From assembly GCA_947173495.1 (NCBI GenBank), contig CAMWFQ010000014.1, forward strand, positions 1 to 64,000: a stretch of DNA of 64,000 nt, given 5' to 3'. Below the pieces are notes generated by a model. It was given only the letters and a program-made list of their open reading frames with translations, had not been told where the DNA came from and did no database searches. Positions 1 to 64,000 of this stretch are shown here, piece by piece (within the stretch, counting starts at the first letter, position 1; every line of letters starts with the position of its first letter). Source of the stretch: an uncultured Lachnospiraceae bacterium (GTDB lineage Bacteria; Bacillota; Clostridia; Lachnospirales; Lachnospiraceae). Made by a program: the position numbers and the translations under genes.

Positions 1-65
1 GGGAGTATGGATGATGAAGGTTTCTGCTTCTCGTGTTCGGTTTTGAGGGTATGGGAAAAGATACG

Positions 66-92
66 AAAAAAGCAGTGAAAACTGCTTTTTTT
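66..92 (+). terminator. Rho-independent terminator of an upstream gene
   Basis: The stem AGCAGT (71-76) pairs with ACTGCT (81-86) around a GAAA loop. It is preceded by an A-run and followed by seven T. It ends a transcript coming from outside the window and insulates cheV. Confidence 0.75.
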
Positions 93-93
93 A

Positions 94-122
94 TTGTTTG
101 AAAAGAAGAATTATGTTATAAT
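94..122 (+). promoter_or_regulatory. Sigma-A type promoter of cheV
   Basis: TTGTTT at 94-99 and TATAAT at 117-122 are separated by 17 bp. A TG dinucleotide at 114-115 gives an extended -10. It lies about 44 bp upstream of the cheV start. Confidence 0.7.
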
Positions 123-165
123 TTTTTAGAAGTGTATCTTTAACTTGGAAATAGGGGTGAATGAA

Positions 166-1068
166 ATGGAGACGAAAATTCTTCTTGAAAACGGAACAAA
201 TGAATTAGAGGTATTAGAGTTTGAGGTTGCTGGGTATGCATATGGCATTAATGTTGCGAAGGTGAAGGAAATCATACCTTATCAAGAAACCGTTCCTGTA
301 CCGCATTCGCATCCAAGTATTGAAGGGATATTTATGCCCAGAGATACCCTGATTACAGCCATTGACCTTCGAAATTGTCTGGAGAGAGGAACTTCCAAAC
401 CGGGAGGCCTTTTCATCGTGACCAATTTTAATAAGCTGGATATTGCGTTTCATGTGGATTCAGTGGAAAGAATTCACCGGGTTTCATGGGAAGATATTAT
501 TAAGCCCGGTGCAACGCTTTTCAATGAAGAAAAAGGTATTACGACAGGTATCGTTAAACTGGAAGGAAAGCTTGTTATTATTCTTGATTTTGAAAAAATT
601 GTGACTGATATTAATCCGGAAACAGGACTTCGGGTCAGTGAAATTGATGAACTGGGAACCAGAAGCAGAAGTGATATTCCAATTCTTATTGCAGAAGATT
701 CTGTACTTCTGAATCGATTGATCGTGACTTCTTTGAAAAAAGCCGGATATAATAATCTGACCCGTACATACAATGGCCAGGAGGCCTATGACTTAATCAC
801 TGAATATAAAGATATGGGCATATTGAAGGAGCATGTCCAGTGTATCATTACGGATATAGAAATGCCGGTCATGGATGGCCACAGGCTGATCAAGCTTGTC
901 AAGAGTGATGAGGCGACAAAGCATATCCCTGTTATTATTTTTTCCTCTCTTGTTAATGATGATATGAAGAGAAAGGGAGAATCTTTAGGTGCAAATGCTC
1001 AGCTCTCTAAACCGGAAATAGGAAATCTTGTGCGGGTAATAGATGGACTGGTTGGCCATAAAGAATAA
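166..1068 (+). CDS. cheV: Chemotaxis coupling protein CheV (CheW domain + receiver)
   Basis: This 300-residue protein has an N-terminal CheW-like coupling domain (about residues 10-165) and a C-terminal receiver domain (about 172-300). The receiver carries the acidic pair E177-D178, the phospho-acceptor D230 in the context T-D-I-E-M-P, and K282. CheV proteins link chemoreceptors to CheA and are tuned by phosphorylation of the receiver. The ATG at 166 was preferred over a TTG at 145 because AGGGGTG sits at the right distance before it. No other che gene is in the window, so it is an orphan locus here. The gene has its own promoter and is followed by a hairpin at 1080. Confidence 0.93.
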   Translation: METKILLENGTNELEVLEFEVAGYAYGINVAKVKEIIPYQETVPVPHSHPSIEGIFMPRDTLITAIDLRNCLERGTSKPGGLFIVTNFNKLDIAFHVDSVERIHRVSWEDIIKPGATLFNEEKGITTGIVKLEGKLVIILDFEKIVTDINPETGLRVSEIDELGTRSRSDIPILIAEDSVLLNRLIVTSLKKAGYNNLTRTYNGQEAYDLITEYKDMGILKEHVQCIITDIEMPVMDGHRLIKLVKSDEATKHIPVIIFSSLVNDDMKRKGESLGANAQLSKPEIGNLVRVIDGLVGHKE

Positions 1069-1079
1069 AGAGTCATACA

Positions 1080-1101
1080 GAGTCGGAAATATTTCCGGCT
1101 C
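1080..1101 (+). terminator. Hairpin after cheV, probable weak terminator
   Basis: An 11-bp near-perfect inverted repeat (GAGTCGGAAAT / ATTTCCGGCTC) lies 12 bp after the cheV stop. The tail is T-rich but interrupted, so termination may be partial and the next two genes could be read through. Confidence 0.5.
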
Positions 1102-1143
1102 TTATTTAAGTTTGATGAATACAGTAAGCAGGAAATATAGAGA

Positions 1144-1959
1144 ATGATAGATTATATAGCAGATAAGATTAAATCGGCTGATTTGATTCTGGTAGGGATT
1201 GGCGAGGAGTTAGACGCACTGAGAGAAATCAAAGTACAGTTGCCAGAGCCTGAGAATCGTTTTGAAATGAAAATGGACCAGGAGGACCGGAAGGGTTCTG
1301 AAGAGGAATATAAATCCTGGATGCTTCCTTATATAAGAAGGGCGAGGATAAAAGATTTCAGAGAAAAAAGGGCGGAGAGTTATCAGGCGTTATCGCTTCT
1401 TCTTCAGGGAAAAAATTATTTTATTGTATCCCTTTGTCAGGATGGATTGATTAAGGAGAGCGCTCTGGATCAGGAACGTATTGTGGAACCTTGTGGCGGA
1501 TATGATAAATTGCAGTGCAGCGAAGCCTGCAGTAAAGAATTGTATGATGTCCCGCAAGAGTTTCGTTTGCTGACGGGAGATGTTGCAGATGATGAGGAAA
1601 AGATAAGCTTATATAGAAGACCGGTATGTCCTCATTGTGGAAGGCCTCTTGTATTTAATAATGTGGATGCGTCAAAGTATATAGAAGATGAATATCTGGG
1701 CAGATGGGCTGTTTATAGAAAATGGCTCCAGGGTACGGTTAATAAGGCGGTTTGTCTCCTGGAAATAGGCGTTGGAATGAAGTACCCGACCGTGATAAGA
1801 TGGCCTTTTGAAAAAATTACTTATTATAATCAGAAAGCAGAGCTTTTCAGAATTCACAGCAGGCTTTATCAGGTGACAGAGGAGATCAGCGGAAGAGGCT
1901 ATGGAATATGCAGAAGGCCGGAAGAATTTCTGAAAAAAATGTCCGAAGTATTTATCTAG
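1144..1959 (+). CDS. Sirtuin-fold (SIR2-like) protein with degenerate NAD site
   Basis: This 271-residue protein resembles SirTM-type sirtuins in layout. It has an N-terminal beta strand with V-G-I-G-E-E (residues 17-22) where active sirtuins have G-A-G-x-S. Next comes Y-F-I-V-S-L-C (92-98) in place of the T-T-N strand, and then P-C-G-G-Y (116-120) at the catalytic His/Gln position. A C-x3-C / C-x2-C set (C125, C129, C162, C165) could bind zinc, and a late strand reads E-I-G-V-G (207-211). The zinc ligands are kept but the nucleotide and catalytic residues are altered, so deacylase activity is doubtful. It is followed 30 bp later by a membrane protein gene. The assignment rests on motif order, not on a profile search. 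Confidence 0.6.
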   Translation: MIDYIADKIKSADLILVGIGEELDALREIKVQLPEPENRFEMKMDQEDRKGSEEEYKSWMLPYIRRARIKDFREKRAESYQALSLLLQGKNYFIVSLCQDGLIKESALDQERIVEPCGGYDKLQCSEACSKELYDVPQEFRLLTGDVADDEEKISLYRRPVCPHCGRPLVFNNVDASKYIEDEYLGRWAVYRKWLQGTVNKAVCLLEIGVGMKYPTVIRWPFEKITYYNQKAELFRIHSRLYQVTEEISGRGYGICRRPEEFLKKMSEVFI

Positions 1960-1989
1960 CAGACAGGAAATGAAAGCAGAGGTTTAGTT

Positions 1990-3645
1990 ATGGCTACAGA
2001 TGAAGAATATCTTGATAATTTGTTAAAATCAGTTTCCGAGGAAGAACAGCCTCCCAGACAGATGCAGGAGGCTTTGAAAGAAATTGCGGAGGTTGCAAGG
2101 AAGATGGAATCTTATAATGATGAGAAAGAGGAAGCAGAAATGAATCATCCCGGAGAATGGAACATGGATAATGTAGATATGGATAAACTCCTGGAGCAGG
2201 CGGATCTTCTGGTGAATGAAGAATTTATGAAAAAGGATTCGGAAAGTGACCCGGAAGCAGAGCCGGGTGACTCTCTTTTGCAGGATGAGTCTGTTGAGGA
2301 TGACAGCTTTATGAATGAGGCTTTTGAGTCTGAAAATTTTTTTGATGAAAACATAGCAAACGAAGATAATATTCCTGAAATGGTCATGTTGGATTCGGAA
2401 GGAGAACCGGAAAGTCCGGATTCGACCGGGTCGGATCCGGATTTGGATGAGATAAACAGCCTGTTGAATAATGCGGGAAGGATTGAAAGCGTAGATGATG
2501 ATATGCTGGCTCTTCTGGAAAGTTCAGGAGAGAATCAGGATATGTTCGATAATGGGGAAGAAGCTTTTGATATTTTCGAGGAAGAAATGTCTGAAGAGAG
2601 CAGGGGAGTAGAAGCACTGCCGGCGGAGGACAAGGCGGAAGAGGAAGAGGAGCCGAAAAAAAAGAAGGGCGCTAAAAAGAAAAAGAAGAAAAAGGAAGGA
2701 AAAGAATCATCAGAGAATAAAAAGTCTGCAAAGAAAAAAGAAAAAGAAGAAAAGGGACCGGGATTCCTGGCAGGACTTCTGGCTAAATTTGCCCAGAAGA
2801 AAGAGGAAACGTCAGGAGAAGAGACAGATACGGCTGCGGAAGAAAATATTAAGATTCTGGAGGAACTCAACAAAGAGGAAAAGAAAGGGGCCGGGAAAGG
2901 AAAGAAGCAGGGAAATAAAAAAGAAAAGAAAAAATCGGCGAAACCTGCGAAAAAAACATCGAAACCCGCCAAAAAGAAAGCAAGTCCTCCAAAGGCAAAA
3001 AAGAAAGAAAAGGCGCCTGACGCTGTCCCGGAGAAGCCGGCAAAGCCCTTAAGCAAGGCAAGTATTGCAACTCTGGCAGCTCTGTGCGTAACATTAATTG
3101 CAGGTATTTATATTGTAGGAACCTTTCTTCCGGAATATGTGGATAAGCAAAGTGCCAGAAAAGCATTTATAGACAGGGATTATGCAACGGTATACAGATT
3201 GTTCTATGACAAAGAGCTGGGAGGCAGTGAAGAGGAAATATATAATAAATCAAGGATTTTACTCAAACTCGACAGAAGGCTGAAGTCATATGAAAATAAT
3301 ATGACACTTGGCAGAGAGTCGGAAGCAGTCGATGCACTTCTGATGGGAGTGGTATGCTATCAGGACAGTGTGACTGAGGCAGATTTATATGGCATACGGG
3401 GAGAATTGGATGCGATTTACCAGCAGATCTGCAGTATTCTGGAGAGTAATTACGGAGTATCCGAAGAGAGGGCGGCAGAGATCAGCGGGTATGATGAAAT
3501 TGATTATACCAAAGCAGTGAATGCCATGGTCAATGGAACTGAAAATGAAGCTGTTGAAGATATTTCTGATGGCGGAACGGAGGTTTCCGACGAACCGCAG
3601 GATGTGCTGCGGGAGGAAGAAGACCTCATAGATGACGAAAACTGA
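1990..3645 (+). CDS. Acidic/lysine-rich single-pass membrane protein, unknown function
   Basis: I do not recognise this 551-residue protein. Residues 1-215 are very acidic and contain short recurring Leu-rich motifs such as Y-L-D-N-L-L, M-D-K-L-L and E-I-N-S-L-L. Residues about 216-355 are lysine- and alanine-rich, with many K-K-K runs. One hydrophobic segment spans about 357-380, followed by a roughly 170-residue C-terminal domain and an acidic tail. With no signal peptide and a basic stretch before the membrane segment, the large N-terminal part is probably cytoplasmic (inference). It follows the sirtuin-fold gene by 30 bp and is likely co-transcribed with it. The low-complexity composition also creates several long spurious frames on both strands. 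Confidence 0.75.
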   Translation: MATDEEYLDNLLKSVSEEEQPPRQMQEALKEIAEVARKMESYNDEKEEAEMNHPGEWNMDNVDMDKLLEQADLLVNEEFMKKDSESDPEAEPGDSLLQDESVEDDSFMNEAFESENFFDENIANEDNIPEMVMLDSEGEPESPDSTGSDPDLDEINSLLNNAGRIESVDDDMLALLESSGENQDMFDNGEEAFDIFEEEMSEESRGVEALPAEDKAEEEEEPKKKKGAKKKKKKKEGKESSENKKSAKKKEKEEKGPGFLAGLLAKFAQKKEETSGEETDTAAEENIKILEELNKEEKKGAGKGKKQGNKKEKKKSAKPAKKTSKPAKKKASPPKAKKKEKAPDAVPEKPAKPLSKASIATLAALCVTLIAGIYIVGTFLPEYVDKQSARKAFIDRDYATVYRLFYDKELGGSEEEIYNKSRILLKLDRRLKSYENNMTLGRESEAVDALLMGVVCYQDSVTEADLYGIRGELDAIYQQICSILESNYGVSEERAAEISGYDEIDYTKAVNAMVNGTENEAVEDISDGGTEVSDEPQDVLREEEDLIDDEN

Positions 3646-3700
3646 TAAAGCAAAAATTTTTGTTGTTCGTGAAAGACAGCAGTAAAAGAAACGGGAAAAT

Positions 3701-4309
3701 ATGACAGCAATTATTGATTATGATGCGGGAAATATCAAAAGTGTGGAGAAAGCGCTTCAGAAACTGGGCGAGGAAGCGGTGATCACCAGAGAGAAAGAGA
3801 CAATCTTAAGTGCCGCAAGAGTGATTCTTCCCGGAGTAGGGGCCTTTGGTTCTGCGATGGAGAGATTGCGGACGTATGGACTGGATGAAGTGATTTATAA
3901 AGTGGTTAAAAAGGGGACTCCTTTTCTTGGAATTTGCCTGGGGCTTCAGTTATTGTTTGAAAAAAGTGAAGAAAGCGAAGGCATCAGAGGGCTGGGAATC
4001 CTTCCGGGACAGATTGTACGCCTGCCGGAAGAGAAGGGGATAAAGATTCCCCATATGGGGTGGAATTCTCTCAAATATCCCAATCCGGGAAGGCTGTTTA
4101 CAGGTATTGAAGAGAATTCTTATGTCTATTTTGTACACTCCTATTATCTGAAGGCCCAGGAAGAGGAGATTGTCACAGCGTCATCGGAATACGGAACGCT
4201 GATTCATGCATCGGTGGAGAAAGACAATGTTTTTGCCTGCCAGTTCCACCCTGAGAAAAGCTCTGAGACAGGCCTCAAAATCCTGAGAAACTTCTTAACA
4301 ATAAGCTGA
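3701..4309 (+). CDS. hisH: Imidazole glycerol phosphate synthase, glutaminase subunit HisH
   Basis: This is a class I glutamine amidotransferase of 202 residues, the usual HisH length. The nucleophile C79 sits in G-I-C-L-G, and H183 and E185 in F-H-P-E-K complete the catalytic triad. It supplies ammonia to HisF to make imidazole glycerol phosphate and AICAR in histidine biosynthesis. hisF lies downstream, separated by a tandem 25-bp repeat that begins inside the end of hisH. No other his genes are in the window. The ribosome binding site (CGGGAA) is weak. Confidence 0.95.
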   Translation: MTAIIDYDAGNIKSVEKALQKLGEEAVITREKETILSAARVILPGVGAFGSAMERLRTYGLDEVIYKVVKKGTPFLGICLGLQLLFEKSEESEGIRGLGILPGQIVRLPEEKGIKIPHMGWNSLKYPNPGRLFTGIEENSYVYFVHSYYLKAQEEEIVTASSEYGTLIHASVEKDNVFACQFHPEKSSETGLKILRNFLTIS

Positions 4310-4361
4310 AGGCGTTTGTGTAACAATAAGCTGAAGGCGTTTGTGTAACGATAAGCTGAAG
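4297..4361 (+). repeat. Tandem 25-bp repeat, 2.6 copies, between hisH and hisF
   Basis: Two exact 25-bp units (4297-4321 and 4322-4346) are followed by a partial third (4347-4361, one mismatch). The unit contains AATAAGCTGA, so each copy repeats the hisH stop region. The last copy runs into the hisF ribosome binding site. It looks like a recent slippage duplication that lengthened the spacer. Confidence 0.9.
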
Positions 4362-4376
4362 TCCGGAGGGAGAAAA

Positions 4377-5138
4377 ATGCATACGAAAAGAGTGATCCCC
4401 TGTCTTGATGTGAATAACGGAAGGGTGGTTAAGGGAACAAATTTCCTGAATTTAAGAGATGCAGGCGATCCTGTGGAGGTGGCCGCTCAGTATGATGAGG
4501 CGGGAGCCGACGAACTGGTGTTTTTGGATATTACAGCATCATCTGACGCCAGGAATATTAAAACAGATATGGTAAGAAGAGTCGCGGAAACGGTATTTAT
4601 CCCTTTTACGGTAGGCGGCGGGATCAGGAGTGTGGAAGATTTCAGAATGATCTTAAGAGAGGGAGCTGATAAGGTAGCAGTGAATTCCGCTGCAATCGTG
4701 AATCCGCAATTGATCAGTGAAGCAGCCGAACGATTTGGAAGTCAGTGTGTGGTGGTGGCAATTGACGCGAAAAAAAGACAGGACGGCAGAGGGTGGAATA
4801 TCTATAAAAACGGCGGCCGTATTGATATGGGTATAGATGCGGTGGAATGGGCGATGAAGGCGGAGCAGCTGGGAGCAGGAGAGATTCTTCTTACGAGTAT
4901 GGACTGCGATGGTACTAAAGAAGGATATGATATAGAACTTACCAGAATGACGGCGGATAATGTTTCGATTCCGGTGATTGCCTCAGGAGGCGCCGGAAAT
5001 GCGGAGCATTTTTACGAAGCGCTGACTGCCGGAGGAGCTGAAGCGGTTCTGGCAGCTTCTTTATTCCATTATAGGGAACTTGAAATAAAAGAGTTAAAGG
5101 AATACCTTAAGGGAAAAGGGATTCCGGTAAGAATATAA
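4377..5138 (+). CDS. hisF: Imidazole glycerol phosphate synthase, cyclase subunit HisF
   Basis: This (beta/alpha)8-barrel cyclase of 253 residues has the two catalytic aspartates D11 (I-P-C-L-D) and D130 (V-A-I-D-A). It receives ammonia from HisH and converts PRFAR to imidazole glycerol phosphate and AICAR. The ATG at 4377 is preceded by GGAGG at 4365-4369. An in-frame TTG at 4341 lies inside the tandem repeat and was rejected as a start. Conserved phosphate-binding loops such as T-V-G-G-G-I and S-G-G-A-G are visible. Confidence 0.96.
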
Positions 5139-5202
5139 GTAATAATGAAGCTTAAGGTAAGTTTCTTCTTTGAGAAGAAGTTTGAGGGAGGATAAGATAT
5201 TT

Positions 5203-5880
5203 ATGGCGATGATCGATAATGACTGGCTGGAGTATCTTCAGGAAGAGTTTAAAAAGCCATATTATAAAGAACTGTATGCATTTGTGAAGCAGGAATATAA
5301 TACCCATGTGATCTATCCGCCTGCGGATGACATTTTTAACGCATTTCATCTTACCCCTTTAAGCGAAGTCAAGGTATTGATCCTGGGACAGGATCCTTAC
5401 CATGGCCCGCATCAGGCTCATGGGCTTTGCTTTTCTGTTTTGCCGGATCAGCCTGAGATTCCGCCTTCCCTTCAGAATATCTATAAGGAACTTGAGAGCG
5501 ACCTGGGATGCTATATTCCCAACAACGGTTTTCTGGAAAAATGGGCGCGTCAGGGGGTATTGATGCTGAATACAGTCCTTACAGTCCGGGCGCATCGGGC
5601 AGGTTCGCATCAGGGGAAAGGCTGGGAACAGTTTACAGATGCAATCATCCAGGCGGTGAATGCGCAGGATCGTCCAGTCGTATATTTGCTGTGGGGACGT
5701 CCGGCCCAGAGTAAGATTCCCATGCTTACGAATCCGAGACACCTTATTCTGAGAGCATCTCATCCCAGTCCACTGTCTGCGCAGAGGGGTTTTTTTGGCT
5801 GCAGGCATTTCAGTCAGGCTAATGAATTTTTAGTAAGCCATGGGGAAGAGCCTGTTGACTGGCAGATTGAGAATATCTGA
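5203..5880 (+). CDS. ung: Uracil-DNA glycosylase, family 1
   Basis: This 225-residue protein has the family 1 signature G-Q-D-P-Y-H with catalytic D64, and the H-P-S-P-L-S motif near the C-terminus. It removes uracil from DNA to start base excision repair. The start at ATG 5203 is preceded by GAGGGAGG (5184-5191). A TTG further upstream was rejected. It follows hisF by 64 bp and precedes lysA by 30 bp. Confidence 0.95.
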   Translation: MAMIDNDWLEYLQEEFKKPYYKELYAFVKQEYNTHVIYPPADDIFNAFHLTPLSEVKVLILGQDPYHGPHQAHGLCFSVLPDQPEIPPSLQNIYKELESDLGCYIPNNGFLEKWARQGVLMLNTVLTVRAHRAGSHQGKGWEQFTDAIIQAVNAQDRPVVYLLWGRPAQSKIPMLTNPRHLILRASHPSPLSAQRGFFGCRHFSQANEFLVSHGEEPVDWQIENI

Positions 5881-5910
5881 TCAAAAAGCACAGAGGAGAA
5901 AAGAGGAGAA

Positions 5911-7182
5911 ATGAAAAAATTACCGTTTGTTACAAAGGAAAAGGTAGAGGAAATTGTCAGGACTTATCCGACACCGTTTCACATTTATGATGAAAAAGGA
6001 ATTCGTGAAAATGTAAAAGCTGTGAAAGAGGCCTTTGCGTGGAATCCGGGATTCAAAGAATACTTTGCCGTAAAGGCAACGCCTAATCCCTGTCTGATCC
6101 AGATCCTGAAGGAATATGGATGTGGATGTGACTGTTCTTCCATGACAGAATTATTGCTCAGTAAGGCAGTGGGGATGAGCGGGAATGATATCATGTTTTC
6201 ATCCAATGATACGCCTGCGGAGGAGTATGCCTGTGCTGCAAGGATGGGAGCTGTTATTAATCTGGATGACATTACACATATTGATTTTGTAGAGGGAATT
6301 CTGGGCAGACTGCCGGAAACCATGAGCTGTCGCTATAATCCCGGCGGAGTATTCCAGATGAGCAATGGGATCATGGATAATCCGGGAGATTCCAAATATG
6401 GTTTTACGAGAGAGCAGCTCTTTGAAGGATATCGAATTTTAAAGGAAAAAGGTGTCAGGAATTTTGGAATTCATGCTTTTCTTGCAAGTAATACAGTAAC
6501 GAATGAATATTATCCGACTCTTGCAAAACAGCTCTTTGAACTTGCAGTGGAGCTTCACAGAGAAACCGGCGCGGACATTAAATTCATTAATTTATCCGGC
6601 GGAGTCGGAATCCCATACAAACCGCAGGAGGAACCCAACGATATTAAAGTGATCGGAGAAGGCGTGCGCAGAGTTTATGAGGAAGTGTTGACGGCTGCCG
6701 GGATGGGAGATATTGCAATTTATACGGAAATGGGGCGCTTTATGATGGGGCCTTACGGACAGCTGGTAACGAAGGTAATTCATGAGAAGCATACGTATAA
6801 AGAATACATTGGTGTGGATGCATGTGCGGTGAATCTGATGCGCCCCGCCATGTATGGGGCTTATCATCACATAACGGTACTGGGAAAGGAAGAGGTGGAT
6901 TGTGACCATAAATATGATGTGACAGGTTCTTTATGCGAGAATAATGATAAGTTTGCAGTTGACAGGATGCTTCCAAAGATAGATAAGGGAGATTATCTGG
7001 TGATTCATGATACTGGCGCTCATGGACATTCTATGGGATATAATTATAATGGAAAGCTCAGGTCAGCAGAACTGCTTCTTAAGGAGAATGGAAGCGTTGC
7101 GCTGATCAGAAGGGCGGAAACAGCCAGAGATTATTTTGCAACCCTGGATTGCCTTGAGGTTTATGATAAAATCGAGATGTAA
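5911..7182 (+). CDS. lysA: Diaminopimelate decarboxylase
   Basis: This is a fold-type III PLP enzyme of 423 residues. The PLP lysine is K55 in F-A-V-K-A-T. The glycine-rich S-G-G-V-G segment and the late T-G-S-L-C-E motif, whose cysteine completes the active site of the partner subunit, are present. It decarboxylates meso-diaminopimelate to lysine. No lysine riboswitch is visible in the 30-bp gap upstream, so the gene is probably read from the ung transcript. Related fold III decarboxylases acting on carboxynorspermidine, arginine or ornithine are possible but fit less well. Confidence 0.85.
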   Translation: MKKLPFVTKEKVEEIVRTYPTPFHIYDEKGIRENVKAVKEAFAWNPGFKEYFAVKATPNPCLIQILKEYGCGCDCSSMTELLLSKAVGMSGNDIMFSSNDTPAEEYACAARMGAVINLDDITHIDFVEGILGRLPETMSCRYNPGGVFQMSNGIMDNPGDSKYGFTREQLFEGYRILKEKGVRNFGIHAFLASNTVTNEYYPTLAKQLFELAVELHRETGADIKFINLSGGVGIPYKPQEEPNDIKVIGEGVRRVYEEVLTAAGMGDIAIYTEMGRFMMGPYGQLVTKVIHEKHTYKEYIGVDACAVNLMRPAMYGAYHHITVLGKEEVDCDHKYDVTGSLCENNDKFAVDRMLPKIDKGDYLVIHDTGAHGHSMGYNYNGKLRSAELLLKENGSVALIRRAETARDYFATLDCLEVYDKIEM

Positions 7183-7199
7183 AAGATTCACGAAAAAAC

Positions 7200-7228
7200 T
7201 TGTCAACCGAAGAAGAGTATGATATGAT
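7200..7228 (+). promoter_or_regulatory. Promoter of the tRNA-Leu gene
   Basis: TTGTCA (7200-7205) and TATGAT (7223-7228) have a 17-bp spacer. The promoter lies about 45 bp before the mature tRNA 5' end. Confidence 0.75.
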
Positions 7229-7273
7229 TATAACCGGTCGTTAAAGCAATGTCTGAATTGAAAGTCAGGCAGC

Positions 7274-7356
7274 GCCGGCGTGTCGGAATGGCAGACGAGG
7301 CAGACTCAAAATCTGTTGTGGGCAACCACGTGTGGGTTCAAGTCCCACCGCCGGCA
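7274..7356 (+). tRNA. tRNA-Leu (anticodon CAA)
   Basis: A 7-bp acceptor stem GCCGGCG (7274-7280) / CGCCGGC (7349-7355) is followed by discriminator A 7356. The anticodon arm has the loop CTCAAAA, giving CAA, which reads UUG. A long variable arm marks class II. The T arm is GTGGG-TTCAAGT-CCCAC (7332-7348). The 3' CCA is not encoded: the next bases are GTG. It has its own promoter and is followed by a terminator at 7373. Confidence 0.95.
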
Positions 7357-7372
7357 GTGAAAACAATATGTG

Positions 7373-7399
7373 AACATCCGGGAAACCGGGTGTTCTTTT
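7373..7399 (+). terminator. Terminator after tRNA-Leu
   Basis: A 10-bp stem with one G-T pair (7373-7382 / 7386-7395), an AAA loop and four T. Confidence 0.8.
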
Positions 7400-7403
7400 G
7401 TAT

Positions 7404-7570
7404 GCGCAGCCCCATGCAGAGGAAGCATGCCGCTAAAGCGGCGCATGAGGCGCGCGGCGAGTAGGGGAAAAAGCATCCCCCTACTCGATTGCACACGGGC
7501 GCACAGCTGAAGTTGTTGCTTATGCAACGTGCGCCCCGTGCGCGAGCAGAGAGAAAATTTTTCTTGCTCG
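7404..7570 (+). repeat. A-B-A-B hairpin repeat array
   Basis: The array alternates two hairpin modules. The first A copy (about 7404-7455) is a variant with inner stem GCCGC/GCGGC. B (7458-7487) is a perfect 10-bp stem CGAGTAGGGG/CCCCTACTCG. The second A (7497-7536) has outer stem GGGCGCAC/GTGCGCCC and inner stem GTTGC/GCAAC. The last B (7543-7570) has CGAGCA/TGCTCG. Together with the tRNA this fills the gap between lysA and the next gene. The same modules recur at 10151, 48915, 53398 and 63421. Confidence 0.85.
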
Positions 7571-7587
7571 AATGTGCAGGAGTGGAT

Positions 7588-9225
7588 ATGAGAAAGAATG
7601 AAAAAGCAGAAAACCAGGCAGCTGTTACGGCGGGGTTGATATTGGCAGGTTTGTTACTGGAAGTGACAGAATACCTGGCAAAGCAGGAGGGACTTACACT
7701 GCGGACATTTGCCCAGATGATCAAGGGAAGCTATTTGTGGCTGGTCATGCCAATGGGGATTTTGGTGACGGTGAATGCGCAGATAAAGAGATTAGAAGTC
7801 GGGACAGAGATAGAAAAAGTGTTTCACGCGGGAAGACGGATTGCGCTGGCAGTTCTGATGTTGACTGTTTTTGCCGCTTCTTTTTTTCGGGGAATTTTTT
7901 ATGTATTTACGGATGAAATGGCGACAGAGCGCCGGACAGACGATGGCTATCTGGAAGTAACCCGGGCGGATTTTTTGTCAGAAAGTCATACGGACTATTA
8001 TGAAGTAGTGGCAGGGATTTTTCGGAGGACCTTTTTGGGATGGAGCAGGGAGGTGCTTGTGGAAAAGGTAAGGGAGAAGTACGGCAGAGAGTCGGAATAC
8101 GTCAGGGGGCAAAGTGATGGCCAACATGTGTTCAGGCTGCCGGATCAGGTGGCAGAGGGAGAATATATTTATTTTCAAGTGTCTGATTCTTATACCATGA
8201 AAAGCAACGGTTTTTATCAGATCCTGCGAAGCGAGGCGGAACACTTCTGGGAAAACAGGAACAGATATGTAATGTTGGGTCAGAAGGAAAATATGGGTAT
8301 GGAAGATATCCCGGATTTCGGGGAAAGATTTCATATTGCCTGCTATGATACAGAAGAAGATATTTCAGCCTGTGCAGCAGATCTGACGGACTGGCTGCAG
8401 TTTGTAAAGGATGTGGGGCAGTACCCATATGGAAAAGATGCGTTTGCGGACAGCCTGCTTGCAGGTATAGAGATAGGAAGAAATTCGGACTTTTTTTCAC
8501 TTAACATGCGCCCTTTAGAGGACTTTATGGGGGATGAGGAGTGGAGAGACAGGTATGAAAAAATGAAGGAAAAGCTGGAGGAAGCTTTCCGGGAGCATCG
8601 CTATTATGAGGTAGAAGGAGTTGAAGCTGTTCAGGAACAGGAAAATGGAGAAACAGATTCTCAGGGAGAAGCGTCTGCACAGGAAGGATGGAATTTCATG
8701 GATACCTATGACGGACATTATGAAAAAGAATGTGAGGTGGGAGATGGCAGGATACGTTACCGCATGGTAGTGGAGGATGCTGCTCTGGGAAGTCGGTTTT
8801 ACGGTCTTTTGAAAAGTACGGATGGAGGAAGAAGCTGGCAGATGTCTAATCCGGATCCCTTTGACCAGCAGCTGGGACAGGGAATCGATTTTATATTCCT
8901 GGATGAGCAGTTTGGCTTTGCTTCTCTTATGCATAATGGAGGTGATGAAGCGGATTTATATGTGACAGAGGATGGAGGAGAAAGCTACGAGCGGGTGGTA
9001 ATGGAAAGCTATACGGTTACATTGGAGGATGGCTATACTTATAATCCCTATGATTACCCGCAGATGCCCTATGAGAAAGAAGGCGTTATCTATGTACTGT
9101 GCGGTCAGGGAGCGGACGGAGATTATGCCGGCGGGGATCATGCGGGACTTGCCCTTTATTGCTCGGAGGATAGAGGGCATACTTTCAGTTTTGTGGAAAT
9201 ATGGATACCGGGTACGGAAGAATAA
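7588..9225 (+). CDS. Membrane protein with C-terminal Asp-box (sialidase-type) repeats
   Basis: I do not recognise this 545-residue protein as a named family. Three hydrophobic segments lie near residues 10-30, 47-66 and 80-103. A roughly 270-residue region follows, then a low-complexity Glu/Gln stretch, and then a C-terminal domain. That domain has three Asp-box motifs of the form S/T-x-D-x-G-x-x-W/F/Y: S-T-D-G-G-R-S-W, T-E-D-G-G-E-S-Y and S-E-D-R-G-H-T-F. Asp boxes mark beta-propeller blades in sialidases and related extracellular proteins, so the C-terminal part is probably outside the cell. No sialidase catalytic residues could be assigned. The ATG at 7588 has AGGAG at 7578-7582, just after a B hairpin. 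An upstream TTG start would run through repeat DNA. Confidence 0.75.
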   Translation: MRKNEKAENQAAVTAGLILAGLLLEVTEYLAKQEGLTLRTFAQMIKGSYLWLVMPMGILVTVNAQIKRLEVGTEIEKVFHAGRRIALAVLMLTVFAASFFRGIFYVFTDEMATERRTDDGYLEVTRADFLSESHTDYYEVVAGIFRRTFLGWSREVLVEKVREKYGRESEYVRGQSDGQHVFRLPDQVAEGEYIYFQVSDSYTMKSNGFYQILRSEAEHFWENRNRYVMLGQKENMGMEDIPDFGERFHIACYDTEEDISACAADLTDWLQFVKDVGQYPYGKDAFADSLLAGIEIGRNSDFFSLNMRPLEDFMGDEEWRDRYEKMKEKLEEAFREHRYYEVEGVEAVQEQENGETDSQGEASAQEGWNFMDTYDGHYEKECEVGDGRIRYRMVVEDAALGSRFYGLLKSTDGGRSWQMSNPDPFDQQLGQGIDFIFLDEQFGFASLMHNGGDEADLYVTEDGGESYERVVMESYTVTLEDGYTYNPYDYPQMPYEKEGVIYVLCGQGADGDYAGGDHAGLALYCSEDRGHTFSFVEIWIPGTEE

Positions 9226-9236
9226 AAAAGTCCTGC

Positions 9237-9265
9237 TTGCTAAGCGGACTGGCCTTTGCTACAAT
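9237..9265 (+). promoter_or_regulatory. Promoter of nagB
   Basis: TTGCTA (9237-9242), 17-bp spacer, TACAAT (9260-9265), with TG at 9257-9258 as extended -10. Confidence 0.7.
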
Positions 9266-9339
9266 AGATAATATAAAAAGCGAGAATTTGAAAATATGGT
9301 TCGGGTCAATATAGAGCCGGGCCGGAATGGGGGACTGCA

Positions 9340-10065
9340 ATGAAGATTATTAAAGCAAAAGACTACAAAGACATGAGCAGAAAGGCGGCAAATATCATAT
9401 CTGCGCAGGTGATCATGAAACCTGAGAGTGTACTGGGGCTTGCAACCGGTTCCACACCGATCGGTACTTACGCACAGCTGGTGGAATGGTATCAGAAAGG
9501 AGATCTTGATTTTTCGGGAGTCACCACTGTGAATCTGGACGAGTATAAGGGACTGACCAGAGATAATGACCAGAGCTATTATTATTTTATGAACGATCAC
9601 CTGTTCAGCAAAGTAAACATTGATAAGTCCAGAACCTTTTTGCCGGATGGAACGGAGGCCGACAGTGATAAGGCGTGTGCAGATTATAACCGGGTGATTG
9701 CCAGTGTGGGCGGGGTGGATTTGCAGCTTTTGGGGCTTGGCCATAACGGACATATCGGGTTCAATGAGCCAAATGATATTTTTGAAGCGGAAACGCACTG
9801 CGTTAACCTGACGGAATCCACCGTTAAGGCTAATCAGAGATTCTTTGCATCTATGGATGATGTTCCGAAGCAGGCATATACTATGGGAATCAAGACCATC
9901 ATGCAGGCAAAGAAAATACTGGTAGTGGTGAGCGGCGAGGATAAGGCGGCAATTGTAAAGGAGGCATTCTTTGGGCCGGTTACGCCAAAGGTGCAGGCAT
10001 CTATCCTGCAGTTCCATAAGGATGTCATCGTCGTTGCGGATGAGGCGGCCTTATCTCTTATATAA
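9340..10065 (+). CDS. nagB: Glucosamine-6-phosphate deaminase
   Basis: This 241-residue protein matches the short Firmicutes NagB form. It has D67 in N-L-D-E-Y and the active-site segment G-L-G-H-N-G-H-I-G-F-N-E-P. It converts glucosamine-6-phosphate to fructose-6-phosphate and ammonia, feeding amino sugars into glycolysis. No nagA or PTS gene is adjacent. It is monocistronic here, with its own promoter and a strong terminator at 10113. Confidence 0.95.
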   Translation: MKIIKAKDYKDMSRKAANIISAQVIMKPESVLGLATGSTPIGTYAQLVEWYQKGDLDFSGVTTVNLDEYKGLTRDNDQSYYYFMNDHLFSKVNIDKSRTFLPDGTEADSDKACADYNRVIASVGGVDLQLLGLGHNGHIGFNEPNDIFEAETHCVNLTESTVKANQRFFASMDDVPKQAYTMGIKTIMQAKKILVVVSGEDKAAIVKEAFFGPVTPKVQASILQFHKDVIVVADEAALSLI

Positions 10066-10112
10066 GACGTGCCGGAGGCGGGATGACTGTAATACTGATA
10101 CAGATTTTGACA

Positions 10113-10149
10113 GAAGGAGTGTGGCAGAGAAGCCATATTCCTTCTTTTT
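10113..10149 (+). terminator. Terminator after nagB
   Basis: A 13-bp stem (10113-10125 / 10132-10144) with two G-T pairs, a 6-nt loop and a T5 tail. Confidence 0.85.
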
Positions 10150-10150
10150 A

Positions 10151-10206
10151 TGTGCAGCCCCATGCAGATGAAGTATGCCGCTAAAGCGGCGTATGGGCCG
10201 TGCGCG
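10151..10206 (+). repeat. Single A-type hairpin repeat
   Basis: Nearly identical to the variant A copy at 7404. It has a GTGCAG lead, an outer stem built on CCCAT/ATGGG, bulge GCAGATGAA, inner stem GCCGC-TAAA-GCGGC, and the trailing CGTGCGC. No B module follows. Confidence 0.75.
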
Positions 10207-10239
10207 ATCCAGACCAGTATTTTCTTTGTCTATCGTACT

Positions 10240-10401
10240 GTTTACTTTGAAAGTTCAGCGCTCCAGCGCTGAACTGCGCGAAAATGGAGTTACGAAGTGA
10301 CATCCTCCTCTCCCATTTTCTGCGCATCCGCCGGAGGCCCAAGGTAAACCCCGTTCATGTTGTGGTGGTGCCGAGAAAGCGGCATGAGGGTTTACTTTGA
10401 A
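10240..10401. repeat. Hairpin-rich element with 12-bp direct repeats (MITE-like)
   Basis: GTTTACTTTGAA occurs at 10240-10251 and 10390-10401. A near-inverted copy (CAAGGTAAAC) lies at 10340-10349. Inside are a perfect hairpin GTTCAGCGC/GCGCTGAAC (around 10252-10273) and a longer imperfect one whose arms carry AAAATGG/CCATTTT. No coding frame is supported in the gap between nagB and the next gene. Confidence 0.55.
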
Positions 10402-10459
10402 GGGGAATTAGTGTATATTTATTAAAGTAAAAATAAATGCATTGCAGTGGGGAACTGTT

Positions 10460-10786
10460 ATGACATGTAAAGAAGCGGAGAAAATGATTCCCCTGTTTCT
10501 GGAGGATGATCTGGATACAGATGATTTAAGGGAGTTCATGGAACATATTGATCAATGTGAAGAGTGTAAAGAAGAGCTTTCGATCCAGTTTCTGGTGAGC
10601 GAGGGACTTTTGAGGCTGGAGGCAGGTAATGTGTTCGACCTGAAGAGTGAGCTGAAATTCTGGATGGAGGCGTCGGAGAATGCGCTCAGAAGGCGGGAGA
10701 GTCTGCAATGGATATTGTATGCGCTGGAGGGGCTTGTTGTGCTTGAGATTACGATTCTTATGACGATGCTTTTTCTTATGTTCTGA
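10460..10786 (+). CDS. Putative zinc-finger anti-sigma-like membrane protein
   Basis: This 108-residue protein has an N-terminal C-x-E-A motif and H-x3-C-x2-C (H-I-D-Q-C-E-E-C), typical of zinc-binding anti-sigma (zf-HC2) domains. A C-terminal hydrophobic segment of about 25 residues would anchor it in the membrane. ZAS proteins sequester ECF sigma factors, but no sigma factor gene is adjacent. It lies 21 bp before polA and may share its transcript. ATG 10460 follows GTGGGGA. The zinc finger is clear but the regulatory role is inferred. Confidence 0.65.
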   Translation: MTCKEAEKMIPLFLEDDLDTDDLREFMEHIDQCEECKEELSIQFLVSEGLLRLEAGNVFDLKSELKFWMEASENALRRRESLQWILYALEGLVVLEITILMTMLFLMF

Positions 10787-10807
10787 GGCCGATGGAGGAA
10801 ATCAACA

Positions 10808-13471
10808 ATGGAAAAATTAGTTTTGATCGATGGGCACAGTATTTTAAACAGAGCTTTTTATGGAGTACCTGATCTGACCAACAGCGCGGGACTTCATACC
10901 AATGCGGTATATGGGTTTCTTAATATTCTGTTTAAACTGCTGGAAGAGGAGAAGCCTGACTATCTGACGGTTGCTTTTGATGTGAAGGAACCTACCTTCC
11001 GGCATGCGCTTTACGGCGAATACAAGGGCACCAGAAAGCCCATGCCACAGGAGCTTTTGGAGCAGCTTCCCGTGCTGAAGGATGTGCTTACTGCCATGGG
11101 AATTAAAATGATGGAAAAGCCGGGGTATGAGGCGGACGATATTCTGGGAACGCTTGCCAAAAGGGCTGAGAAGGAGAATATGGCGGTATCTCTGGTATCC
11201 GGGGACAGAGATCTTCTGCAGGTGGCGACTGACAGGATCAAGATCCGCATTCCCAAAACCAGGGGAGGAAAGACGGAAATTGAGGATTACTATGCAGAGG
11301 ATGTGAAGGCCAAATATCAGGTGACGCCGCTTCAGTTTATAGATCTGAAGGCACTGATGGGAGATACGGCGGACAATATCCCCGGGGTGCCCAAGGTGGG
11401 AGAAAAAACGGCAACGGAATTGATGACGGCTTTTGGCTCTCTGGATCATATTTATGAGCATGTGAATGAGGTGTCCAGAAAGTCTGTGAGGGAATCTCTG
11501 GAGAATAACAAAGAGCTGGCTTATTTGAGTCAGAAGCTGGCAACCATTAATGTGGAGAGTCCTCTGGATTTTTCTTTTGCAGACGCGAGAGTTCATGATT
11601 TTTATACGGAGGAAGCCTATGTACTTTTTAAAAAGCTGGAGTTTAAGAATTATTTATCCCGATTTGAAAAAGGCGTTTCCAATGATGAGATTACCGGCAG
11701 ATTTGCGTTGGTAAAAGAGCTTTCGGAGACAGAAGCTGTCTTTGATGAGGCGTTTGCGGTAACCGGCGGCAAAGGAACAGGCCAGGAGCAGGAAATCGGC
11801 TTTGCCCTGCTCAGGGATCAGAAAAAACCGGAAGATTTTGCAGGGATTTCCCTTGCCTTTTCTGATAAAGCATACTTTATTCCCTGCGAGGGATTTATAA
11901 CGGAGCAGTATTTAAAAGATAAAATGCAATGGCTTGCCCGGGAAGGCAGACTCTGTTGCGGAAATATTAAGTATACGTATGATTTTTTGGAAAGCGATGA
12001 GACGGAGCGCTTTTTTGATGTAATTCTGGCAGCATATCTTTTGAATCCGCTGAAAAGTGATTATACGATTGCGGACGTAGCCAATGAATATCTGGGATGG
12101 ATGATTCCGGAGAGAGCCCAGCGTTTTGGAAAGATCTCCCTGACCAGGGCGCTGGAGGAAAACTCCCGGGAGTTTACGGAATATGCGTGCTTTCTTGCCT
12201 GTGTGAGTATGGAGGCGGCGCCGGTACTTCGTGATAAACTGGAGAAGGCGGGGATGTCCTCTCTGATGAAGGAAATAGAAATGCCTCTTACCCGTGTGCT
12301 TTATGATATGGAAAGGGAGGGAATATTGGTAAAGCCTGAGGAATTGAAGGCATATGGAGAGGCGCTCACCGGCAGAATCAACGAGCTGGAACAGAAAATT
12401 TATGAACAGGCGGGAGTAGAATTTAATATTAATTCTCCCAGGCAGCTGGGAGAAATTCTTTTCGAACGTATGTCGCTTCCCGGCGGAAAAAAAACAAAAA
12501 CAGGTTATTCCACAGCAGCGGATGTTCTGGAAAAGCTTTCAGAGGAATATCCGATTGCGGCAGATGTGCTGGAATACCGGGGACTTGCAAAGTTAAAATC
12601 CACTTATGCGGAAGGGCTCTCCGCCTTTATCGGAGAGGATAAGAGAATCCATACCACGTTTAATCAGACCATCACAGCCACAGGACGTATCAGCTCCACA
12701 GATCCGAATCTGCAGAATATTCCAATGCGGATGGAGCTGGGCAGAAAGATCCGGAAGGTATTTGTACCCGGCGAGGGGTGTATTTTTACCGATGCGGATT
12801 ATTCTCAGATTGAATTGAGGATCCTGGCACATATGTCGGAGGATGAGCAGCTGATTGACGCGTACAGGATGCATGCGGATATTCACCGGATTACGGCCTC
12901 GCAGGTATTCCATATTCCCTTTGACGAGGTGACGGACTTGCAGCGCCGTAATGCCAAAGCGGTGAATTTCGGTATTGTATATGGCATCAGTTCGTTTGGA
13001 TTAAGTCAGGGTCTGAGTATTACGAAGAAAGAAGCGGCTCAGTATATTGAGCAGTATTTTGCCACTTATCCCGGCGTAAAAAGATTTCTGGATGAGACGG
13101 TGCGCTTTGCCAGAGAGCAGGGATATGTATCTACGTTGTTTGGAAGAAGACGGCCGATACCGGAATTGTCTTCCAATAATTTTATGCAGCGTTCCTTCGG
13201 GGAGAGAGTCGCCATGAATTCTCCGATTCAGGGAACGGCGGCCGATGTGATTAAGATCGCCATGATCCGGGTGCACCGCAGGCTGAAGCGGGAGCAGTTA
13301 AAATCAAGACTGATCCTGCAGATCCATGATGAACTTCTGATAGAAACGGTGAAAGAAGAGGCGGATCAGGTGAGAAGGATTCTGGAAGAAGAAATGAGCC
13401 GTGCAGCGGAGCTTTCGGTCCGTCTGGAGATTGACCTGCATGAGGGAAACGACTGGTATGAGGCAAAATGA
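10808..13471 (+). CDS. polA: DNA polymerase I
   Basis: This 887-residue family A polymerase has an N-terminal 5'-3' exonuclease (about 1-290), a central 3'-5' exonuclease-like domain (about 310-480) and the polymerase domain (about 490-887). Motif A contains D662 in D-A-D-Y-S-Q-I-E. Motif B reads R-R-N-A-K-A-V-N-F-G. Motif C H-D-E contains D841. The central domain lacks the D-x-E metal ligands: the strand reads F-A-L-L-R-D. Proofreading is therefore probably absent, as in other Firmicutes Pol I. It acts in Okazaki fragment maturation and repair, and coaE follows as in many clostridia. Confidence 0.97.
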   Translation: MEKLVLIDGHSILNRAFYGVPDLTNSAGLHTNAVYGFLNILFKLLEEEKPDYLTVAFDVKEPTFRHALYGEYKGTRKPMPQELLEQLPVLKDVLTAMGIKMMEKPGYEADDILGTLAKRAEKENMAVSLVSGDRDLLQVATDRIKIRIPKTRGGKTEIEDYYAEDVKAKYQVTPLQFIDLKALMGDTADNIPGVPKVGEKTATELMTAFGSLDHIYEHVNEVSRKSVRESLENNKELAYLSQKLATINVESPLDFSFADARVHDFYTEEAYVLFKKLEFKNYLSRFEKGVSNDEITGRFALVKELSETEAVFDEAFAVTGGKGTGQEQEIGFALLRDQKKPEDFAGISLAFSDKAYFIPCEGFITEQYLKDKMQWLAREGRLCCGNIKYTYDFLESDETERFFDVILAAYLLNPLKSDYTIADVANEYLGWMIPERAQRFGKISLTRALEENSREFTEYACFLACVSMEAAPVLRDKLEKAGMSSLMKEIEMPLTRVLYDMEREGILVKPEELKAYGEALTGRINELEQKIYEQAGVEFNINSPRQLGEILFERMSLPGGKKTKTGYSTAADVLEKLSEEYPIAADVLEYRGLAKLKSTYAEGLSAFIGEDKRIHTTFNQTITATGRISSTDPNLQNIPMRMELGRKIRKVFVPGEGCIFTDADYSQIELRILAHMSEDEQLIDAYRMHADIHRITASQVFHIPFDEVTDLQRRNAKAVNFGIVYGISSFGLSQGLSITKKEAAQYIEQYFATYPGVKRFLDETVRFAREQGYVSTLFGRRRPIPELSSNNFMQRSFGERVAMNSPIQGTAADVIKIAMIRVHRRLKREQLKSRLILQIHDELLIETVKEEADQVRRILEEEMSRAAELSVRLEIDLHEGNDWYEAK

Positions 13472-13528
13472 CAAATGCAGCAGCACAACTATAAGAGCAG
13501 GAGGAAGGCCGAAAAAGCGGCAGTGAAA

Positions 13529-13651
13529 GATTGAAAATTAAAATTTTCAATCGCGAGATTTGTGTCTACGCGTTGCTTGCCACAAACTCGTTAATCCATT
13601 TTATGGATTTAGCCATATCATGGCTTTGCGCAACAAAGCAGCGCAGAAATG
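13529..13651 (+). repeat. Cluster of short hairpins ending in a shared leader motif
   Basis: Hairpins follow one another: GATTGAAAATT/AATTTTCAATC (13529-13552), TTTGTG/CACAAA inside CGAG/CTCG arms, AATCCAT/ATGGATT, and GCCAT/ATGGC. The cluster ends in a 24-bp segment (13628-13651) that recurs with one mismatch at 15107-15130, and in shortened form at about 28665-28684. It forms the 5' leader of coaE. Confidence 0.6.
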
Positions 13652-13660
13652 TGGATAAAA

Positions 13661-14263
13661 ATGAGAGTGATTGGAATTACCGGCGGTGTGGGCGCCGGAA
13701 AATCAGAACTGTTGTCCTATATTGCCAAAGAATACGACTGTCAGGTGATCCTGGCGGATGAGGCGGCTCACAGGGTAAAGGAGCCGGGAGGCCCGGCTTA
13801 CGAGCGGCTGGTCGCGCTTTTATCGCCGGATATTCTGGATATGGATGGAAGGATTCATAAGGGCCGGATGGCTGAAAGGATATTTTCATCGGAGGAACTC
13901 CGTCTGAAGGTCAACGAGATCATTCATCCGGCGGTAAAGGAGCTGATCCTTAAGGAGATCACAGGAGCCAGAGAGAGAAACAGCCCGGAATACCTGTTCA
14001 TAGAGGCTGCGCTGCTGATCGAAGAAGGCTATCTGGAACTGGTGGATGAAATGTGGTATATTTATGCCCGGGAAGAGATAAGGCGCAGGCGGCTGAAGCA
14101 GGCGCGGGGCTACTCGGATGAGAAAATCAGCGCCATTCTGAGCACACAGCTTACAGAGGAAGCCTTCAGAAAGTCCTGCAGTGTGGTGATCGATAACAGT
14201 GGCGCGCTTTCGGATGCCTGCAGGCAGATCGATGGACAGCTAAAGAAAATACAGTACAGTTGA
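13661..14263 (+). CDS. coaE: Dephospho-CoA kinase
   Basis: A P-loop kinase of 200 residues beginning V-I-G-I-T-G-G-V-G-A-G-K-S (Walker A). It phosphorylates dephospho-CoA in the last step of CoA synthesis. The C-terminal region has the family's conserved R-x-x-x-Q-x lid segment. Two in-frame ATGs exist, at 13649 and 13661. The second was chosen by family length and by comparison with the matching leader before 15141, where the equivalent first ATG is part of the ribosome binding region. polA lies upstream and walJ 12 bp downstream. Confidence 0.93.
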   Translation: MRVIGITGGVGAGKSELLSYIAKEYDCQVILADEAAHRVKEPGGPAYERLVALLSPDILDMDGRIHKGRMAERIFSSEELRLKVNEIIHPAVKELILKEITGARERNSPEYLFIEAALLIEEGYLELVDEMWYIYAREEIRRRRLKQARGYSDEKISAILSTQLTEEAFRKSCSVVIDNSGALSDACRQIDGQLKKIQYS

Positions 14264-14275
14264 GGAAAAACAGAA

Positions 14276-15070
14276 ATGAGAATTTGCAGCATTGCCAGCG
14301 GAAGCAGCGGGAACTGTGTCTATGTTGGCTCAGAAGCCACCCACCTTCTGGTGGATGCAGGAATCAGTGGGAAAAAGACAGAAGCAGGACTGAATGAGCT
14401 GGATCTGTCTATGAGAGACATAGATGCAATACTGATTACCCATGAACATGCAGATCATATTGCAGGGCTTGGGGTTCTGGGGCGGAAATATAACGTACCT
14501 GTTTATGCGACTCCCGGAACCATAGAGGCGCTCCGGAATCATGCATCTGCAGGCGGACTTCCCGCAGAACTGTTTCATCCCGTTCGGGCGGAGGAAAAGA
14601 TCATTATCAAAGATCTGGTCTGTAATCCCATGAGGATCAGCCACGACGCGGCAGACCCGGTGGCTTACCGCATCAGTCACGGGAAAAAGAAGGTGGGGGT
14701 GATTACAGATCTGGGCACCTATAACGACTACACGGTGGAGAGCCTGAAAGGAATGAACGCTCTTTTAATAGAGGCGAATCATGATGTAAATATGCTTCAG
14801 GTGGGAAATTATCCTTACTATCTGAAGCAGCGTATCCTGGGGGAGAGAGGGCATTTATCCAATGAAAGGGCCGGACAGCTTTTGTGTGAGCTTTTGCACG
14901 AGCAGCTTCAGGCGGTGCTGCTGGGGCATCTGAGCAAGGAAAACAACCTTCCGGAACTGGCTTATGAGGCGGTAAGGGTGGAGGTCACCATGGCCCGGGG
15001 AAAAGCCTTTGACTTTCCTTTGCATGTAGCTCCCAGAAGCGAGAATTCCCCGGTCATACATATTGCATAG
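14276..15070 (+). CDS. walJ: Metallo-beta-lactamase fold hydrolase, WalJ/YycJ type
   Basis: This 264-residue protein has the metal-binding motif T-H-E-H-A-D-H (residues 55-61) and later H-D and H-L-S motifs. The N-terminal I-A-S-G-S-S-G-N-C is typical of the YycJ/WalJ branch, which are exonuclease-like MBL proteins linked elsewhere to the WalRK system and DNA repair. Here it is in a polA-coaE-walJ run, not beside walRK, which fits a DNA role. The substrate is unproven. Confidence 0.88.
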   Translation: MRICSIASGSSGNCVYVGSEATHLLVDAGISGKKTEAGLNELDLSMRDIDAILITHEHADHIAGLGVLGRKYNVPVYATPGTIEALRNHASAGGLPAELFHPVRAEEKIIIKDLVCNPMRISHDAADPVAYRISHGKKKVGVITDLGTYNDYTVESLKGMNALLIEANHDVNMLQVGNYPYYLKQRILGERGHLSNERAGQLLCELLHEQLQAVLLGHLSKENNLPELAYEAVRVEVTMARGKAFDFPLHVAPRSENSPVIHIA

Positions 15071-15106
15071 TTCCTGATATGTGACCAGAAAAAAGAGAAG
15101 AGAGAA

Positions 15107-15130
15107 GCGCAATAAAGCAGCGCAGAAATG
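15107..15130 (+). repeat. Second copy of the 24-bp leader motif
   Basis: It differs in one base from 13628-13651 (C to T in the AAYAAAG segment). It contains GCGC ... GCGC arms and ends CAGAAATG, immediately followed by the GGAG ribosome binding site of the ACT-domain gene. Confidence 0.7.
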
Positions 15131-15140
15131 GAGTAAAAAG

Positions 15141-15413
15141 ATGAACAAGACAATCATAACGGTAGTAGGCAGAGATACAGTGGGAATTATTGCGAAGGTC
15201 TGTACCTATCTTGCCGAAAACAGGATCAATATACTGGATATTTCCCAGACCATAGTGCAGGGATATTTTAATATGATGATGATCGTTGACACAGTGGGAA
15301 TGGAAAAGCATTTCGGTGAAATGGCGCAGGAGCTCCATGAGCTTGGAAATGAGATCGGGGTGGATATCAAATGCCAGAAGGAAGAGATTTTTGACAAGAT
15401 GCACAGAATTTGA
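15141..15413 (+). CDS. ACT domain protein (UPF0237)
   Basis: This 90-residue stand-alone ACT domain begins [16 protein letters not shown] domains bind amino acids or other small ligands and usually regulate. ATG 15141 follows GGAG in the AATGGAGTAAAAAG leader. An upstream in-frame start would add 20 basic residues not seen in the family. It ends 17 bp before the PFL-family gene. The UPF0237/UPF0210 gene pair is a known conserved neighbourhood, but the ligand is unknown. Confidence 0.9.
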
Positions 15414-15430
15414 CGGCAGGAGAAAGAGCG

Positions 15431-16795
15431 ATGATTAATTTATTTGAAGTAGTTGAAACCAATGAGATGATCACCAAGGAAAATCTGGATGTACGAACCA
15501 TTACACTTGGTATCAGTCTGCTGGACTGTATAGATTCTGATCTGGCCCGGCTGAAAGATAAAATTCATCATAAAATATTTGAGGCGGCCAAAAATCTGGT
15601 ACAGACGGGAGAAGAAATTTCCAGGGAATTCGGGATCCCCATTGTGAATAAAAGAATTTCAGTGACTCCTGTTGCACTGATAGGAGGCGCTGCCTGCCAT
15701 TCGGCAGAAGACTTTGCATCTATAGCACAGACGCTGGATCAGACAGCAAAAGAGGTGGGGGTTAATTTTATCGGAGGGTATTCCGCGTTGGTTTCAAAGG
15801 GAATGACGGAGGCCGACGAGCTTCTGATCCGCTCCATTCCTCTTGCACTATCTTCCACAGAGCGGGTGTGCAGTTCCGTAAATCTGGGTTCCACCAGGAC
15901 CGGGATCAATATGGATGCAGTAAAGCTTATGGGAGAGATCGTAAAGCAGACTGCAGAATACACGAAAGAAGAGGACTCCCTGGGATGTGCCAAGCTGGTG
16001 GTTTTCTGCAATGCACCGGATGACAATCCGTTTATGGCAGGAGCTTTTCATGGAGTGACGGAACCGGACAAAGTGATTAATGTGGGAGTCAGCGGTCCGG
16101 GAGTGGTGAAAAATGCGCTTAGTAAGGTGCGGGGAGAAAATTTTGAGGTGCTCTGCGAGACCATCAAGAAAACTGCGTTTAAGGTGACCCGCGTCGGCCA
16201 GCTGGTAGCGCAGGAGGCATCGGCAAGGCTTGGCGTTCCGTTCGGTATTGTGGATCTTTCCCTGGCGCCGACTCCTGCTATTGGAGACAGCGTGGCGGAT
16301 ATTCTCTGTGAGATCGGCCTGGAATATGCCGGTGCGCCCGGAAGCACGGCGGCGCTTGCCCTTTTAAACGATCAGGTGAAAAAGGGAGGTGTCATGGCTT
16401 CGTCTTATGTAGGCGGTTTAAGCGGTGCCTTTATTCCGGTAAGCGAGGACCAGGGAATGATCGATGCAGTTTCGGCGGGCGCTCTTTCTCTTGAAAAGCT
16501 AGAGGCCATGACCTGTGTCTGCTCGGTAGGGCTGGATATGATTGCCATACCCGGAGATACAAAGGAAACCACCATATCGGGAATTATTGCAGATGAGATG
16601 GCCATTGGTATGGTCAATCAGAAGACGACAGCAGTGAGGATCATTCCTGTCATTGGAAAAGGGGTGGGGGAAACAGTGGAATTCGGGGGCCTTCTGGGAT
16701 ATGCGCCCATTATGCCGGTTAATTCTTTCTCCTGCGATGCTTTTGTAAACCGGGGAGGAAGGATCCCGGCGCCCATACACAGCTTTAAAAATTAA
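15431..16795 (+). CDS. PFL family protein (UPF0210)
   Basis: This 454-residue protein of the UPF0210/DUF711 family is related in fold to pyruvate formate-lyase. Glycine- and alanine-rich segments and a conserved N-terminal E-T-N-E-M-I are visible. No glycyl-radical motif is evident, so radical chemistry cannot be claimed. ATG 15431 has AGGAG at good spacing. It is translationally close to the ACT-domain gene, which may sense its substrate or product (inference). A terminator follows at 16835. Confidence 0.9.
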
Positions 16796-16834
16796 AGAGA
16801 TAAAAAGGATATCATACTTAGCGGAACATGCTGG

Positions 16835-16865
16835 AAAACGCCGTCTTTTAAAGATCGGCGTTTTT
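16835..16865 (+). terminator. Terminator after the PFL-family gene
   Basis: AAAACGCCG (16835-16843) pairs with CGGCGTTTT (16856-16864), with an extra partly paired loop and a T-run. Confidence 0.85.
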
Positions 16866-16913
16866 ACAATAATCCATCAGTCGCAATTTAGGAAAAAATT
16901 AAGATTATACGCG

Positions 16914-16942
16914 TTGTTTCTTGGGGTAGAATATGCTATAGT
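16914..16942 (+). promoter_or_regulatory. Promoter of the ABC/HlyD operon
   Basis: TTGTTT (16914-16919), 17-bp spacer, TATAGT (16937-16942), with TGC before the -10. About 90 bp of leader precedes the first gene. Confidence 0.7.
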
Positions 16943-17032
16943 TTGTATGGGAAAATAGATGAAAGCACAAGATTATGAGGTATGCTGTGAAGGGGCAGTG
17001 CTTCACAGGGTTTAACAGAAATGGAGAATAGA

Positions 17033-19309
17033 ATGAAAAAAAGTCAGAATTTTTTGCGAATCGCTCTTATGACAGGCATGATTATGCTGGCGCTTTTTGG
17101 CTGCGGCAGGAAAGAGGGGACGGAAGGAGGCGGCAAAAGCGGATATGTATATGTTCCGGAATACGTTCAGATTGATATAGAATGCGATCATATTTATGAT
17201 GCCGTAGCTGCGGGAGACAATCTGTTTCTGAGCGGAGTGAGCTGGAATGATGATACGGGAGAAAATAAAAATTATCTGTACAAATATAATATGATAGACA
17301 AGCAGATTCAGGAGATATCGATTGACCTGGATACCGACAGCAGTATTTCCAGCATGACAGTGGCGCCGGATGGAAAGCTCATGATCCTGATCAACCGTTA
17401 CACGTATGAGCAGGATGAGGAAGGAAATGTGACGAATGCAGAGTCGGCCATAGAATTATGGGACGTCTCACCGGAGGATGGATCCGTCGGGGAAAAGAAG
17501 GACATCACAAAGCTGGCGGGAGATTCGGAATATGCCTATATTCAGTATTTTTGTGTGGACGGCCAGGGAAATATTTATGTAAGCGATGGTGATAACGGCA
17601 TTCACGTGGTAAAGCAGGACCTTTCACCGGTATGTGACATTAAGCTGGATAACTGGATCCAGGGGATGATACCATCCAAAGAGGGAGACATCTATATTTC
17701 TTCCTACGGAGAGAATGGATTAGAGCTCAGACCGGTGGACCTGAACGGGAAGAAACTGGGTGAAGCAGTGGAAGGCATGGCGGGCGGTTACGGAAATACG
17801 CAGTATTATACTGGTGTGTCCCAAAGCTTGGTGACCAACAGTTCCGATCAGGTTTCTTTGTTCGACCTTTCATCAGGTACGTCTGAACCGCTTTTCAAAT
17901 GGCTGGACGCGGACATTGACGGCAACGAAGTTTCTGAGATGGGCGAGCTTTCAGATGGACGGATCTGGGCGATTGTCCGGAATAACAGTGAGAGCGCGAG
18001 TACCGGCGGCAACACGTATGAGGTTGTTTTTCTGACCCGAACCGAGGCTTCCAAGGTAGAGGCAAAGAAGGAGATCCTTCTGGGTACCATGTGGCTCGAC
18101 AGTAATCTGAAAAAAGGGATTATTGACTTTAATAAGACAAACGGACAATATCGCATTACCGTGAAGGAATATGGCGGAGGCGATGATTATATGGAGGGGC
18201 TGAATCAGTTCAATGCAGATCTGACCACCGCAAACTGCCCGGATATGATCAGCCTGTCCAACATTGATTTTGAACAGTATGCAAGTAAAGGAATATTGGA
18301 AGATCTGTATCCCTATATGGAAAAGAGCGGATTTAAGAAAGAGGATTACCTTGAGAATATTCTGAAGGCTTACGAGTCGGATGGCAGGCTTTGCGGAATT
18401 CTTCCACAGTTTTATATTTCCACCACTATGGCAAAGGCTTCTCTGGTAGGAGATAAGACCGGATGGACGCTGTCAGAGATGCTTGATTTTGTGGAAGAGA
18501 ATGAGCCTGAAAATATCTTCTCAGACGGAACCCGAAGCAGTATATTTTATTACTGCATTTATAATAATATAGATGAATTCATAGACTGGCAGAATGGGAA
18601 ATGCTTCTTTGACGGGGAAGACTTTATCAGAACGCTGGAGTTCGCTGCCAATTTCCCGGAGGAATATGATTACAGCAGGGAAGGCGAGGGAATCTCGTCA
18701 AAGATCCGTTCCAACAAACTTCTTCTGATGCAGAGCACCATCAGTTCTGTTCAGGAATATCAGATGATGAACGGTATGTTTGGAGAGAAGATTGCCTTTG
18801 TCGGTTATCCGAACAGTGAGAGAAAGGGAAACCTGATCCAGGCTACGGGCGGATGCATAGGCCTTTCAGCCAAATCAAAGAATAAAGACGGAGCATGGGA
18901 ATTCATGCAGCGACTCCTGTCAGATGAATATCAGGATTCGCTGGTGAGCGAGCACGGAAGCTGGGGCTTCCCTGTAAAGAAATCTGCCCTTGAGAAACAG
19001 TTTGAGATTGATATGACGCCTGATTTCTATGAGGATGAAGAGGGCAATAAAATCGAAAGTCCCAAAACTACATGGGGATGGGATGACTTTGAAATGGAGA
19101 TCATGGCGGCGACTCAGGAAGAGATCGATGCGGTGAAGGAGATCATAGCCTCTGCGGATAAGCTTTCCGGTAATGTGGGTGTAAACGAACAGCTTACCAG
19201 CATCATCACGGAAGAATCGGAGCCTTTCTTCAAAGGTCAGAAGAGCGCGGCCGATGTGGCAGGTATTATTCAGAACAGAATTCAGATTTATGTGAATGAG
19301 AACAGATAG
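17033..19309 (+). CDS. Propeller + extracellular solute-binding lipoprotein (first copy)
   Basis: This 758-residue lipoprotein has a signal peptide ending in lipobox L-F-G-C (C24). Residues about 35-330 carry repeated blade-like strands such as D-G-Q-G-N-I-Y-V and K-E-G-D-I-Y-I, suggesting a beta-propeller. Residues about 350-755 look like a family 1 sugar solute-binding domain (A-D-L-T-T-A-N-C-P-D-M, then T-G-G-C-I-G-L). Two permeases follow directly, so it probably presents a ligand to that importer. The C-terminal about 30 residues (G-Q-K-S-A-x-x-V-A-x-I-I-Q) match the second lipoprotein at 24434. ATG 17033 was preferred over 17021 because GGAG lies between them. Confidence 0.85.
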   Translation: MKKSQNFLRIALMTGMIMLALFGCGRKEGTEGGGKSGYVYVPEYVQIDIECDHIYDAVAAGDNLFLSGVSWNDDTGENKNYLYKYNMIDKQIQEISIDLDTDSSISSMTVAPDGKLMILINRYTYEQDEEGNVTNAESAIELWDVSPEDGSVGEKKDITKLAGDSEYAYIQYFCVDGQGNIYVSDGDNGIHVVKQDLSPVCDIKLDNWIQGMIPSKEGDIYISSYGENGLELRPVDLNGKKLGEAVEGMAGGYGNTQYYTGVSQSLVTNSSDQVSLFDLSSGTSEPLFKWLDADIDGNEVSEMGELSDGRIWAIVRNNSESASTGGNTYEVVFLTRTEASKVEAKKEILLGTMWLDSNLKKGIIDFNKTNGQYRITVKEYGGGDDYMEGLNQFNADLTTANCPDMISLSNIDFEQYASKGILEDLYPYMEKSGFKKEDYLENILKAYESDGRLCGILPQFYISTTMAKASLVGDKTGWTLSEMLDFVEENEPENIFSDGTRSSIFYYCIYNNIDEFIDWQNGKCFFDGEDFIRTLEFAANFPEEYDYSREGEGISSKIRSNKLLLMQSTISSVQEYQMMNGMFGEKIAFVGYPNSERKGNLIQATGGCIGLSAKSKNKDGAWEFMQRLLSDEYQDSLVSEHGSWGFPVKKSALEKQFEIDMTPDFYEDEEGNKIESPKTTWGWDDFEMEIMAATQEEIDAVKEIIASADKLSGNVGVNEQLTSIITEESEPFFKGQKSAADVAGIIQNRIQIYVNENR

Positions 19310-19326
19310 TCTGTGAGAGGATAGAA

Positions 19327-20277
19327 ATGCATTTTCCCGGAAGGAAAAAGATAAAAAGCGATTCGGAGCAAACCAAAAAACAAAAGGGAATACGGAAAAA
19401 GTCAGACACCAGTCCCAGAACCCGCCGTGGGAGACGGATATCCGCAGGATATCTGTTTCCCAGCGCTCTGGGTGTGATGTTATTTTTTGTATTGCCATTT
19501 TTTATTGTGATCTACTATTCTATGGTGGATAATCCGATCAGTCATCAGTTTGTTTTTCTGGATAATTTTGTTATGGTCTTTCAAAATGCCGCTTTTCGTC
19601 AGGCGGCTGCCAATACGCTGACCTTTTCAGCGGCGGCAGTGCCGCTGGCGGTGGTGCTGTCCCTGCTTCTGGCAATGCTTCTTGAAAGCAAGATCCCTTT
19701 CAAAAGTCAGTTCAGGACTTTTTTTTTAAGCCCTATGATGGTGCCGATTGCATCGGTCGTGCTGATCTGGCAGGTGCTGTTCCATTACAATGGAATGATG
19801 AATGAAATACGGGTGCTGTTTGGCGCAGACAAAGTGGACTGGCTGAATTCTTCCTATGCCCAGGCAGTGATCGTTATGTTGTTTCTGTGGAAGAATCTGG
19901 GTTATAACATGATATTGTTCATGTCAGCGTTAAGCAGTATTCCAAAGGATATTCTGGAGGTCGCGGTGTTGGAGAGCGCAACACCCTTTCAGATCTTCTG
20001 GCATATCAAGCTGAGGTATATGTCCTCCACAATTTTATTTGTGACGATTATGTCTCTGATAAATTCTTTTAAGGTCTTCAGGGAAATCTATCTTCTGAAA
20101 GGAGACTATCCCTATGACACCATGTATATGTTGCAGCACTTTATGAATAATACCTTTGGACGTCTGGATTATCAGAAAATGTCTGCAGCCGCGATCCTGA
20201 TGGCGATCGTTATGGTAATCATTATAGGAATATTGTTCCTGACCGAGAGCTATTTCGGAAAGGATGTGGAAGGATGA
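19327..20277 (+). CDS. Carbohydrate-type ABC transporter permease (MalF/UgpA-like)
   Basis: A 316-residue inner-membrane permease with about six hydrophobic segments after a basic N-terminal tail. The EAA loop that docks the ATPase is seen as L-E-V-A-V-L-E-S-A in the C-terminal half. It overlaps the next permease by 4 bp (ATGA), so translation is coupled. No ATPase gene is present in the operon. Sugar importers of this class in Firmicutes often share an MsmK-type ATPase encoded elsewhere. Confidence 0.92.
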   Translation: MHFPGRKKIKSDSEQTKKQKGIRKKSDTSPRTRRGRRISAGYLFPSALGVMLFFVLPFFIVIYYSMVDNPISHQFVFLDNFVMVFQNAAFRQAAANTLTFSAAAVPLAVVLSLLLAMLLESKIPFKSQFRTFFLSPMMVPIASVVLIWQVLFHYNGMMNEIRVLFGADKVDWLNSSYAQAVIVMLFLWKNLGYNMILFMSALSSIPKDILEVAVLESATPFQIFWHIKLRYMSSTILFVTIMSLINSFKVFREIYLLKGDYPYDTMYMLQHFMNNTFGRLDYQKMSAAAILMAIVMVIIIGILFLTESYFGKDVEG

Positions 20278-21245
20278 GTTTATTTAAGAGGAATACAAGC
20301 GTAATAGATGAGGTGGCGCTGGATAAATGGGACGAAACTGTCCGGAAGAAAAAAAAGATCCGGAATGCCAGAAGGCTGATGCGTCTTTCGGTGGCAACTA
20401 TGGCGGCGGGATGTTTTGCAGTACTTTTTCTCCTGCCGATCGTACTGACGGTGACCAATTCCTTTATGTCTGCTTCGGAGATCTCCGCCAATTACGGTCA
20501 GGTGTTTGCAACCTCCAGTACCGGCGGTAAGGTATATATTTCGGAGAAGGTGAACCTGAAGTTTATTCCGGATATGGTGTCTTTCAGTCAGTACATTACC
20601 GTATTGCTGAAAAGCCCGGAGTACTTGTTTAAATTCTGGAATTCGGTGGTTCTGGTGGTACCGATCGTAGTTTTTCAGCTGCTGGTGGCGGCAGGGGCTT
20701 CTTTTGGATTTACAAGGTACAGAGGGCGGATGAAGGAGATCATTTTCTTTCTGTATATTATATTGATGCTGATGCCCTATCAGGTGACGCTGGTGCCCAA
20801 TTACCTTGTGGCTCAGTGGTTTCATATTCTGGATACCAATTGGGCGATCTGGTTGCCGGGAATTTTTTCTCCCTTTGCGGTGTATCTTCTGACCAAGTAT
20901 ATGCGCAGAATCCCGGTTTCCATGATGGAGGCGGCCCAGATCGACGGGGCCGGGGAGTGGCAGATTTTCAGGAGGATATGTCTGCCGTTGTGTAAAGGAG
21001 CATTGTGTTCCATCGCGATTCTGATCTTTATTGATTACTGGAACATGGTGGAGCAGCCCCTGATTCTTCTGTCAGATGCGGAAAAGCATCCGCTTTCTGT
21101 CTTTCTGTCCAAAATCAACGCGGGAGAAATCGGGCTGGCGTTTGCGGTGGCGACCATTTACATGGTTCCGCCCATACTGGTGTTTTTGTACGGAGAAGAT
21201 TATCTGGTGGAGGGAATTACCTACCAGGGAGGAATTAAAGGATAA
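20274..21245 (+). CDS. Carbohydrate-type ABC transporter permease (MalG/UgpE-like)
   Basis: This 323-residue partner permease has about six membrane segments and the EAA motif M-M-E-A-A-Q-I-D-G-A-G. An extra stretch of about 40 residues sits between the first membrane segment and the next (around residues 65-105), probably extracellular. The start overlaps the upstream permease stop. The transported compound is unknown; the family suggests an oligosaccharide. Confidence 0.92.
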   Translation: MSLFKRNTSVIDEVALDKWDETVRKKKKIRNARRLMRLSVATMAAGCFAVLFLLPIVLTVTNSFMSASEISANYGQVFATSSTGGKVYISEKVNLKFIPDMVSFSQYITVLLKSPEYLFKFWNSVVLVVPIVVFQLLVAAGASFGFTRYRGRMKEIIFFLYIILMLMPYQVTLVPNYLVAQWFHILDTNWAIWLPGIFSPFAVYLLTKYMRRIPVSMMEAAQIDGAGEWQIFRRICLPLCKGALCSIAILIFIDYWNMVEQPLILLSDAEKHPLSVFLSKINAGEIGLAFAVATIYMVPPILVFLYGEDYLVEGITYQGGIKG

Positions 21246-21262
21246 GAGGAAAGGTGAGGACG

Positions 21263-23305
21263 ATGAACGAGAAGGAAGGAAAGAAGAGACGGGAATGGGT
21301 AAAGAATGCGGCGATTGTGTTTTTGACCATCATGCTGGTGCTTACCTTTTTTTCAAACACCATTATGAATTATTCCCTGCCGGAGGTAGCCACCCAGTAT
21401 GTGCAGAGCGGCTCTATCACTGCCAAAGTGCGCGGAACGGGAAATGTGACGGCCACAGATCCGTATAATGTAATGATCACAGAGTCCAGAGTGATCTCGG
21501 GTGTGGCGGTGAAGCAGGGCGATGAGGTGGAAAAGGATCAGATAATTTATTATCTGGAAGATGCGGAGAGCGAGGAGCTCAAAACCGCCCAGGCGGAGCT
21601 CTCCCAGCTGGAGCTGGATTACATGAAAGGACTGTTCGGCGGTACCGTTTCCCCGGATATCATCAACAAGGTGGCCAGCGGAAAAACAGATAATTTTGCT
21701 TCTTACCGCACAATGGTGTCGGATATGCAGGGCCGTCTCCAGGCTGCAGAGGACCGGGTGAAGGAATGTCAGGACGCGCTGGATCAGATCACATTGCAGA
21801 GTACGGTGAGCACCAATAACGCCGAGGTGAGTACTGTTGCCGATGAGCTGGAAAAGAGCCAGGCAACCACGGATCTGGCTAATGCCGAGCTGGCCTTTAA
21901 TATGGCGAAGGAAAACCGGATCGCGGAGCTGAATGAGGAAATAACAGAGAAAAAGAATCAGATTGCTGATCTGAAGCTGCTGATCGATAATGCGCAGTCA
22001 TTGTCGGGGACGAGCGCGGCAGCGCCGGGGGCGACGCCGAATACGAATGATGCAGTGTATCAGGAACGGAAAAGATTTGTATCGGAAAAGATAGCAGCAA
22101 TTAATGCATTGGATTCGAATGCGAGTCTGAATGCGGGATCTGGTGTAAATTTTGACAATATGTCTACCCCTGCAGAGGTAGAAAACTGGTATTTAAGTGC
22201 AATGGCATCTACCGAGAGCATAACTGACCCGGCGCAGAAAGACGAAGCACAAAAGAAATATGCCGCAGCATATGGGGAGTATAAAGTGGCTTTGGATTTA
22301 CTGAACGATGCCGCAGATACCTTGAAGGACTATGGGAACAGGCCTCAGTCTCAGCTGGACCGTCTGGAGAGTCTTGAGAAAGAATTAAGAAGACTGGAAG
22401 ACAAGCTGGCGGAGATTAATGCGATTACCGTAAATTCCAGCGGCAGCGTGCAGGATGCCAGGAACAGGCTCCAGCAGGCCGAGAAGAATATAACAGAGAT
22501 CACTCAGGCAAATAACCAGAATTCAGTGGCGTACCGGAATAAGGTGGCCAATGCGGAGGCAGCGCTTAAAAACGCCCAGGCGGTTTTGGAGCTCCTGAAG
22601 ACAGAGCAGACAGAGCTCTCCAACGACATCAACGCTGAATTAGACCTTGCCAAGGTCAATAAGGATATTGCCAAAAAGAAGGAGGAGATCGATAAGCTTC
22701 TGGAAAAATCCGTTGGAGCATCCATCAAGGCTCCCGTGGCGGGAACCGTGACCAACCTTGCCTATGTGGCAGGGGAAACCACGAAACCGGAGGAAGCGGC
22801 GGCAGTGATCCAGGTGGCAGGAAAGGGCTTTACCATGTCCATCTCCGTGACCAATGAGCAGGCCCAGAAGGTCCAGGTGGGAGATACGGCGGAGCTGCAG
22901 AATGCGTGGTACTATGATGATGTGAAGGTAGTCTTGTCCGCCATAAAGCCAGATCCGGATAATCCGGGACAGAAAAAGCTCCTCACCTTTGATGTGGATG
23001 GCGCGGATATTCAGGCGGGACAGGCTTTGAATATTTCTGTGGGACAAAGAAGTGCCGAGTATGAATTTGTGGTGCCCAACAGTGCGGTCAGGGAGGATAA
23101 CAACGGTAAGTTCATTCTGATTGTGGAATCAAGAAGCGGTCCGTTAAACAACAGATATATTGCGACCAGAGTAGATGTAGAGGTGTTGGCAAGCGATGAT
23201 ACCAGTACGGCGATTTCAGCGCCTCTTTACGGATATGAATACGTGATTACAACATCCACGAAGCCGGTGGAAGCGGGCAAGCAGGTAAGGCTGAACGAGA
23301 CATAA
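21263..23305 (+). CDS. HlyD/MacA-type membrane fusion adaptor with long coiled coil
   Basis: This 680-residue protein has one N-terminal membrane segment (about 14-36), a lipoyl-like half domain (V-R-G-T-G-N-V-T-A then Q-G-D-E-V-E), and a long coiled-coil region (about 95-470) containing an Ala/Ser-rich interruption. The returning lipoyl half follows (I-K-A-P-V-A-G-T-V), and then a C-terminal beta-barrel region. In Gram-positive bacteria such adaptors extend from the membrane and usually work with an ABC exporter. Here the neighbours are importer permeases upstream and a MacB-core-like protein downstream. ATG 21263 follows GGTGAGG. Confidence 0.88.
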   Translation: MNEKEGKKRREWVKNAAIVFLTIMLVLTFFSNTIMNYSLPEVATQYVQSGSITAKVRGTGNVTATDPYNVMITESRVISGVAVKQGDEVEKDQIIYYLEDAESEELKTAQAELSQLELDYMKGLFGGTVSPDIINKVASGKTDNFASYRTMVSDMQGRLQAAEDRVKECQDALDQITLQSTVSTNNAEVSTVADELEKSQATTDLANAELAFNMAKENRIAELNEEITEKKNQIADLKLLIDNAQSLSGTSAAAPGATPNTNDAVYQERKRFVSEKIAAINALDSNASLNAGSGVNFDNMSTPAEVENWYLSAMASTESITDPAQKDEAQKKYAAAYGEYKVALDLLNDAADTLKDYGNRPQSQLDRLESLEKELRRLEDKLAEINAITVNSSGSVQDARNRLQQAEKNITEITQANNQNSVAYRNKVANAEAALKNAQAVLELLKTEQTELSNDINAELDLAKVNKDIAKKKEEIDKLLEKSVGASIKAPVAGTVTNLAYVAGETTKPEEAAAVIQVAGKGFTMSISVTNEQAQKVQVGDTAELQNAWYYDDVKVVLSAIKPDPDNPGQKKLLTFDVDGADIQAGQALNISVGQRSAEYEFVVPNSAVREDNNGKFILIVESRSGPLNNRYIATRVDVEVLASDDTSTAISAPLYGYEYVITTSTKPVEAGKQVRLNET

Positions 23306-23327
23306 GAGAAGAAAGGAGGGAGCCGTG

Positions 23328-24425
23328 ATGCTGAAAATAAAAGAATTGATACGGGGATTATCCCTTAAGCAGATCGTGCTTTCTCTGATCACTGTTTTGT
23401 CACTGGGATTGTATCTGATATTGACACTGTGGGTAAATGGCAGGGTGGAAGCTCTGATTGACCAGCAGGCTGCTGTCAGGTGGGATGAGGATGGAGCAAG
23501 CGCTCAGGTCAGCTGCTTTCTGGCGGAGGGAGTGGAGATGGATCCGTTCCGGATCAGGAGCTTTGAGGAGCAGCTAACCAAGAGCCTCTCGGAAGTCCTG
23601 ACAGAGCCGGAGGAAGATGAAGGGAAGGATAAGCGGCTTTTTATTGACGCATACAGCGCTGTGGGCAAGATCACTGTGACCAGTGAAAAAGGGCAGCTTG
23701 AAGCAAATGCAGTGGGGATAGGAGGGGACTTTTTTCTGTTTCATCCGCTGCAGCTGGTTAGCGGCGGATACTTTTCCGGAAATGATTTGATGAAGGATTC
23801 GATCCTGCTGGATGAAGAGGCAGCATGGCAGCTGTTCGGATCCAGTGATATTGCAGGGATGAGTGTAATGATCGGTGGTGTCCCCCATTACGTCTCAGGT
23901 GTGGTCAGAAGACAGGAAGGAAGATTTGCGGAGAGTGCCGGACTTGATAAGACAGTTGTTTATGTTTCCAATGAAACCCTTGCCGACTATGGAACAAGCA
24001 GTGGAATTTGTGTATATGAGGTGACGGCTCCGAATCCGGTAGAAGGTTTTATCTATAACTGTGTAAAAGAAAAGCTTGGGGTGGAAGAGGAGGATATGGT
24101 TGTGGTGGAGAATTCCAGCCGCTATACGCTCAAAGCCCTGATTCCCGTGATTCTGGGATTTGGAACCCGGTCCATGCAGCACAGGGCAGTGCGGTTCCCT
24201 TATTGGGAAAATATTGGAAGAGGATGGGAGGATGTCGCTGCGTTGATTCTTGTTTTTCGCTTCTTATTTTTACTGATTCCCGGAGTAATGATTATCGTGT
24301 TCCTTATCATAAAATGGAAGAACAGGAACTTTACATGGAAGGATGCGGGGAACTTTATTCTGGAATCCAGGGATAAGATCCGCAGGAAAGCAAGGGAAGG
24401 AAAGGAAAAGTGGGAGCATTTTTAG
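23328..24425 (+). CDS. MacB periplasmic-core-like membrane protein, two membrane segments
   Basis: This 365-residue protein has a membrane segment near 13-36 and a second near 300-330, with an extracellular domain between them. That domain has MacB-core features: G-D-F-F-L-F, then S-G-G-Y-F-S, then I-L-L-D-E-E-A-A-W-Q-L-F-G and a V-S-G-V-V strand. Full MacB/FtsX permeases have four membrane segments and a partner ATPase. Here two segments and the ATPase are missing. The C-terminus is basic and cytoplasmic. It likely partners the adjacent HlyD-type adaptor. The start follows AGGAGGG. Confidence 0.75.
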   Translation: MLKIKELIRGLSLKQIVLSLITVLSLGLYLILTLWVNGRVEALIDQQAAVRWDEDGASAQVSCFLAEGVEMDPFRIRSFEEQLTKSLSEVLTEPEEDEGKDKRLFIDAYSAVGKITVTSEKGQLEANAVGIGGDFFLFHPLQLVSGGYFSGNDLMKDSILLDEEAAWQLFGSSDIAGMSVMIGGVPHYVSGVVRRQEGRFAESAGLDKTVVYVSNETLADYGTSSGICVYEVTAPNPVEGFIYNCVKEKLGVEEEDMVVVENSSRYTLKALIPVILGFGTRSMQHRAVRFPYWENIGRGWEDVAALILVFRFLFLLIPGVMIIVFLIIKWKNRNFTWKDAGNFILESRDKIRRKAREGKEKWEHF

Positions 24426-24433
24426 GAGGAAGT

Positions 24434-26911
24434 ATGAAAAAGAAACTGATTGTGGGAGCATTGCTTTTGATCATGGTAACAGGCCTTTTCGGGTGTGGAA
24501 AGAAGGAGGGAACGGGTCAGAAGATTGCAGCGGCTTCCAGAGATTATGTGTATCAGATGAAGCAGATGGATCTTAATACGGAGGATCTTGTGGTGAATAA
24601 CCTGCTTCGCAGCAAGGCAGGTATTTATGCATATTCGTACCGGTGGACGGAAGAAGGAGACAATATTCTTTCAATTTTCGAACTGCATGAAGATGGAAGC
24701 CAGGGAGCATCCTATGACATTCCGTTTGAACGGGATGCGAGTATTAACCGTGTTTTTATGAATGACGACGGAACTTTATTCTGCCTTAAGAATGTTTATT
24801 ATACGCCTGAAAGCGGTTCGGAAGAGAGAATCTATCCCCTTTCCAGCGTGGCTTTGGCGGAAGATGTGGACGCAGCGGTGGATGCCGGGGAGGATACGGA
24901 TGTAGAAGGTGAGACATCATCGGACGAGACGGAGGAAGGCGACAATGCTTTGGAAGAAGAGGGTGAAGATTCATCGGGAGATACCGCAGATGAAGCAGTG
25001 GCGGAAGAAGCAATAGAAGAGGGCGAGTATATTGATGATTATTATCTGATTAAGATGACGCTGGAAGGCGAAGAGCTTTTCAGCATCAAACTGAATGATC
25101 TTCCGGAAATGAAGACTCTGAAGGAGGAAAATGATTTTTTCTATGTAGGAGATATGTTTCTGGATAAAGGAAATGCCGTATATATTACCGCGCTTGGTAA
25201 ATTTATGAAATTTGACCTGGATGGTAATCTGGAAAAGACCATTCCGGAGGGCGGAGAGATGAACCCGTTGGATGGGTGTGCCTTAATTCAGCTTGAAGAT
25301 GGCAGGATTATAGCAATCATCTACGAGGAAGAGGGGATGAGTCTGGCAACGGTGGATCTTGATGCGGCGTCCATAAAAGAAACGTACGAGATTCCAGGCA
25401 GGTCTTACGATTTTTCCTTTTATCCGGGAAACGGCTATGATCTTTATATGACGAATTCCTATGGGATGTATGGTTATAATCTGGGAGATGAGGACAAAAC
25501 GCAGCTTTTGAGCTATATTGATTCGGATTTCAGCTTTTATGATATTTATCAGGTGACGGCGATCAATGAAAAAGAGTTTTTTGCGGTGTGCAATGACTGG
25601 GAGTCCTCGGATTATGTGGCAAAATTTACCAAGGTACCGCCTGAAGAGGTAAAAGAAAAGAAAGAGATCACACTGGCTATGGTGTATAATGACTGGGGTA
25701 TCAGACAACAGGCGATTAAATTCAACAAGGCCAGTGAAAATTACAGAATCAATATTAAGGACTACAGTTCTCTTTATGATACGGAGGAAGACTGGGGAGC
25801 CGGCCAGAGCCGCCTGAATACTGATATTGCATCAGGAAATGTACCGGATATTATATTGCTCAATACGTCCATGCCGGTGGACAGCTATATCAATAAGGGC
25901 TTGTTTGAGGATCTGAAGCCTTATTTTGAGAAGGATGAGGAGCTTGCTCTTGACAATTATATGCCCAATGTGATAGAAGCCTTTTCCGTAGATGGAAAGC
26001 TCTATTCTCTGGTGCCGTGTTATTATATCAACACCCTTGTGGCTAAAGCCTCTGATGTTGGGGATGAGCGCGGATGGACGGTTGAGGAGGCGCGGAAAAT
26101 TCTGGAATCCAAGCCGGAGGGAACACAGTTTTTGATGAACACTGCAAGAGGGGATATGCTGCGCTATTGTCTCTCTATGGCAGGAAATCAGTTTATTAAT
26201 TGGGAAACAGGGGCGTGTGACTTTAATTCAGAAGCATTTATTCAGATGCTGGAGTTTATCGGACTGTTTCCGGAGGAAATAGACTGGGATGCGATGTCGG
26301 ATGATTTCTGGAACAACTACGATTCTATGTGGAGAGAGGGAAAGGTGCTTACGCAGATGATGAATCTGGGAGACTTCCGTGGCTTTAATTCGACGGAGAA
26401 AGGGACCTTTGGCGAAAAGATTACCATGATCGGCTTCCCTTCCTCAGAGGGAGAAGGAACAGTGATCTCACCCAGCCTTCAGTTTGCCATGTCATCAAAG
26501 TCCAATATTAAGGAGGGCGCATGGGAGTTCCTGCGCATCTTCCTTATGGACGAATACCAGGAAAAGGAAGTGACCTACTCATTTCCTCTGAGTATTAAGC
26601 GGATGGAGCAGATGGCAGCGGATGCAATGAGCAAGCCCTACTATATGGATGAGAATAATAATAAAGTGGAGTACGATGATGTTTACTATATAAACGGTGT
26701 GGATGTCATCATTCCTCCGATGACAAAGGAGGAGACAGAGGAGCTGAAGACCCAGCTTTACAGCTTTACCCAAGTTTATAAGCTGGATGATACGCTGACT
26801 AATATTATTGAGGAAGAGGCAGCCCCCTTCTACAGCGGACAGAAAAGCGCGAAAGAGGTAGCGGCGATCATCCAGAGCAGAGTTCAGATTTATGTGAACG
26901 AGAATCGATAA
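24434..26911 (+). CDS. Propeller + extracellular solute-binding lipoprotein (second copy)
   Basis: This 825-residue lipoprotein, with lipobox L-F-G-C (C21), is a paralogue of the product at 17033. It has the same order of propeller-like region and solute-binding domain and a nearly identical C-terminal tail ending V-Q-I-Y-V-N-E-N-R. It differs by a highly acidic low-complexity insertion of about 60 residues near positions 140-205. ATG 24434 follows TTAGGAGGAAG. It closes the operon; an SD-like GGAGGAGGTG after the stop has no gene behind it. Confidence 0.85.
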   Translation: MKKKLIVGALLLIMVTGLFGCGKKEGTGQKIAAASRDYVYQMKQMDLNTEDLVVNNLLRSKAGIYAYSYRWTEEGDNILSIFELHEDGSQGASYDIPFERDASINRVFMNDDGTLFCLKNVYYTPESGSEERIYPLSSVALAEDVDAAVDAGEDTDVEGETSSDETEEGDNALEEEGEDSSGDTADEAVAEEAIEEGEYIDDYYLIKMTLEGEELFSIKLNDLPEMKTLKEENDFFYVGDMFLDKGNAVYITALGKFMKFDLDGNLEKTIPEGGEMNPLDGCALIQLEDGRIIAIIYEEEGMSLATVDLDAASIKETYEIPGRSYDFSFYPGNGYDLYMTNSYGMYGYNLGDEDKTQLLSYIDSDFSFYDIYQVTAINEKEFFAVCNDWESSDYVAKFTKVPPEEVKEKKEITLAMVYNDWGIRQQAIKFNKASENYRINIKDYSSLYDTEEDWGAGQSRLNTDIASGNVPDIILLNTSMPVDSYINKGLFEDLKPYFEKDEELALDNYMPNVIEAFSVDGKLYSLVPCYYINTLVAKASDVGDERGWTVEEARKILESKPEGTQFLMNTARGDMLRYCLSMAGNQFINWETGACDFNSEAFIQMLEFIGLFPEEIDWDAMSDDFWNNYDSMWREGKVLTQMMNLGDFRGFNSTEKGTFGEKITMIGFPSSEGEGTVISPSLQFAMSSKSNIKEGAWEFLRIFLMDEYQEKEVTYSFPLSIKRMEQMAADAMSKPYYMDENNNKVEYDDVYYINGVDVIIPPMTKEETEELKTQLYSFTQVYKLDDTLTNIIEEEAAPFYSGQKSAKEVAAIIQSRVQIYVNENR

Positions 26912-26937
26912 CTGCTGTCGACTAACAGGAGGAGGTG

Positions 26938-26972
26938 CAATCGGGCAGGGGAAATCATCCCCTGCCCGATTG
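26938..26972. terminator. Perfect 14-bp hairpin between convergent genes (solo B module)
   Basis: CAATCGGGCAGGGG (26938-26951) pairs perfectly with 26959-26972 around a 7-nt loop. It lies between the ends of the operon and of uxaC, so it may stop transcription from both sides. The core CGGGCAGGGG/CCCCTGCCCG matches the B module of the repeat arrays. Confidence 0.65.
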
Positions 26973-26989
26973 TCGTCGATTATGTTCTG

Positions 26990-28396
26990 TTAAAGATCAA
27001 ATCCGAAATATCTCACCGCATTGTAATAAGAAATATCAGTTACGATCTCGGACAAAATGTCCATATCAGCCGGGAATTCCCCGTTTTCAACCAGTTCGCC
27101 GATCAGATCGCACAGAATCCTGCGGAAATATTCATGTCTGGTATAGGATAAAAAGCTTCTGGAATCGGTGAGCATTCCCACAAATCCGGAAAGGTTGCCA
27201 AGGCTGGCAAGGGAAAGCATCTGATTCTTCATGCCTGTCTTGTGATCGTTGAACCACCATGCGCTGCCCTGCTGGATTTTGGCAGTGGCGGTTGCATCCT
27301 GGAAGCATCCCAGGATGGTGCCGATGGCTTCATTATCATGAGGATTCAGGCTGTAAATGATGGTCTTGGGCAGCTCGTCTGTTTCCGCCAGTGCATTAAG
27401 GAAATCAGCAAGCTCAGCGGAAGGAGTGTGGTTACTGATACAGTCAAAACCGGTATCAGGACCTAATTTCCGATACATGGGCTTGTTATTGTCGCGCTTG
27501 CAGCCATAGTGAAGCTGCATCACCCAGTTCAGTCTCTTATATTGTGTACCGACGAATATCATGAAAGCTGTCTTGAACTGTAATTCCTCCTGACGGCTGA
27601 GTACAGCGCCGGACAGACGCTTCCGGAAGATGGCTTCCACTTCTTCCTCGGTGGCAGGCTCGTACATCACATATTCCAGGCCGTGGTCGGAGACACTGCA
27701 GCCTCTTTCCGCAAAGAAATCCATTCTCCGTTTAAGCGCTTCCTTCAGATCGGCAAAAGAGCTGACAGAGATGCCGCTGACATCGGAGAGCTTTTGCAGG
27801 TAATCAGTATAGTCAGGTTTTTCAATGTTCATTGCCTTGTCAGGACGCCATGCGGGAAGTACCTGTACATCGAAACTTTCGTCCGCGGCGATAGCGGCAT
27901 GCCATTCGAGAGAATCTATGGGATCGTCTGTGGTGCAGATCAGCGTTACATTGGACTGTCTGATCAGATTGCGGACGCTCATGGAAGGCTCTGCCAGTCT
28001 GGCATTGCATAACTCCCACACTTCCTCCGCGGTATTGCGGTTCAGAGCTCCGGTGTAACCAAAGTATCTCTGAAGCTCCAAATGGCTCCAATGATAGAGG
28101 GGATTACCGATGGCCTTTCCCAGAACCTCAGCCCATTTCAGAAATTTTTCCTTGTCAGAGGCGTCGCCGGTGATAAAACGTTCTTCAACGCCGCAGGAAC
28201 GCATAAAACGCCATTTATAATGGTCGCCGCCCAGCCATACCTGGGTGATATTGTCAAATTTTCTGTCCTGGGCAATTTCCATGGGATTGATATGGCAGTG
28301 ATAATCCAGTACAGGTGTCTTCTCGGCATATTCGTGGAACAGGGTCCGTGCCGTAGGGGTGGATAAAAGGAAATCCTTATCCATAAATGCTTTCAT
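26990..28396 (-). CDS. uxaC: Glucuronate/galacturonate isomerase
   Basis: This 468-residue member of the amidohydrolase-like UxaC family has the metal-binding segment Y-H-C-H-I-N-P near the N-terminus. It interconverts glucuronate and fructuronate, or galacturonate and tagaturonate. The start at 28396 follows AAGGAGGATTG on the minus strand; upstream in-frame starts lack a ribosome binding site. It is divergent from uxaB-uxaA, and together these give the steps from galacturonate to 2-keto-3-deoxygluconate. Confidence 0.95.
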   Translation of the reverse strand: MKAFMDKDFLLSTPTARTLFHEYAEKTPVLDYHCHINPMEIAQDRKFDNITQVWLGGDHYKWRFMRSCGVEERFITGDASDKEKFLKWAEVLGKAIGNPLYHWSHLELQRYFGYTGALNRNTAEEVWELCNARLAEPSMSVRNLIRQSNVTLICTTDDPIDSLEWHAAIAADESFDVQVLPAWRPDKAMNIEKPDYTDYLQKLSDVSGISVSSFADLKEALKRRMDFFAERGCSVSDHGLEYVMYEPATEEEVEAIFRKRLSGAVLSRQEELQFKTAFMIFVGTQYKRLNWVMQLHYGCKRDNNKPMYRKLGPDTGFDCISNHTPSAELADFLNALAETDELPKTIIYSLNPHDNEAIGTILGCFQDATATAKIQQGSAWWFNDHKTGMKNQMLSLASLGNLSGFVGMLTDSRSFLSYTRHEYFRRILCDLIGELVENGEFPADMDILSEIVTDISYYNAVRYFGFDL

Positions 28397-28441
28397 AAAA
28401 CAATCCTCCTTATATGATAACTCACGTAAAAATCTATTCAA

Positions 28442-28470
28442 ATTATACAATAGGAAAGGCTGAATTACAA
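28442..28470 (-). promoter_or_regulatory. Promoter of uxaC (minus strand)
   Basis: Read on the minus strand: TTGTAA (28470-28465), 17-bp spacer, TATAAT (28447-28442). Confidence 0.8.
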
Positions 28471-28512
28471 TGTTTTATTGAAGAATCGTACAAAAGAGGT
28501 AAGAAGTGAATA

Positions 28513-28546
28513 CGGCCCTTCGCGGGCCGGATTATTGTTAAAACAA
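28513..28546. promoter_or_regulatory. Candidate operator/hairpin between divergent uxa promoters
   Basis: A GC hairpin CGGCCC-TTCGC-GGGCCG (28513-28529) is followed by the palindrome TTGTTAAAACAA (28535-28546), which sits directly before the -35 of the uxaB promoter. Position and symmetry fit a repressor site for hexuronate control. No regulator gene is in the window. Confidence 0.4.
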
Positions 28547-28548
28547 CA

Positions 28549-28577
28549 TTGACTTATATCGGCGGGGGCTGTAATAT
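28549..28577 (+). promoter_or_regulatory. Promoter of uxaB-uxaA
   Basis: TTGACT (28549-28554), 17-bp spacer, TAATAT (28572-28577). Confidence 0.7.
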
Positions 28578-28610
28578 TTTTAATAGAGAATGTATGCTAT
28601 AAAAATCTGA

Positions 28611-28686
28611 CAAGCCTGTGTCTGCGCGGCGTCCACAGGCTTGCCGGGCTTATGCCCGTATCTGATAACAAAGCCGTGCAGAAATG
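28611..28686 (+). promoter_or_regulatory. Structured 5' leader of uxaB with shared leader motif
   Basis: Hairpin CAAGCCTGTG/CACAGGCTTG (28611-28620 / 28634-28643) is followed by CGGGC-TTAT-GCCCG (28645-28658). Then comes AACAAAGCCGTGCAGAAATG, close to the leader motif before coaE and the ACT-domain gene. Confidence 0.5.
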
Positions 28687-28695
28687 AGGAAAGAA

Positions 28696-30171
28696 ATGGA
28701 ATTACTGTCGAGAAGTAAAACGGGGAAAAAAGAAAGGCCGGTCAAAGTACTGCAGTTTGGAGAAGGGAACTTTCTGCGTGGATTTGTGGACTATATGATC
28801 GATATAGCCAACGAAAAGGGAGAGTTTGACGGCGATATTGTTCTTGTAAAGCCCATTGAGTTTGGAACGCTGGATCGTTTTCATGCCCAGGAATGTCAGT
28901 ATACGGTTTCGCTGAGGGGAATCGTGGATGGAGAGCCTGCCGTTTTGAACAGAGTAATCACCAGTGTGGCGGATGCTGTGGCGGCCCATGAAGAGTATGA
29001 GAAGTACAGCAGCTTTGCAAAACTGGATACCCTGCGGTTTATCGTATCCAATACAACGGAAGCAGGTATTGTTTATGATGAGAACGACCGGCTGGAGATG
29101 AATCCTCCCAGAAGCTTTCCGGGTAAGCTTGCCAAGTTTCTGTATGAAAGATATCGGTATTTCGAGGGCGACAGAGAAAAGGGGCTTGTGATGCTCCCGG
29201 TGGAACTGATCGATGATAACGGGATCCATTTAAAAGAATGTGTGCTGAAACAGGCGGAGAACTGGAAGCTGGAGGAAGATTTTAAGAACTGGCTGAATGA
29301 GGCATGCGTTTTCTGTTCAACGCTGGTTGACAGGATTATTACCGGTTATCCCAGAGGGGAAGATGAGAAACTCTGGGAGGAGTGGGGATATAAAGATGAA
29401 CTGATTGTCACGGGAGAACCCTTTGCCCTCTGGGTGATTGAAAGTGAAAAGGATATAAAAGAAGAGCTCCCCCTTGACAGGGCCGGGCTGCCGGTGATCT
29501 TTACCGACGATCAGAAGCCTTATAAGCAGAGAAAGGTGCGGATCTTAAATGGTGCCCACACATCCTTTGTGCTGGCATCTTACCTGGCAGGAAACGATAT
29601 TGTGCTGGAATCCATGAAGGATGAGCTGATCTTCCGGTTTATGTATCATACTGTTTTTGACGAGGTAATTCCGACGCTGTCGCTGCCGGAAAAAGAACTG
29701 GTGGATTTCGCAGAGTCAGTGATCACACGGTTTAATAATCCGTATGTAAAACATGCACTGCTTTCCATTTCCCTGAATTCAGTTTCCAAATGGAGAGCCA
29801 GATGTATGCCCAGTTTTCTGGGACGGTTTGAACAGACAAAGGAGCTTCCGCCGCATCTTACCTTTTCGCTGGCAGCGCTCATGGCGTTTTATAAGGGAGA
29901 TGAGATCCGCGGCAATGCGCTGATCGGTCACAGGGACGGTCAGGAATACCAGATTATGGATGATGCCGCGGTATTGGAATATTTTGCAGCAAACAGCGCA
30001 AAGCCTTCCGGAGAATTTGTTGAAGGCTTTTTAAGCAACCAGGAGTTTTTCGGACAGGATCTGACGCAGATCGCCGGACTTACCGATGCGGTGGCTTCTT
30101 ATCTGGACGAGATCAGCGCCAAGGGCATGAGAAAGACGATAGAGGATCATTTCGGGCATGACGATTTATAA
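28696..30171 (+). CDS. uxaB: Tagaturonate reductase (altronate oxidoreductase)
   Basis: This 491-residue NAD-dependent polyol/mannitol-type dehydrogenase has a nucleotide-binding N-terminus (V-L-Q-F-G-E-G-N-F-L-R-G-F). It reduces tagaturonate to altronate. The next gene, altronate dehydratase, overlaps it by 14 bp and supports this assignment over mannitol or fructuronate reductase. ATG 28696 follows ATGAGGAAAGAA; the earlier ATG at 28684 is part of that leader. Confidence 0.93.
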   Translation: MELLSRSKTGKKERPVKVLQFGEGNFLRGFVDYMIDIANEKGEFDGDIVLVKPIEFGTLDRFHAQECQYTVSLRGIVDGEPAVLNRVITSVADAVAAHEEYEKYSSFAKLDTLRFIVSNTTEAGIVYDENDRLEMNPPRSFPGKLAKFLYERYRYFEGDREKGLVMLPVELIDDNGIHLKECVLKQAENWKLEEDFKNWLNEACVFCSTLVDRIITGYPRGEDEKLWEEWGYKDELIVTGEPFALWVIESEKDIKEELPLDRAGLPVIFTDDQKPYKQRKVRILNGAHTSFVLASYLAGNDIVLESMKDELIFRFMYHTVFDEVIPTLSLPEKELVDFAESVITRFNNPYVKHALLSISLNSVSKWRARCMPSFLGRFEQTKELPPHLTFSLAALMAFYKGDEIRGNALIGHRDGQEYQIMDDAAVLEYFAANSAKPSGEFVEGFLSNQEFFGQDLTQIAGLTDAVASYLDEISAKGMRKTIEDHFGHDDL

Positions 30172-31636
30172 AATACATGAAAATGACAATGTGGCGGTAG
30201 CCATAGAGACAATTCCGGCAGGAGCTGAAGTATGTGTGGCGGGTGAAAGCATAAAGGCGTCGGATGAGATCCCGGCAGGACATAAAATGGCGCTCTGTGA
30301 TATTCAGGAAGGGGAACAGGTGATCAAATATGGCTGCCCCATTGGAAATGCCAGAGAGCCGATCAAAAAAGGTGCGTGGATTCACACCCACAATATTAAA
30401 ACAGGATTGGGCGAGCTGCTTACCTATACTTATGAGCCGGCAGGCGTATCAGAGCCGGAAAAGAGAGAGGCCTTTTTCCAGGGATTTGAGCGCGGGGATG
30501 GTCAGGTGGGCGTGAGAAATGAGATCTGGATCATCCCTACGGTGGGCTGCGTCAATAATGTGGCACAGGCCATTGCCAGGGAGGCAAATAATTATGTTAC
30601 GGGAAGTGTGGAGGAAGTGATTGCTTTTTCCCATCCGTATGGCTGTTCCCAGATGGGAGAGGATCAGGAGCATACCAGACAGATTCTGGCGGATCTGATC
30701 CGTCATCCCAATGCAGGCGGTGTGCTGGTGGTGGGACTGGGATGCGAAAACAGCAATATTGATGTGCTCAGGCCCTATCTGGGGGACTATGACAGAGACA
30801 GAGTGAAGTTTCTGGTGTGTCAGGAAACGGAAGATGAGATAGAAGAGGGTATTGCCATTGTAAAGGAACTGATTGGCCGGGCTGCTTTGGCAAAGAGAAG
30901 CACGGTCAGCGCTTCAAGACTCATTGTGGGATTAAAGTGCGGCGGAAGCGATGGATTTTCCGGTATCACGGCCAATCCTCTGGTGGGAAGATTTTCCGAT
31001 CTGCTGATCCGGGCAGGTGGAACAACGATTCTGACAGAGGTTCCGGAGATGTTTGGCGCGGAAACGCTCCTGATGAACCGATGTGAGAATGAAGAGCTGT
31101 TCAACAGGACGGTGAAGCTGATCAATGATTTTAAAAATTATTTTAAGAGTCATAACCAGACCATCTATGAGAACCCGTCTCCCGGCAATAAGAAAGGCGG
31201 AATCTCCACATTGGAGGACAAATCCCTGGGATGCACGCAGAAATCGGGCGGCGCCGTTGTAAAGGGCGTGCTGAATTATGGCGAAAGAGTAAGTACGCCC
31301 GGGCTGAACCTGCTGAGCGCCCCCGGTAATGATCTGGTGGCGGCCACTGCGCTGGCGGCAAGCGGCGCTCACATTGTACTGTTTACCACAGGCCGGGGAA
31401 CGCCCTTTGCGTCTCCGGTGCCCACCATGAAGATTTCCAGTAATTCGGCGCTGGCCGGGAAGAAATCAGGATGGATTGATTTTAATGCAGGGGTTCTGGT
31501 GGAGGACGGGACCATGGAGCAAACGGCCGGGAGGCTCTTTGATCTGGTGATTGAGACTGCAAACGGCCGTAAGGTGCGCAGCGAGGAAGCAGGTTTTCAC
31601 GATATGGCGATCTTTAAGCAGGGCGTGACCCTTTAA
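30158..31636 (+). CDS. uxaA: Altronate dehydratase
   Basis: This 492-residue protein has an N-terminal SAF-like domain (about 1-95) fused to the UxaA catalytic part with conserved cysteine and histidine motifs (S-H-P-Y-G-C-S-Q; G-L-G-C-E-N; L-K-C-G-G-S-D). It dehydrates altronate to 2-keto-3-deoxygluconate. It overlaps uxaB, so expression is coupled. KDG kinase and aldolase are not in the window. Confidence 0.95.
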   Translation: MTIYKIHENDNVAVAIETIPAGAEVCVAGESIKASDEIPAGHKMALCDIQEGEQVIKYGCPIGNAREPIKKGAWIHTHNIKTGLGELLTYTYEPAGVSEPEKREAFFQGFERGDGQVGVRNEIWIIPTVGCVNNVAQAIAREANNYVTGSVEEVIAFSHPYGCSQMGEDQEHTRQILADLIRHPNAGGVLVVGLGCENSNIDVLRPYLGDYDRDRVKFLVCQETEDEIEEGIAIVKELIGRAALAKRSTVSASRLIVGLKCGGSDGFSGITANPLVGRFSDLLIRAGGTTILTEVPEMFGAETLLMNRCENEELFNRTVKLINDFKNYFKSHNQTIYENPSPGNKKGGISTLEDKSLGCTQKSGGAVVKGVLNYGERVSTPGLNLLSAPGNDLVAATALAASGAHIVLFTTGRGTPFASPVPTMKISSNSALAGKKSGWIDFNAGVLVEDGTMEQTAGRLFDLVIETANGRKVRSEEAGFHDMAIFKQGVTL

Positions 31637-31674
31637 AAAGAAGTATGCCCGGGCAGACCGGTGCGTCAGAATAT

Positions 31675-33018
31675 TCAGGGTAGAATAACAGGGGACTGTC
31701 TGAATTCGTCAGGGACTGTCCGGTAAGGCGTCTGTTCATTTGACAGTGTCTGACCGGGCAGTCTTTTTATGCGGTCAGCCAGAGCAAGTCCGTAAACGGA
31801 TGCACAGTGAATGTCCTGTTTCAACAGACCAAAGGCATTTTCATCCAGAAGAAAGCGGGCGTCAGCCATTTTGGATATCAGCGGGATTGTACTGTTTTTT
31901 TTGAGGGCGGAAAGCACAGGCATGGCACTTTCCCGAAAGCCCAGAAGCCTTGCGTAGGGCGTATAAAGGTTTCGTTCCTTTAAGGGAGGAAGGAAAAAAT
32001 CAGGCGTTTTGATATCCAGCAGAATGTGTGTCAGCACCCGGCTGATCCGCGTGTAGGTGAGATCCTTTGATTTGAGTAAATGACAGAAATCCTTAAAGCG
32101 TGTAAAACAGGGAATTTTTTTTACAATCTTGTCTGACAGATCCGGAGTACAGTCCAGATATCCGGAAAACCCCTGCTCTTTTTCCGCGAGCAGCTTATAA
32201 TGGAGCAGGAGAGAAAAATCATCCTCTGTTACAGGGGATGTGAGCAGATTTTTTTCTGCAAGCAGACGCCACACCTCTGGGGGAATACAGTCGGCGGCAG
32301 CTTCCGGACGTTCGGAGAGGGCGCGCCGGATGGCGGTGGCGGATGCATACCCGGCGGCAGGGGTGCTGAAGGTATGGCAATTACAGGCGCTGTACTGACT
32401 GTCAGGGGCGACGGAGAAGTTATAAGAAGTACTGTGATAGCCTTCTCCTTTGCGTTTGATGGTAAGCGGGCGGATAAGACTGCGGGAAGAAACGAGCGCT
32501 TTGCAGTATTCCAGCCCCAGAATATTGTTCGGGGAAGAAAAAAGACTCTCTGCATCAGGAACAGACAAAAGCTCCGAAAAAGCCCGCATTCTGGCGGCAG
32601 GATAGGAAAGGCCTGCACGGAGCAGCGTTTTCAGTCTTGCAGCGAGGTCTTCTTCCCGTTCTGCCAACAGATGTGCACAGCCTTCCAGCAGGGAGAGATC
32701 GCCTGATTCGCTGCCAAAGGCGAGAAGATCGATCACATTCAGCCGATTAAGCAGCGTAACGGCGCCGCCGGCGAAGAATTCCGCACTGGAAACGGCATAG
32801 AGGGATGGCAGTTCGATTACCACATCCACACCGCCCAGAAGGGCCATTTCAGTTCGGATGAATTTGTCGGTGAAAGCAGGCGCTCCCCTCTGGACGAAAT
32901 CCCCACTCATGACTGCCAGAACAAAATCGGCGCCGCCCTGACGGCGTACCTCTTCGATCAGATAGCGATGCCCGTTATGAAAGGGATTGTATTCGGCAAT
33001 AATGGCGGCAATTTTCAT
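31675..33018 (-). CDS. tmcAL: tRNA(Met) cytidine acetate ligase
   Basis: This 447-residue nucleotidyltransferase-like protein begins with E-Y-N-P-F-H-N-G-H, giving the H-x-x-H motif (H14, H17). TmcAL activates acetate with ATP and acetylates the wobble C34 of elongator tRNA-Met (ac4C). Acetate chemistry fits its place next to pta-ackA. The C-terminal about 20 residues are encoded by DNA carrying two GGGACTGTC repeats, and the protein is somewhat long for the family. The start follows AAGGAGGATCTG on the minus strand. Confidence 0.93.
   Translation of the reverse strand: MKIAAIIAEYNPFHNGHRYLIEEVRRQGGADFVLAVMSGDFVQRGAPAFTDKFIRTEMALLGGVDVVIELPSLYAVSSAEFFAGGAVTLLNRLNVIDLLAFGSESGDLSLLEGCAHLLAEREEDLAARLKTLLRAGLSYPAARMRAFSELLSVPDAESLFSSPNNILGLEYCKALVSSRSLIRPLTIKRKGEGYHSTSYNFSVAPDSQYSACNCHTFSTPAAGYASATAIRRALSERPEAAADCIPPEVWRLLAEKNLLTSPVTEDDFSLLLHYKLLAEKEQGFSGYLDCTPDLSDKIVKKIPCFTRFKDFCHLLKSKDLTYTRISRVLTHILLDIKTPDFFLPPLKERNLYTPYARLLGFRESAMPVLSALKKNSTIPLISKMADARFLLDENAFGLLKQDIHCASVYGLALADRIKRLPGQTLSNEQTPYRTVPDEFRQSPVILP
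31692..31720. repeat. GGGACTGTC direct repeats at the 3' end of tmcAL
   Basis: GGGACTGTC occurs at 31692-31700 and 31712-31720, with TGAATTCGTCA between them. More CTGTC/GACAG pieces continue to about 31760. The repeats lie inside the last codons of tmcAL. Confidence 0.6.
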
Positions 33019-33143
33019 CAGATCCTCCTTCGGGAAGTTATAAAAGCAATTCAGATTTCGAATGTATTGTCAAAAATGTATCATAAACCGGAGGAACAAT
33101 CAAACATGTATTTGAATTTGGACAATTTTTTGATGTGTTTATC

Positions 33144-33172
33144 TTGCCCTGAAAAAAGGTTTAGGATATAAT
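33144..33172 (+). promoter_or_regulatory. Promoter of pta-ackA
   Basis: TTGCCC (33144-33149), 17-bp spacer, TATAAT (33167-33172). The -10 is perfect and the -35 is weak, which leaves room for activator control. Confidence 0.65.
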
Positions 33173-33226
33173 TTTTTTATAAGTGATATACAAAATATTC
33201 CATGGGGTATGAAAGGAGAATGGGGA

Positions 33227-34228
33227 ATGTCATACATTGACGTAATCAAAGAGAAAGCAAGGTCGGACAAAAAGACCATTGTCCTGCCAGAGACAACAGA
33301 TAAGAGAACGCTGATCGCGGCGTCTCATGTTTTGGAGGAGGATCTGGCGGATATTATTCTGATCGGCAATGAAGAAAAGATCATGGATGGCGCTACCTGG
33401 CTTGAGATTGATCTGACGGGGGCAACGATCGTAAATCCTGCAAGCTGTGACAAACTGGATGAATATGTGAACTTATTATATGAGACCAGGAAGAACAAAG
33501 GAATGACTCCTGAAAAGGCAAGGGAGATTCTTTTAAACGAGCCTTTAACCCTTGGGGTTATAATGGTAAAAGCGAATGACGCGGATGGTATGGTGGCAGG
33601 GGCCTGTCACGCGACGGCGGATACCCTTCGACCGGCCCTTCAGATCTTAAAGACAGCGCCGGGGGTTAAGCTTGTATCGGGATTTTTCCTCATGTGTGTG
33701 CCGGACTGTGAGTTTGGAGATCACGGGACGTTCCTCTTTGCTGACTGTGGTCTGAATCAGGATCCTACGCCTGAAGAACTGGCAGCCATCGCTGAGTCAT
33801 CGGCAAAGAGCTTTAAGAGCCTGGTGGGATCAAAGCCGGTTATAGCCATGCTTTCCCACTCTACCAAAGGCAGTGCCAAACATGCGCTGGTTGATAAGAT
33901 TGTAGAAGCCACAAGAATCGCCCACGAGCAGTATCCGCATCTGACGCTGGATGGAGAGCTGCAGCTGGATGCAGCTTTGGTACCTCAGGTGGCGAAGACC
34001 AAATCGCCCGGAAGCGAAGTGGCGGGTAAGGCAAATGTTCTGATCTTCCCGAACCTGGACAGCGGAAACATTGGCTATAAGCTGGTGCAGAGGCTTGCCA
34101 AGGCGGAAGCGTACGGCCCTATGCTCCAGGGAATTGCAAAACCGGTGAACGATTTGTCAAGAGGATGTTCCTGGCAGGATATTGTAGGCGTTGTGGCACT
34201 GACGGCTGTACAGGCCCAGCTTGCGTAA
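33227..34228 (+). CDS. pta: Phosphate acetyltransferase
   Basis: This 333-residue single-domain Pta has the family core motifs (V-L-P-E-T-T-D-K-R near the start; G-S-K-P-V-I-A-M-L-S and G-E-L-Q-L-D-A-A later). It converts acetyl-CoA and phosphate to acetyl phosphate. ackA follows 14 bp downstream, completing the acetate and ATP-forming branch. ATG 33227 follows GAAAGGAGAATGGGGA, so the upstream ATG at 33209 is unlikely. Confidence 0.97.
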   Translation: MSYIDVIKEKARSDKKTIVLPETTDKRTLIAASHVLEEDLADIILIGNEEKIMDGATWLEIDLTGATIVNPASCDKLDEYVNLLYETRKNKGMTPEKAREILLNEPLTLGVIMVKANDADGMVAGACHATADTLRPALQILKTAPGVKLVSGFFLMCVPDCEFGDHGTFLFADCGLNQDPTPEELAAIAESSAKSFKSLVGSKPVIAMLSHSTKGSAKHALVDKIVEATRIAHEQYPHLTLDGELQLDAALVPQVAKTKSPGSEVAGKANVLIFPNLDSGNIGYKLVQRLAKAEAYGPMLQGIAKPVNDLSRGCSWQDIVGVVALTAVQAQLA

Positions 34229-34242
34229 AGGGAGGATATGAG

Positions 34243-35445
34243 ATGAAAGATATGAATGTTTTAGTGATTAACTGCGGGAGTTCTTCCCTTAAATTTCAGC
34301 TGATCAATTCTCTCTCTGAGAAGGTGATCGCCAAGGGATTGTGCGAGAGGATCGGTATTGAAGGAAGCCAGATGACGTATACACCGGCAGGCGGAGAAAA
34401 ATATGAGAAAGTGACTCCCATGAAAGATCACACCGAAGCGGTGAGACTGGTTCTGGAGGCGCTCACAGATAAGGATCACGGCGTGGTGAAGAGTCTGAGT
34501 GAGATTGGCGCGGTGGGCCACAGACTGGTGCACGGAGGAGAAAACTTCGCGGGTTCTACGCTGATCAGCGATGAGGTGATACAGGCGATTGAGGAGTGCA
34601 ATGATCTTGCGCCGCTGCATAATCCGGCCAATCTGATTGGAATCCGGGCATGTCAGGAGCTGATGCCGGATACGCCTATGGCCGGAGTATTTGATACTGC
34701 CTTTCATCAGACGATGCCCGAAGAGGCATATCTGTACGGCCTTCCCTACCGTTACTATGAAAAATACAAAGTGAGAAGATACGGCTTCCATGGAACCAGC
34801 CATTCCTATGTATCGAAACGGGCTGCGCAGATACTGGGAAAGGACTATGCAGATCTAAAGATCATCGTCTGCCATCTGGGCAACGGCGCCAGTGTTTCGG
34901 CCGTTAAGAACGGAAAATGCGTGGATACTTCCATGGGACTTACCCCTCTGGAAGGGCTGATCATGGGAACCCGTTCCGGTGATATTGATCCTGCTATTAT
35001 AGAGTTTCTGTGCAATAAAGAGGGAAAATCCGTACATGAGATTCTCAATGTACTGAACAAAGAGTCCGGAGTGTTCGGCTTATCAGAGGGATTTTCTTCT
35101 GATTTCAGAGACCTGGAAAAGGCTTACCGGGCAGGCGAAGCGCCTTCCATTCGCACGATGAAGACCTTTGCCTACCGTGTGGCAAAATATATCGGCGCAT
35201 ACACAGCGGCGATGAACGGCGTGGATGTGATTTGCTTTACTGCCGGTATTGGTGAGAACAGTCCCTTTATCCGTGCGATGATCGCTTCCTATCTGGGGTA
35301 TCTCGGAATTACCATTGACGAGAAGGCAAATGAGAAGCGGGGAGAAGAGATCTGCATATCCGTACCTGAGAGCAATACGAAGGTTCTGGTGGTTCCAACG
35401 AATGAAGAGCTTGCCATTGCCAGAGAAACTGTTGCCTTATTATAA
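34243..35445 (+). CDS. ackA: Acetate kinase
   Basis: This 400-residue ASKHA-fold kinase has N-C-G-S-S-S-L-K near the N-terminus, F-H-G-T-S-H and G-T-R-S-G-D-I-D-P. It makes ATP and acetate from acetyl phosphate. ATG 34243 lies 7 bp after GGAGG. A mini-frame ATG-AGA-TGA at 34238 sits between the ribosome binding site and the start. Confidence 0.97.
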   Translation: MKDMNVLVINCGSSSLKFQLINSLSEKVIAKGLCERIGIEGSQMTYTPAGGEKYEKVTPMKDHTEAVRLVLEALTDKDHGVVKSLSEIGAVGHRLVHGGENFAGSTLISDEVIQAIEECNDLAPLHNPANLIGIRACQELMPDTPMAGVFDTAFHQTMPEEAYLYGLPYRYYEKYKVRRYGFHGTSHSYVSKRAAQILGKDYADLKIIVCHLGNGASVSAVKNGKCVDTSMGLTPLEGLIMGTRSGDIDPAIIEFLCNKEGKSVHEILNVLNKESGVFGLSEGFSSDFRDLEKAYRAGEAPSIRTMKTFAYRVAKYIGAYTAAMNGVDVICFTAGIGENSPFIRAMIASYLGYLGITIDEKANEKRGEEICISVPESNTKVLVVPTNEELAIARETVALL

Positions 35446-35456
35446 ATTTTCGGGTA

Positions 35457-35485
35457 TTGACAAATAGTATGGCTGTTATTATAAT
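35457..35485 (+). promoter_or_regulatory. Promoter of the yceD-rpmF unit
   Basis: TTGACA (35457-35462), 17-bp spacer, TATAAT (35480-35485): both boxes match the consensus exactly. Confidence 0.9.
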
Positions 35486-35545
35486 AGTTTCGGTGTGTAT
35501 TTAGGGATGGACTTAGATATGCCCGTGACACAATGGGAGCTTATT

Positions 35546-36070
35546 ATGTTAATTAATCTGACGGATGTGTTTACATCAGAGGGGAAAGAGAGAGTAGAAA
35601 GCTTACTGTACGAACCGGAAAGCTTTTCCTATGGGAGTGCACGGTACAAGATTCATGAAAAATCTCCGCTGACTCTGCATTTTTCCAATATTGGAAAAGA
35701 AAGAGTCCTGATGGAGGCAGAGATGCGTATGGTGCTGGATATCCCCTGTGACAGGTGTCTGAAGATTGTAAAGGAGCCTGTGGAAATTCACGTTGCGCAG
35801 GAGCTCTTTTCACCTGAAGCAGCCGGACAGAGAGAAGATCAGGACGAGCAGGAGTTCATGCATGGATATGAACTTGATGCAGAAGAGTTCGTGAATGGTG
35901 AAATCATAATTAACATACCTGTGAAGGTGTTGTGCCGGCCGGATTGCAAGGGAATCTGTAAGCAGTGCGGACATGATCTGAATGAAGGAGAGTGCGGCTG
36001 TGATACCTTTGTACCTGATCCCAGAATGGCTGCTATCAAAGATATTTTTAACGGAAATAAGGAGGTGTAA
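35546..36070 (+). CDS. DUF177 / YceD family protein
   Basis: This 174-residue protein has a C-x2-C motif (C-D-R-C) in the middle and a C-terminal cysteine cluster (C-R-P-D-C-K-G-I-C-K-Q-C-G). The family lies directly before rpmF in most bacteria and is linked to 23S rRNA processing. ATG 35546 has GGGAG at 35535-35539. A GTG start at 35495 would fall inside the transcript leader. The stop is 2 bp before rpmF. Confidence 0.92.
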   Translation: MLINLTDVFTSEGKERVESLLYEPESFSYGSARYKIHEKSPLTLHFSNIGKERVLMEAEMRMVLDIPCDRCLKIVKEPVEIHVAQELFSPEAAGQREDQDEQEFMHGYELDAEEFVNGEIIINIPVKVLCRPDCKGICKQCGHDLNEGECGCDTFVPDPRMAAIKDIFNGNKEV

Positions 36071-36072
36071 CG

Positions 36073-36252
36073 ATGTCTATTTGTCCTAAGAATAAAAGTT
36101 CAAAAGCCAGAAGAGATAAGAGGCGAGCAAACTGGAAAATGAGTGCTCCTACACTGGTAAAATGCAGCAAGTGCGGCGCACTGATGATGCCCCACAGAGT
36201 ATGCAGGGCATGCGGTTCTTACAATAAAAAAGAAATCATCAATGTTGATTAA
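36073..36252 (+). CDS. rpmF: 50S ribosomal protein L32
   Basis: This short 59-residue gene begins M-S-I-C-P-K-N-K-S-S. It has the zinc-binding pattern C-S-K-C-G and C-R-A-C-G typical of the four-cysteine form of L32. ATG 36073 follows GGAGGTGTAACG. It is co-transcribed with yceD and followed by a strong terminator. It belongs to the ribosome large subunit. Confidence 0.96.
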   Translation: MSICPKNKSSKARRDKRRANWKMSAPTLVKCSKCGALMMPHRVCRACGSYNKKEIINVD

Positions 36253-36259
36253 TGAAAGT

Positions 36260-36295
36260 AAAAGCAATCCAGTTTCCATTGGGATTGCTTTTTTT
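36260..36295 (+). terminator. Terminator after rpmF
   Basis: AAAGCAATCC pairs with GGATTGCTTT around an 11-nt loop, followed by a T-run. It separates rpmF from plsX, which has its own promoter. Confidence 0.88.
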
Positions 36296-36337
36296 ACATA
36301 AGGATGGTCCGCAAAGGCCGACGATTGATTATTTTGC

Positions 36338-36366
36338 TTGATTTTTATTATATGGTTTAGTATAGT
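36338..36366 (+). promoter_or_regulatory. Promoter of plsX-acpP
   Basis: TTGATT (36338-36343), 17-bp spacer, TATAGT (36361-36366). No clear FapR palindrome was seen near it. Confidence 0.6.
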
Positions 36367-36437
36367 AATAGAGAACTTGAACAGAAAGAAGCGCATAATC
36401 TGAGTGTGCGGAGAAAATATGCGGAAATGAGGAGAAA

Positions 36438-37451
36438 ATGGCAGAATATGTAAATGTGGCTGTTGATGCCATGGGCGGGGATAATGCCCCGGAGCAGATC
36501 GTCAAAGGGGCTGTTGAAGCAGTTGGAGAGGATAGCCGTGTCAGGGTATTCCTCACAGGACAGGAAGAGATTATTAAGAAAGAGCTTTCCGGGTATACAT
36601 ACAATCATGAGCAGATCGAAATTGTGGATGCACCGGATGTGATTGGAACAGCGGAGCCTCCTGTTATGGCGATCCGTAAAAAGAAAGATTCTTCTATCGT
36701 GAGGGCGCTCAACCTGGTAAAGGACGGGACCTGTGACGCTTATGTTTCAGCAGGAAGCACCGGAGCTACGCTGGTTGGCGGTCAGTTGATTGTGGGCAGG
36801 ATCAAAGGAGTGGAGAGACCGCCTCTTGCACCGCTCATTCCCACAGAAAAAGGATGTGCGCTTCTGGTAGACTGTGGGGCCAATGTTGACGCACGGCCTT
36901 CTCATCTGGTACAATTTGCCAAGATGGGGTCTGTTTATATGGAAAGCGTGATGGGAGTCCATAATCCCAAAGTCGGTATTGTCAATATTGGGGCAGAAGA
37001 GGAGAAGGGAAATGCGCTGGTGAAGGAGACCTTTCCTCTGCTCAAGAACTGTCCTGATATCCATTTTATCGGAAGTATAGAGGCCAGAGACATTCCGGCA
37101 GGTCTGGCTGATGTGGTGGTCTGCGAGGCGTTTGTAGGCAATGTGATACTCAAGACTTATGAAGGGGTGGGGGCAACCCTGATTAAACAGGTGAAGGCAG
37201 GGATGATGACGAGCCTTCGCAGCAAAGTGGGCGCCCTTTTGGTGAAACCCGCGCTCAAGGCTACCTTGAAGACCTTTGATCTGGAGCAGTATGGCGGTGC
37301 TCCCATGCTCGGTCTCAACGGTCTTGTAGTGAAGACGCATGGCAGTTCCAAATCCATTGAAATTAAAAATTCTATTCTGCAATGTATTACATTTAAAGAA
37401 CAGAATATCAACCAAAAAATAAAAGAAAAAATAACGATGGAAGAAAATTAG
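36438..37451 (+). CDS. plsX: Phosphate acyltransferase PlsX
   Basis: This 337-residue protein begins [12 protein letters not shown], the PlsX signature. It makes acyl phosphate from acyl-ACP for phosphatidic acid synthesis. acpP follows 14 bp downstream, giving substrate and enzyme in one unit. ATG 36438 is preceded by ATGAGGAGAAA. Confidence 0.97.
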
Positions 37452-37465
37452 AAAGGAAGAGAAAA

Positions 37466-37696
37466 ATGGAATTTGAAAAATTGAAAAAAGTAATTGCCGA
37501 TGTACTTAACGTTGATCCGGAGGAGATCACAATGGAAACCACATTTGTGGATGATCTGGGCGCCGATTCCCTGGATGTCTTTCAGATTGTTATGGGACTG
37601 GAGGAAGAATTTGATATCGAGATTCCGGCGGAAGAAGCCGAAAAGATTACAACTGTGGAGGAAGCAGTCAATCTCATCAAAAATGCAGTCAACTAA
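37466..37696 (+). CDS. acpP: Acyl carrier protein
   Basis: This 76-residue acidic four-helix protein has the phosphopantetheine attachment serine S35 in G-A-D-S-L-D. It carries acyl chains for fatty acid and phospholipid synthesis. It follows plsX and is terminated at 37695-37715. Confidence 0.97.
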
Positions 37697-37715
37697 AAGC
37701 CCGTTACGGGCTTTT
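37695..37715 (+). terminator. Terminator after acpP
   Basis: AAAAGCCCG-TTA-CGGGCTTTT begins inside the acpP stop codon. The tail has only four T, so some read-through to rnc is possible. Confidence 0.75.
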
Positions 37716-37792
37716 GTGCATCCATAAGCAGGTTCACTGAATGCGGCTTTGATGTACAGTTGAAGAGACAGCGGGAAAGCGTCTCTCTTCGA

Positions 37793-37821
37793 TTGAAAAG
37801 GTATACTGTGAAAAATATATT
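37793..37821 (+). promoter_or_regulatory. Promoter of rnc-smc-ftsY
   Basis: TTGAAA (37793-37798), 17-bp spacer, TATATT (37816-37821). A small GAGAC/GTCTC hairpin lies just upstream. Confidence 0.6.
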
Positions 37822-37882
37822 CTTCACAGACAAATTTATGCTGACGCCCAAATTTACAGAAGTTGGCAGCATGGAGATTATT

Positions 37883-38575
37883 ATGTATAAAGGAAAAGAA
37901 TTGAAGGAACTGGAAAAAAAGATTGGCTATGAGTTTAAAAACAAGAGTCTGCTTTTGCAGGCTCTTACCCATAGCTCTTTTTCCAATGAACAGAAAATTA
38001 ACAAAATGAAAAATTACGAAAGGCTGGAGTTTTTAGGAGATGCAGTTCTGGAACTGTTGTCCAGCCATTTCTTTTTTGAAACCTATCTGGATATGCCGGA
38101 AGGCGAGATGACCCGTCAGCGCTCTTCCATGGTCTGTGAACCTTCGCTGGCCTTCTGCGCCAGGGATCTTTCTCTGGGGGATTATATTCTGTTAGGCAAG
38201 GGCGAGGAGGCGACAGGGGGCAGAATGAGAGATTCCATCATTTCAGACGTGATGGAGGCCGTGATTGGCGCGATCTATCTTGACGGAGGCATTGCGGAGG
38301 CAGATAAATTTGTTAAGAAATATATTCTCTCTGATCTGGAAAACAAACAGCTCTTTTACGACAGCAAGAGCCTGCTTCAGGAAAAGGTGCAGAAATCGGG
38401 AAGCGAACTGACTTACGAACTTGTAAGTGAAACAGGACCTGACCATGACAAAGTATTTGTAGTGGAAGTCAGAATCGATGGAAAGACGGCGGGAAGAGGT
38501 CAGGGACGAAATAAAAAAGCCGCTCAGCAGCAGGCGGCTTATCAGGTGCTGCTTGGTCAAAAATCAGAAGAATAG
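37883..38575 (+). CDS. rnc: Ribonuclease III
   Basis: This 230-residue protein has the signature E-R-L-E-F-L-G-D-A-V (E49 and D53 among the metal ligands) and a C-terminal double-stranded RNA-binding domain. It cleaves structured RNA, including rRNA precursors. ATG 37883 has GGAG six bases upstream. ATGs at 37871 and 37760 would add leader-derived residues. smc starts 7 bp after the stop, as in B. subtilis. Confidence 0.95.
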   Translation: MYKGKELKELEKKIGYEFKNKSLLLQALTHSSFSNEQKINKMKNYERLEFLGDAVLELLSSHFFFETYLDMPEGEMTRQRSSMVCEPSLAFCARDLSLGDYILLGKGEEATGGRMRDSIISDVMEAVIGAIYLDGGIAEADKFVKKYILSDLENKQLFYDSKSLLQEKVQKSGSELTYELVSETGPDHDKVFVVEVRIDGKTAGRGQGRNKKAAQQQAAYQVLLGQKSEE

Positions 38576-38582
38576 GTGCTGT

Positions 38583-41500
38583 ATGTATTTAAAAAGTATT
38601 GAAATTCAGGGTTTTAAATCCTTTGCAAATAAACTGGTATTTAAATTTCATAATGGAATTACGGGAATTGTGGGTCCTAATGGCAGCGGAAAGAGCAATG
38701 TGGCGGATGCAGTGAGGTGGGTGCTGGGCGAGCAGAGAATCAAACAGCTGCGCGGGGCATCCATGCAGGACGTTATTTTTTCCGGTACGGAGATGAGAAA
38801 GCCTCTGGGCTATGCTTATGTGGCTATTACGCTGGACAACTCGGATCATCAGCTTGCCATTGATTTTGATGAGGTGACGGTAGCCAGAAGGATTTATCGT
38901 TCCGGCGAAAGCGAATATCTTTTAAATGGAGCGCCCTGCCGCCTGAAGGATGTGAACGAGCTTTTTTATGATACGGGAATCGGTAAGGAAGGATATTCGA
39001 TCATCGGACAGGGCCAGATTGATAAGATCTTAAGCGGTAAGCCGGAAGAGAGAAGGGAGCTTTTTGACGAGGCCGCAGGAATCGTAAAATTTAAAAAACG
39101 CAAGGTGGCGGCCCAGAAGAAGCTGGAGGATGAAAAACAGAACCTGGTACGCTTAAGCGATATTCTTTCAGAATTGGAAAAACAGGTAGGTCCTCTGGAA
39201 AAGCAGTCGGAAACAGCTAAGGTTTATCTGAAAAAGAAAGAGGAATTAAAGACCAGAGATGTTAATATGTTTCTTCTGGAAAATGCGCATCTCCAGAAGC
39301 AGCTGAAAGAGGTGGAGGAGAAGTATGAGATCGCAAGCCTTGATCTGAAACAGACCACGCAGCAATATGAAAAGATCAGGGAAGAATATGAGCAGATTCA
39401 GGGACAGATCGAGTCGCTGGATGCGGACATTGATACAAAGCGAACGACGCTGACAGATACCAGCGTGCTCAGGGGAAAGCTGGAGGGAGAGCTTGGCGTT
39501 CTGCGGGAGCAGATCAAGTCTGCCAGAAGTAATGAGGAGCACTTTAACGCCAGAAAAGAAGCACTGACTGGTGAAATGGATGCAAAGCTTGCTGCAAAGG
39601 AGGGTATTCTCGCAGATAAGAGAGTGATCGATGATCAGGTTGCCAGAATTGAGACCTCCAGAAATGAAGCCAGAGAGCAGCTTCTTGAGGTTCAGGGCAG
39701 AATTGAGCAACTGAATAGTGAAATTGAGGCCGGAAAAAATACCATTATCGGCGAACTGAATTCCAGAGCGACCATCAAATCAAAGCTGGGGCGTTATGAT
39801 ACTATGATGGAACAGATCAATATCAGAAAGGCTGAGCTGACTTCAAGGCTTCTGAGGATCAAATCTGACGAGGCGCAGCAGGAAGCGGCGATCAGAGATC
39901 TCCAGGAACAGTTTGAGAAAATAAATGTGGAGATTCGCGCGCTGAACGATTCCCAGGAGCAGAAAGAAGAAAAGCTGGCTCTGATCCGGGAAGAGCTTTC
40001 CGGTAAAGATCAGAAACTGCGGGATACACAGGTCAGCTATCATCAGGAGAAGTCACGGCTGGAAGCGCTTACGAATCTCACAGAGCGCTATGAAGGATAT
40101 GGCGGCAGTGTAAAAAAAGTTATGGAATGCCGTGAGAAGGAAAAGGGAATCATAGGTGTTGTAGCGGATATTATAAAAGTAGAGAAAAAATACGAGACAG
40201 CCATTGAGACAGCGCTGGGAGGCAGTATTCAGAATATTGTCACAGAAGACGAGGAAACTGCCAAGAGAATGATTGCCTTTCTGAAGCAGACCAAATCGGG
40301 GCGTGCGACTTTTCTGCCGTTGGACAGTATCACGAATTTACAGGGAATCAGGAGTCAGGAGATCCTGAAAGAAACAGGTGTGATTGGCATGGCGGACGAG
40401 CTTACTCAGGTGGAAGAGAAATACAGAAATGTTGCCAAATCTCTTCTGGGACGGATCGTGGTAGTGGATCATGTGGATCATGCAGTAAAGCTTGCCAGGA
40501 AATATAAATACAGTATCCGGATGGTGACGCTGGAGGGGGAACTTCTGGTACCGGGCGGCGCTATCAGCGGAGGAGCCTTTAAAAACAGCAGTAACCTTCT
40601 TGGAAGACGGAGGGAGATGGAGGAGCTTGAGAGCAGAATCAAAAAGTTCCTGATAGAGATTGACGAGCTGTTAAATGAGATCGAAAGGATTAAGCAGGAA
40701 AGAAACGGACTCCGGTTAAGCCTGGAGGAGGATAAGGCCTGCCTGCAGAGGAAATTTATCGAGCAGAATACGGCCCGTCTCAATGTCATCAAAGCCCAGG
40801 AGCGCAGAGATGAGGCATCGGAAGGTTCTGCCGAATTAAAGGCGGAAGAGCAGGAGATTGAAGAGCAGATCAGTCAGATCAGACAGAACAAGCTGGAGAT
40901 CCAGAGAGAGCTGGAGGATTCTGAGCATCTGGAAAGAAGAGTAGAGCAGGAGATAAGAAAATTCCAGGTGGAGCTGGAGGAAAAACGCAGGGAGGAATCT
41001 GATCAGTCGGCCCATGTCTCGGAATGGGATGTGGAAGTGGAGAAAATGCATCAGCAGCAGGATTTTCATCAGCAGAACGTTGACCGGATAGACAGCGAGA
41101 TCGAGCGGTTTGCCGGGGAGCTGGAAGAGATCAATGAAAGTATCGAGAAAAGCGGTGAAGATACCCGGCACAGGATGGAGAATATTGCGGCGATTGAACA
41201 GACCATTGCGGCGTCACATACAACACTGGGAGATACGGAAAAGCAGCTGAAGGAAGACATGGAAAAAAAGGAAGAGCTTTCCCTGAAACAGAAAAATTTC
41301 TTTGCAGACAGGGAGACACTTTCAGAAAAAATGTCCGGGCTGGATAAAGAGGTATATCGCTTAAATTCCCAGAGAGAAAAATGGCAGGAGACCCTGGAGA
41401 GCAGGATCAATTATATGTGGGATGAATATGAGATCACGCTTTCGGACGCGGCAGCATTAAAAAACGAAGAAATGACGGATTTATCCGTTCTGAAAAAAGA

Positions 41501-42143
41501 GATCGCCGCATTAAAGGAGCAGATCAGAAAGCTGGGAGATGTGAATGTCAATGCCATTGAGGATTATAAAAATCTGATGGAGCGGTATCAGTTTTTAAAA
41601 ACCCAGCATGATGATCTCGTGGAGGCCCAGAAAACACTGGAAGGTATCATCCTGGAGCTGGATGAGGCCATGCGCAGGCAGTTTCATGAAAAATTTGCTG
41701 AGATCGGGAGAGAGTTTGACAAGGTATTCAGAGAATTGTTCGGCGGAGGAAAAGGCACCCTGGAGCTCATGGAGGACGAGGATATTCTGGAGGCGGGAAT
41801 CCGGATTGTGGCGCAGCCGCCCGGCAAAAAGCTCCAGAATATGATGCAGCTTTCCGGCGGTGAAAAGGCGCTTACGGCAATCGCACTCCTGTTTGCCATT
41901 CAGAATCTGAAGCCTTCCCCGTTTTGTCTTCTTGATGAAATAGAGGCGGCTCTGGATGAAAACAATGTGGGGCGCTTTGCAAAATATCTGCATAAGCTCA
42001 CAAAAAATACGCAGTTTATTGTGATCACGCACAGGCGGGGGACCATGGAGAAAGCGGACAGGCTTTATGGCATTACCATGCAGGAGAAAGGCGTTTCCAC
42101 GCTTGTCAGTGTGAATCTGATCGATAAGGAGTTGGAGGACTGA
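38583..42143 (+). CDS. smc: Chromosome segregation protein SMC
   Basis: This 1186-residue SMC ATPase has Walker A G-P-N-G-S-G-K-S (31-38), two long coiled coils (about 170-500 and 680-1015), and a hinge (about 515-675, starting near Y-G-G-S-V-K-K-V). The C-terminal signature is L-S-G-G-E-K-A-L, and Walker B reads L-L-D-E-I-E-A-A-L-D. It organises and compacts the chromosome with ScpAB. ATG 38583 follows AGGTG. ftsY overlaps its stop by one base. Confidence 0.98.
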   Translation: MYLKSIEIQGFKSFANKLVFKFHNGITGIVGPNGSGKSNVADAVRWVLGEQRIKQLRGASMQDVIFSGTEMRKPLGYAYVAITLDNSDHQLAIDFDEVTVARRIYRSGESEYLLNGAPCRLKDVNELFYDTGIGKEGYSIIGQGQIDKILSGKPEERRELFDEAAGIVKFKKRKVAAQKKLEDEKQNLVRLSDILSELEKQVGPLEKQSETAKVYLKKKEELKTRDVNMFLLENAHLQKQLKEVEEKYEIASLDLKQTTQQYEKIREEYEQIQGQIESLDADIDTKRTTLTDTSVLRGKLEGELGVLREQIKSARSNEEHFNARKEALTGEMDAKLAAKEGILADKRVIDDQVARIETSRNEAREQLLEVQGRIEQLNSEIEAGKNTIIGELNSRATIKSKLGRYDTMMEQINIRKAELTSRLLRIKSDEAQQEAAIRDLQEQFEKINVEIRALNDSQEQKEEKLALIREELSGKDQKLRDTQVSYHQEKSRLEALTNLTERYEGYGGSVKKVMECREKEKGIIGVVADIIKVEKKYETAIETALGGSIQNIVTEDEETAKRMIAFLKQTKSGRATFLPLDSITNLQGIRSQEILKETGVIGMADELTQVEEKYRNVAKSLLGRIVVVDHVDHAVKLARKYKYSIRMVTLEGELLVPGGAISGGAFKNSSNLLGRRREMEELESRIKKFLIEIDELLNEIERIKQERNGLRLSLEEDKACLQRKFIEQNTARLNVIKAQERRDEASEGSAELKAEEQEIEEQISQIRQNKLEIQRELEDSEHLERRVEQEIRKFQVELEEKRREESDQSAHVSEWDVEVEKMHQQQDFHQQNVDRIDSEIERFAGELEEINESIEKSGEDTRHRMENIAAIEQTIAASHTTLGDTEKQLKEDMEKKEELSLKQKNFFADRETLSEKMSGLDKEVYRLNSQREKWQETLESRINYMWDEYEITLSDAAALKNEEMTDLSVLKKEIAALKEQIRKLGDVNVNAIEDYKNLMERYQFLKTQHDDLVEAQKTLEGIILELDEAMRRQFHEKFAEIGREFDKVFRELFGGGKGTLELMEDEDILEAGIRIVAQPPGKKLQNMMQLSGGEKALTAIALLFAIQNLKPSPFCLLDEIEAALDENNVGRFAKYLHKLTKNTQFIVITHRRGTMEKADRLYGITMQEKGVSTLVSVNLIDKELED

Positions 42144-43066
42144 TGGCAGGATTTTTCAGCAGATTAAAAGAAGGATTGTCAAAAACCAGAAATAATATTG
42201 TGAGCGGTATCGACTCTGTCTTCAGCGGGTTTTCGTCTATTGACGAGGACTTTTATGAGGAGCTGGAGGAGATCCTGATCATGGGAGATATCGGAGTGAA
42301 CGCTTCCAGCGATATTCTTGCGAGATTAAAGGTTCAGGTGAAGGAAAATCACATCAAAGAGCCGTCAGAGTGTAAAAACTTCCTGATCGAGAGCATGAAA
42401 GAGCAGATGAAGGTAGAAGGGACAGCATATGACTTCGAGAAAGAACAGTCGGTGGTGCTGGTCATCGGCGTCAACGGAGTGGGCAAAACGACTTCCGTAG
42501 GGAAGCTGGCAGGGCAGCTGAAGGAACAGGGAAGGAAAGTCCTGATCGCAGCGGCGGATACATACCGTGCTGCTGCCTGTGAACAGCTGAGCGAGTGGGC
42601 GAAACGGGCAGGGGTTGATATGATCACCGGTTCTCAGGGAGCGGATCCTTCCAGCGTGGTGTACGATGCGGTGAGCGCGGCAAAAGCAAGACATGTGGAT
42701 GTCCTGATCTGCGATACGGCGGGCAGACTTCACAACAAAAAGAATCTGATGGAAGAACTGAAGAAAATGAATCGTATCATTGACAGAGAGTTCCCCGGAG
42801 TTCACAGAGAAAATCTGATCGTTCTGGATGGGACAACCGGGCAAAATGCATTGAATCAGGCGAGAGAATTCAGGGAGACGGCAGAACTGACAGGAATCAT
42901 CCTTACTAAAATGGATGGAACCTCCAAGGGAGGAATCGCGGTTGCCATTCAGTCAGAGCTGCAGATTCCCGTCAAGTATATCGGAGTGGGAGAAAGGCTG
43001 GATGATCTGCAGAAATTTGATCCAGGACAGTTTGTAAATGCATTGTTTGACAGGGAGGAACAGTGA
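42143..43066 (+). CDS. ftsY: Signal recognition particle receptor FtsY
   Basis: This 307-residue SRP-type GTPase has a short N domain and a G domain with G-V-N-G-V-G-K-T-T, D-T-A-G-R and T-K-M-D-G. It lacks the long acidic A domain of E. coli FtsY, as usual in Firmicutes. It docks Ffh-bound ribosomes at the membrane. The start overlaps the smc stop (TGATG). Confidence 0.97.
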   Translation: MAGFFSRLKEGLSKTRNNIVSGIDSVFSGFSSIDEDFYEELEEILIMGDIGVNASSDILARLKVQVKENHIKEPSECKNFLIESMKEQMKVEGTAYDFEKEQSVVLVIGVNGVGKTTSVGKLAGQLKEQGRKVLIAAADTYRAAACEQLSEWAKRAGVDMITGSQGADPSSVVYDAVSAAKARHVDVLICDTAGRLHNKKNLMEELKKMNRIIDREFPGVHRENLIVLDGTTGQNALNQAREFRETAELTGIILTKMDGTSKGGIAVAIQSELQIPVKYIGVGERLDDLQKFDPGQFVNALFDREEQ

Positions 43067-43068
43067 CT

Positions 43069-44292
43069 ATGGAAGAAAATATGTTGACGTTGGAAAAGTT
43101 TGAGGAAGCATCAGAGGCAGTCAAAAAGGTGACGCAGGAAACCAAGCTGGTTTACAGTGATTTCTACAGCGCACAGACAGGGAATAAGGTCTATCTGAAG
43201 CCTGAAAATATGCAGTTTACCGGGGCTTATAAGCTGAGAGGGGCTTATTATAAGATCACAACACTCTCGGAAGAAGAGCTGGAGAAGGGGCTGATTACTG
43301 CTTCGGCAGGCAATCATGCCCAGGGAGTTGCCTATGCCGCGAAGTGTTACGGCGCCAGGGCGGTGATCGTGATGCCCACGTCGACGCCCCTGATCAAGGT
43401 GAACAGAACCAAAGGCTACGGAGCGGAGGTGGTTCTTTACGGAGATGTCTATGATGAGGCATGCGCCCGTGCCTATGAACTGGCCGAGGAACATGGCTAT
43501 ACCTTTATTCATCCCTTTGACGATCCGGTGGTAGCGACGGGGCAGGGAACGATTGCCATGGAGATCTTTAAGGATTTGCCGCTGGTGGATTATATTCTGG
43601 TGCCGGTAGGCGGAGGCGGACTCGCCACAGGTGTATCCACGCTCGCTAAGCTTTTAAACCCCAAGATCAAGGTGATCGGCGTTGAGCCGGAAGGGGCAAG
43701 CTGCCTGAAAGAATCGATCAAGGCGGGGAAGGTAGTAACGCTGGATAAAATCAGTACCATTGCAGATGGCACAGCAGTGAAGACTCCGGGAGAAAAGATT
43801 TTCCCGTATCTGTGTAAGAACCTGGATGATATTATTACAGTTCCGGATGAAGAACTGGTGGCGGCTTTCCTGGATATGGTGGAAAACCATAAAATGGTGG
43901 TGGAGAATTCAGGCCTTCTGGCAGTCGCGGCATTGAAGCATCTGGATGTAAAAAAGAAAAGAGTGGTAGCGATTTTAAGCGGCGGCAATATGGATGTGAT
44001 CACCATGTCCTCCGTGGTACAGCAGGGGCTGATTATAAGAGACAGAATCTTTACCCTTTCCGTGCTGCTTCCCGATAAGCCGGGAGAACTCAGACATGTG
44101 GCCGATGTGATCGCAAAGCAAAACGGAAATGTGATCAAATTAGAGCATAATCAGTTTGTGTCCATTAACAGAAGCGCAGCTGTGGAACTGCGTATTACCA
44201 TGGAAGCTTTCGGCACAGAGCATAAGCAGCAGATTATGCAGGCGCTTGAAGAGGAAGGATTCCGGCCGAAGCAGGTAAGGACAAACATATAA
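43069..44292 (+). CDS. ilvA: Threonine ammonia-lyase with ACT domain
   Basis: This 407-residue fold-type II PLP enzyme has K55 in T-G-A-Y-K-L-R-G-A, the phosphate loop V-G-G-G-G-L-A-T-G, and a C-terminal ACT domain (about 325-405). It deaminates threonine to 2-oxobutyrate. The length and single ACT domain match the short form also seen in catabolic TdcB-like enzymes, so biosynthetic or catabolic use is undecided. It begins 2 bp after the ftsY stop, an unusual insertion into the smc-ftsY-ylxM order. Confidence 0.92.
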   Translation: MEENMLTLEKFEEASEAVKKVTQETKLVYSDFYSAQTGNKVYLKPENMQFTGAYKLRGAYYKITTLSEEELEKGLITASAGNHAQGVAYAAKCYGARAVIVMPTSTPLIKVNRTKGYGAEVVLYGDVYDEACARAYELAEEHGYTFIHPFDDPVVATGQGTIAMEIFKDLPLVDYILVPVGGGGLATGVSTLAKLLNPKIKVIGVEPEGASCLKESIKAGKVVTLDKISTIADGTAVKTPGEKIFPYLCKNLDDIITVPDEELVAAFLDMVENHKMVVENSGLLAVAALKHLDVKKKRVVAILSGGNMDVITMSSVVQQGLIIRDRIFTLSVLLPDKPGELRHVADVIAKQNGNVIKLEHNQFVSINRSAAVELRITMEAFGTEHKQQIMQALEEEGFRPKQVRTNI

Positions 44293-44340
44293 AACAGAAA
44301 TTGCGGCACGAACAGTACGGACGGAGTATGGAGGAAAGGT

Positions 44341-45213
44341 ATGAATCTCAGGCAGGTAAAAAAGAGGGATGTTTTGATCAAATTTTTGGTGATTACTGTG
44401 GCCGCCACTGCATATGGAGCAGCCATCAGCCTTTTGATTGATCCAAATGATCTGGCGCCGGGAGGTGTGTCAGGACTCTCGATTGTATTGAGCCGTATGA
44501 TTCCGCTGGAGACAGGGACGATATTTTTACTGATTAATATTCCTATCATGCTTCTGGGAATCTGGAGATTTGGAATCAAATTTATTGTCTCTACTATGTA
44601 TGCCACATGTGTAGCCTCTTTGTCTACCAATTTTTTTGAAAGACTGGGTCCTCTGACCACACAACCGCTTCTGGGCGCAGTGTTTGGCGGCGTATTGTCT
44701 GCAGCCGGTATCGGGTATGTGATGCGTGTGGGAGCGACGACGGGAGGGACAGATATTATTGCCAAATGCCTGAAGCAGAAAAAGCCGCATTTAAAGACAG
44801 GTACGATCTTTCTTGCCATTGATTCCTGCATTATATTATTTGGCGGAATTGTGTTTGGCAAAGTGGATTCTGTTCTTTACAGTATTATTTCTGCTACAGC
44901 ATGTTCTGTGGTGCTGGATATGGTGCTGTACGGACGCGATGAGGCAAAGATGATCTTTATTATCAGCAATTCTTCTGATTCTATCACAGAAAGGATTCTG
45001 AAGGAGCTGGATGCGGGCGTGACACATCTGACCGGTACCGGCGCTTACCGGAAGGAAAACAAGCAGGTGATTCTCTGCGTTGTGAAAAAGCAGAATGCGT
45101 ATGCAGTGGAGGAGATTGTAAAACAGGAGGACAGTACTGCTTTCCTGATTGTCTCCAGCGCTTCGGAGATTTACGGAGAAGGTTACAAGAGCTATTTCGG
45201 AGACAGACTGTAA
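44341..45213 (+). CDS. YitT family membrane protein (DUF161/DUF2179)
   Basis: This 290-residue protein has five hydrophobic segments in the first about 185 residues. The hallmark G-A-T-T-G-G-T-D-I-I lies between segments, and a cytoplasmic C-terminal DUF2179 domain follows (about 205-290). The function of YitT proteins is not settled. GGAGG lies 6 bp before the start. It sits 48 bp after ilvA and just before the GH25 gene. Confidence 0.92.
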   Translation: MNLRQVKKRDVLIKFLVITVAATAYGAAISLLIDPNDLAPGGVSGLSIVLSRMIPLETGTIFLLINIPIMLLGIWRFGIKFIVSTMYATCVASLSTNFFERLGPLTTQPLLGAVFGGVLSAAGIGYVMRVGATTGGTDIIAKCLKQKKPHLKTGTIFLAIDSCIILFGGIVFGKVDSVLYSIISATACSVVLDMVLYGRDEAKMIFIISNSSDSITERILKELDAGVTHLTGTGAYRKENKQVILCVVKKQNAYAVEEIVKQEDSTAFLIVSSASEIYGEGYKSYFGDRL

Positions 45214-45227
45214 GCCTGGGAGGAAGG

Positions 45228-45266
45228 ATGAAGGAGATTGAGGCGGAGTATGACCGGAAAGGATAA
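45228..45266 (+). other. Possible 12-codon upstream ORF overlapping the GH25 gene start
   Basis: The frame ATG AAG GAG ... GGA TAA has GGGAGGAAGG directly before it. It stops 14 bp inside the next gene, whose own ribosome binding site is weak. It might couple translation, but the spacing to its own SD is short. Confidence 0.25.
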
Positions 45267-46371
45267 ACAAGAGAAAATGAACAATACCAGTATGCGAAGA
45301 AGCCGCAGGAAACAGCAGGCAAGTCTGCTGACCAATATTGTTTTCTGCCTGATTACCCTGGTGGTCTTAACAGGCTGCATTTTTTTACTGTTGCAGAATT
45401 ATTCACTGAAAAGCGAAACCAGGGAAACGATGGGAAGAGTACAGGAGCTGGAAGAGCTGAGCCAGAAATACATTTACTCCCAGGCGGATATGGATGCCTA
45501 TCTGTCGGAAGCATCTACTCTGGCCCGGCAGGAGGAAAAGGAGGCTCTGCTGGGAGAACTGAAGCAGAAGATGACGGCAGGAGAAAGTACGGTATCTGTC
45601 CTGAGGGGGCTGTTTCCTGAAGATGTGGTGGTCTATGCCGATAATGGCTATTCCTTTTTTCCTGTTTCCGAAACGCTGAAGAAGCACAGTTATGCCTATG
45701 AAAAATTTCAGATTCAGAACAATGGCGAGATTGTTTACATAGATGACGTTCAGCAGATCTTTTCCGCAAAGGGAATCGATGTGTCCAGACATCAGGGAAC
45801 CATAGACTGGAAGCGGGTTGCCGGCGATCAGATTGCCTATGCTTTCATCCGGGCCGGATTCAGGGGGAGCACGGAAGGAAAGATCATGGAAGATGAGTAT
45901 TTTGAAGATAATATCGAAGGGGCTCTTGACCATGACATCGATGTGGGCGTCTATTTTTATACCCAGGCCATCACGGAGGAAGAGGCCATAGAAGAAGCGG
46001 AGTTTGTTCTGGATCTTTTAGAGCCGTATGATGTGACCTATCCGGTGGTATTTGACCTTGAGGAGGTAACAGGCGATGCTGCAAGGACAGACAATATGAC
46101 CAGAGAAGAACATACGAAAGCTGCCATTGCATTCTGCGAGACCATCAAAAAGGCCGGCTATACCCCTATGATTTACGGAAACCTTAAAACATTTATGATC
46201 ATGCTGGATATGGAACAGATTGAAGAATACGATAAATGGTTTGCCTATTATGACGCACCGGTGTACTTTCCTTATGAATTTGCCATTTGGCAGTATACTT
46301 CCAAAGGAAGCGTCGATGGAGTGGGATCAGATGTGGATTTGAATGTGTGTATGAAAGATTATACACGGTAA
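45250..46371 (+). CDS. Membrane-anchored GH25 (lysozyme-type) glycoside hydrolase
   Basis: This 373-residue protein has a basic N-terminus, one membrane segment (about 27-50), a coiled-coil-like linker (about 55-105), and a GH25 domain from about residue 174 (G-I-D-V-S-R-H-Q-G). The catalytic acid pair D269/E271 is seen in F-D-L-E-E. GH25 enzymes cleave the MurNAc-GlcNAc bond of peptidoglycan. It is probably displayed on the outer face of the membrane for wall remodelling. The ATG at 45250 follows GGCGGAGT. Confidence 0.9.
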   Translation: MTGKDKQEKMNNTSMRRSRRKQQASLLTNIVFCLITLVVLTGCIFLLLQNYSLKSETRETMGRVQELEELSQKYIYSQADMDAYLSEASTLARQEEKEALLGELKQKMTAGESTVSVLRGLFPEDVVVYADNGYSFFPVSETLKKHSYAYEKFQIQNNGEIVYIDDVQQIFSAKGIDVSRHQGTIDWKRVAGDQIAYAFIRAGFRGSTEGKIMEDEYFEDNIEGALDHDIDVGVYFYTQAITEEEAIEEAEFVLDLLEPYDVTYPVVFDLEEVTGDAARTDNMTREEHTKAAIAFCETIKKAGYTPMIYGNLKTFMIMLDMEQIEEYDKWFAYYDAPVYFPYEFAIWQYTSKGSVDGVGSDVDLNVCMKDYTR

Positions 46372-46470
46372 ATGTCTTCTGGCAGGTTTTTGAAAATGTG
46401 CGTAGTTATTCAGCCGGGCTGCGCATTCCGCAGGAATATGATTCAGGAGTCATAAATTTTAAATATTCAG

Positions 46471-46506
46471 AGCTGTCAAGCAAAAACACTTGACAGCTTT
46501 TTTTTA
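46471..46506 (+). terminator. Terminator after the GH25 gene
   Basis: AGCTGTCAAG (46471-46480) pairs perfectly with CTTGACAGCT (46489-46498) and is followed by T8. The 3' arm contains TTGACA, which may serve as -35 for the ylxM-ffh unit, though the -10 (TACTCT, 46513-46518) is poor. Confidence 0.85.
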
Positions 46507-46554
46507 TTGTAGTACTCTATCTAAGGTGGTCAGAACCGGCAGGGTGGTTATGAA

Positions 46555-46896
46555 ATGGAAAAGATAATCGAGCAGGGATTTCTGTATGATTTCTACGGGG
46601 AATTGCTGACGGAGCATCAAAAGAAAATATATGAAGATGTGGTATACAATGATCTTTCACTGGCGGAAATAGCCCAGGAGAACGGAATCTCACGGCAGGG
46701 TGTACATGATATGGTCAGACGGTGTGACCGCATTTTACAGGAATATGAGGATAAGCTGCATTTGGCAGAGCGTTTCGTGAAGGTGAAGGATAATGTGGTA
46801 CAGTTACAGCTTCTGGCGGAGGAGCCGGAACTGCCCCGGGAGAAGCTGAGAGAACAGGTCAGGCTTTTGGCCGCCCGGATATTGGAGGAGCTATAG
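46555..46896 (+). CDS. ylxM: YlxM/p13-like helix-turn-helix protein (UPF0122)
   Basis: This 113-residue protein resembles sigma-70 region 4 (L-T-E-H-Q-K-K-I-Y and S-L-A-E-I-A-Q-E-N-G-I-S-R-Q-G-V). YlxM is encoded beside ffh in Firmicutes and Mycoplasma and affects SRP assembly or activity. It ends 3 bp before ffh. Confidence 0.93.
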   Translation: MEKIIEQGFLYDFYGELLTEHQKKIYEDVVYNDLSLAEIAQENGISRQGVHDMVRRCDRILQEYEDKLHLAERFVKVKDNVVQLQLLAEEPELPREKLREQVRLLAARILEEL

Positions 46897-46899
46897 TTT

Positions 46900-48255
46900 A
46901 TGGCATTTGAAAGTTTAACAGATAAACTTCAGAATGTATTCAAAAATCTTCGCAGTAAAGGAAGACTCACTGAGGAGGATGTCCGGACTGCCTTAAGGGA
47001 GGTCAAGCTTGCCCTTCTGGAAGCAGATGTCAATTTCAAGGTGGTGAAGCAGTTCATCAAGGCTGTGGAAGAGCGTGCCATTGGTTCTGATGTGATGAAT
47101 GGTCTGAATCCCGGACAGATGGTGATCAAGATCGTGAATGAGGAAATGGTATCTCTGATGGGATCGGAAACCACAGAGATTCAGCTGCAGCCTGGAAAGA
47201 CGGTTACGACGGTTATGATGTGCGGCCTTCAGGGAGCAGGTAAGACCACTACGGCAGCGAAGATTGCAGGTAAGCTGAAACAGAAGGGTAAAAAGTCTCT
47301 GCTGGTTGCCTGCGATGTGTACAGGCCGGCGGCGATCAAACAGCTGCAGATTAATGGAGAAAAACAGCAGGTGGACGTGTTTTCCATGGGAGATCATCAG
47401 AAACCTGTTGATATAGCCAAGGCGGCCATTGAGCATGCGAAGAAAAACGGACACAATGTGGTGATACTGGATACAGCGGGACGTCTTCACATTGATGAGG
47501 ATATGATGCAGGAGCTGGAAGAGATCAAGGAAGAGATACTGGTTCACCAGACACTCCTTGTGGTGGATGCCATGACCGGACAGGATGCGGTCACGGTGGC
47601 GAAAGAGTTCAATGAAAAGATCGGACTAAACGGCGTGATCCTTTCCAAAATGGACGGCGATACCAGAGGCGGCGCCGCTCTTTCCGTCAAAGCGGTGACG
47701 GGAAAGCCCATTTTATATGTGGGTATGGGAGAAAAGCTCTCTGATCTTGAACAGTTTTATCCGGATCGGATGGCGAGCCGTATCCTCGGGATGGGCGATG
47801 TGCTTTCCCTGATCGAGAAGGCGCAGGAAAATATTGTCATTGACGAAGGCAAAGAAAAGGAAATGGCTGCCCGGTTCAAAAAGGGCAAATTTGATTTCAA
47901 TGATTATCTGGAAAGTATGAAACAGATGCGCAACATGGGCGGTCTTTCCAGTATCTTAAGCATGCTGCCCGGGATGAATAAAGGCCTGGGAGAGATTGAA
48001 TCCATGATAGATGAAAAGCAGCTTGCCAGGACAGAGGCGATTATATTGAGTATGACGCCGAAGGAACGGGAAAATCCAAAGCTTCTCAACTTAAGCCGGA
48101 AAAGCCGGATTGCAAGAGGAGCCGGGGTGGATATGGCTGTGGTAAACCGGTTCGTAAAACAGTTTGAGCAGTCTCAGAAGATGATGAAGCAGATGCCCGG
48201 ACTTATGGGAGGAAAGCGCAGAGGCGGTTTTGGCGGAATGAAATTTCCTTTTTAA
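46900..48255 (+). CDS. ffh: Signal recognition particle protein Ffh
   Basis: This 451-residue protein has an N domain, a G domain (G-L-Q-G-A-G-K-T-T, D-T-A-G-R, S-K-M-D-G-D-T-R-G-G) and a methionine-rich M domain (about 300-440) with a G-M-rich finger loop. It binds signal sequences and SRP RNA and hands ribosomes to FtsY. GGAGGAG is inside the end of ylxM, so translation is coupled. Confidence 0.98.
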   Translation: MAFESLTDKLQNVFKNLRSKGRLTEEDVRTALREVKLALLEADVNFKVVKQFIKAVEERAIGSDVMNGLNPGQMVIKIVNEEMVSLMGSETTEIQLQPGKTVTTVMMCGLQGAGKTTTAAKIAGKLKQKGKKSLLVACDVYRPAAIKQLQINGEKQQVDVFSMGDHQKPVDIAKAAIEHAKKNGHNVVILDTAGRLHIDEDMMQELEEIKEEILVHQTLLVVDAMTGQDAVTVAKEFNEKIGLNGVILSKMDGDTRGGAALSVKAVTGKPILYVGMGEKLSDLEQFYPDRMASRILGMGDVLSLIEKAQENIVIDEGKEKEMAARFKKGKFDFNDYLESMKQMRNMGGLSSILSMLPGMNKGLGEIESMIDEKQLARTEAIILSMTPKERENPKLLNLSRKSRIARGAGVDMAVVNRFVKQFEQSQKMMKQMPGLMGGKRRGGFGGMKFPF

Positions 48256-48350
48256 AATAGTTGAAAACAGAAATAGATCCCCATGAAATTCAGAGGAGGG
48301 TATATTTCGTTTCAAAATAAAATTCAAATTAAACCACGGAGGTGAATGAG

Positions 48351-48596
48351 ATGGCAGTAAAGATAAGATTAAGAAGAATGGGTCGGAAGAAAGCTCCTTT
48401 CTATAGAATCGTTGTAGCAGATTCCAGATCTCCCAGAGATGGCAGATTTATCGAAGAAATCGGAACCTACGACCCCAAGACAGACCCCAGTACCTTCCAT
48501 ATTGATGAGGAACTGGCTAAGAAGTGGCTTGCAAACGGTGCACAGCCTACAGAAGTTGTCAGCAAGATTTTCAAGCATGCAGGCATTGAAAAATAA
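48351..48596 (+). CDS. rpsP: 30S ribosomal protein S16
   Basis: 81 residues beginning [13 protein letters not shown], with the conserved [16 protein letters not shown] block. ATG 48351 follows CGGAGGTGAATGAG. It opens the rpsP-khpA-rimM-trmD order known from Firmicutes. Confidence 0.97.
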
Positions 48597-48628
48597 GATT
48601 GCATTGATAACTCTTTTGGAGGTGGACG

Positions 48629-48856
48629 ATGAAGGAATTAGTTGAAGTAATTGCAAAGGCACTTGTGGAACATCCGGATGAGGTCCTGGTGACCCAGAAG
48701 GAAGAAGGTAAGCATATTACCATTGAACTTCATGTAGCTGCATCCGATATGGGTAAGGTGATCGGAAAGCAGGGAAGGATAGCCAAGGCGATTCGTTCCG
48801 TAGTCAAAGCGGCGTCATCCAAAGAAAATCAAAAGGTAGACGTGGAAATCGTTTAA
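48629..48856 (+). CDS. khpA: KH domain RNA-binding protein KhpA
   Basis: 75 residues, one KH domain with the GxxG loop G-K-Q-G in V-I-G-K-Q-G-R-I-A-K. In Firmicutes it pairs with KhpB/Jag and affects cell elongation and RNA metabolism. It lies 32 bp after rpsP and is followed by a terminator. Confidence 0.95.
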   Translation: MKELVEVIAKALVEHPDEVLVTQKEEGKHITIELHVAASDMGKVIGKQGRIAKAIRSVVKAASSKENQKVDVEIV

Positions 48857-48869
48857 GCCGACATGAAAG

Positions 48870-48910
48870 GGATGTTCCTTCGTTTGAAACAGAACAGGAA
48901 CATCCTTTTT
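48870..48910 (+). terminator. Terminator between khpA and rimM
   Basis: GGATGTTCC (48870-48878) pairs with GGAACATCC (48897-48905), followed by T5. It splits the rpsP-trmD order before the repeat array. Confidence 0.85.
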
Positions 48911-48914
48911 GATG

Positions 48915-49140
48915 CACACGGGCACCCAGAGGAAAAGTGTCAGCAGGAGCTGACGGGTGCCCGGCGCGCGAGTAGTGGAGAAGTACATTCCTCTACTCGA
49001 TTGCACACGGGCACCCAGAGGAAAAGTGTCAGCAGGAGCTGACGGGTGCCCGGCGCGCGAGCAGGGAGAAAACCTTCCCTACTCGATTGTGCAGGCCCGC
49101 AAAAGGAAGTTTGCTACTGAGGCAGCATACGGGCCGCGCG
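48915..49140 (+). repeat. A-B-A-B-A hairpin repeat array
   Basis: A at 48920-48962 has outer stem GGGCACCC/GGGTGCCC and inner stem GTCAGC-AGGA-GCTGAC. B at 48969-48999 has CGAGTAG/CTACTCG. The second A at 49009-49051 is identical to the first over about 50 bp (89-bp period). The second B (about 49059-49085) is CGAGCAGGGA/TCCCTACTCG. A third, diverged A at 49088-49140 has GGCCCG/CGGGCC. It ends 14 bp before the rimM start and probably forms its leader. Confidence 0.9.
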
Positions 49141-49154
49141 CAGGGAGGAAATTT

Positions 49155-49664
49155 ATGGAAGAGTTACTGCAGGTGGGAATTATTTCTTCCACTCATGGCG
49201 TGAGGGGAGAGGTCAAGGTATTTCCCACAACGGACGATGTACGGCGGTTTAAAAAATTAAAGGAAGTGCTTCTTGATACCGGAAGGGAACATATAAACCT
49301 TAAGATAGAATCCGTAAAGTTTTTTAAACAGTTTGCTATTTTGAAATTTCAGGGTTATGATCAGATAAATGATATTGAAAAGTATAAAGGAAAAAGTCTC
49401 TTTGTCACCAGAGACAACGCTGTGAAACTGAAAAAGGACGAGTACTTTATTGCGGATCTGATCGGGGTGGAAGTAATCGCGGATGACGACAGTTTAAAGG
49501 GAATCATTCGGGATGTAATGCAGACGGGCGCAAATGATGTGTACGTGATTGATCTTGCGGATGGAAGAGAGCTTCTCCTTCCGGCTATTAAGGAATGTGT
49601 TCTGGAGGTTGACCTGCAAAACGGACAGATGAAGATCCACGTTCTTGATGGTCTTCTTTCATAG
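49155..49664 (+). CDS. rimM: Ribosome maturation factor RimM
   Basis: 169 residues: N-terminal RimM domain (V-G-I-I-S-S-T-H-G-V-R-G-E-V) and C-terminal PRC barrel. It helps 30S assembly and binds S19. ATG 49155 follows AGGGAGGAAATTT. Longer in-frame starts would translate the repeat array and are rejected. Confidence 0.95.
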   Translation: MEELLQVGIISSTHGVRGEVKVFPTTDDVRRFKKLKEVLLDTGREHINLKIESVKFFKQFAILKFQGYDQINDIEKYKGKSLFVTRDNAVKLKKDEYFIADLIGVEVIADDDSLKGIIRDVMQTGANDVYVIDLADGRELLLPAIKECVLEVDLQNGQMKIHVLDGLLS

Positions 49665-49708
49665 TGGTGAAAAGATTCGTGTGAAACGATTTTCAGGGGA
49701 GGAGATCC

Positions 49709-50503
49709 ATGAATTTTCATGTTCTTACGCTGTTCCCGGAGATGATCAGCCAGGGACTGCAGACCAGCATTCTTGGCAGGGCCCTTGAGAGAGGGACGAT
49801 TCGTCTCAGTGCAGTCAATATCAGGGATTATACCACCAACAAGCATAAAAAAGTGGATGATTATCCATATGGAGGCGGAGCCGGAATGCTGATGCAGGCT
49901 CAGCCTGTTTATGATGCATGGAAGGCTGTTTCGGAACAAATCCGCCGGGAAAAAGTCGGGAGCGGGAACGTGAGAGTGATCTATGTCACACCTCAGGGAA
50001 AGACCTTTCATCAGGCTATGGCAAAAGAGCTGGCTATGGAAGAGGATCTGATCTTTCTTTGCGGCCATTATGAGGGAATCGATGAGCGGGTCGTGGAGGA
50101 AATCGCTACAGATCTGGTTTCCATAGGCGATTATGTGCTTACCGGAGGAGAACTGCCGGTGATGGTGATGATCGATGCCATATCCCGAATGGTGCCGGGA
50201 GTCCTTGGCAATGAAGAATCGGGGCGGAATGAAAGCTTTGGAAATTATCTTCTGGAATATCCGCAGTATACCAGGCCTGAGATATGGCATGAAAAGAAGG
50301 TACCTGAAATTTTATTGTCCGGGGATCACAAAAAAGTGGACGATTGGAGGCTGGAGGAGTCTCTGGCACGAACCAGGAAGGTGAGACCGGAGCTATATGA
50401 AAAGTGGGCCGAAGAGAATCAGGAGTATTTTATCAGGAAGGCAAAAAAAGAGGCCAGGGCACGTAAAAAAGAGGCAAAGCGTATGAGGAGCGGCAATGAG
50501 TGA
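49709..50503 (+). CDS. trmD: tRNA (guanine-37-N1) methyltransferase
   Basis: This 264-residue SPOUT (knotted) methyltransferase has Y-V-T-P-Q-G, C-G-H-Y-E-G-I-D-E-R and L-S-G-D-H. It makes m1G37 and prevents frameshifting. The last about 35 residues are lysine- and arginine-rich. It overlaps the next gene by 8 bp. Confidence 0.96.
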   Translation: MNFHVLTLFPEMISQGLQTSILGRALERGTIRLSAVNIRDYTTNKHKKVDDYPYGGGAGMLMQAQPVYDAWKAVSEQIRREKVGSGNVRVIYVTPQGKTFHQAMAKELAMEEDLIFLCGHYEGIDERVVEEIATDLVSIGDYVLTGGELPVMVMIDAISRMVPGVLGNEESGRNESFGNYLLEYPQYTRPEIWHEKKVPEILLSGDHKKVDDWRLEESLARTRKVRPELYEKWAEENQEYFIRKAKKEARARKKEAKRMRSGNE

Positions 50504-51623
50504 TAACAGTAAGGCGGCTGTATGCGGCTGTCAGCAGCGTAATTACAGTATTGATGCATTAAGGATTCTGTCCATGTTCATGGTTGTGACGGCACATGCA
50601 CTGGGACAGGGCGGAATATTGGATGTGCTGGATGAAACGGGCGCCTTTTTTGCCAGGCGGGAGGCTGCATGGATTTTGGAAATTGCAGCATACAGCTCAG
50701 TGAACTGCTATGCCCTGATTTCAGGATATGTGGGGATCAATGCAAGATACCGGTACAGTAATCTGGCGCTTCTCTGGCTCAGAGTAGTGTTTTACACAGT
50801 GGGAATTACCCTGTTCTTTTTCCTGGTCGTCCCCGGCGCAACCGGCATAAAAGAACTGATTCAATCTTTTTTCCCTGTCACATATGGGGATTACTGGTAT
50901 TTTACCTCTTATTTTGCACTTTTCTTTTTTATACCGCTTCTGAATCTGGTAATCCATCAGATGCCTCAAAAACAGCTGAAGGCCGTTCTGGTGGGGATTC
51001 TGGCCGTTTTTTCTTTTTTGCCGACCGTCCTTTGCCGGGATATTTTCGGGACTTCATCTAATGCCTGGTGGCTTATGATTCTGTATATAGCGGGCGGCTA
51101 TATCAAAAAATACGGACTGTTCCAAAACAGCAGAGCCTGGAAAATGCTTTTGGGATTCTGGGGGATGGTGTTTATGACATGGTTTGTCAAGGTGGGAATT
51201 GAAGCAGGATTTTTCCCGTTTCTGAAAGGATTTGGCGGAAAATATCTGATTCATCATATGTCTGTAACCATGCTCGGGGAAGGTATTTTCCTGCTTCTCT
51301 TTTTTGAGCGGATCAGAATGTCATCTGTTGCAGAAAAGATTGTCCGCTTTCTGGCGCCAATGACTTTCAGCGTTTACATTATCCATGCCCATCCGCTGTT
51401 CTGGCAATATGTGCTGGCGGGAATAACGGCGCGATATGCCCATTTCCCGGTTCCGGTGGAAATTGCCGGGATTTTGCTTACGGTATCGGCAATCTATCTT
51501 TTCTGTTCGCTTCTGGATCTGGTGAGGGAATGGATTTTCAGGGGACTAAAGCTGGGGCAGCATCTTTCAGCGCTGGAGGAAAAATGTCTGGGAAGGCTGT
51601 GGCAAAACGGGGAGAAGAGATAG
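50496..51623 (+). CDS. Acyltransferase family 3 membrane protein
   Basis: This 375-residue integral membrane protein has about ten hydrophobic segments. The N-terminal signature is Y-S-I-D-A-L-R-I-L-S-M-F-M-V-V-T-A-H, including the conserved histidine of AT3 (OafA/WecH-like) acyltransferases. Such enzymes O-acetylate surface polysaccharides or peptidoglycan. The start lies inside the end of trmD, so it is translationally coupled to an unrelated tRNA gene. The acceptor is unknown. Confidence 0.88.
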   Translation: MSDNSKAAVCGCQQRNYSIDALRILSMFMVVTAHALGQGGILDVLDETGAFFARREAAWILEIAAYSSVNCYALISGYVGINARYRYSNLALLWLRVVFYTVGITLFFFLVVPGATGIKELIQSFFPVTYGDYWYFTSYFALFFFIPLLNLVIHQMPQKQLKAVLVGILAVFSFLPTVLCRDIFGTSSNAWWLMILYIAGGYIKKYGLFQNSRAWKMLLGFWGMVFMTWFVKVGIEAGFFPFLKGFGGKYLIHHMSVTMLGEGIFLLLFFERIRMSSVAEKIVRFLAPMTFSVYIIHAHPLFWQYVLAGITARYAHFPVPVEIAGILLTVSAIYLFCSLLDLVREWIFRGLKLGQHLSALEEKCLGRLWQNGEKR

Positions 51624-51687
51624 TTTGGAGAGGGGACTGTTTATCAATATTTTCTTTGCATCCATCCAATGACGGGATGGTCGCAAG

Positions 51688-51725
51688 AGCCAGATTGGGA
51701 TATTCTATTCCGTCTGGCTTTTTTG
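51688..51725 (+). terminator. Terminator after the acyltransferase gene
   Basis: AGCCAGA (51688-51694) pairs with TCTGGCT (51713-51719) around a loop that can fold further, followed by T6. Nothing else is clear in the rest of the 51624-51926 gap. Confidence 0.8.
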
Positions 51726-51926
51726 CTTCTGTTGATTGTGATCAGGAGATTCCCGGATACAGCTTTTTCAGTTTCCGGCGGCTTTTGCCAGCCGGCGAAT
51801 TCCATTTACGGATTTCGATAAATTTTAGTTATGAAAACGGATTATATATAAATATTTGCTATTTTTAATACATGGATTTATAGTGGAACTATTAAAATAT
51901 CAATCACATATGTCAGGGGTGCAGGA

Positions 51927-52121
51927 ATGATAGCCATGGAAAACAGGGAATCTGTTATACAAAATCTGGAGGATGCCGGATGTAAAACAGAAATGATCCG
52001 GGCTTTTCTGGGCTGGTTTGACAAAGGGCAGAAATCGGAAGTGGAGGCAATAACTCAGGAAATCTTCTCCGAAGAGCAGATCAGCCTCGCGGAACAGAAA
52101 GTTTGCTTTCTGTTGTCATGA
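51927..52121 (+). CDS. Small helical protein, unknown function
   Basis: This 64-residue frame (61 if it starts at 51936) reads E-N-R-E-S-V-I-Q-N-L-E-D-A-G-C-K, a pattern I associate with small uncharacterised clostridial proteins of similar size. It is predicted to be mostly helical with no signal peptide. AGGGGTGCAGGA precedes the first ATG. It lies between a terminator and a lipoprotein gene. The function is unknown. Confidence 0.55.
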   Translation: MIAMENRESVIQNLEDAGCKTEMIRAFLGWFDKGQKSEVEAITQEIFSEEQISLAEQKVCFLLS

Positions 52122-52191
52122 CAGGACATGCCTGCATGTCCGCCTGGCTTGTTGCCCGCGGGAATAAAAATGTATGGAGGAGCGGACAGAT

Positions 52192-52728
52192 ATGAAAAAA
52201 ATATGGATTTTGCTATGCGCCGCGGCAGTGGCTTTATCATTGGCGGCGTGCGGGGAAAACCGAAATCGGCTTCAGGTTTCGGTTTCGGCGCCGGAACCTT
52301 CTGAAACAGAAAGGATACCGCAGACTGCCATATTCCAGGAAGCTGGGGATGCCGGTGCGCAGGAAGAGGAGGATGCAGTGATGAAAATGAATGTACAGGT
52401 GGGCGATGTGATGTTTTCAGCAACATTGGAAGAAAATGAGGCAGTGTCTGCTTTGATGGAAATGATGCGGGAGGGCCCTGTGGCTGTAAAGATGAGCGAC
52501 TATTCTGGATTTGAAAAGGTGGGTTCTCTGGAAACAGGCCTTCCTGCAGACAACAGCCGGACGACAACACATGCCGGGGATATCGTCTTATATAACGGGA
52601 ATCAGATTGTTATTTTTTATGGATCCAATTCCTGGAGCTACACAAGACTGGGGCATATTGATAATCTGAACGGCTGGGAGGAAGCTCTGGGAAGTGGAGA
52701 TGTGACCGTGACCTTCTCACTGGAATAA
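52192..52728 (+). CDS. Lipoprotein with cyclophilin-like domain
   Basis: This 178-residue protein has a lipoprotein signal peptide (L-S-L-A-A-C, Cys 20), a Pro/Glu-rich linker, and a roughly 115-residue C-terminal domain. The domain shows G-D-I-V-L-Y-N-G-N-Q-I-V-I-F-Y-G and G-H-I-D, as in the cyclophilin-like fold family. Peptidyl-prolyl isomerase activity is not implied. ATG 52192 follows GGAGGAGCGGACAGAT. Confidence 0.82.
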   Translation: MKKIWILLCAAAVALSLAACGENRNRLQVSVSAPEPSETERIPQTAIFQEAGDAGAQEEEDAVMKMNVQVGDVMFSATLEENEAVSALMEMMREGPVAVKMSDYSGFEKVGSLETGLPADNSRTTTHAGDIVLYNGNQIVIFYGSNSWSYTRLGHIDNLNGWEEALGSGDVTVTFSLE

Positions 52729-52875
52729 GGTTATTTGTAAAAAATTAATAGAAAGTTTGGAAGTGCAGCAAGCAAGAGCAGAGGACATATTACTTTTATT
52801 AGTGGTCGGTTCTCTTCTTTCTGTTATGCAATAGAACGCTGTTTTTCAGCGTGTAAAGCGACCGTTAAAAAAAAC

Positions 52876-52904
52876 TTGCAATTTTCTCTGTAATGTGTTA
52901 AATT
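52876..52904 (+). promoter_or_regulatory. Promoter of rplS
   Basis: TTGCAA (52876-52881), 17-bp spacer, TAAATT (52899-52904), with TG at 52896-52897. It starts the second half of the ribosomal cluster. Confidence 0.65.
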
Positions 52905-52909
52905 ACTAC

Positions 52910-52985
52910 TGTTGCGAAATTGTGATGGTCCTCTGTTACATGTGTATTAAGAACATCTGATGAAGTTTACTATATGGAGGTTGAA
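52910..52985 (+). promoter_or_regulatory. rplS 5' leader, possible ribosomal leader element
   Basis: The roughly 75-nt leader contains GATGGTC ... GAACATC pairing segments just before the rplS ribosome binding site. Position fits an L19-type autoregulatory leader, but I could not confirm the consensus structure. Confidence 0.3.
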
Positions 52986-53330
52986 ATGAACGAACTTATT
53001 AAAAGTATTGAAGATGAACAGTTGAAAGAAGTAGCGGCATTTAATGTAGGCGACACCGTCAAGGTGTATGGCAAGATCAAGGAAGGAAACCGTGAGAGGA
53101 TTCAGGTTTATGAGGGCATCGTATTGAAGAGACAGGGAACTGGTGCAAGAGAGACCTTCACAGTCAGAAAATCCTCCAGCGGAGTAGGAGTAGAGAAGAC
53201 CTGGCCGGTGCATTCACCCAATGTGGAGAAGATTGAAGTGGTACGCAGAGGTAAGGTAAGAAGAGCCAAACTGAACTACTTAAGAGGCCGTGTCGGGAAG
53301 AAAGCCAAAGTAAAAGAAATTGTAAAATAA
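52986..53330 (+). CDS. rplS: 50S ribosomal protein L19
   Basis: 114 residues with [20 protein letters not shown] and [15 protein letters not shown]19 lies at the 30S-50S interface. ATG 52986 follows GGAGGTTGAA. Confidence 0.97.
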
Positions 53331-53358
53331 TCGGAAATGATATAAGGGATGAAAAGAG

Positions 53359-53390
53359 GGGGCAATTGGAGGAGCAATTGTCCCTGCTTT
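53359..53390 (+). terminator. Hairpin terminator after rplS
   Basis: GGGGCAATTG pairs with CAATTGTCCC (one G-T pair) around GAGGAG, with a short TGCTTT tail. It is probably a partial terminator before the repeat array. Confidence 0.65.
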
Positions 53391-53397
53391 ATATGCG

Positions 53398-53665
53398 CAG
53401 GGGCGCACAGAGGAAAAATGTCAGCAAAAGCTGACGTGCGCCCCGCGCGTCGGGTAGGGAGAAAAAGCCTCCCTGCCCGATTACACACGGGCGCACAGAG
53501 GAAAAATGTCAGCAAAAGCTGACAGGTGCCCGGTGCGTAGTCAGGGAGAAAAGCCTCCCTGCCCGATTACACAGGGGCGCACAAAGGAAAAATGTCAGCA
53601 AAAGCTGACAGGTGCCTGGTGCGCAGTCAGGGAGAAAAGCATCCATGACCGATTATACACGGGCA
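53398..53665 (+). repeat. Hairpin repeat array with increasing decay, A-B-A-B-A-B
   Basis: The first A (53400-53444) is intact: outer stem GGGGCGCAC/GTGCGCCCC, inner stem GTCAGC-AAAA-GCTGAC. The first B (53450-53480) is a 12-bp stem TCGGGTAGGGAG/CTCCCTGCCCGA. The next A copies begin near 53489 and 53575 and have weaker outer stems, and the next B copies lose pairing. A truncated A continues at 53660 into the nested palindrome. The period is 86-89 bp. No gene is supported in the 505-bp gap between rplS and lepB. Confidence 0.9.
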
Positions 53666-53682
53666 CCGGGAGGAAGTTTGTC

Positions 53683-53803
53683 GTTACTCTTCACGGCTCA
53701 GGAATGCGCACAGGCTGCGCATTCCGTGAGAACATGAGGCAGGAGTGAGAAAATATCGCCCCGAATTGTTGCTATGAGCGGTCCACAGGCCGTGAATAGT
53801 AAC
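53683..53803. repeat. Nested palindrome upstream of lepB
   Basis: Outer arms GTTACTCTTCACGGC (53683-53697) and GCCGTGAATAGTAAC (53789-53803) pair with one mismatch. Inside is a perfect 10-bp stem GGAATGCGCA/TGCGCATTCC (53701-53710 / 53716-53725). The element is joined directly to a truncated A module. Confidence 0.75.
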
Positions 53804-53835
53804 AGTTTGTCAGCAGGAGTAAGGAATGGAAATTT

Positions 53836-54420
53836 ATGGCAAGGCATAAAGGGTTAACATTCTACGAAAAGAAAAAACGAATCAGCAAGGAAATGGTACG
53901 GGAAATATTCAGTACACTTTTTTATTGTTTTGCCGCTATTTTGGTAGCTTTTGTAGCCGTTTTTTCTGTTGGAATGAAGGTCAGTGTAATCGGCGTGTCC
54001 ATGGAACCGACTCTGTATTTTGGTCAGGAAGTTTTGATTAACAGATTTATTTATAAAATTGTATCGCCTAAAAGAGGAGATGTGATTGCATTTCTTCCGA
54101 ATGGAAATACCAATTCTCATTACTATTTAAAACGTGTCATTGCGCTTCCGGGAGAGAGGGTGCAGATTACAGGGGGAAATGTCTATATTAATGGCGAGCT
54201 TCTTGCTGAGGATGAATCCTACGATATCATGGCGGACCCCGGAATAGCGGAGACAGAGATTCTGCTTGCAGGTGACGAATACTTTGTGCTGGGGGATAAC
54301 CGTAATGCAAGCGAGGACAGTCGCTCCGGAAATATCGGCCCGGTAAAAAGAGAAACGATTACCGGAGAAGTATGGTTCTACATGGGTGGAGAAAGAACCC
54401 ATATGGGATTGGTAAAATAG
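53836..54420 (+). CDS. lepB: Signal peptidase I (first copy)
   Basis: This 194-residue type I signal peptidase has one N-terminal membrane segment (about 27-48), catalytic S55 in G-V-S-M-E-P-T, and K99 in Y-Y-L-K-R-V-I-A-L-P-G. The G-D-N-R-N-A-S-E-D-S-R box follows. It cleaves signal peptides on the outer membrane face. A 7-codon frame starting at ATG 53826 overlaps the start and has a better-placed AGGAG, so coupling is possible. A second copy lies at 55300. Confidence 0.95.
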   Translation: MARHKGLTFYEKKKRISKEMVREIFSTLFYCFAAILVAFVAVFSVGMKVSVIGVSMEPTLYFGQEVLINRFIYKIVSPKRGDVIAFLPNGNTNSHYYLKRVIALPGERVQITGGNVYINGELLAEDESYDIMADPGIAETEILLAGDEYFVLGDNRNASEDSRSGNIGPVKRETITGEVWFYMGGERTHMGLVK

Positions 54421-54451
54421 GATCGGCATCTTACAGAAATGAGGACAGAGC

Positions 54452-55303
54452 ATGAATTATCAATGGTATCCCGGACATATGACCAGAGCAAAGCGGATGA
54501 TGCAGGAAGATGCCAGGCTGGTTGACCTTATCATCGAGCTGGTGGATGGACGTGCCCCCATGAGCAGCCGTAACCCTGATATTGATGAGATTGGCAGAGG
54601 AAAGCTGCGGATGATTCTGTTGAATAAAACAGATCTGGCGGATGCGGAAGCAAATGTACAGTGGAGTGAGTATTTTAGAGAAAAAGGATATTTTACCCAG
54701 GAAATTAATGCGAAATCCGGCGCAGGGATGAAAAAAATTCTTCCGCTGGTTCAGGAGGCATGTCGGGAAAAAATTGAGAGGAACAGGCGGCGGGGGATCA
54801 TAAACAGACCTGTCCGGGCAATGGTGGCGGGAATCCCCAACGTGGGAAAATCTACCTTTATTAACTCTTTTGCCGGAAAATCCTGTACCAGGACAGGAAA
54901 TAAACCGGGTGTTACCAAAGGAAAACAGTGGATCAGACTCAACAAAAATCTGGAGCTTCTTGACACACCGGGAATCTTATGGCCCAGATTTGAAAATCAG
55001 AAGGTGGGGGAGCGGCTTGCCATGATCGGTTCGATCAATGATGAGATCCTGCAGACACAGGAGCTGGCCGCTGCAGTTATCATGTTTCTGCAAAAAGAAT
55101 ATCCTGCGCTTTTGAGAGAGCGTTATCAACAAAATTTAAGCACGGATGCATATCGGGCGCTTGAAGAAATCTGTATTATCAGACATTGTTTTAAAAAGGG
55201 GGAGGAGCCTGATCTTCTCAGGGCTTCCGGGATGGTGCTGGATGATTTCAGGAGCGGCAGGATCGGCAGGATCACATTAGAGCGTCCAAAGGAGTGGCAG
55301 TGA
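54452..55303 (+). CDS. rbgA: Ribosome biogenesis GTPase RbgA (YlqF)
   Basis: This 283-residue circularly permuted GTPase has the G4 motif N-K-T-D (about residue 58) before G1 G-I-P-N-V-G-K-S-T (from 127), and G3 D-T-P-G afterwards. It acts in late 50S assembly. GTGA overlap couples it to the second signal peptidase. Confidence 0.96.
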   Translation: MNYQWYPGHMTRAKRMMQEDARLVDLIIELVDGRAPMSSRNPDIDEIGRGKLRMILLNKTDLADAEANVQWSEYFREKGYFTQEINAKSGAGMKKILPLVQEACREKIERNRRRGIINRPVRAMVAGIPNVGKSTFINSFAGKSCTRTGNKPGVTKGKQWIRLNKNLELLDTPGILWPRFENQKVGERLAMIGSINDEILQTQELAAAVIMFLQKEYPALLRERYQQNLSTDAYRALEEICIIRHCFKKGEEPDLLRASGMVLDDFRSGRIGRITLERPKEWQ

Positions 55304-55839
55304 ATAAGAAGCTGAAAGAAATACTGAGTACAAGTCTGTATTTATTGGTAGTATTGGCCCTGACCTTTCTGGTGGTGACCTATGTAGGGCAGCGCACAAA
55401 GGTGATCGGAAGCTCCATGGAACCGATGTTAAACGATGGAGATAATTTGATCGTAGACAAAATTTCCTATCGGTTTCAGGAGCCAAAGCGATATGATATT
55501 ATTGTTTTTCCCTTCAGGTATGCAGAGGAGACTTACTACATAAAGAGGATCATCGGTATGCCCGGGGAAACCGTTTACATTGATGATCAGGGACTGATCT
55601 ATATTGATGGAGAGGTTCTTAAGGAATCTTATGGTAAGGAACCAGTGGCGGATCCGGGCAGAGCATATGAGGCGGTCACTCTGGGAGAGGATGAGTATTT
55701 TGTCATGGGGGATAATCGCAATAACAGTTCTGACAGCAGGGATCCTGTGGTAGGCAATATTCATCGGGACGAATTTATCGGGAAGGCATGGATGCGAATC
55801 TGGCCTTTCAATAAAATGGGTATGATAAAGCACCAGTAA
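55300..55839 (+). CDS. lepB: Signal peptidase I (second copy)
   Basis: This 179-residue paralogue of the product at 53836 has a membrane segment at about 10-29, catalytic S39 in G-S-S-M-E-P, K82 in Y-Y-I-K-R-I-I-G-M-P-G, and G-D-N-R-N-N-S-S-D-S-R. The GTG start at 55300 overlaps the rbgA stop and follows AAAGGAG; the GTG at 55294 overlaps the ribosome binding site. Two different signal peptidases around rbgA may split substrates. Confidence 0.95.
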   Translation: MNKKLKEILSTSLYLLVVLALTFLVVTYVGQRTKVIGSSMEPMLNDGDNLIVDKISYRFQEPKRYDIIVFPFRYAEETYYIKRIIGMPGETVYIDDQGLIYIDGEVLKESYGKEPVADPGRAYEAVTLGEDEYFVMGDNRNNSSDSRDPVVGNIHRDEFIGKAWMRIWPFNKMGMIKHQ

Positions 55840-55867
55840 AACCGTTATTTGTGGAAGGACAGCAAAG

Positions 55868-56626
55868 ATGGAACAAAAGATCGGTGAGATCAGAGAGCGT
55901 TTACAGGCAGCGAATGAAAATGAGCTGCCTGCTTTTATAAAGATCTATAGAGAGGATGTGCGGCCGGGAGTAAGGGCATTGGTGGAAAAGGCGCAAAAAA
56001 GACTGAATGCATTTGAAAAAGAATTGTGCCGCACAGAAAAAATGAAGGAATATGAAAAGAAATTTGACAGTTTCTTTCATATCTGCGGAATTGACGAGGT
56101 GGGAAGAGGGCCTCTGGCAGGGCCGGTGGTAGCGGGAGCAGTGATTCTTCCAAAGGATTGTGACATTTTATATCTTAATGATTCCAAGCAACTGACCGAA
56201 AAAAAGAGAGAAGAGTTATTTGATGTGATTAGGGAGAATGCCGTTGCTGTCGGTCTGGGATTTGTCTCCCCGGAGAGGATTGATGAGATCAATATCCTGA
56301 GAGCAACCTATGAAGCCATGAGAGAAGCAATCGGCAGGCTGGAGACCGCACCGGATCTTCTTCTGGTAGATGCAGTGACCATACCGGAGGTATCTATCCG
56401 GCAGGTACCAATCATTAAAGGGGATGCAAAAAGTATTTCCATAGCCGCTGCCAGTATTATTGCCAAAGTGACGCGGGACCGGCTGATGTGTGAATATGAC
56501 AGAGTGTATCCCCAGTATGGCTTTGCTTCCAATAAAGGTTATGGAGCGAAAGCACATATTGATGCGCTGCGTGAGTTTGGCCCTTCGCCGATCCATCGAA
56601 GAAGCTTTATCAAAAATTTCCTGTAA
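55868..56626 (+). CDS. rnhB: Ribonuclease HII
   Basis: 252 residues with G-I-D-E-V-G-R-G-P-L-A-G-P (D76, E77) and later D-S-K-Q-L. It removes ribonucleotides from DNA-RNA junctions. An N-terminal extension of about 70 residues is typical of the Firmicutes form. The order rbgA-rnhB-ylqG-ylqH matches B. subtilis except for the inserted lepB. Confidence 0.96.
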   Translation: MEQKIGEIRERLQAANENELPAFIKIYREDVRPGVRALVEKAQKRLNAFEKELCRTEKMKEYEKKFDSFFHICGIDEVGRGPLAGPVVAGAVILPKDCDILYLNDSKQLTEKKREELFDVIRENAVAVGLGFVSPERIDEINILRATYEAMREAIGRLETAPDLLLVDAVTIPEVSIRQVPIIKGDAKSISIAAASIIAKVTRDRLMCEYDRVYPQYGFASNKGYGAKAHIDALREFGPSPIHRRSFIKNFL

Positions 56627-56647
56627 ATTGATCAGAAAGGAAGCTAC

Positions 56648-58273
56648 ATGAAGCTTTTATCTTATATCGGTCAGATGAATCAAAATTATCCGGACAAAAG
56701 CGGAACAGAAGCTGTATCTGCCCAGGATCCGACCGCCCAGGGAACTCCTTCTGCAAACGGTCTCAGGAACGGTCTGGATGCGATCAGAGGAAAGCTTCCG
56801 GGCCAGACGGTCTCCGGAGAGATCCTTCTGAAAGAAGGAAATGAAATTTTGCTTTCCATAGGAAAAAACCAGCTGCTTCAGGCCAGGCTGGATGGGAGTA
56901 TATCGGCTCAGCCCGGCCAGATTCTTGCATTTCAGATTAAAAATAACAGCGGCTCAAAGGTAGTGCTGAGTCCGCTTTTTGAGAACCTGGGCCAGGATCC
57001 CAGTGTGTCAAAGGCACTGCAGGCGGCGAATCTTCCGGAAAACAGTATAACAGCCCGGATGGTGAGAGCAATGATGCAGGAGGGGCTTCCCATTGACAGA
57101 CAATCCCTCTATCAGATGAATCGTCTGATCAATGCGAATCCTCAGGCGGATATTCAGACGCTGGTTCAGATGCAGAGGCTGTCGCTGCCGGTGACACAGG
57201 AGAATATTTTTCAGTTTGAAGCATATAAAAGCTATCAGCATCAGCTGGGCAGCTGCCTGACAGATATTGTTGATACATTTTCTCAGAGCTTTGCGGAGAT
57301 GACAGGGAGCAGCGGGCTGCAGGAGGGGCTTTCGTTTTACAGAGATGTGCTGGGGATTCTTTTGAACACAGAAGCGGAGAACAGCGCGGGAACTGAACAG
57401 TCGGAGAACAGCCCGGGGGCAGAAATAGAAGAAGGGATGAAAGGAAGCGTTTTATCCGGGAAAATAACAGAACTGCCGCCGGAAGAACAGCAGGAACTGG
57501 TGCGTCACTTAAGGGCGGCAGGGGTACCGGATAAAGTAATAAATGCGGCAGTTGCAAACAGGGCAGGCGCGAGGGAGCTGCTGGGCGAGATAGAAAAGCT
57601 TCTGTCAGATGAGGCACTCCCGGATCAAAAGGCAGTGTCTGCGCTTCTGGACAGCAGGGCATTTAAGCACCTTTTGAAAAATCAAATGAAAGGACAGTGG
57701 TTTCTGGATCCGGCTCAGGTGGCGGAAGAGGGTAGCGTCGAGAGACTCTACGAAAGACTGAACAGCCAGATGAATCGTTTGAGTCAGGTACTTTCACAGG
57801 CCGGAGGAGAAAATACGCCCCTGGCAAAGGCCGCCGCCAACGTGAGTAATAATATTGATTTTATGAATCAGTTGAATCAGATGTTCACCTATGTGCAGAT
57901 TCCCCTTAAAATGCAGAGTAAAAATGCCAATGGAGAGCTGTTCGTATACACCAACAAGCGTTCTCTCGCCAGAAAAGAAGGCAGCGTAAGCGCGCTGCTT
58001 CATCTGGATATGGAACATTTGGGCAGTGTGGATGTACATGTGGCTTTAAATAATCAGAAGGTTTCCACGAAATTTTATTTAAAGGATGACAGTGCGCTGG
58101 ATCTGATCGCGCAGAATATCGGTATTTTGAATAAACGTCTGGAAGACCGGGGGTATACGATGAACGCAGAGTTTATGCACAGGGAAGAGGAAACCAATAT
58201 GCTGGAGGAAGTACTGAAGCAGGGAAAAACGATTTCAGCTCTGGCAGGCTATTCTTTTGATGCGCGGGCATGA
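56648..58273 (+). CDS. FliK-like hook-length control domain protein (YlqG-type)
   Basis: This 541-residue protein has a low-complexity N-terminal third, a helical middle, and a C-terminal domain (about 415-510) with the FliK/YlqG pattern S-A-L-L-H-L-D-M-E-H-L-G-S-V-D-V and T-K-F-Y-L-K. It lies between rnhB and the FlhB-like gene, as ylqG does in B. subtilis. FliK measures hook length and switches FlhB specificity. No other flagellar gene is nearby, so the role is open. Confidence 0.85.
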   Translation: MKLLSYIGQMNQNYPDKSGTEAVSAQDPTAQGTPSANGLRNGLDAIRGKLPGQTVSGEILLKEGNEILLSIGKNQLLQARLDGSISAQPGQILAFQIKNNSGSKVVLSPLFENLGQDPSVSKALQAANLPENSITARMVRAMMQEGLPIDRQSLYQMNRLINANPQADIQTLVQMQRLSLPVTQENIFQFEAYKSYQHQLGSCLTDIVDTFSQSFAEMTGSSGLQEGLSFYRDVLGILLNTEAENSAGTEQSENSPGAEIEEGMKGSVLSGKITELPPEEQQELVRHLRAAGVPDKVINAAVANRAGARELLGEIEKLLSDEALPDQKAVSALLDSRAFKHLLKNQMKGQWFLDPAQVAEEGSVERLYERLNSQMNRLSQVLSQAGGENTPLAKAAANVSNNIDFMNQLNQMFTYVQIPLKMQSKNANGELFVYTNKRSLARKEGSVSALLHLDMEHLGSVDVHVALNNQKVSTKFYLKDDSALDLIAQNIGILNKRLEDRGYTMNAEFMHREEETNMLEEVLKQGKTISALAGYSFDARA

Positions 58274-58323
58274 TCCAAACCGGATAAAAGACACGGAAAG
58301 ACTGTGGGAAAGGATGGAGGCTC

Positions 58324-58632
58324 ATGGCGGATAAAAAGGAAAAAGTGAAACAGGCAATTGCCCTTTCCTATGATCCGGATGATGACGCACCGCGGGTCAT
58401 CGCCAGCGGGAAGGGAGCGCTTGCCGAGAGGATCATTGAAAAGGCTCAGGAAGCGGATGTGCCGGTGCATCAGGATGATAAACTGGCGGATACTTTATCC
58501 CGGCTGGAGATTGGCGATATGATTCCGCCGGAGCTGTACGAGGTCGTGGCGGAAATCCTGGTGTTTGTGGACGCTATGGATAAGATTAAGGCCAAGTTGG
58601 ACAAAAAGGGCTGCCGGGAGAAAGCTATTTGA
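58324..58632 (+). CDS. FlhB C-terminal-like protein (YlqH/EscU-type)
   Basis: 102 residues corresponding only to the cytoplasmic C-terminal part of FlhB: A-I-A-L-S-Y-D-P, S-G-K-G, I-I-E-K-A-Q-E-A-D-V-P-V and I-P-P-E-L-Y-E-V-V-A. The membrane domain and the N-P-T-H self-cleavage motif are missing, so it resembles the already cleaved fragment. It pairs with the FliK-like gene upstream. The start follows GGATGGAGGCTC. Confidence 0.9.
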   Translation: MADKKEKVKQAIALSYDPDDDAPRVIASGKGALAERIIEKAQEADVPVHQDDKLADTLSRLEIGDMIPPELYEVVAEILVFVDAMDKIKAKLDKKGCREKAI

Positions 58633-59003
58633 ATAAAAGAGAGACAGGAAGAAAATACGAGGAGCAGGCTGCCCGTTATCTGGCGGACAGAGGGTTTGTG
58701 CTTCTTGCAAGGAATTTCAGGAGCAGGCAGGGCGAAGTGGATCTGATTGGAATCCATGAGAACTGCCTGGTTTTTGTGGAAGTAAAGTATCGAAGAAATA
58801 AGGCCGCGGGCCTGCCGGAGGAATCAGTGGGATGGGCCAAACAGGTCAGGATCTGTAAGGCATCGGATTTTTACAGGATTTCTCATCCAGGGGAGAGCAG
58901 CCGGCAGATTCGCTATGATGTGGTGGCGGTCTGCGGAGAGAAAATCTGTTGGTATCAAAATGCTTTTCCCTACAGCAGAGAAAAGCAGAGATATTCATGG
59001 TGA
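58629..59003 (+). CDS. yraN: YraN family endonuclease-like protein (UPF0102)
   Basis: 124 residues with the nuclease-like core G-E-V-D-L-I-G and V-F-V-E-V-K-Y-R. The cellular role is unproven; homologues lie near rnhB and DNA repair genes. The TTG start at 58629 overlaps the upstream stop (TTGA). Confidence 0.92.
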   Translation: MNKRETGRKYEEQAARYLADRGFVLLARNFRSRQGEVDLIGIHENCLVFVEVKYRRNKAAGLPEESVGWAKQVRICKASDFYRISHPGESSRQIRYDVVAVCGEKICWYQNAFPYSREKQRYSW

Positions 59004-59023
59004 AAACAAGGAGGCATTGAACA

Positions 59024-59872
59024 TTGGAACTGATACGAAAAAAGAGCTGTGCGCCGATGGAAGAAAATCAACACAGGCAGGTGGTTTATCTGACTTTTCC
59101 ACTCCTGGACCAGACAGGGATCGTCAGACATTTGTTTTCCACCCGGCAGGGAGGAGTCAGCGAGGGAATTTACGCTGCTATGAACCTGAGCTATCAGCGA
59201 GGGGATAAAAAGGAGGCGGTAGACGAAAATTTCAGGCGCATTTCGGAAATTTTCGGAACGACGCCTGACAGGATTGTATGCTCCAGGCAGACACATACCA
59301 CCAATGTGCGTCTGGTTACGGAAGAGGACTGTGGGAAAGGCGTTATAAGACCGGCAGATTATGAGGATGTGGATGGACTGATCACCAATATACCGGGGAT
59401 CCTGCTCTGTACCTTCTATGCGGACTGCGTCCCTCTGTATTTCGTGGACAGAAAGAATAAAGCCATCGGACTGGCACATTCCGGATGGAGAGGAACTGTA
59501 AACCGGATGGGAGCTGTTGTGCTGCGGGCCATGAAGGAGGCTTTTGGCACAGAACCGGGAGAAGTCATCGCCGCCATCGGCCCTTCTATCTGCCAGGATT
59601 GCTATGAGGTGGGACAGGAGGTTGCAGAAGCCTTCAGGCAGGAATTCCCACAGGAGGAGGCTATACTGAAAAAGGGAAAGACCGAAGGCAAGTACCAGCT
59701 GGATCTCTGGGAGTCAAACAGGCTGATTTTGTTGAATGCCGGCATTCTTCCGGAAAACCTGGCAGTGACAGATCTTTGCACCTGCTGTAACAGCAAGTAT
59801 CTTTTTTCCCACCGGGCCAGCGGCGGAAAAAGGGGAAATCTGGCAGCTTTTATGGAATTAAGAAAGTCTTAA
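59024..59872 (+). CDS. pgeF: Purine nucleoside phosphorylase / laccase-domain protein (YfiH, PgeF)
   Basis: 282 residues with the zinc-site motifs R-Q-T-H-T-T-N, Y-A-D-C-V-P-L and H-S-G-W-R-G. YfiH proteins have been reported as purine nucleoside phosphorylases or deaminases and as peptidoglycan editing factors. The TTG start 59024 follows AAGGAGG. An ATG at 59057 is a weaker alternative. Confidence 0.93.
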   Translation: MELIRKKSCAPMEENQHRQVVYLTFPLLDQTGIVRHLFSTRQGGVSEGIYAAMNLSYQRGDKKEAVDENFRRISEIFGTTPDRIVCSRQTHTTNVRLVTEEDCGKGVIRPADYEDVDGLITNIPGILLCTFYADCVPLYFVDRKNKAIGLAHSGWRGTVNRMGAVVLRAMKEAFGTEPGEVIAAIGPSICQDCYEVGQEVAEAFRQEFPQEEAILKKGKTEGKYQLDLWESNRLILLNAGILPENLAVTDLCTCCNSKYLFSHRASGGKRGNLAAFMELRKS

Positions 59873-59956
59873 CTTTTTCCCTAGGGAACACTTAAAATTT
59901 ATATGGTTTACTTATTGACAGGTAATACAGGATGATTCATGAAAAGGAAGAATACC

Positions 59957-60649
59957 ATGACCAATATTTTAGTTTGCGACGATGACAAAGAAATTGTGGA
60001 TGCCATTGAAATTTATCTGAACCAGGAGGGATATCAGGTTTATAAGGCTTATGACGGCGAGCAGGCGATCCGCCTTTTGAAGGAGCAGAATATTCAGCTG
60101 CTGATTATAGATATTATGATGCCAAAACTGGATGGGATACGGGCTACTATAAAGATCAGAGAGTCCAGCAGCATTCCGATCATTTTCCTTTCAGCCAAGT
60201 CGGAGGATACCGATAAGATCCTGGGCCTGAATATCGGAGCGGATGATTATGTGACCAAGCCCTTTAATCCGCTGGAGCTGGTGGCGCGTGTCAAGTCCAA
60301 TCTGCGCAGATATACTCAGCTTGGAAATCTGAACGTGGAGAACAATGCGCTTTTTACAGCCGGAGGGCTCTGCATCAATGACGATACCAAGGAGGTTACA
60401 GTGGATGGCGAACCGGTGAGGCTGACACCCATTGAATATAACATTCTTCTGCTTCTGGTAAAGAACAAGGGAAAGGTGTTTTCCATTGATCAGATCTATG
60501 AAAATATCTGGAATGAGGAGGCAATCGGTGCAGATAATACGGTAGCCGTCCACATCCGGCATATCAGAGAAAAAATTGAGATCAATCCCAAAGAACCCCG
60601 GTATCTTAAGGTGGTCTGGGGAGTGGGATACAAGATAGAAAAGCAGTAA
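59957..60649 (+). CDS. OmpR/PhoB-family response regulator
   Basis: 230 residues: receiver domain (1-about 115; D8-D9 acidic pair, phospho-acceptor D52 in I-D-I-M-M-P, Lys in T-K-P-F) and a C-terminal winged helix (R-L-T-P-I-E-Y-N-I-L). It resembles VanR-type regulators. ATG 59957 follows AAAAGGAAG. Its kinase is the next gene, 72 bp downstream. No target site could be assigned. Confidence 0.95.
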   Translation: MTNILVCDDDKEIVDAIEIYLNQEGYQVYKAYDGEQAIRLLKEQNIQLLIIDIMMPKLDGIRATIKIRESSSIPIIFLSAKSEDTDKILGLNIGADDYVTKPFNPLELVARVKSNLRRYTQLGNLNVENNALFTAGGLCINDDTKEVTVDGEPVRLTPIEYNILLLLVKNKGKVFSIDQIYENIWNEEAIGADNTVAVHIRHIREKIEINPKEPRYLKVVWGVGYKIEKQ

Positions 60650-60721
60650 ACCTTCATGACAGAACAAAAAGTGCGGTTTTACAGATCCTGTGTCAGAAGG
60701 CCGCGCAGAAAAGGGGAAAAT

Positions 60722-63403
60722 ATGGACGATCAGAGGATGAATACAATTAATCAGGAACAGGAAGCTGTGGATGTTCAGGATAGAAAAGCTGCTTCGGAAG
60801 AGAGGCAGGAGATGCAGAAAAACCACAAGAGACATGAGAAGCGTCCAAGAATCAGCAAAAAACGTGCAAAGGGAGGAACCGTTTTTTTACATTTTCTTCA
60901 GCATGTGTCGCTGGTAGTTGCCGTTGTGATGATCGCAATGGTAGTTGCCGGTTCTTATGTGGCAGTGGATACCAGAAACGGAAAGAAGGTCTACAGCCTT
61001 TCCGGAGAGGACAGAAACAGCTCTTTTGAGGATTCGGATCTTTTTAACAGCCTTCTGGGAAACAGCATTTCAGACATTATCTGTTACGGAGTTATCCGGG
61101 GCCAGATGGAGACAGATGGCCGGTATGATCCCGGAAAGGAAATTGATGTTACCGCCTTTGCCAATCGCTATAACGGTGTGACACCCGAATATATCACGGC
61201 ACGGTATTATCTGGACGATCTGATCAAATGGAGCCAGGCCGGGTTTGAGGGAGAAGAGGTTTATATGAGCGGATCGGAAGTAGACCGTTTCTTAAGCAGA
61301 ACCAGAATTGTGACGCAGGTGGATCTGAAGGATTATACCGGAGGAGCTGTCAGTTATCTGAATTCGGATCTTTCCAGCTCTACCCGGGTGGTGGATGTGT
61401 CCGGAAATATCCTGGATTCGGAGGACATCGGCAGAGAGGATGCCAGCGCATCCATACTCAAAAACAGATATCACACTGTAGACGGCAAGAATATCGAAGA
61501 CCATGTTTTTTCATGGGATGAATATTATGCGCTCTGCGATAATGTAAGGACGGCAGCCACCGATCTGGCCATCAACTATGAAGAATATCTGAAATACAGA
61601 AATTATTATGATTCCGGCAGTTCGAATATCGTGTACTTCATTACAAGGACGATAGGAGAGGATACCCAGGTATTCACCAATATGGATGTGAAGGCCTCCA
61701 CTGCGGCGGGACTGAAAAAAGAGTTTGAAGAAAAGAGCAATTGCAGGAAATACCTTTTCTATGATGCCAGGAATGCGAAATTTGAGACCAATACCCGGAT
61801 CGAGGAATCCACCCTGCGTTACATTCTCAATGGATTTGACTATGCGTATCCGGAGGACACACAGGTAATGATCGGTGTGGCAGATGCCTATCCTGTGAGG
61901 GACTGCTTTTATCAGGCCAGGGAGAGCTTCGGAAATTACATGCCTTATCTGTGGCAGTATGTTGCAGTGGGAGGATTCTGTGTTCTGATCTATCTGTTCC
62001 TGTTGATTGCGCTGACAATGAAAGAAGGACAGGTGCGCAGAAAAGAAACCGGAGAGGCTATGGTCTACTTAAATTCGGAGGATTATATTCCTACGGAAGT
62101 TATGATACTGGCAGCGGCAGCGGTATTCTCCGGACTGTTCTATGGAACGTCACAGATCGTGAATACCTTCTGGCAGTCCATGGACAATGTCTTCATGATC
62201 ATTGTGGCGGGAGTGGTATCCCTGATCATCAGTCTGATGTTCTCCTTCTTTTATTATAGCTTCGTGAGAAGGATAAAGGCCAGGATCCTCTGGAGAGGAA
62301 GCCTGCTCAGAAGATTTTCCCGTTTCCTGAAGAAGACTGTGCTGTATGGCTATGATCACTCTAATATTATTTTAAGAACCTGGGTACCTTTTGGTATATT
62401 TGTGGTTTTGAATCTGGGCGGGACGTTTTTGCTGGCCGCCGTCCATGAAAACAGAAGAGAAGGTCTTTTTACGGTGGGGCTTCTGGTGCTCGTTCTGCTG
62501 GATGGTGCAGTGGGATATATGCTGTATCGTTCTTCTCTGGCAAAGCAGAAAATCCTTGATGGAATCAGACTGATCAGAGAAGGAAACCTTTCCCATAAGG
62601 TAAGCGAGGAAGGGATGTACGGGGACGATCTGGAGCTGGCGCGTGCAGTAAACAGCATTGGCGAGAGTGTCAGGACAGCTGTGGAAACCAGTATGAAGGA
62701 TGAACGTTTAAAGGCGGATCTGATTACCAATGTGTCCCATGATATTAAAACACCTTTGACTTCTATCATTAATTATGTGGATCTGCTCAAAAGACAGAAT
62801 GTGAAAGAACCTAAAGTCACAGAATATATCCAGGTACTGGATGCCAAATCCCAGCGGCTGAAACAGCTGACGGATGATCTGGTGGAAGCTTCCAAAATCT
62901 CTTCCGGCAATATCATTCTGCAGTGGGAGAAAATCAATCTGGTGGAGCTTTTGAATCAGACCATAGGAGAATTTTCTGAAAAATTCGAGGAAAAAGCGCT
63001 GTATCCTGTATTCCGCGCTCCCAAAGTATCTGTCTACATTGAAGCGGACAGCAGAAGAATATGGCGTGTGATTGAAAACCTTTTTAACAATATTTTCAAG
63101 TATGCGCTGGAGGGCACACGGGTCTATATTGATCTTGAATTTACAGAGCAGGAAGAGGTAAAATTGGTGGTGCTGTCAGTCAAGAATATATCGGCGCAGC
63201 CTCTTAAGGTGTCTCCGGAAGAACTGACAGAGAGATTTATACGGGGAGACGAATCGAGGACTACGGAAGGAAGCGGACTCGGGCTGTCTATCGCGAAGAA
63301 TCTTACGGAAGTACAGAGGGGAAAATTTGAAATCATTATGGACGGCGATCTGTTTAAAGTGAATTTGACCTTCCCCCTGCTGGAAGAATCAAACACACTC
63401 TAG
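60722..63403 (+). CDS. Sensor histidine kinase with large extracellular domain
   Basis: 893 residues. A charged cytoplasmic tail (1-50) precedes a first membrane segment (about 58-82), an extracellular region of about 320 residues, and five further hydrophobic segments between about 408 and 602. After a HAMP-like linker come the HisKA domain with H673 in V-S-H-D-I-K-T-P and the ATPase domain with N-box E-N-L-F-N-N and G-S-G-L-G-L-S (from 850). ATG 60722 follows AAAAGGGGAAAAT. The ligand is unknown. Confidence 0.93.
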   Translation: MDDQRMNTINQEQEAVDVQDRKAASEERQEMQKNHKRHEKRPRISKKRAKGGTVFLHFLQHVSLVVAVVMIAMVVAGSYVAVDTRNGKKVYSLSGEDRNSSFEDSDLFNSLLGNSISDIICYGVIRGQMETDGRYDPGKEIDVTAFANRYNGVTPEYITARYYLDDLIKWSQAGFEGEEVYMSGSEVDRFLSRTRIVTQVDLKDYTGGAVSYLNSDLSSSTRVVDVSGNILDSEDIGREDASASILKNRYHTVDGKNIEDHVFSWDEYYALCDNVRTAATDLAINYEEYLKYRNYYDSGSSNIVYFITRTIGEDTQVFTNMDVKASTAAGLKKEFEEKSNCRKYLFYDARNAKFETNTRIEESTLRYILNGFDYAYPEDTQVMIGVADAYPVRDCFYQARESFGNYMPYLWQYVAVGGFCVLIYLFLLIALTMKEGQVRRKETGEAMVYLNSEDYIPTEVMILAAAAVFSGLFYGTSQIVNTFWQSMDNVFMIIVAGVVSLIISLMFSFFYYSFVRRIKARILWRGSLLRRFSRFLKKTVLYGYDHSNIILRTWVPFGIFVVLNLGGTFLLAAVHENRREGLFTVGLLVLVLLDGAVGYMLYRSSLAKQKILDGIRLIREGNLSHKVSEEGMYGDDLELARAVNSIGESVRTAVETSMKDERLKADLITNVSHDIKTPLTSIINYVDLLKRQNVKEPKVTEYIQVLDAKSQRLKQLTDDLVEASKISSGNIILQWEKINLVELLNQTIGEFSEKFEEKALYPVFRAPKVSVYIEADSRRIWRVIENLFNNIFKYALEGTRVYIDLEFTEQEEVKLVVLSVKNISAQPLKVSPEELTERFIRGDESRTTEGSGLGLSIAKNLTEVQRGKFEIIMDGDLFKVNLTFPLLEESNTL

Positions 63404-63420
63404 AATTTCATGAATGAAAT

Positions 63421-63583
63421 CGGGCAGAGGAGGCTTTTGCCTCTGCTCGTGCGCGGCCCGCAAGCTGCTTCAGCAGCAAATTTCCTTGTGCGGGCCTGTA
63501 CAAAATCGAGCAGGGGAAGATTTTTGCCCCTGCTCGTGCGCGGCCCGCAAGCTGCTTCAGCAGCAAATTTCCTTGTGCGGGCC
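63421..63583 (-). repeat. Hairpin repeat array B-A-B-A in reverse orientation
   Basis: B 63421-63449, A 63455-63496, B 63507-63536 (perfect CGAGCAGGGG/CCCCTGCTCG) and A 63542-63583. A copies have outer stem GGCCCGCA/TGCGGGCC and inner GCTGC-TTCA-GCAGC; period 87 bp. On the minus strand the A module reads like the copy at 49088. The long frames visible here on both strands are products of the repeat. Confidence 0.9.
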
Positions 63584-63592
63584 TGTACATCA

Positions 63593-63624
63593 AAAACGGA
63601 TGGGAAACATTTCCCATCCGTTTT
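63593..63624. terminator. Bidirectional terminator between the kinase gene and prs
   Basis: A 15-bp perfect stem AAAACGGATGGGAAA/TTTCCCATCCGTTTT has A- and T-runs on both sides, so it can stop converging transcripts. Its right arm overlaps the stop codon of the minus-strand gene. Confidence 0.88.
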
Positions 63625-64000
63625 AATCTGTTAAAGAGTATTCATCTTCCCGGTTATTGTATTTTGAAAGAAATTCCCGAATCTTCTCAGTGGGCGTATA
63701 TACATTGGACATGGAAGAATCATGGTTCATAAAATCAATAATAGAAGCCAGGAATTTGCTCATATCCGCTTCGATATAATAAGGACGGGACAGCAGCTCC
63801 GGCCTGCGGTAGGTGAGGTTCGTAGTGATTACTTTGTCGAAATAGCATTTTTCATAGGCCTCATCGAAAAGCTCCAATCCTCTGTTGAACAGACCGAAGG
63901 TACAGCAGATGTATACCCGTTTGGCATTCATATTTTTAAGAACCTTGGCTGTTTTGAGCATATTATGTCCTGTGGAAAGAATATCGTCGATGATGATTAC
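63623..64000 (-). CDS. prs: Ribose-phosphate pyrophosphokinase, C-terminal part (partial)
   Basis: The minus-strand frame is open to the window edge, giving the last about 125 residues. At the edge it reads V-I-I-I-D-D-I-L-S-T-G, the PRPP-binding loop of the phosphoribosyltransferase fold. Later the segment K-V-I-T-T-N-L-T-Y matches PRPP synthetases, with a longer C-terminus than in the classical enzyme. The 5' part lies outside the window. Another PRPP-fold enzyme is possible. Confidence 0.78.
   Translation of the reverse strand, partial: VIIIDDILSTGHNMLKTAKVLKNMNAKRVYICCTFGLFNRGLELFDEAYEKCYFDKVITTNLTYRRPELLSRPYYIEADMSKFLASIIDFMNHDSSMSNVYTPTEKIREFLSKYNNREDEYSLTD

Follow-up and report, generated by a model that had tools for sequence, protein, structure and literature searches.

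A two-hairpin repeat behind intrinsic terminators of Lachnospiraceae, probably a non-autonomous mobile element

The window considered here, meaning the whole stretch of DNA that was analysed, comprises 64,000 nucleotides from an uncultured Lachnospiraceae bacterium (the host). A three-unit array of a structured repeat lies in it at ~48912-49151 (+ strand, nhmmer), with a KH-domain gene and its terminator upstream and rimM downstream. Both gene names are read from open frames, and the nearest relative of this rimM that bears a species name is from Parablautia intestinalis (76%). The intrinsic terminator of the KH-domain gene, detected as an inverted repeat at 48866..48910 (+), has arms of 14 nt, a loop of 16 nt and a T-tract, and marks the start of the array. 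Unit 1 (48913-49001, +) is made of a module A (48913..48968) and a module B (48969..49001), the latter being the hairpin CGAGTAG..CTACTCG plus AT. Unit 2 (49002-49087, +) has the same two parts (A, 49002..49057; B, 49058..49087), and the A parts of the two units share 98% identity across 63 nt. Unit 3 (49088..49147, +) has kept its A, and its B gives way to the ribosome-binding site of rimM.

Four more clusters were found by nhmmer, giving five in the window with 11 strong units and 1 weak one. A two-unit array whose A subtypes differ follows a terminator 3' of a tRNA gene (~7400-7572, +), and a lone unit with an intact A and a decayed B follows a hairpin and T-tract (10148..10229, +). Three units and a weak partial fourth stand after a terminator at ~53391-53685 (+), and a two-unit array on the minus strand (~63419-63591) comes after the terminator of a minus-strand gene. 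The stems quoted at 7497 and 63455 in a preliminary description of this DNA agree with the sequence.

Each unit is a hairpin A followed by a hairpin B and measures ~87 nt, mostly 83-92 nt. Hairpin A runs from a TGYRCA lead through an outer stem of 8-9 bp, a bulge, an inner stem of 5-6 bp capped by a 4-nt loop and the return of the outer stem to GYGCG. The bulge is one-sided, on the 5' side, and purine-rich, reading mostly AGAGGAA or AGATGAA, or AAGGAA, which is one base shorter. A possible closing stem, pairing TGYRC of the lead with GYGCG of the tail, was looked for with a pattern that parsed 121 of 153 units, 19 of these mis-registered. Hairpin B has ~10-13 bp (CGAGYAGGG...CCCTRCTCG) and is followed by AT. 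This plan of A and B recurs throughout the five clusters of the window, in line with the structured two-module repeat family that had been proposed. As RNA, 48915-49140 folds with z = -7.1, none of 200 shuffles being equally stable, and the folds of four single units gave z values from -4.9 to -9.7.

We built a covariance model from the 11 window copies, among which 14 of the 20 pairs were kept with both sides changed, and ran it on the host genome. This search for further copies, which the preliminary description had recommended, returned at least 150 matches, all 150 candidates scored being among them. The host alignment comprises 132 matches in the fetched host DNA, or 129 distinct ones with identical rows counted once; one host place occurs in it twice (L042 and L130). 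Among the 129 distinct copies, 95% of the base-pair cells were paired (77.8% after shuffling), double changes occurred at 19/20 pairs and cells with a double change numbered 557 against 197 +/- 28 in shuffled alignments; the covariation score was 0.546, compared with 0.249 for shuffled alignments and at most 0.107 for slid registers, all these pairing and covariation values leaning toward structure because the alignment was fitted to the model. Despite this fitting, the slid controls and the stem subtypes visible among host copies (stems GGGCACCC, GGCCCGCA, GCCCCATGC and GGGGCGCAC) support compensatory change. In module B, double changes were seen at 7/7 pairs, most of which vary in few copies only. 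Thus, both refutation tests set beforehand were passed, since further copies are numerous and the stem changes across the host alignment are compensatory, and the earlier claim of selection on the folded form is supported for the host copies. The second pair of the inner stem is nearly invariant (GC in 119 of 126 cells of the host alignment) and by eye, in 66/132 host rows, the bulge almost always has GAA; as both hardly vary, recognition of sequence besides shape is suggested.

A separate tally counted 188 host units (157 full length) within fetched stretches, rather than in the whole genome; 14 of the 74 planned stretches were left out of it, other loci taking in part of these. B hairpins outside units are few, with 6 strand-wise listings at 4 places compared to 178 that overlap units. 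One B-like hairpin of the window (26938-26976), a nearly perfect palindrome with no adjoining A, stands alone and is possibly a remnant. We also considered the DNA between same-strand host units ~2 kb apart (contigs C12, C18 and C52) as a possible autonomous copy, and rejected it, the intervening genes reading from their translations as ordinary host genes, besides hypothetical ones.

The flanks of host arrays follow one pattern when listed: a hairpin, a T-tract, then TATGCGCA. We analysed the 96 of 112 host arrays for which 60 bases of flank had been fetched, with a simple rule for a strong hairpin plus T-tract. The rule found this combination directly upstream of 70/96 arrays, against 3/96 downstream on the same strand, 3/96 antisense at the 3' end and 2/96 in shuffled flanks. 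Four of the 70 upstream hits are another unit's B hairpin, so that 66 terminators remain (an automatic check flagged 7 as B-like, which by eye are 4 B hairpins and 3 ordinary terminators). Of the 26 arrays that the rule misses, 6 follow a B hairpin and 20 are mixed: these include T-tracts after longer or weaker hairpins, one array that follows a tRNA 3' end, and several with no clear terminator visible. The array at 48913-49147 is itself a miss, its terminator loop being 16. Relatives behave in the same way, the rule holding at 51 of 64 distinct places (2/64 shuffled) and failing at 13.

The preliminary description had placed the arrays after terminators or directly before genes. The first part stands, with 66 of 96 host arrays and controls of 2-3/96; the second looks secondary, since the upstream hairpin with its T-tract is what marks the start of an array. 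Of 98 arrays, 77 have their nearest upstream gene on their own strand and 15 on the other, no gene having been called for the remaining 6. The orientation of the units goes with the terminator and not with one DNA strand, as the array at 63419-63591, on the minus strand, comes after a terminator of that strand. The hairpins that precede host units are unrelated to each other in sequence.

We asked how the units of an array compare with each other. In the 53 host arrays of at least 2 units, the median best identity elsewhere was 94.3% for first units (n = 47) and 86.5% for last units (n = 37), and the first unit outscored the last in 37/53 arrays (p = 0.005). Of 31 partial units, 26 were incomplete at the 3' end alone and 5 at the 5' end alone. 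The identity gradient and these 3'-lacking partials suggest that newer copies tend to adjoin the terminator, older ones being pushed off and eroded. Units are also more alike within an array (median similarity 81.8) than between arrays (71.3), and in one array on contig C2 three units score equally, which indicates that local duplication probably occurs as well. Close neighbours in the host match list lie on one strand with no alternation, arrays having been assembled from same-strand neighbours. As a separate observation, one relative carries on a short contig (L326, G233:C128:1-2500) a tandem of near-identical units in which a short spacer replaces the lead, resembling local duplication.

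At the 5' junction, the base before TGYRCA is A in ~87/99 first units, a reading of 67 + 20 as 20 of the 99 leads were registered two bases early, and it is mostly preceded by T's. At the other end, CTCGAT is followed by T in 40 of the 47 last units with no unit-like sequence behind them, and later positions look random. AT stands directly after the T-tract in 39/51 occupied strong terminators, compared with 12/74 unoccupied ones in the same stretches; the 5' A is either a part of the unit or a sign that the target prefers T-tract-A-T. Within arrays, one unit mostly passes into the next as CTCGAT|TGYRCA, without the A. The unit ends (TGYRCA and CTCGAT) do not form terminal inverted repeats, and we saw no clear target-site duplication at the junctions, positions +2 and beyond looking random.

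The units are patchily spread. Matches occurred in 22/60 genomes including the host, and genomes of the same genus ranged from 0 to at least 73 matches; copy numbers from these multi-genome surveys are lower bounds, as scoring covered at most 73 candidates per genome here and 11 in the family and class surveys below, and their filters were stricter than those of the host search. Across Lachnospiraceae, 67/397 genomes and 59/334 genera had matches. A sample of the class gave 4 of 391 genomes, all Lachnospiraceae and one of them the host, and a genome from another family of the order (G042) had 2 matches. The units of relatives keep the A-B plan, the exceptions, L305 and a few partial ones, being weak. 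The queries used gave no unit match in phage, plasmid or viral collections, part of these queries being exact patterns that are blind to diverged units.

The KH-rimM site allowed a comparison of occupied and empty places. The covariance model found a unit in 2 of the 80 rimM loci fetched, one at the same KH-rimM site (L155) and one further upstream (L167), while a truncated A at that site in L151 was missed by the model. In several relatives the site is a bare terminator without a unit, some of the loci in two sets of such bare-terminator rimM loci looking like the same genomes. Moreover, one genome (G357) has three units behind unrelated terminators without a single difference in their 93 nt, and another genome (G064) has four sites with an identical 88-nt stretch behind unrelated terminators, two locus pairs at contig ends that represent the same place having been counted once. 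Identical copies at unrelated terminators in these two genomes indicate recent duplicative movement. The T-tract junction, the growth from the terminator-proximal side and the spread across Lachnospiraceae all go beyond the preliminary description.

Comparison of sequences establishes the structure of the unit, its position and orientation, the array gradient, the patchiness and the identical copies, which together point to movement targeted to terminators; the insertion process itself is what we infer from them. Our reading, to which we give a probability of roughly 0.75, is that the A-B unit is a non-autonomous mobile DNA repeat that targets terminators, trans-acting machinery copying it to the edge of the T-tract. 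A new copy would join the T-tract of an intrinsic terminator at its 3' edge and point in the direction of the terminated transcript, and the terminator would serve as a landing pad that survives each insertion. As the terminator would survive, it could be hit again by later copies, which would displace the older ones downstream and so build head-to-tail arrays, and some arrays may in addition gain copies by duplication of neighbours. We propose that the folds of A and B persist since a copy must be folded to be propagated. The machinery, possibly a protein or an RNA-protein complex, would read the terminator itself, hairpin plus T-tract, given that the site seems reusable and that the preceding hairpins are unrelated in sequence. 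The intermediate may be single-stranded DNA or nascent RNA. One proposal is that the purine bulge AGAGGAA pairs with the T/U-tract through A-T and G-T/U pairs, and it is weakened by the AGATGAA subtype, whose copies break this pairing.

Small interspersed repeats of bacteria are mostly explained by RAYTs or by borrowed IS transposases. To look for a mobiliser, we scanned the Y1, RVT_1, IS110 and Y2 families in 20 carriers, 12 of which are at least 94% complete (range 59 to 100), and found none of the four to be universal. The absence of a single family may reflect a gap in an assembly, and it is unlikely that all the absences do. IS110 had no match in 5/20 carriers. Y2 had none in 16/20, nor in 14 control genomes; its matches fell in four carriers, two strong and two weaker. 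One carrier with 66 units (G020) was without matches to Y1, RVT_1, IS110 and Y2.

We examined reverse transcriptases because the target rule of group IIC introns suggested them. According to PMC4424553, these introns insert directly after intrinsic terminator hairpins. The A-B unit shares this rule, following a terminator at 66/96 host arrays, and a satellite of such an intron, inserted by the intron-encoded reverse transcriptase, would explain the terminator targets. The start of the unit, A-TGYGC, and its final AT are also faintly like the intron ends GUGYG...AY. However, the unit of ~87 nt has no reading frame and no recognised ribozyme domains (I-VI, domain V). Rfam found only tRNA in the window at gathering scores, with one weak chance hit at E up to 5, and no intron match. 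The A hairpin does not look like domain V of group II introns. RVT_1 had no match in 6 of the 20 carriers (G020, G202, G233, G364, G383 and G394, the last 99% complete), and of the two host RVT_1 genes one has a Cas1-like neighbour and the other is surrounded by phage-like genes. Within the genus, reverse transcriptases were found in 13/21 carriers and 10/15 non-carriers. We consider an intron satellite improbable on these grounds, though it fares best among the alternatives to a terminator-targeting repeat moved by other machinery.

We also considered a MITE or a BOX/RUP-like element, moved by the DDE transposase of a resident IS. PMC3049150 presents the pneumococcal BOX as a modular, structured small interspersed repeat, and it reports that some bacterial repeats have been proposed to be moved by IS transposases. 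The arrangement of BOX is A-(B)n-C, different from that of our repeat, in which A-B is the unit and starts at terminators. Against such an origin, the ends of the unit are without terminal inverted repeats, no clear target-site duplication was seen, and terminator targeting in one orientation would be unusual. This makes the explanation quite unlikely. We know of no mobiliser for BOX.

The preliminary description had seen the nearest analogy in REP/BIME elements moved by RAYT transposases, which are Y1 HUH enzymes. REPs are described as short hairpins outside genes that reach over 100 copies, often lie in clusters and are presumably moved in trans, and the A-B unit, likewise a short, extragenic, high-copy hairpin repeat, resembles them in size and copy number (PMC3733652, PMC2817692). 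On the other hand, the unpaired GTAG or CGTC tag given for one foot of the REP palindrome in PMC3733652 is absent here, GTAG lying instead inside the B stem CGAGTAG..CTACTCG (66/132 rows). REPs alternate in orientation within BIME clusters according to PMC2817692, whereas neighbouring A-B units of the host lie on one strand, head to tail. Unlike REPs, REPINs and BIMEs, the A-B unit starts at terminators, keeps one orientation and has an asymmetric A with a long one-sided bulge.

The search for a RAYT or other HUH gene in the host came back negative with the Y1_Tnp profile (PF01797), which also had no match in G020 and G012 (59% complete) and matched the E. coli control. The profile found nothing in 9 of 16 further multi-copy genomes (5 to at least 11 matches of the repeat each), so that 12/20 carriers including the host are without a Y1 match. 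Y1 genes were present in the other 7 of these 16, the one of G064 being RAYT-like as read from its translation, but none of 29 fetched Y1 loci had a unit nearby. Within the genus, Y1 occurred in 13/21 carriers and 7/15 non-carriers at a threshold of 1 unit (p = 0.5); at a threshold of at least 3 units the association leaned towards carriers (9/12 vs 11/24) and was not significant (p = 0.16). The RAYT analogy therefore falls, on the missing Y1 genes and the one-direction arrays, and we hold a REP/BIME-type origin to be very unlikely.

Minimal elements derived from IS200/IS605 (PATE-like) have hairpins at both ends and no terminal inverted repeats. Both features are shared by the A-B unit, which differs in that its host is without a Y1 match and a terminator hairpin adjoins the target; a Y1 gene may have been present in the past. 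As the defining tests of both failed, we place the A-B repeat in neither the REP/RAYT systems nor the group II introns. Finally, an immobile cis-acting structured RNA, a regulator or 3' UTR element selected at terminators, would account for the strong covariation and the gene-proximal, mostly sense position, yet 0 to at least 73 matches within one genus, identical copies at unrelated sites and a location after the T-tract leave it hardly credible.

Within our preferred reading of a mobile, terminator-targeting unit, we put forward more tentatively, and with doubt, that the repeat represents a new class of mobile element: a folded unit of ~87 nt that recognises the hairpin and T-tract of a terminator, perhaps through base pairing between its bulge and the T/U-tract, and is added at transcript ends so that arrays grow outward, through an enzyme that would be neither HUH-Y1, Y2, IS110 nor a reverse transcriptase. 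Among the best-ranked literature results, a scope with most subscription papers outside it, we found no published description of the A-B family. To our knowledge its target, transcript ends in one orientation, is sharper than those of known small interspersed repeats. Since movement appears recent and no enzyme family of the four is common to the carriers examined, the search for a mobiliser becomes concrete. A-B units mark terminators across a whole bacterial family, and if recognition of the T-tract proves reproducible, it would offer a way of placing DNA at transcript ends.

Some neighbouring features are worth recording. The reverse transcriptase beside the Cas1-like gene (L247, G000:C5:206500-216327, ORF 3664-6465 minus) has 933 aa and, as read from the translation, a long primase-like C-terminal part; it adjoins Cas1-like and CRISPR-accessory-like genes, and the reverse transcriptase of G012 has the same length (a 935-aa open frame in both). 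The one among phage-like genes (L248, G000:C12:100500-111000, ORF 4544-5758 minus) has 404 aa and is possibly part of a diversity-generating retroelement; in the host, G012 and G028 the open frames measure 418 aa. The genus also has another dispersed hairpin repeat, AATAAGCTGGCTCG...AAGCGTGGCAGCG with variants (L151, L231, L254, L265 and L266), which in some places lies directly 5' of an A-B unit. The window also holds a short dispersed repeat, GGCTGCGCATTCCG...CAGGAGT, at 46417-46456 and 53713-53752, with 80% identity between the copies, the second of which closely follows an A-B array at its decayed end.
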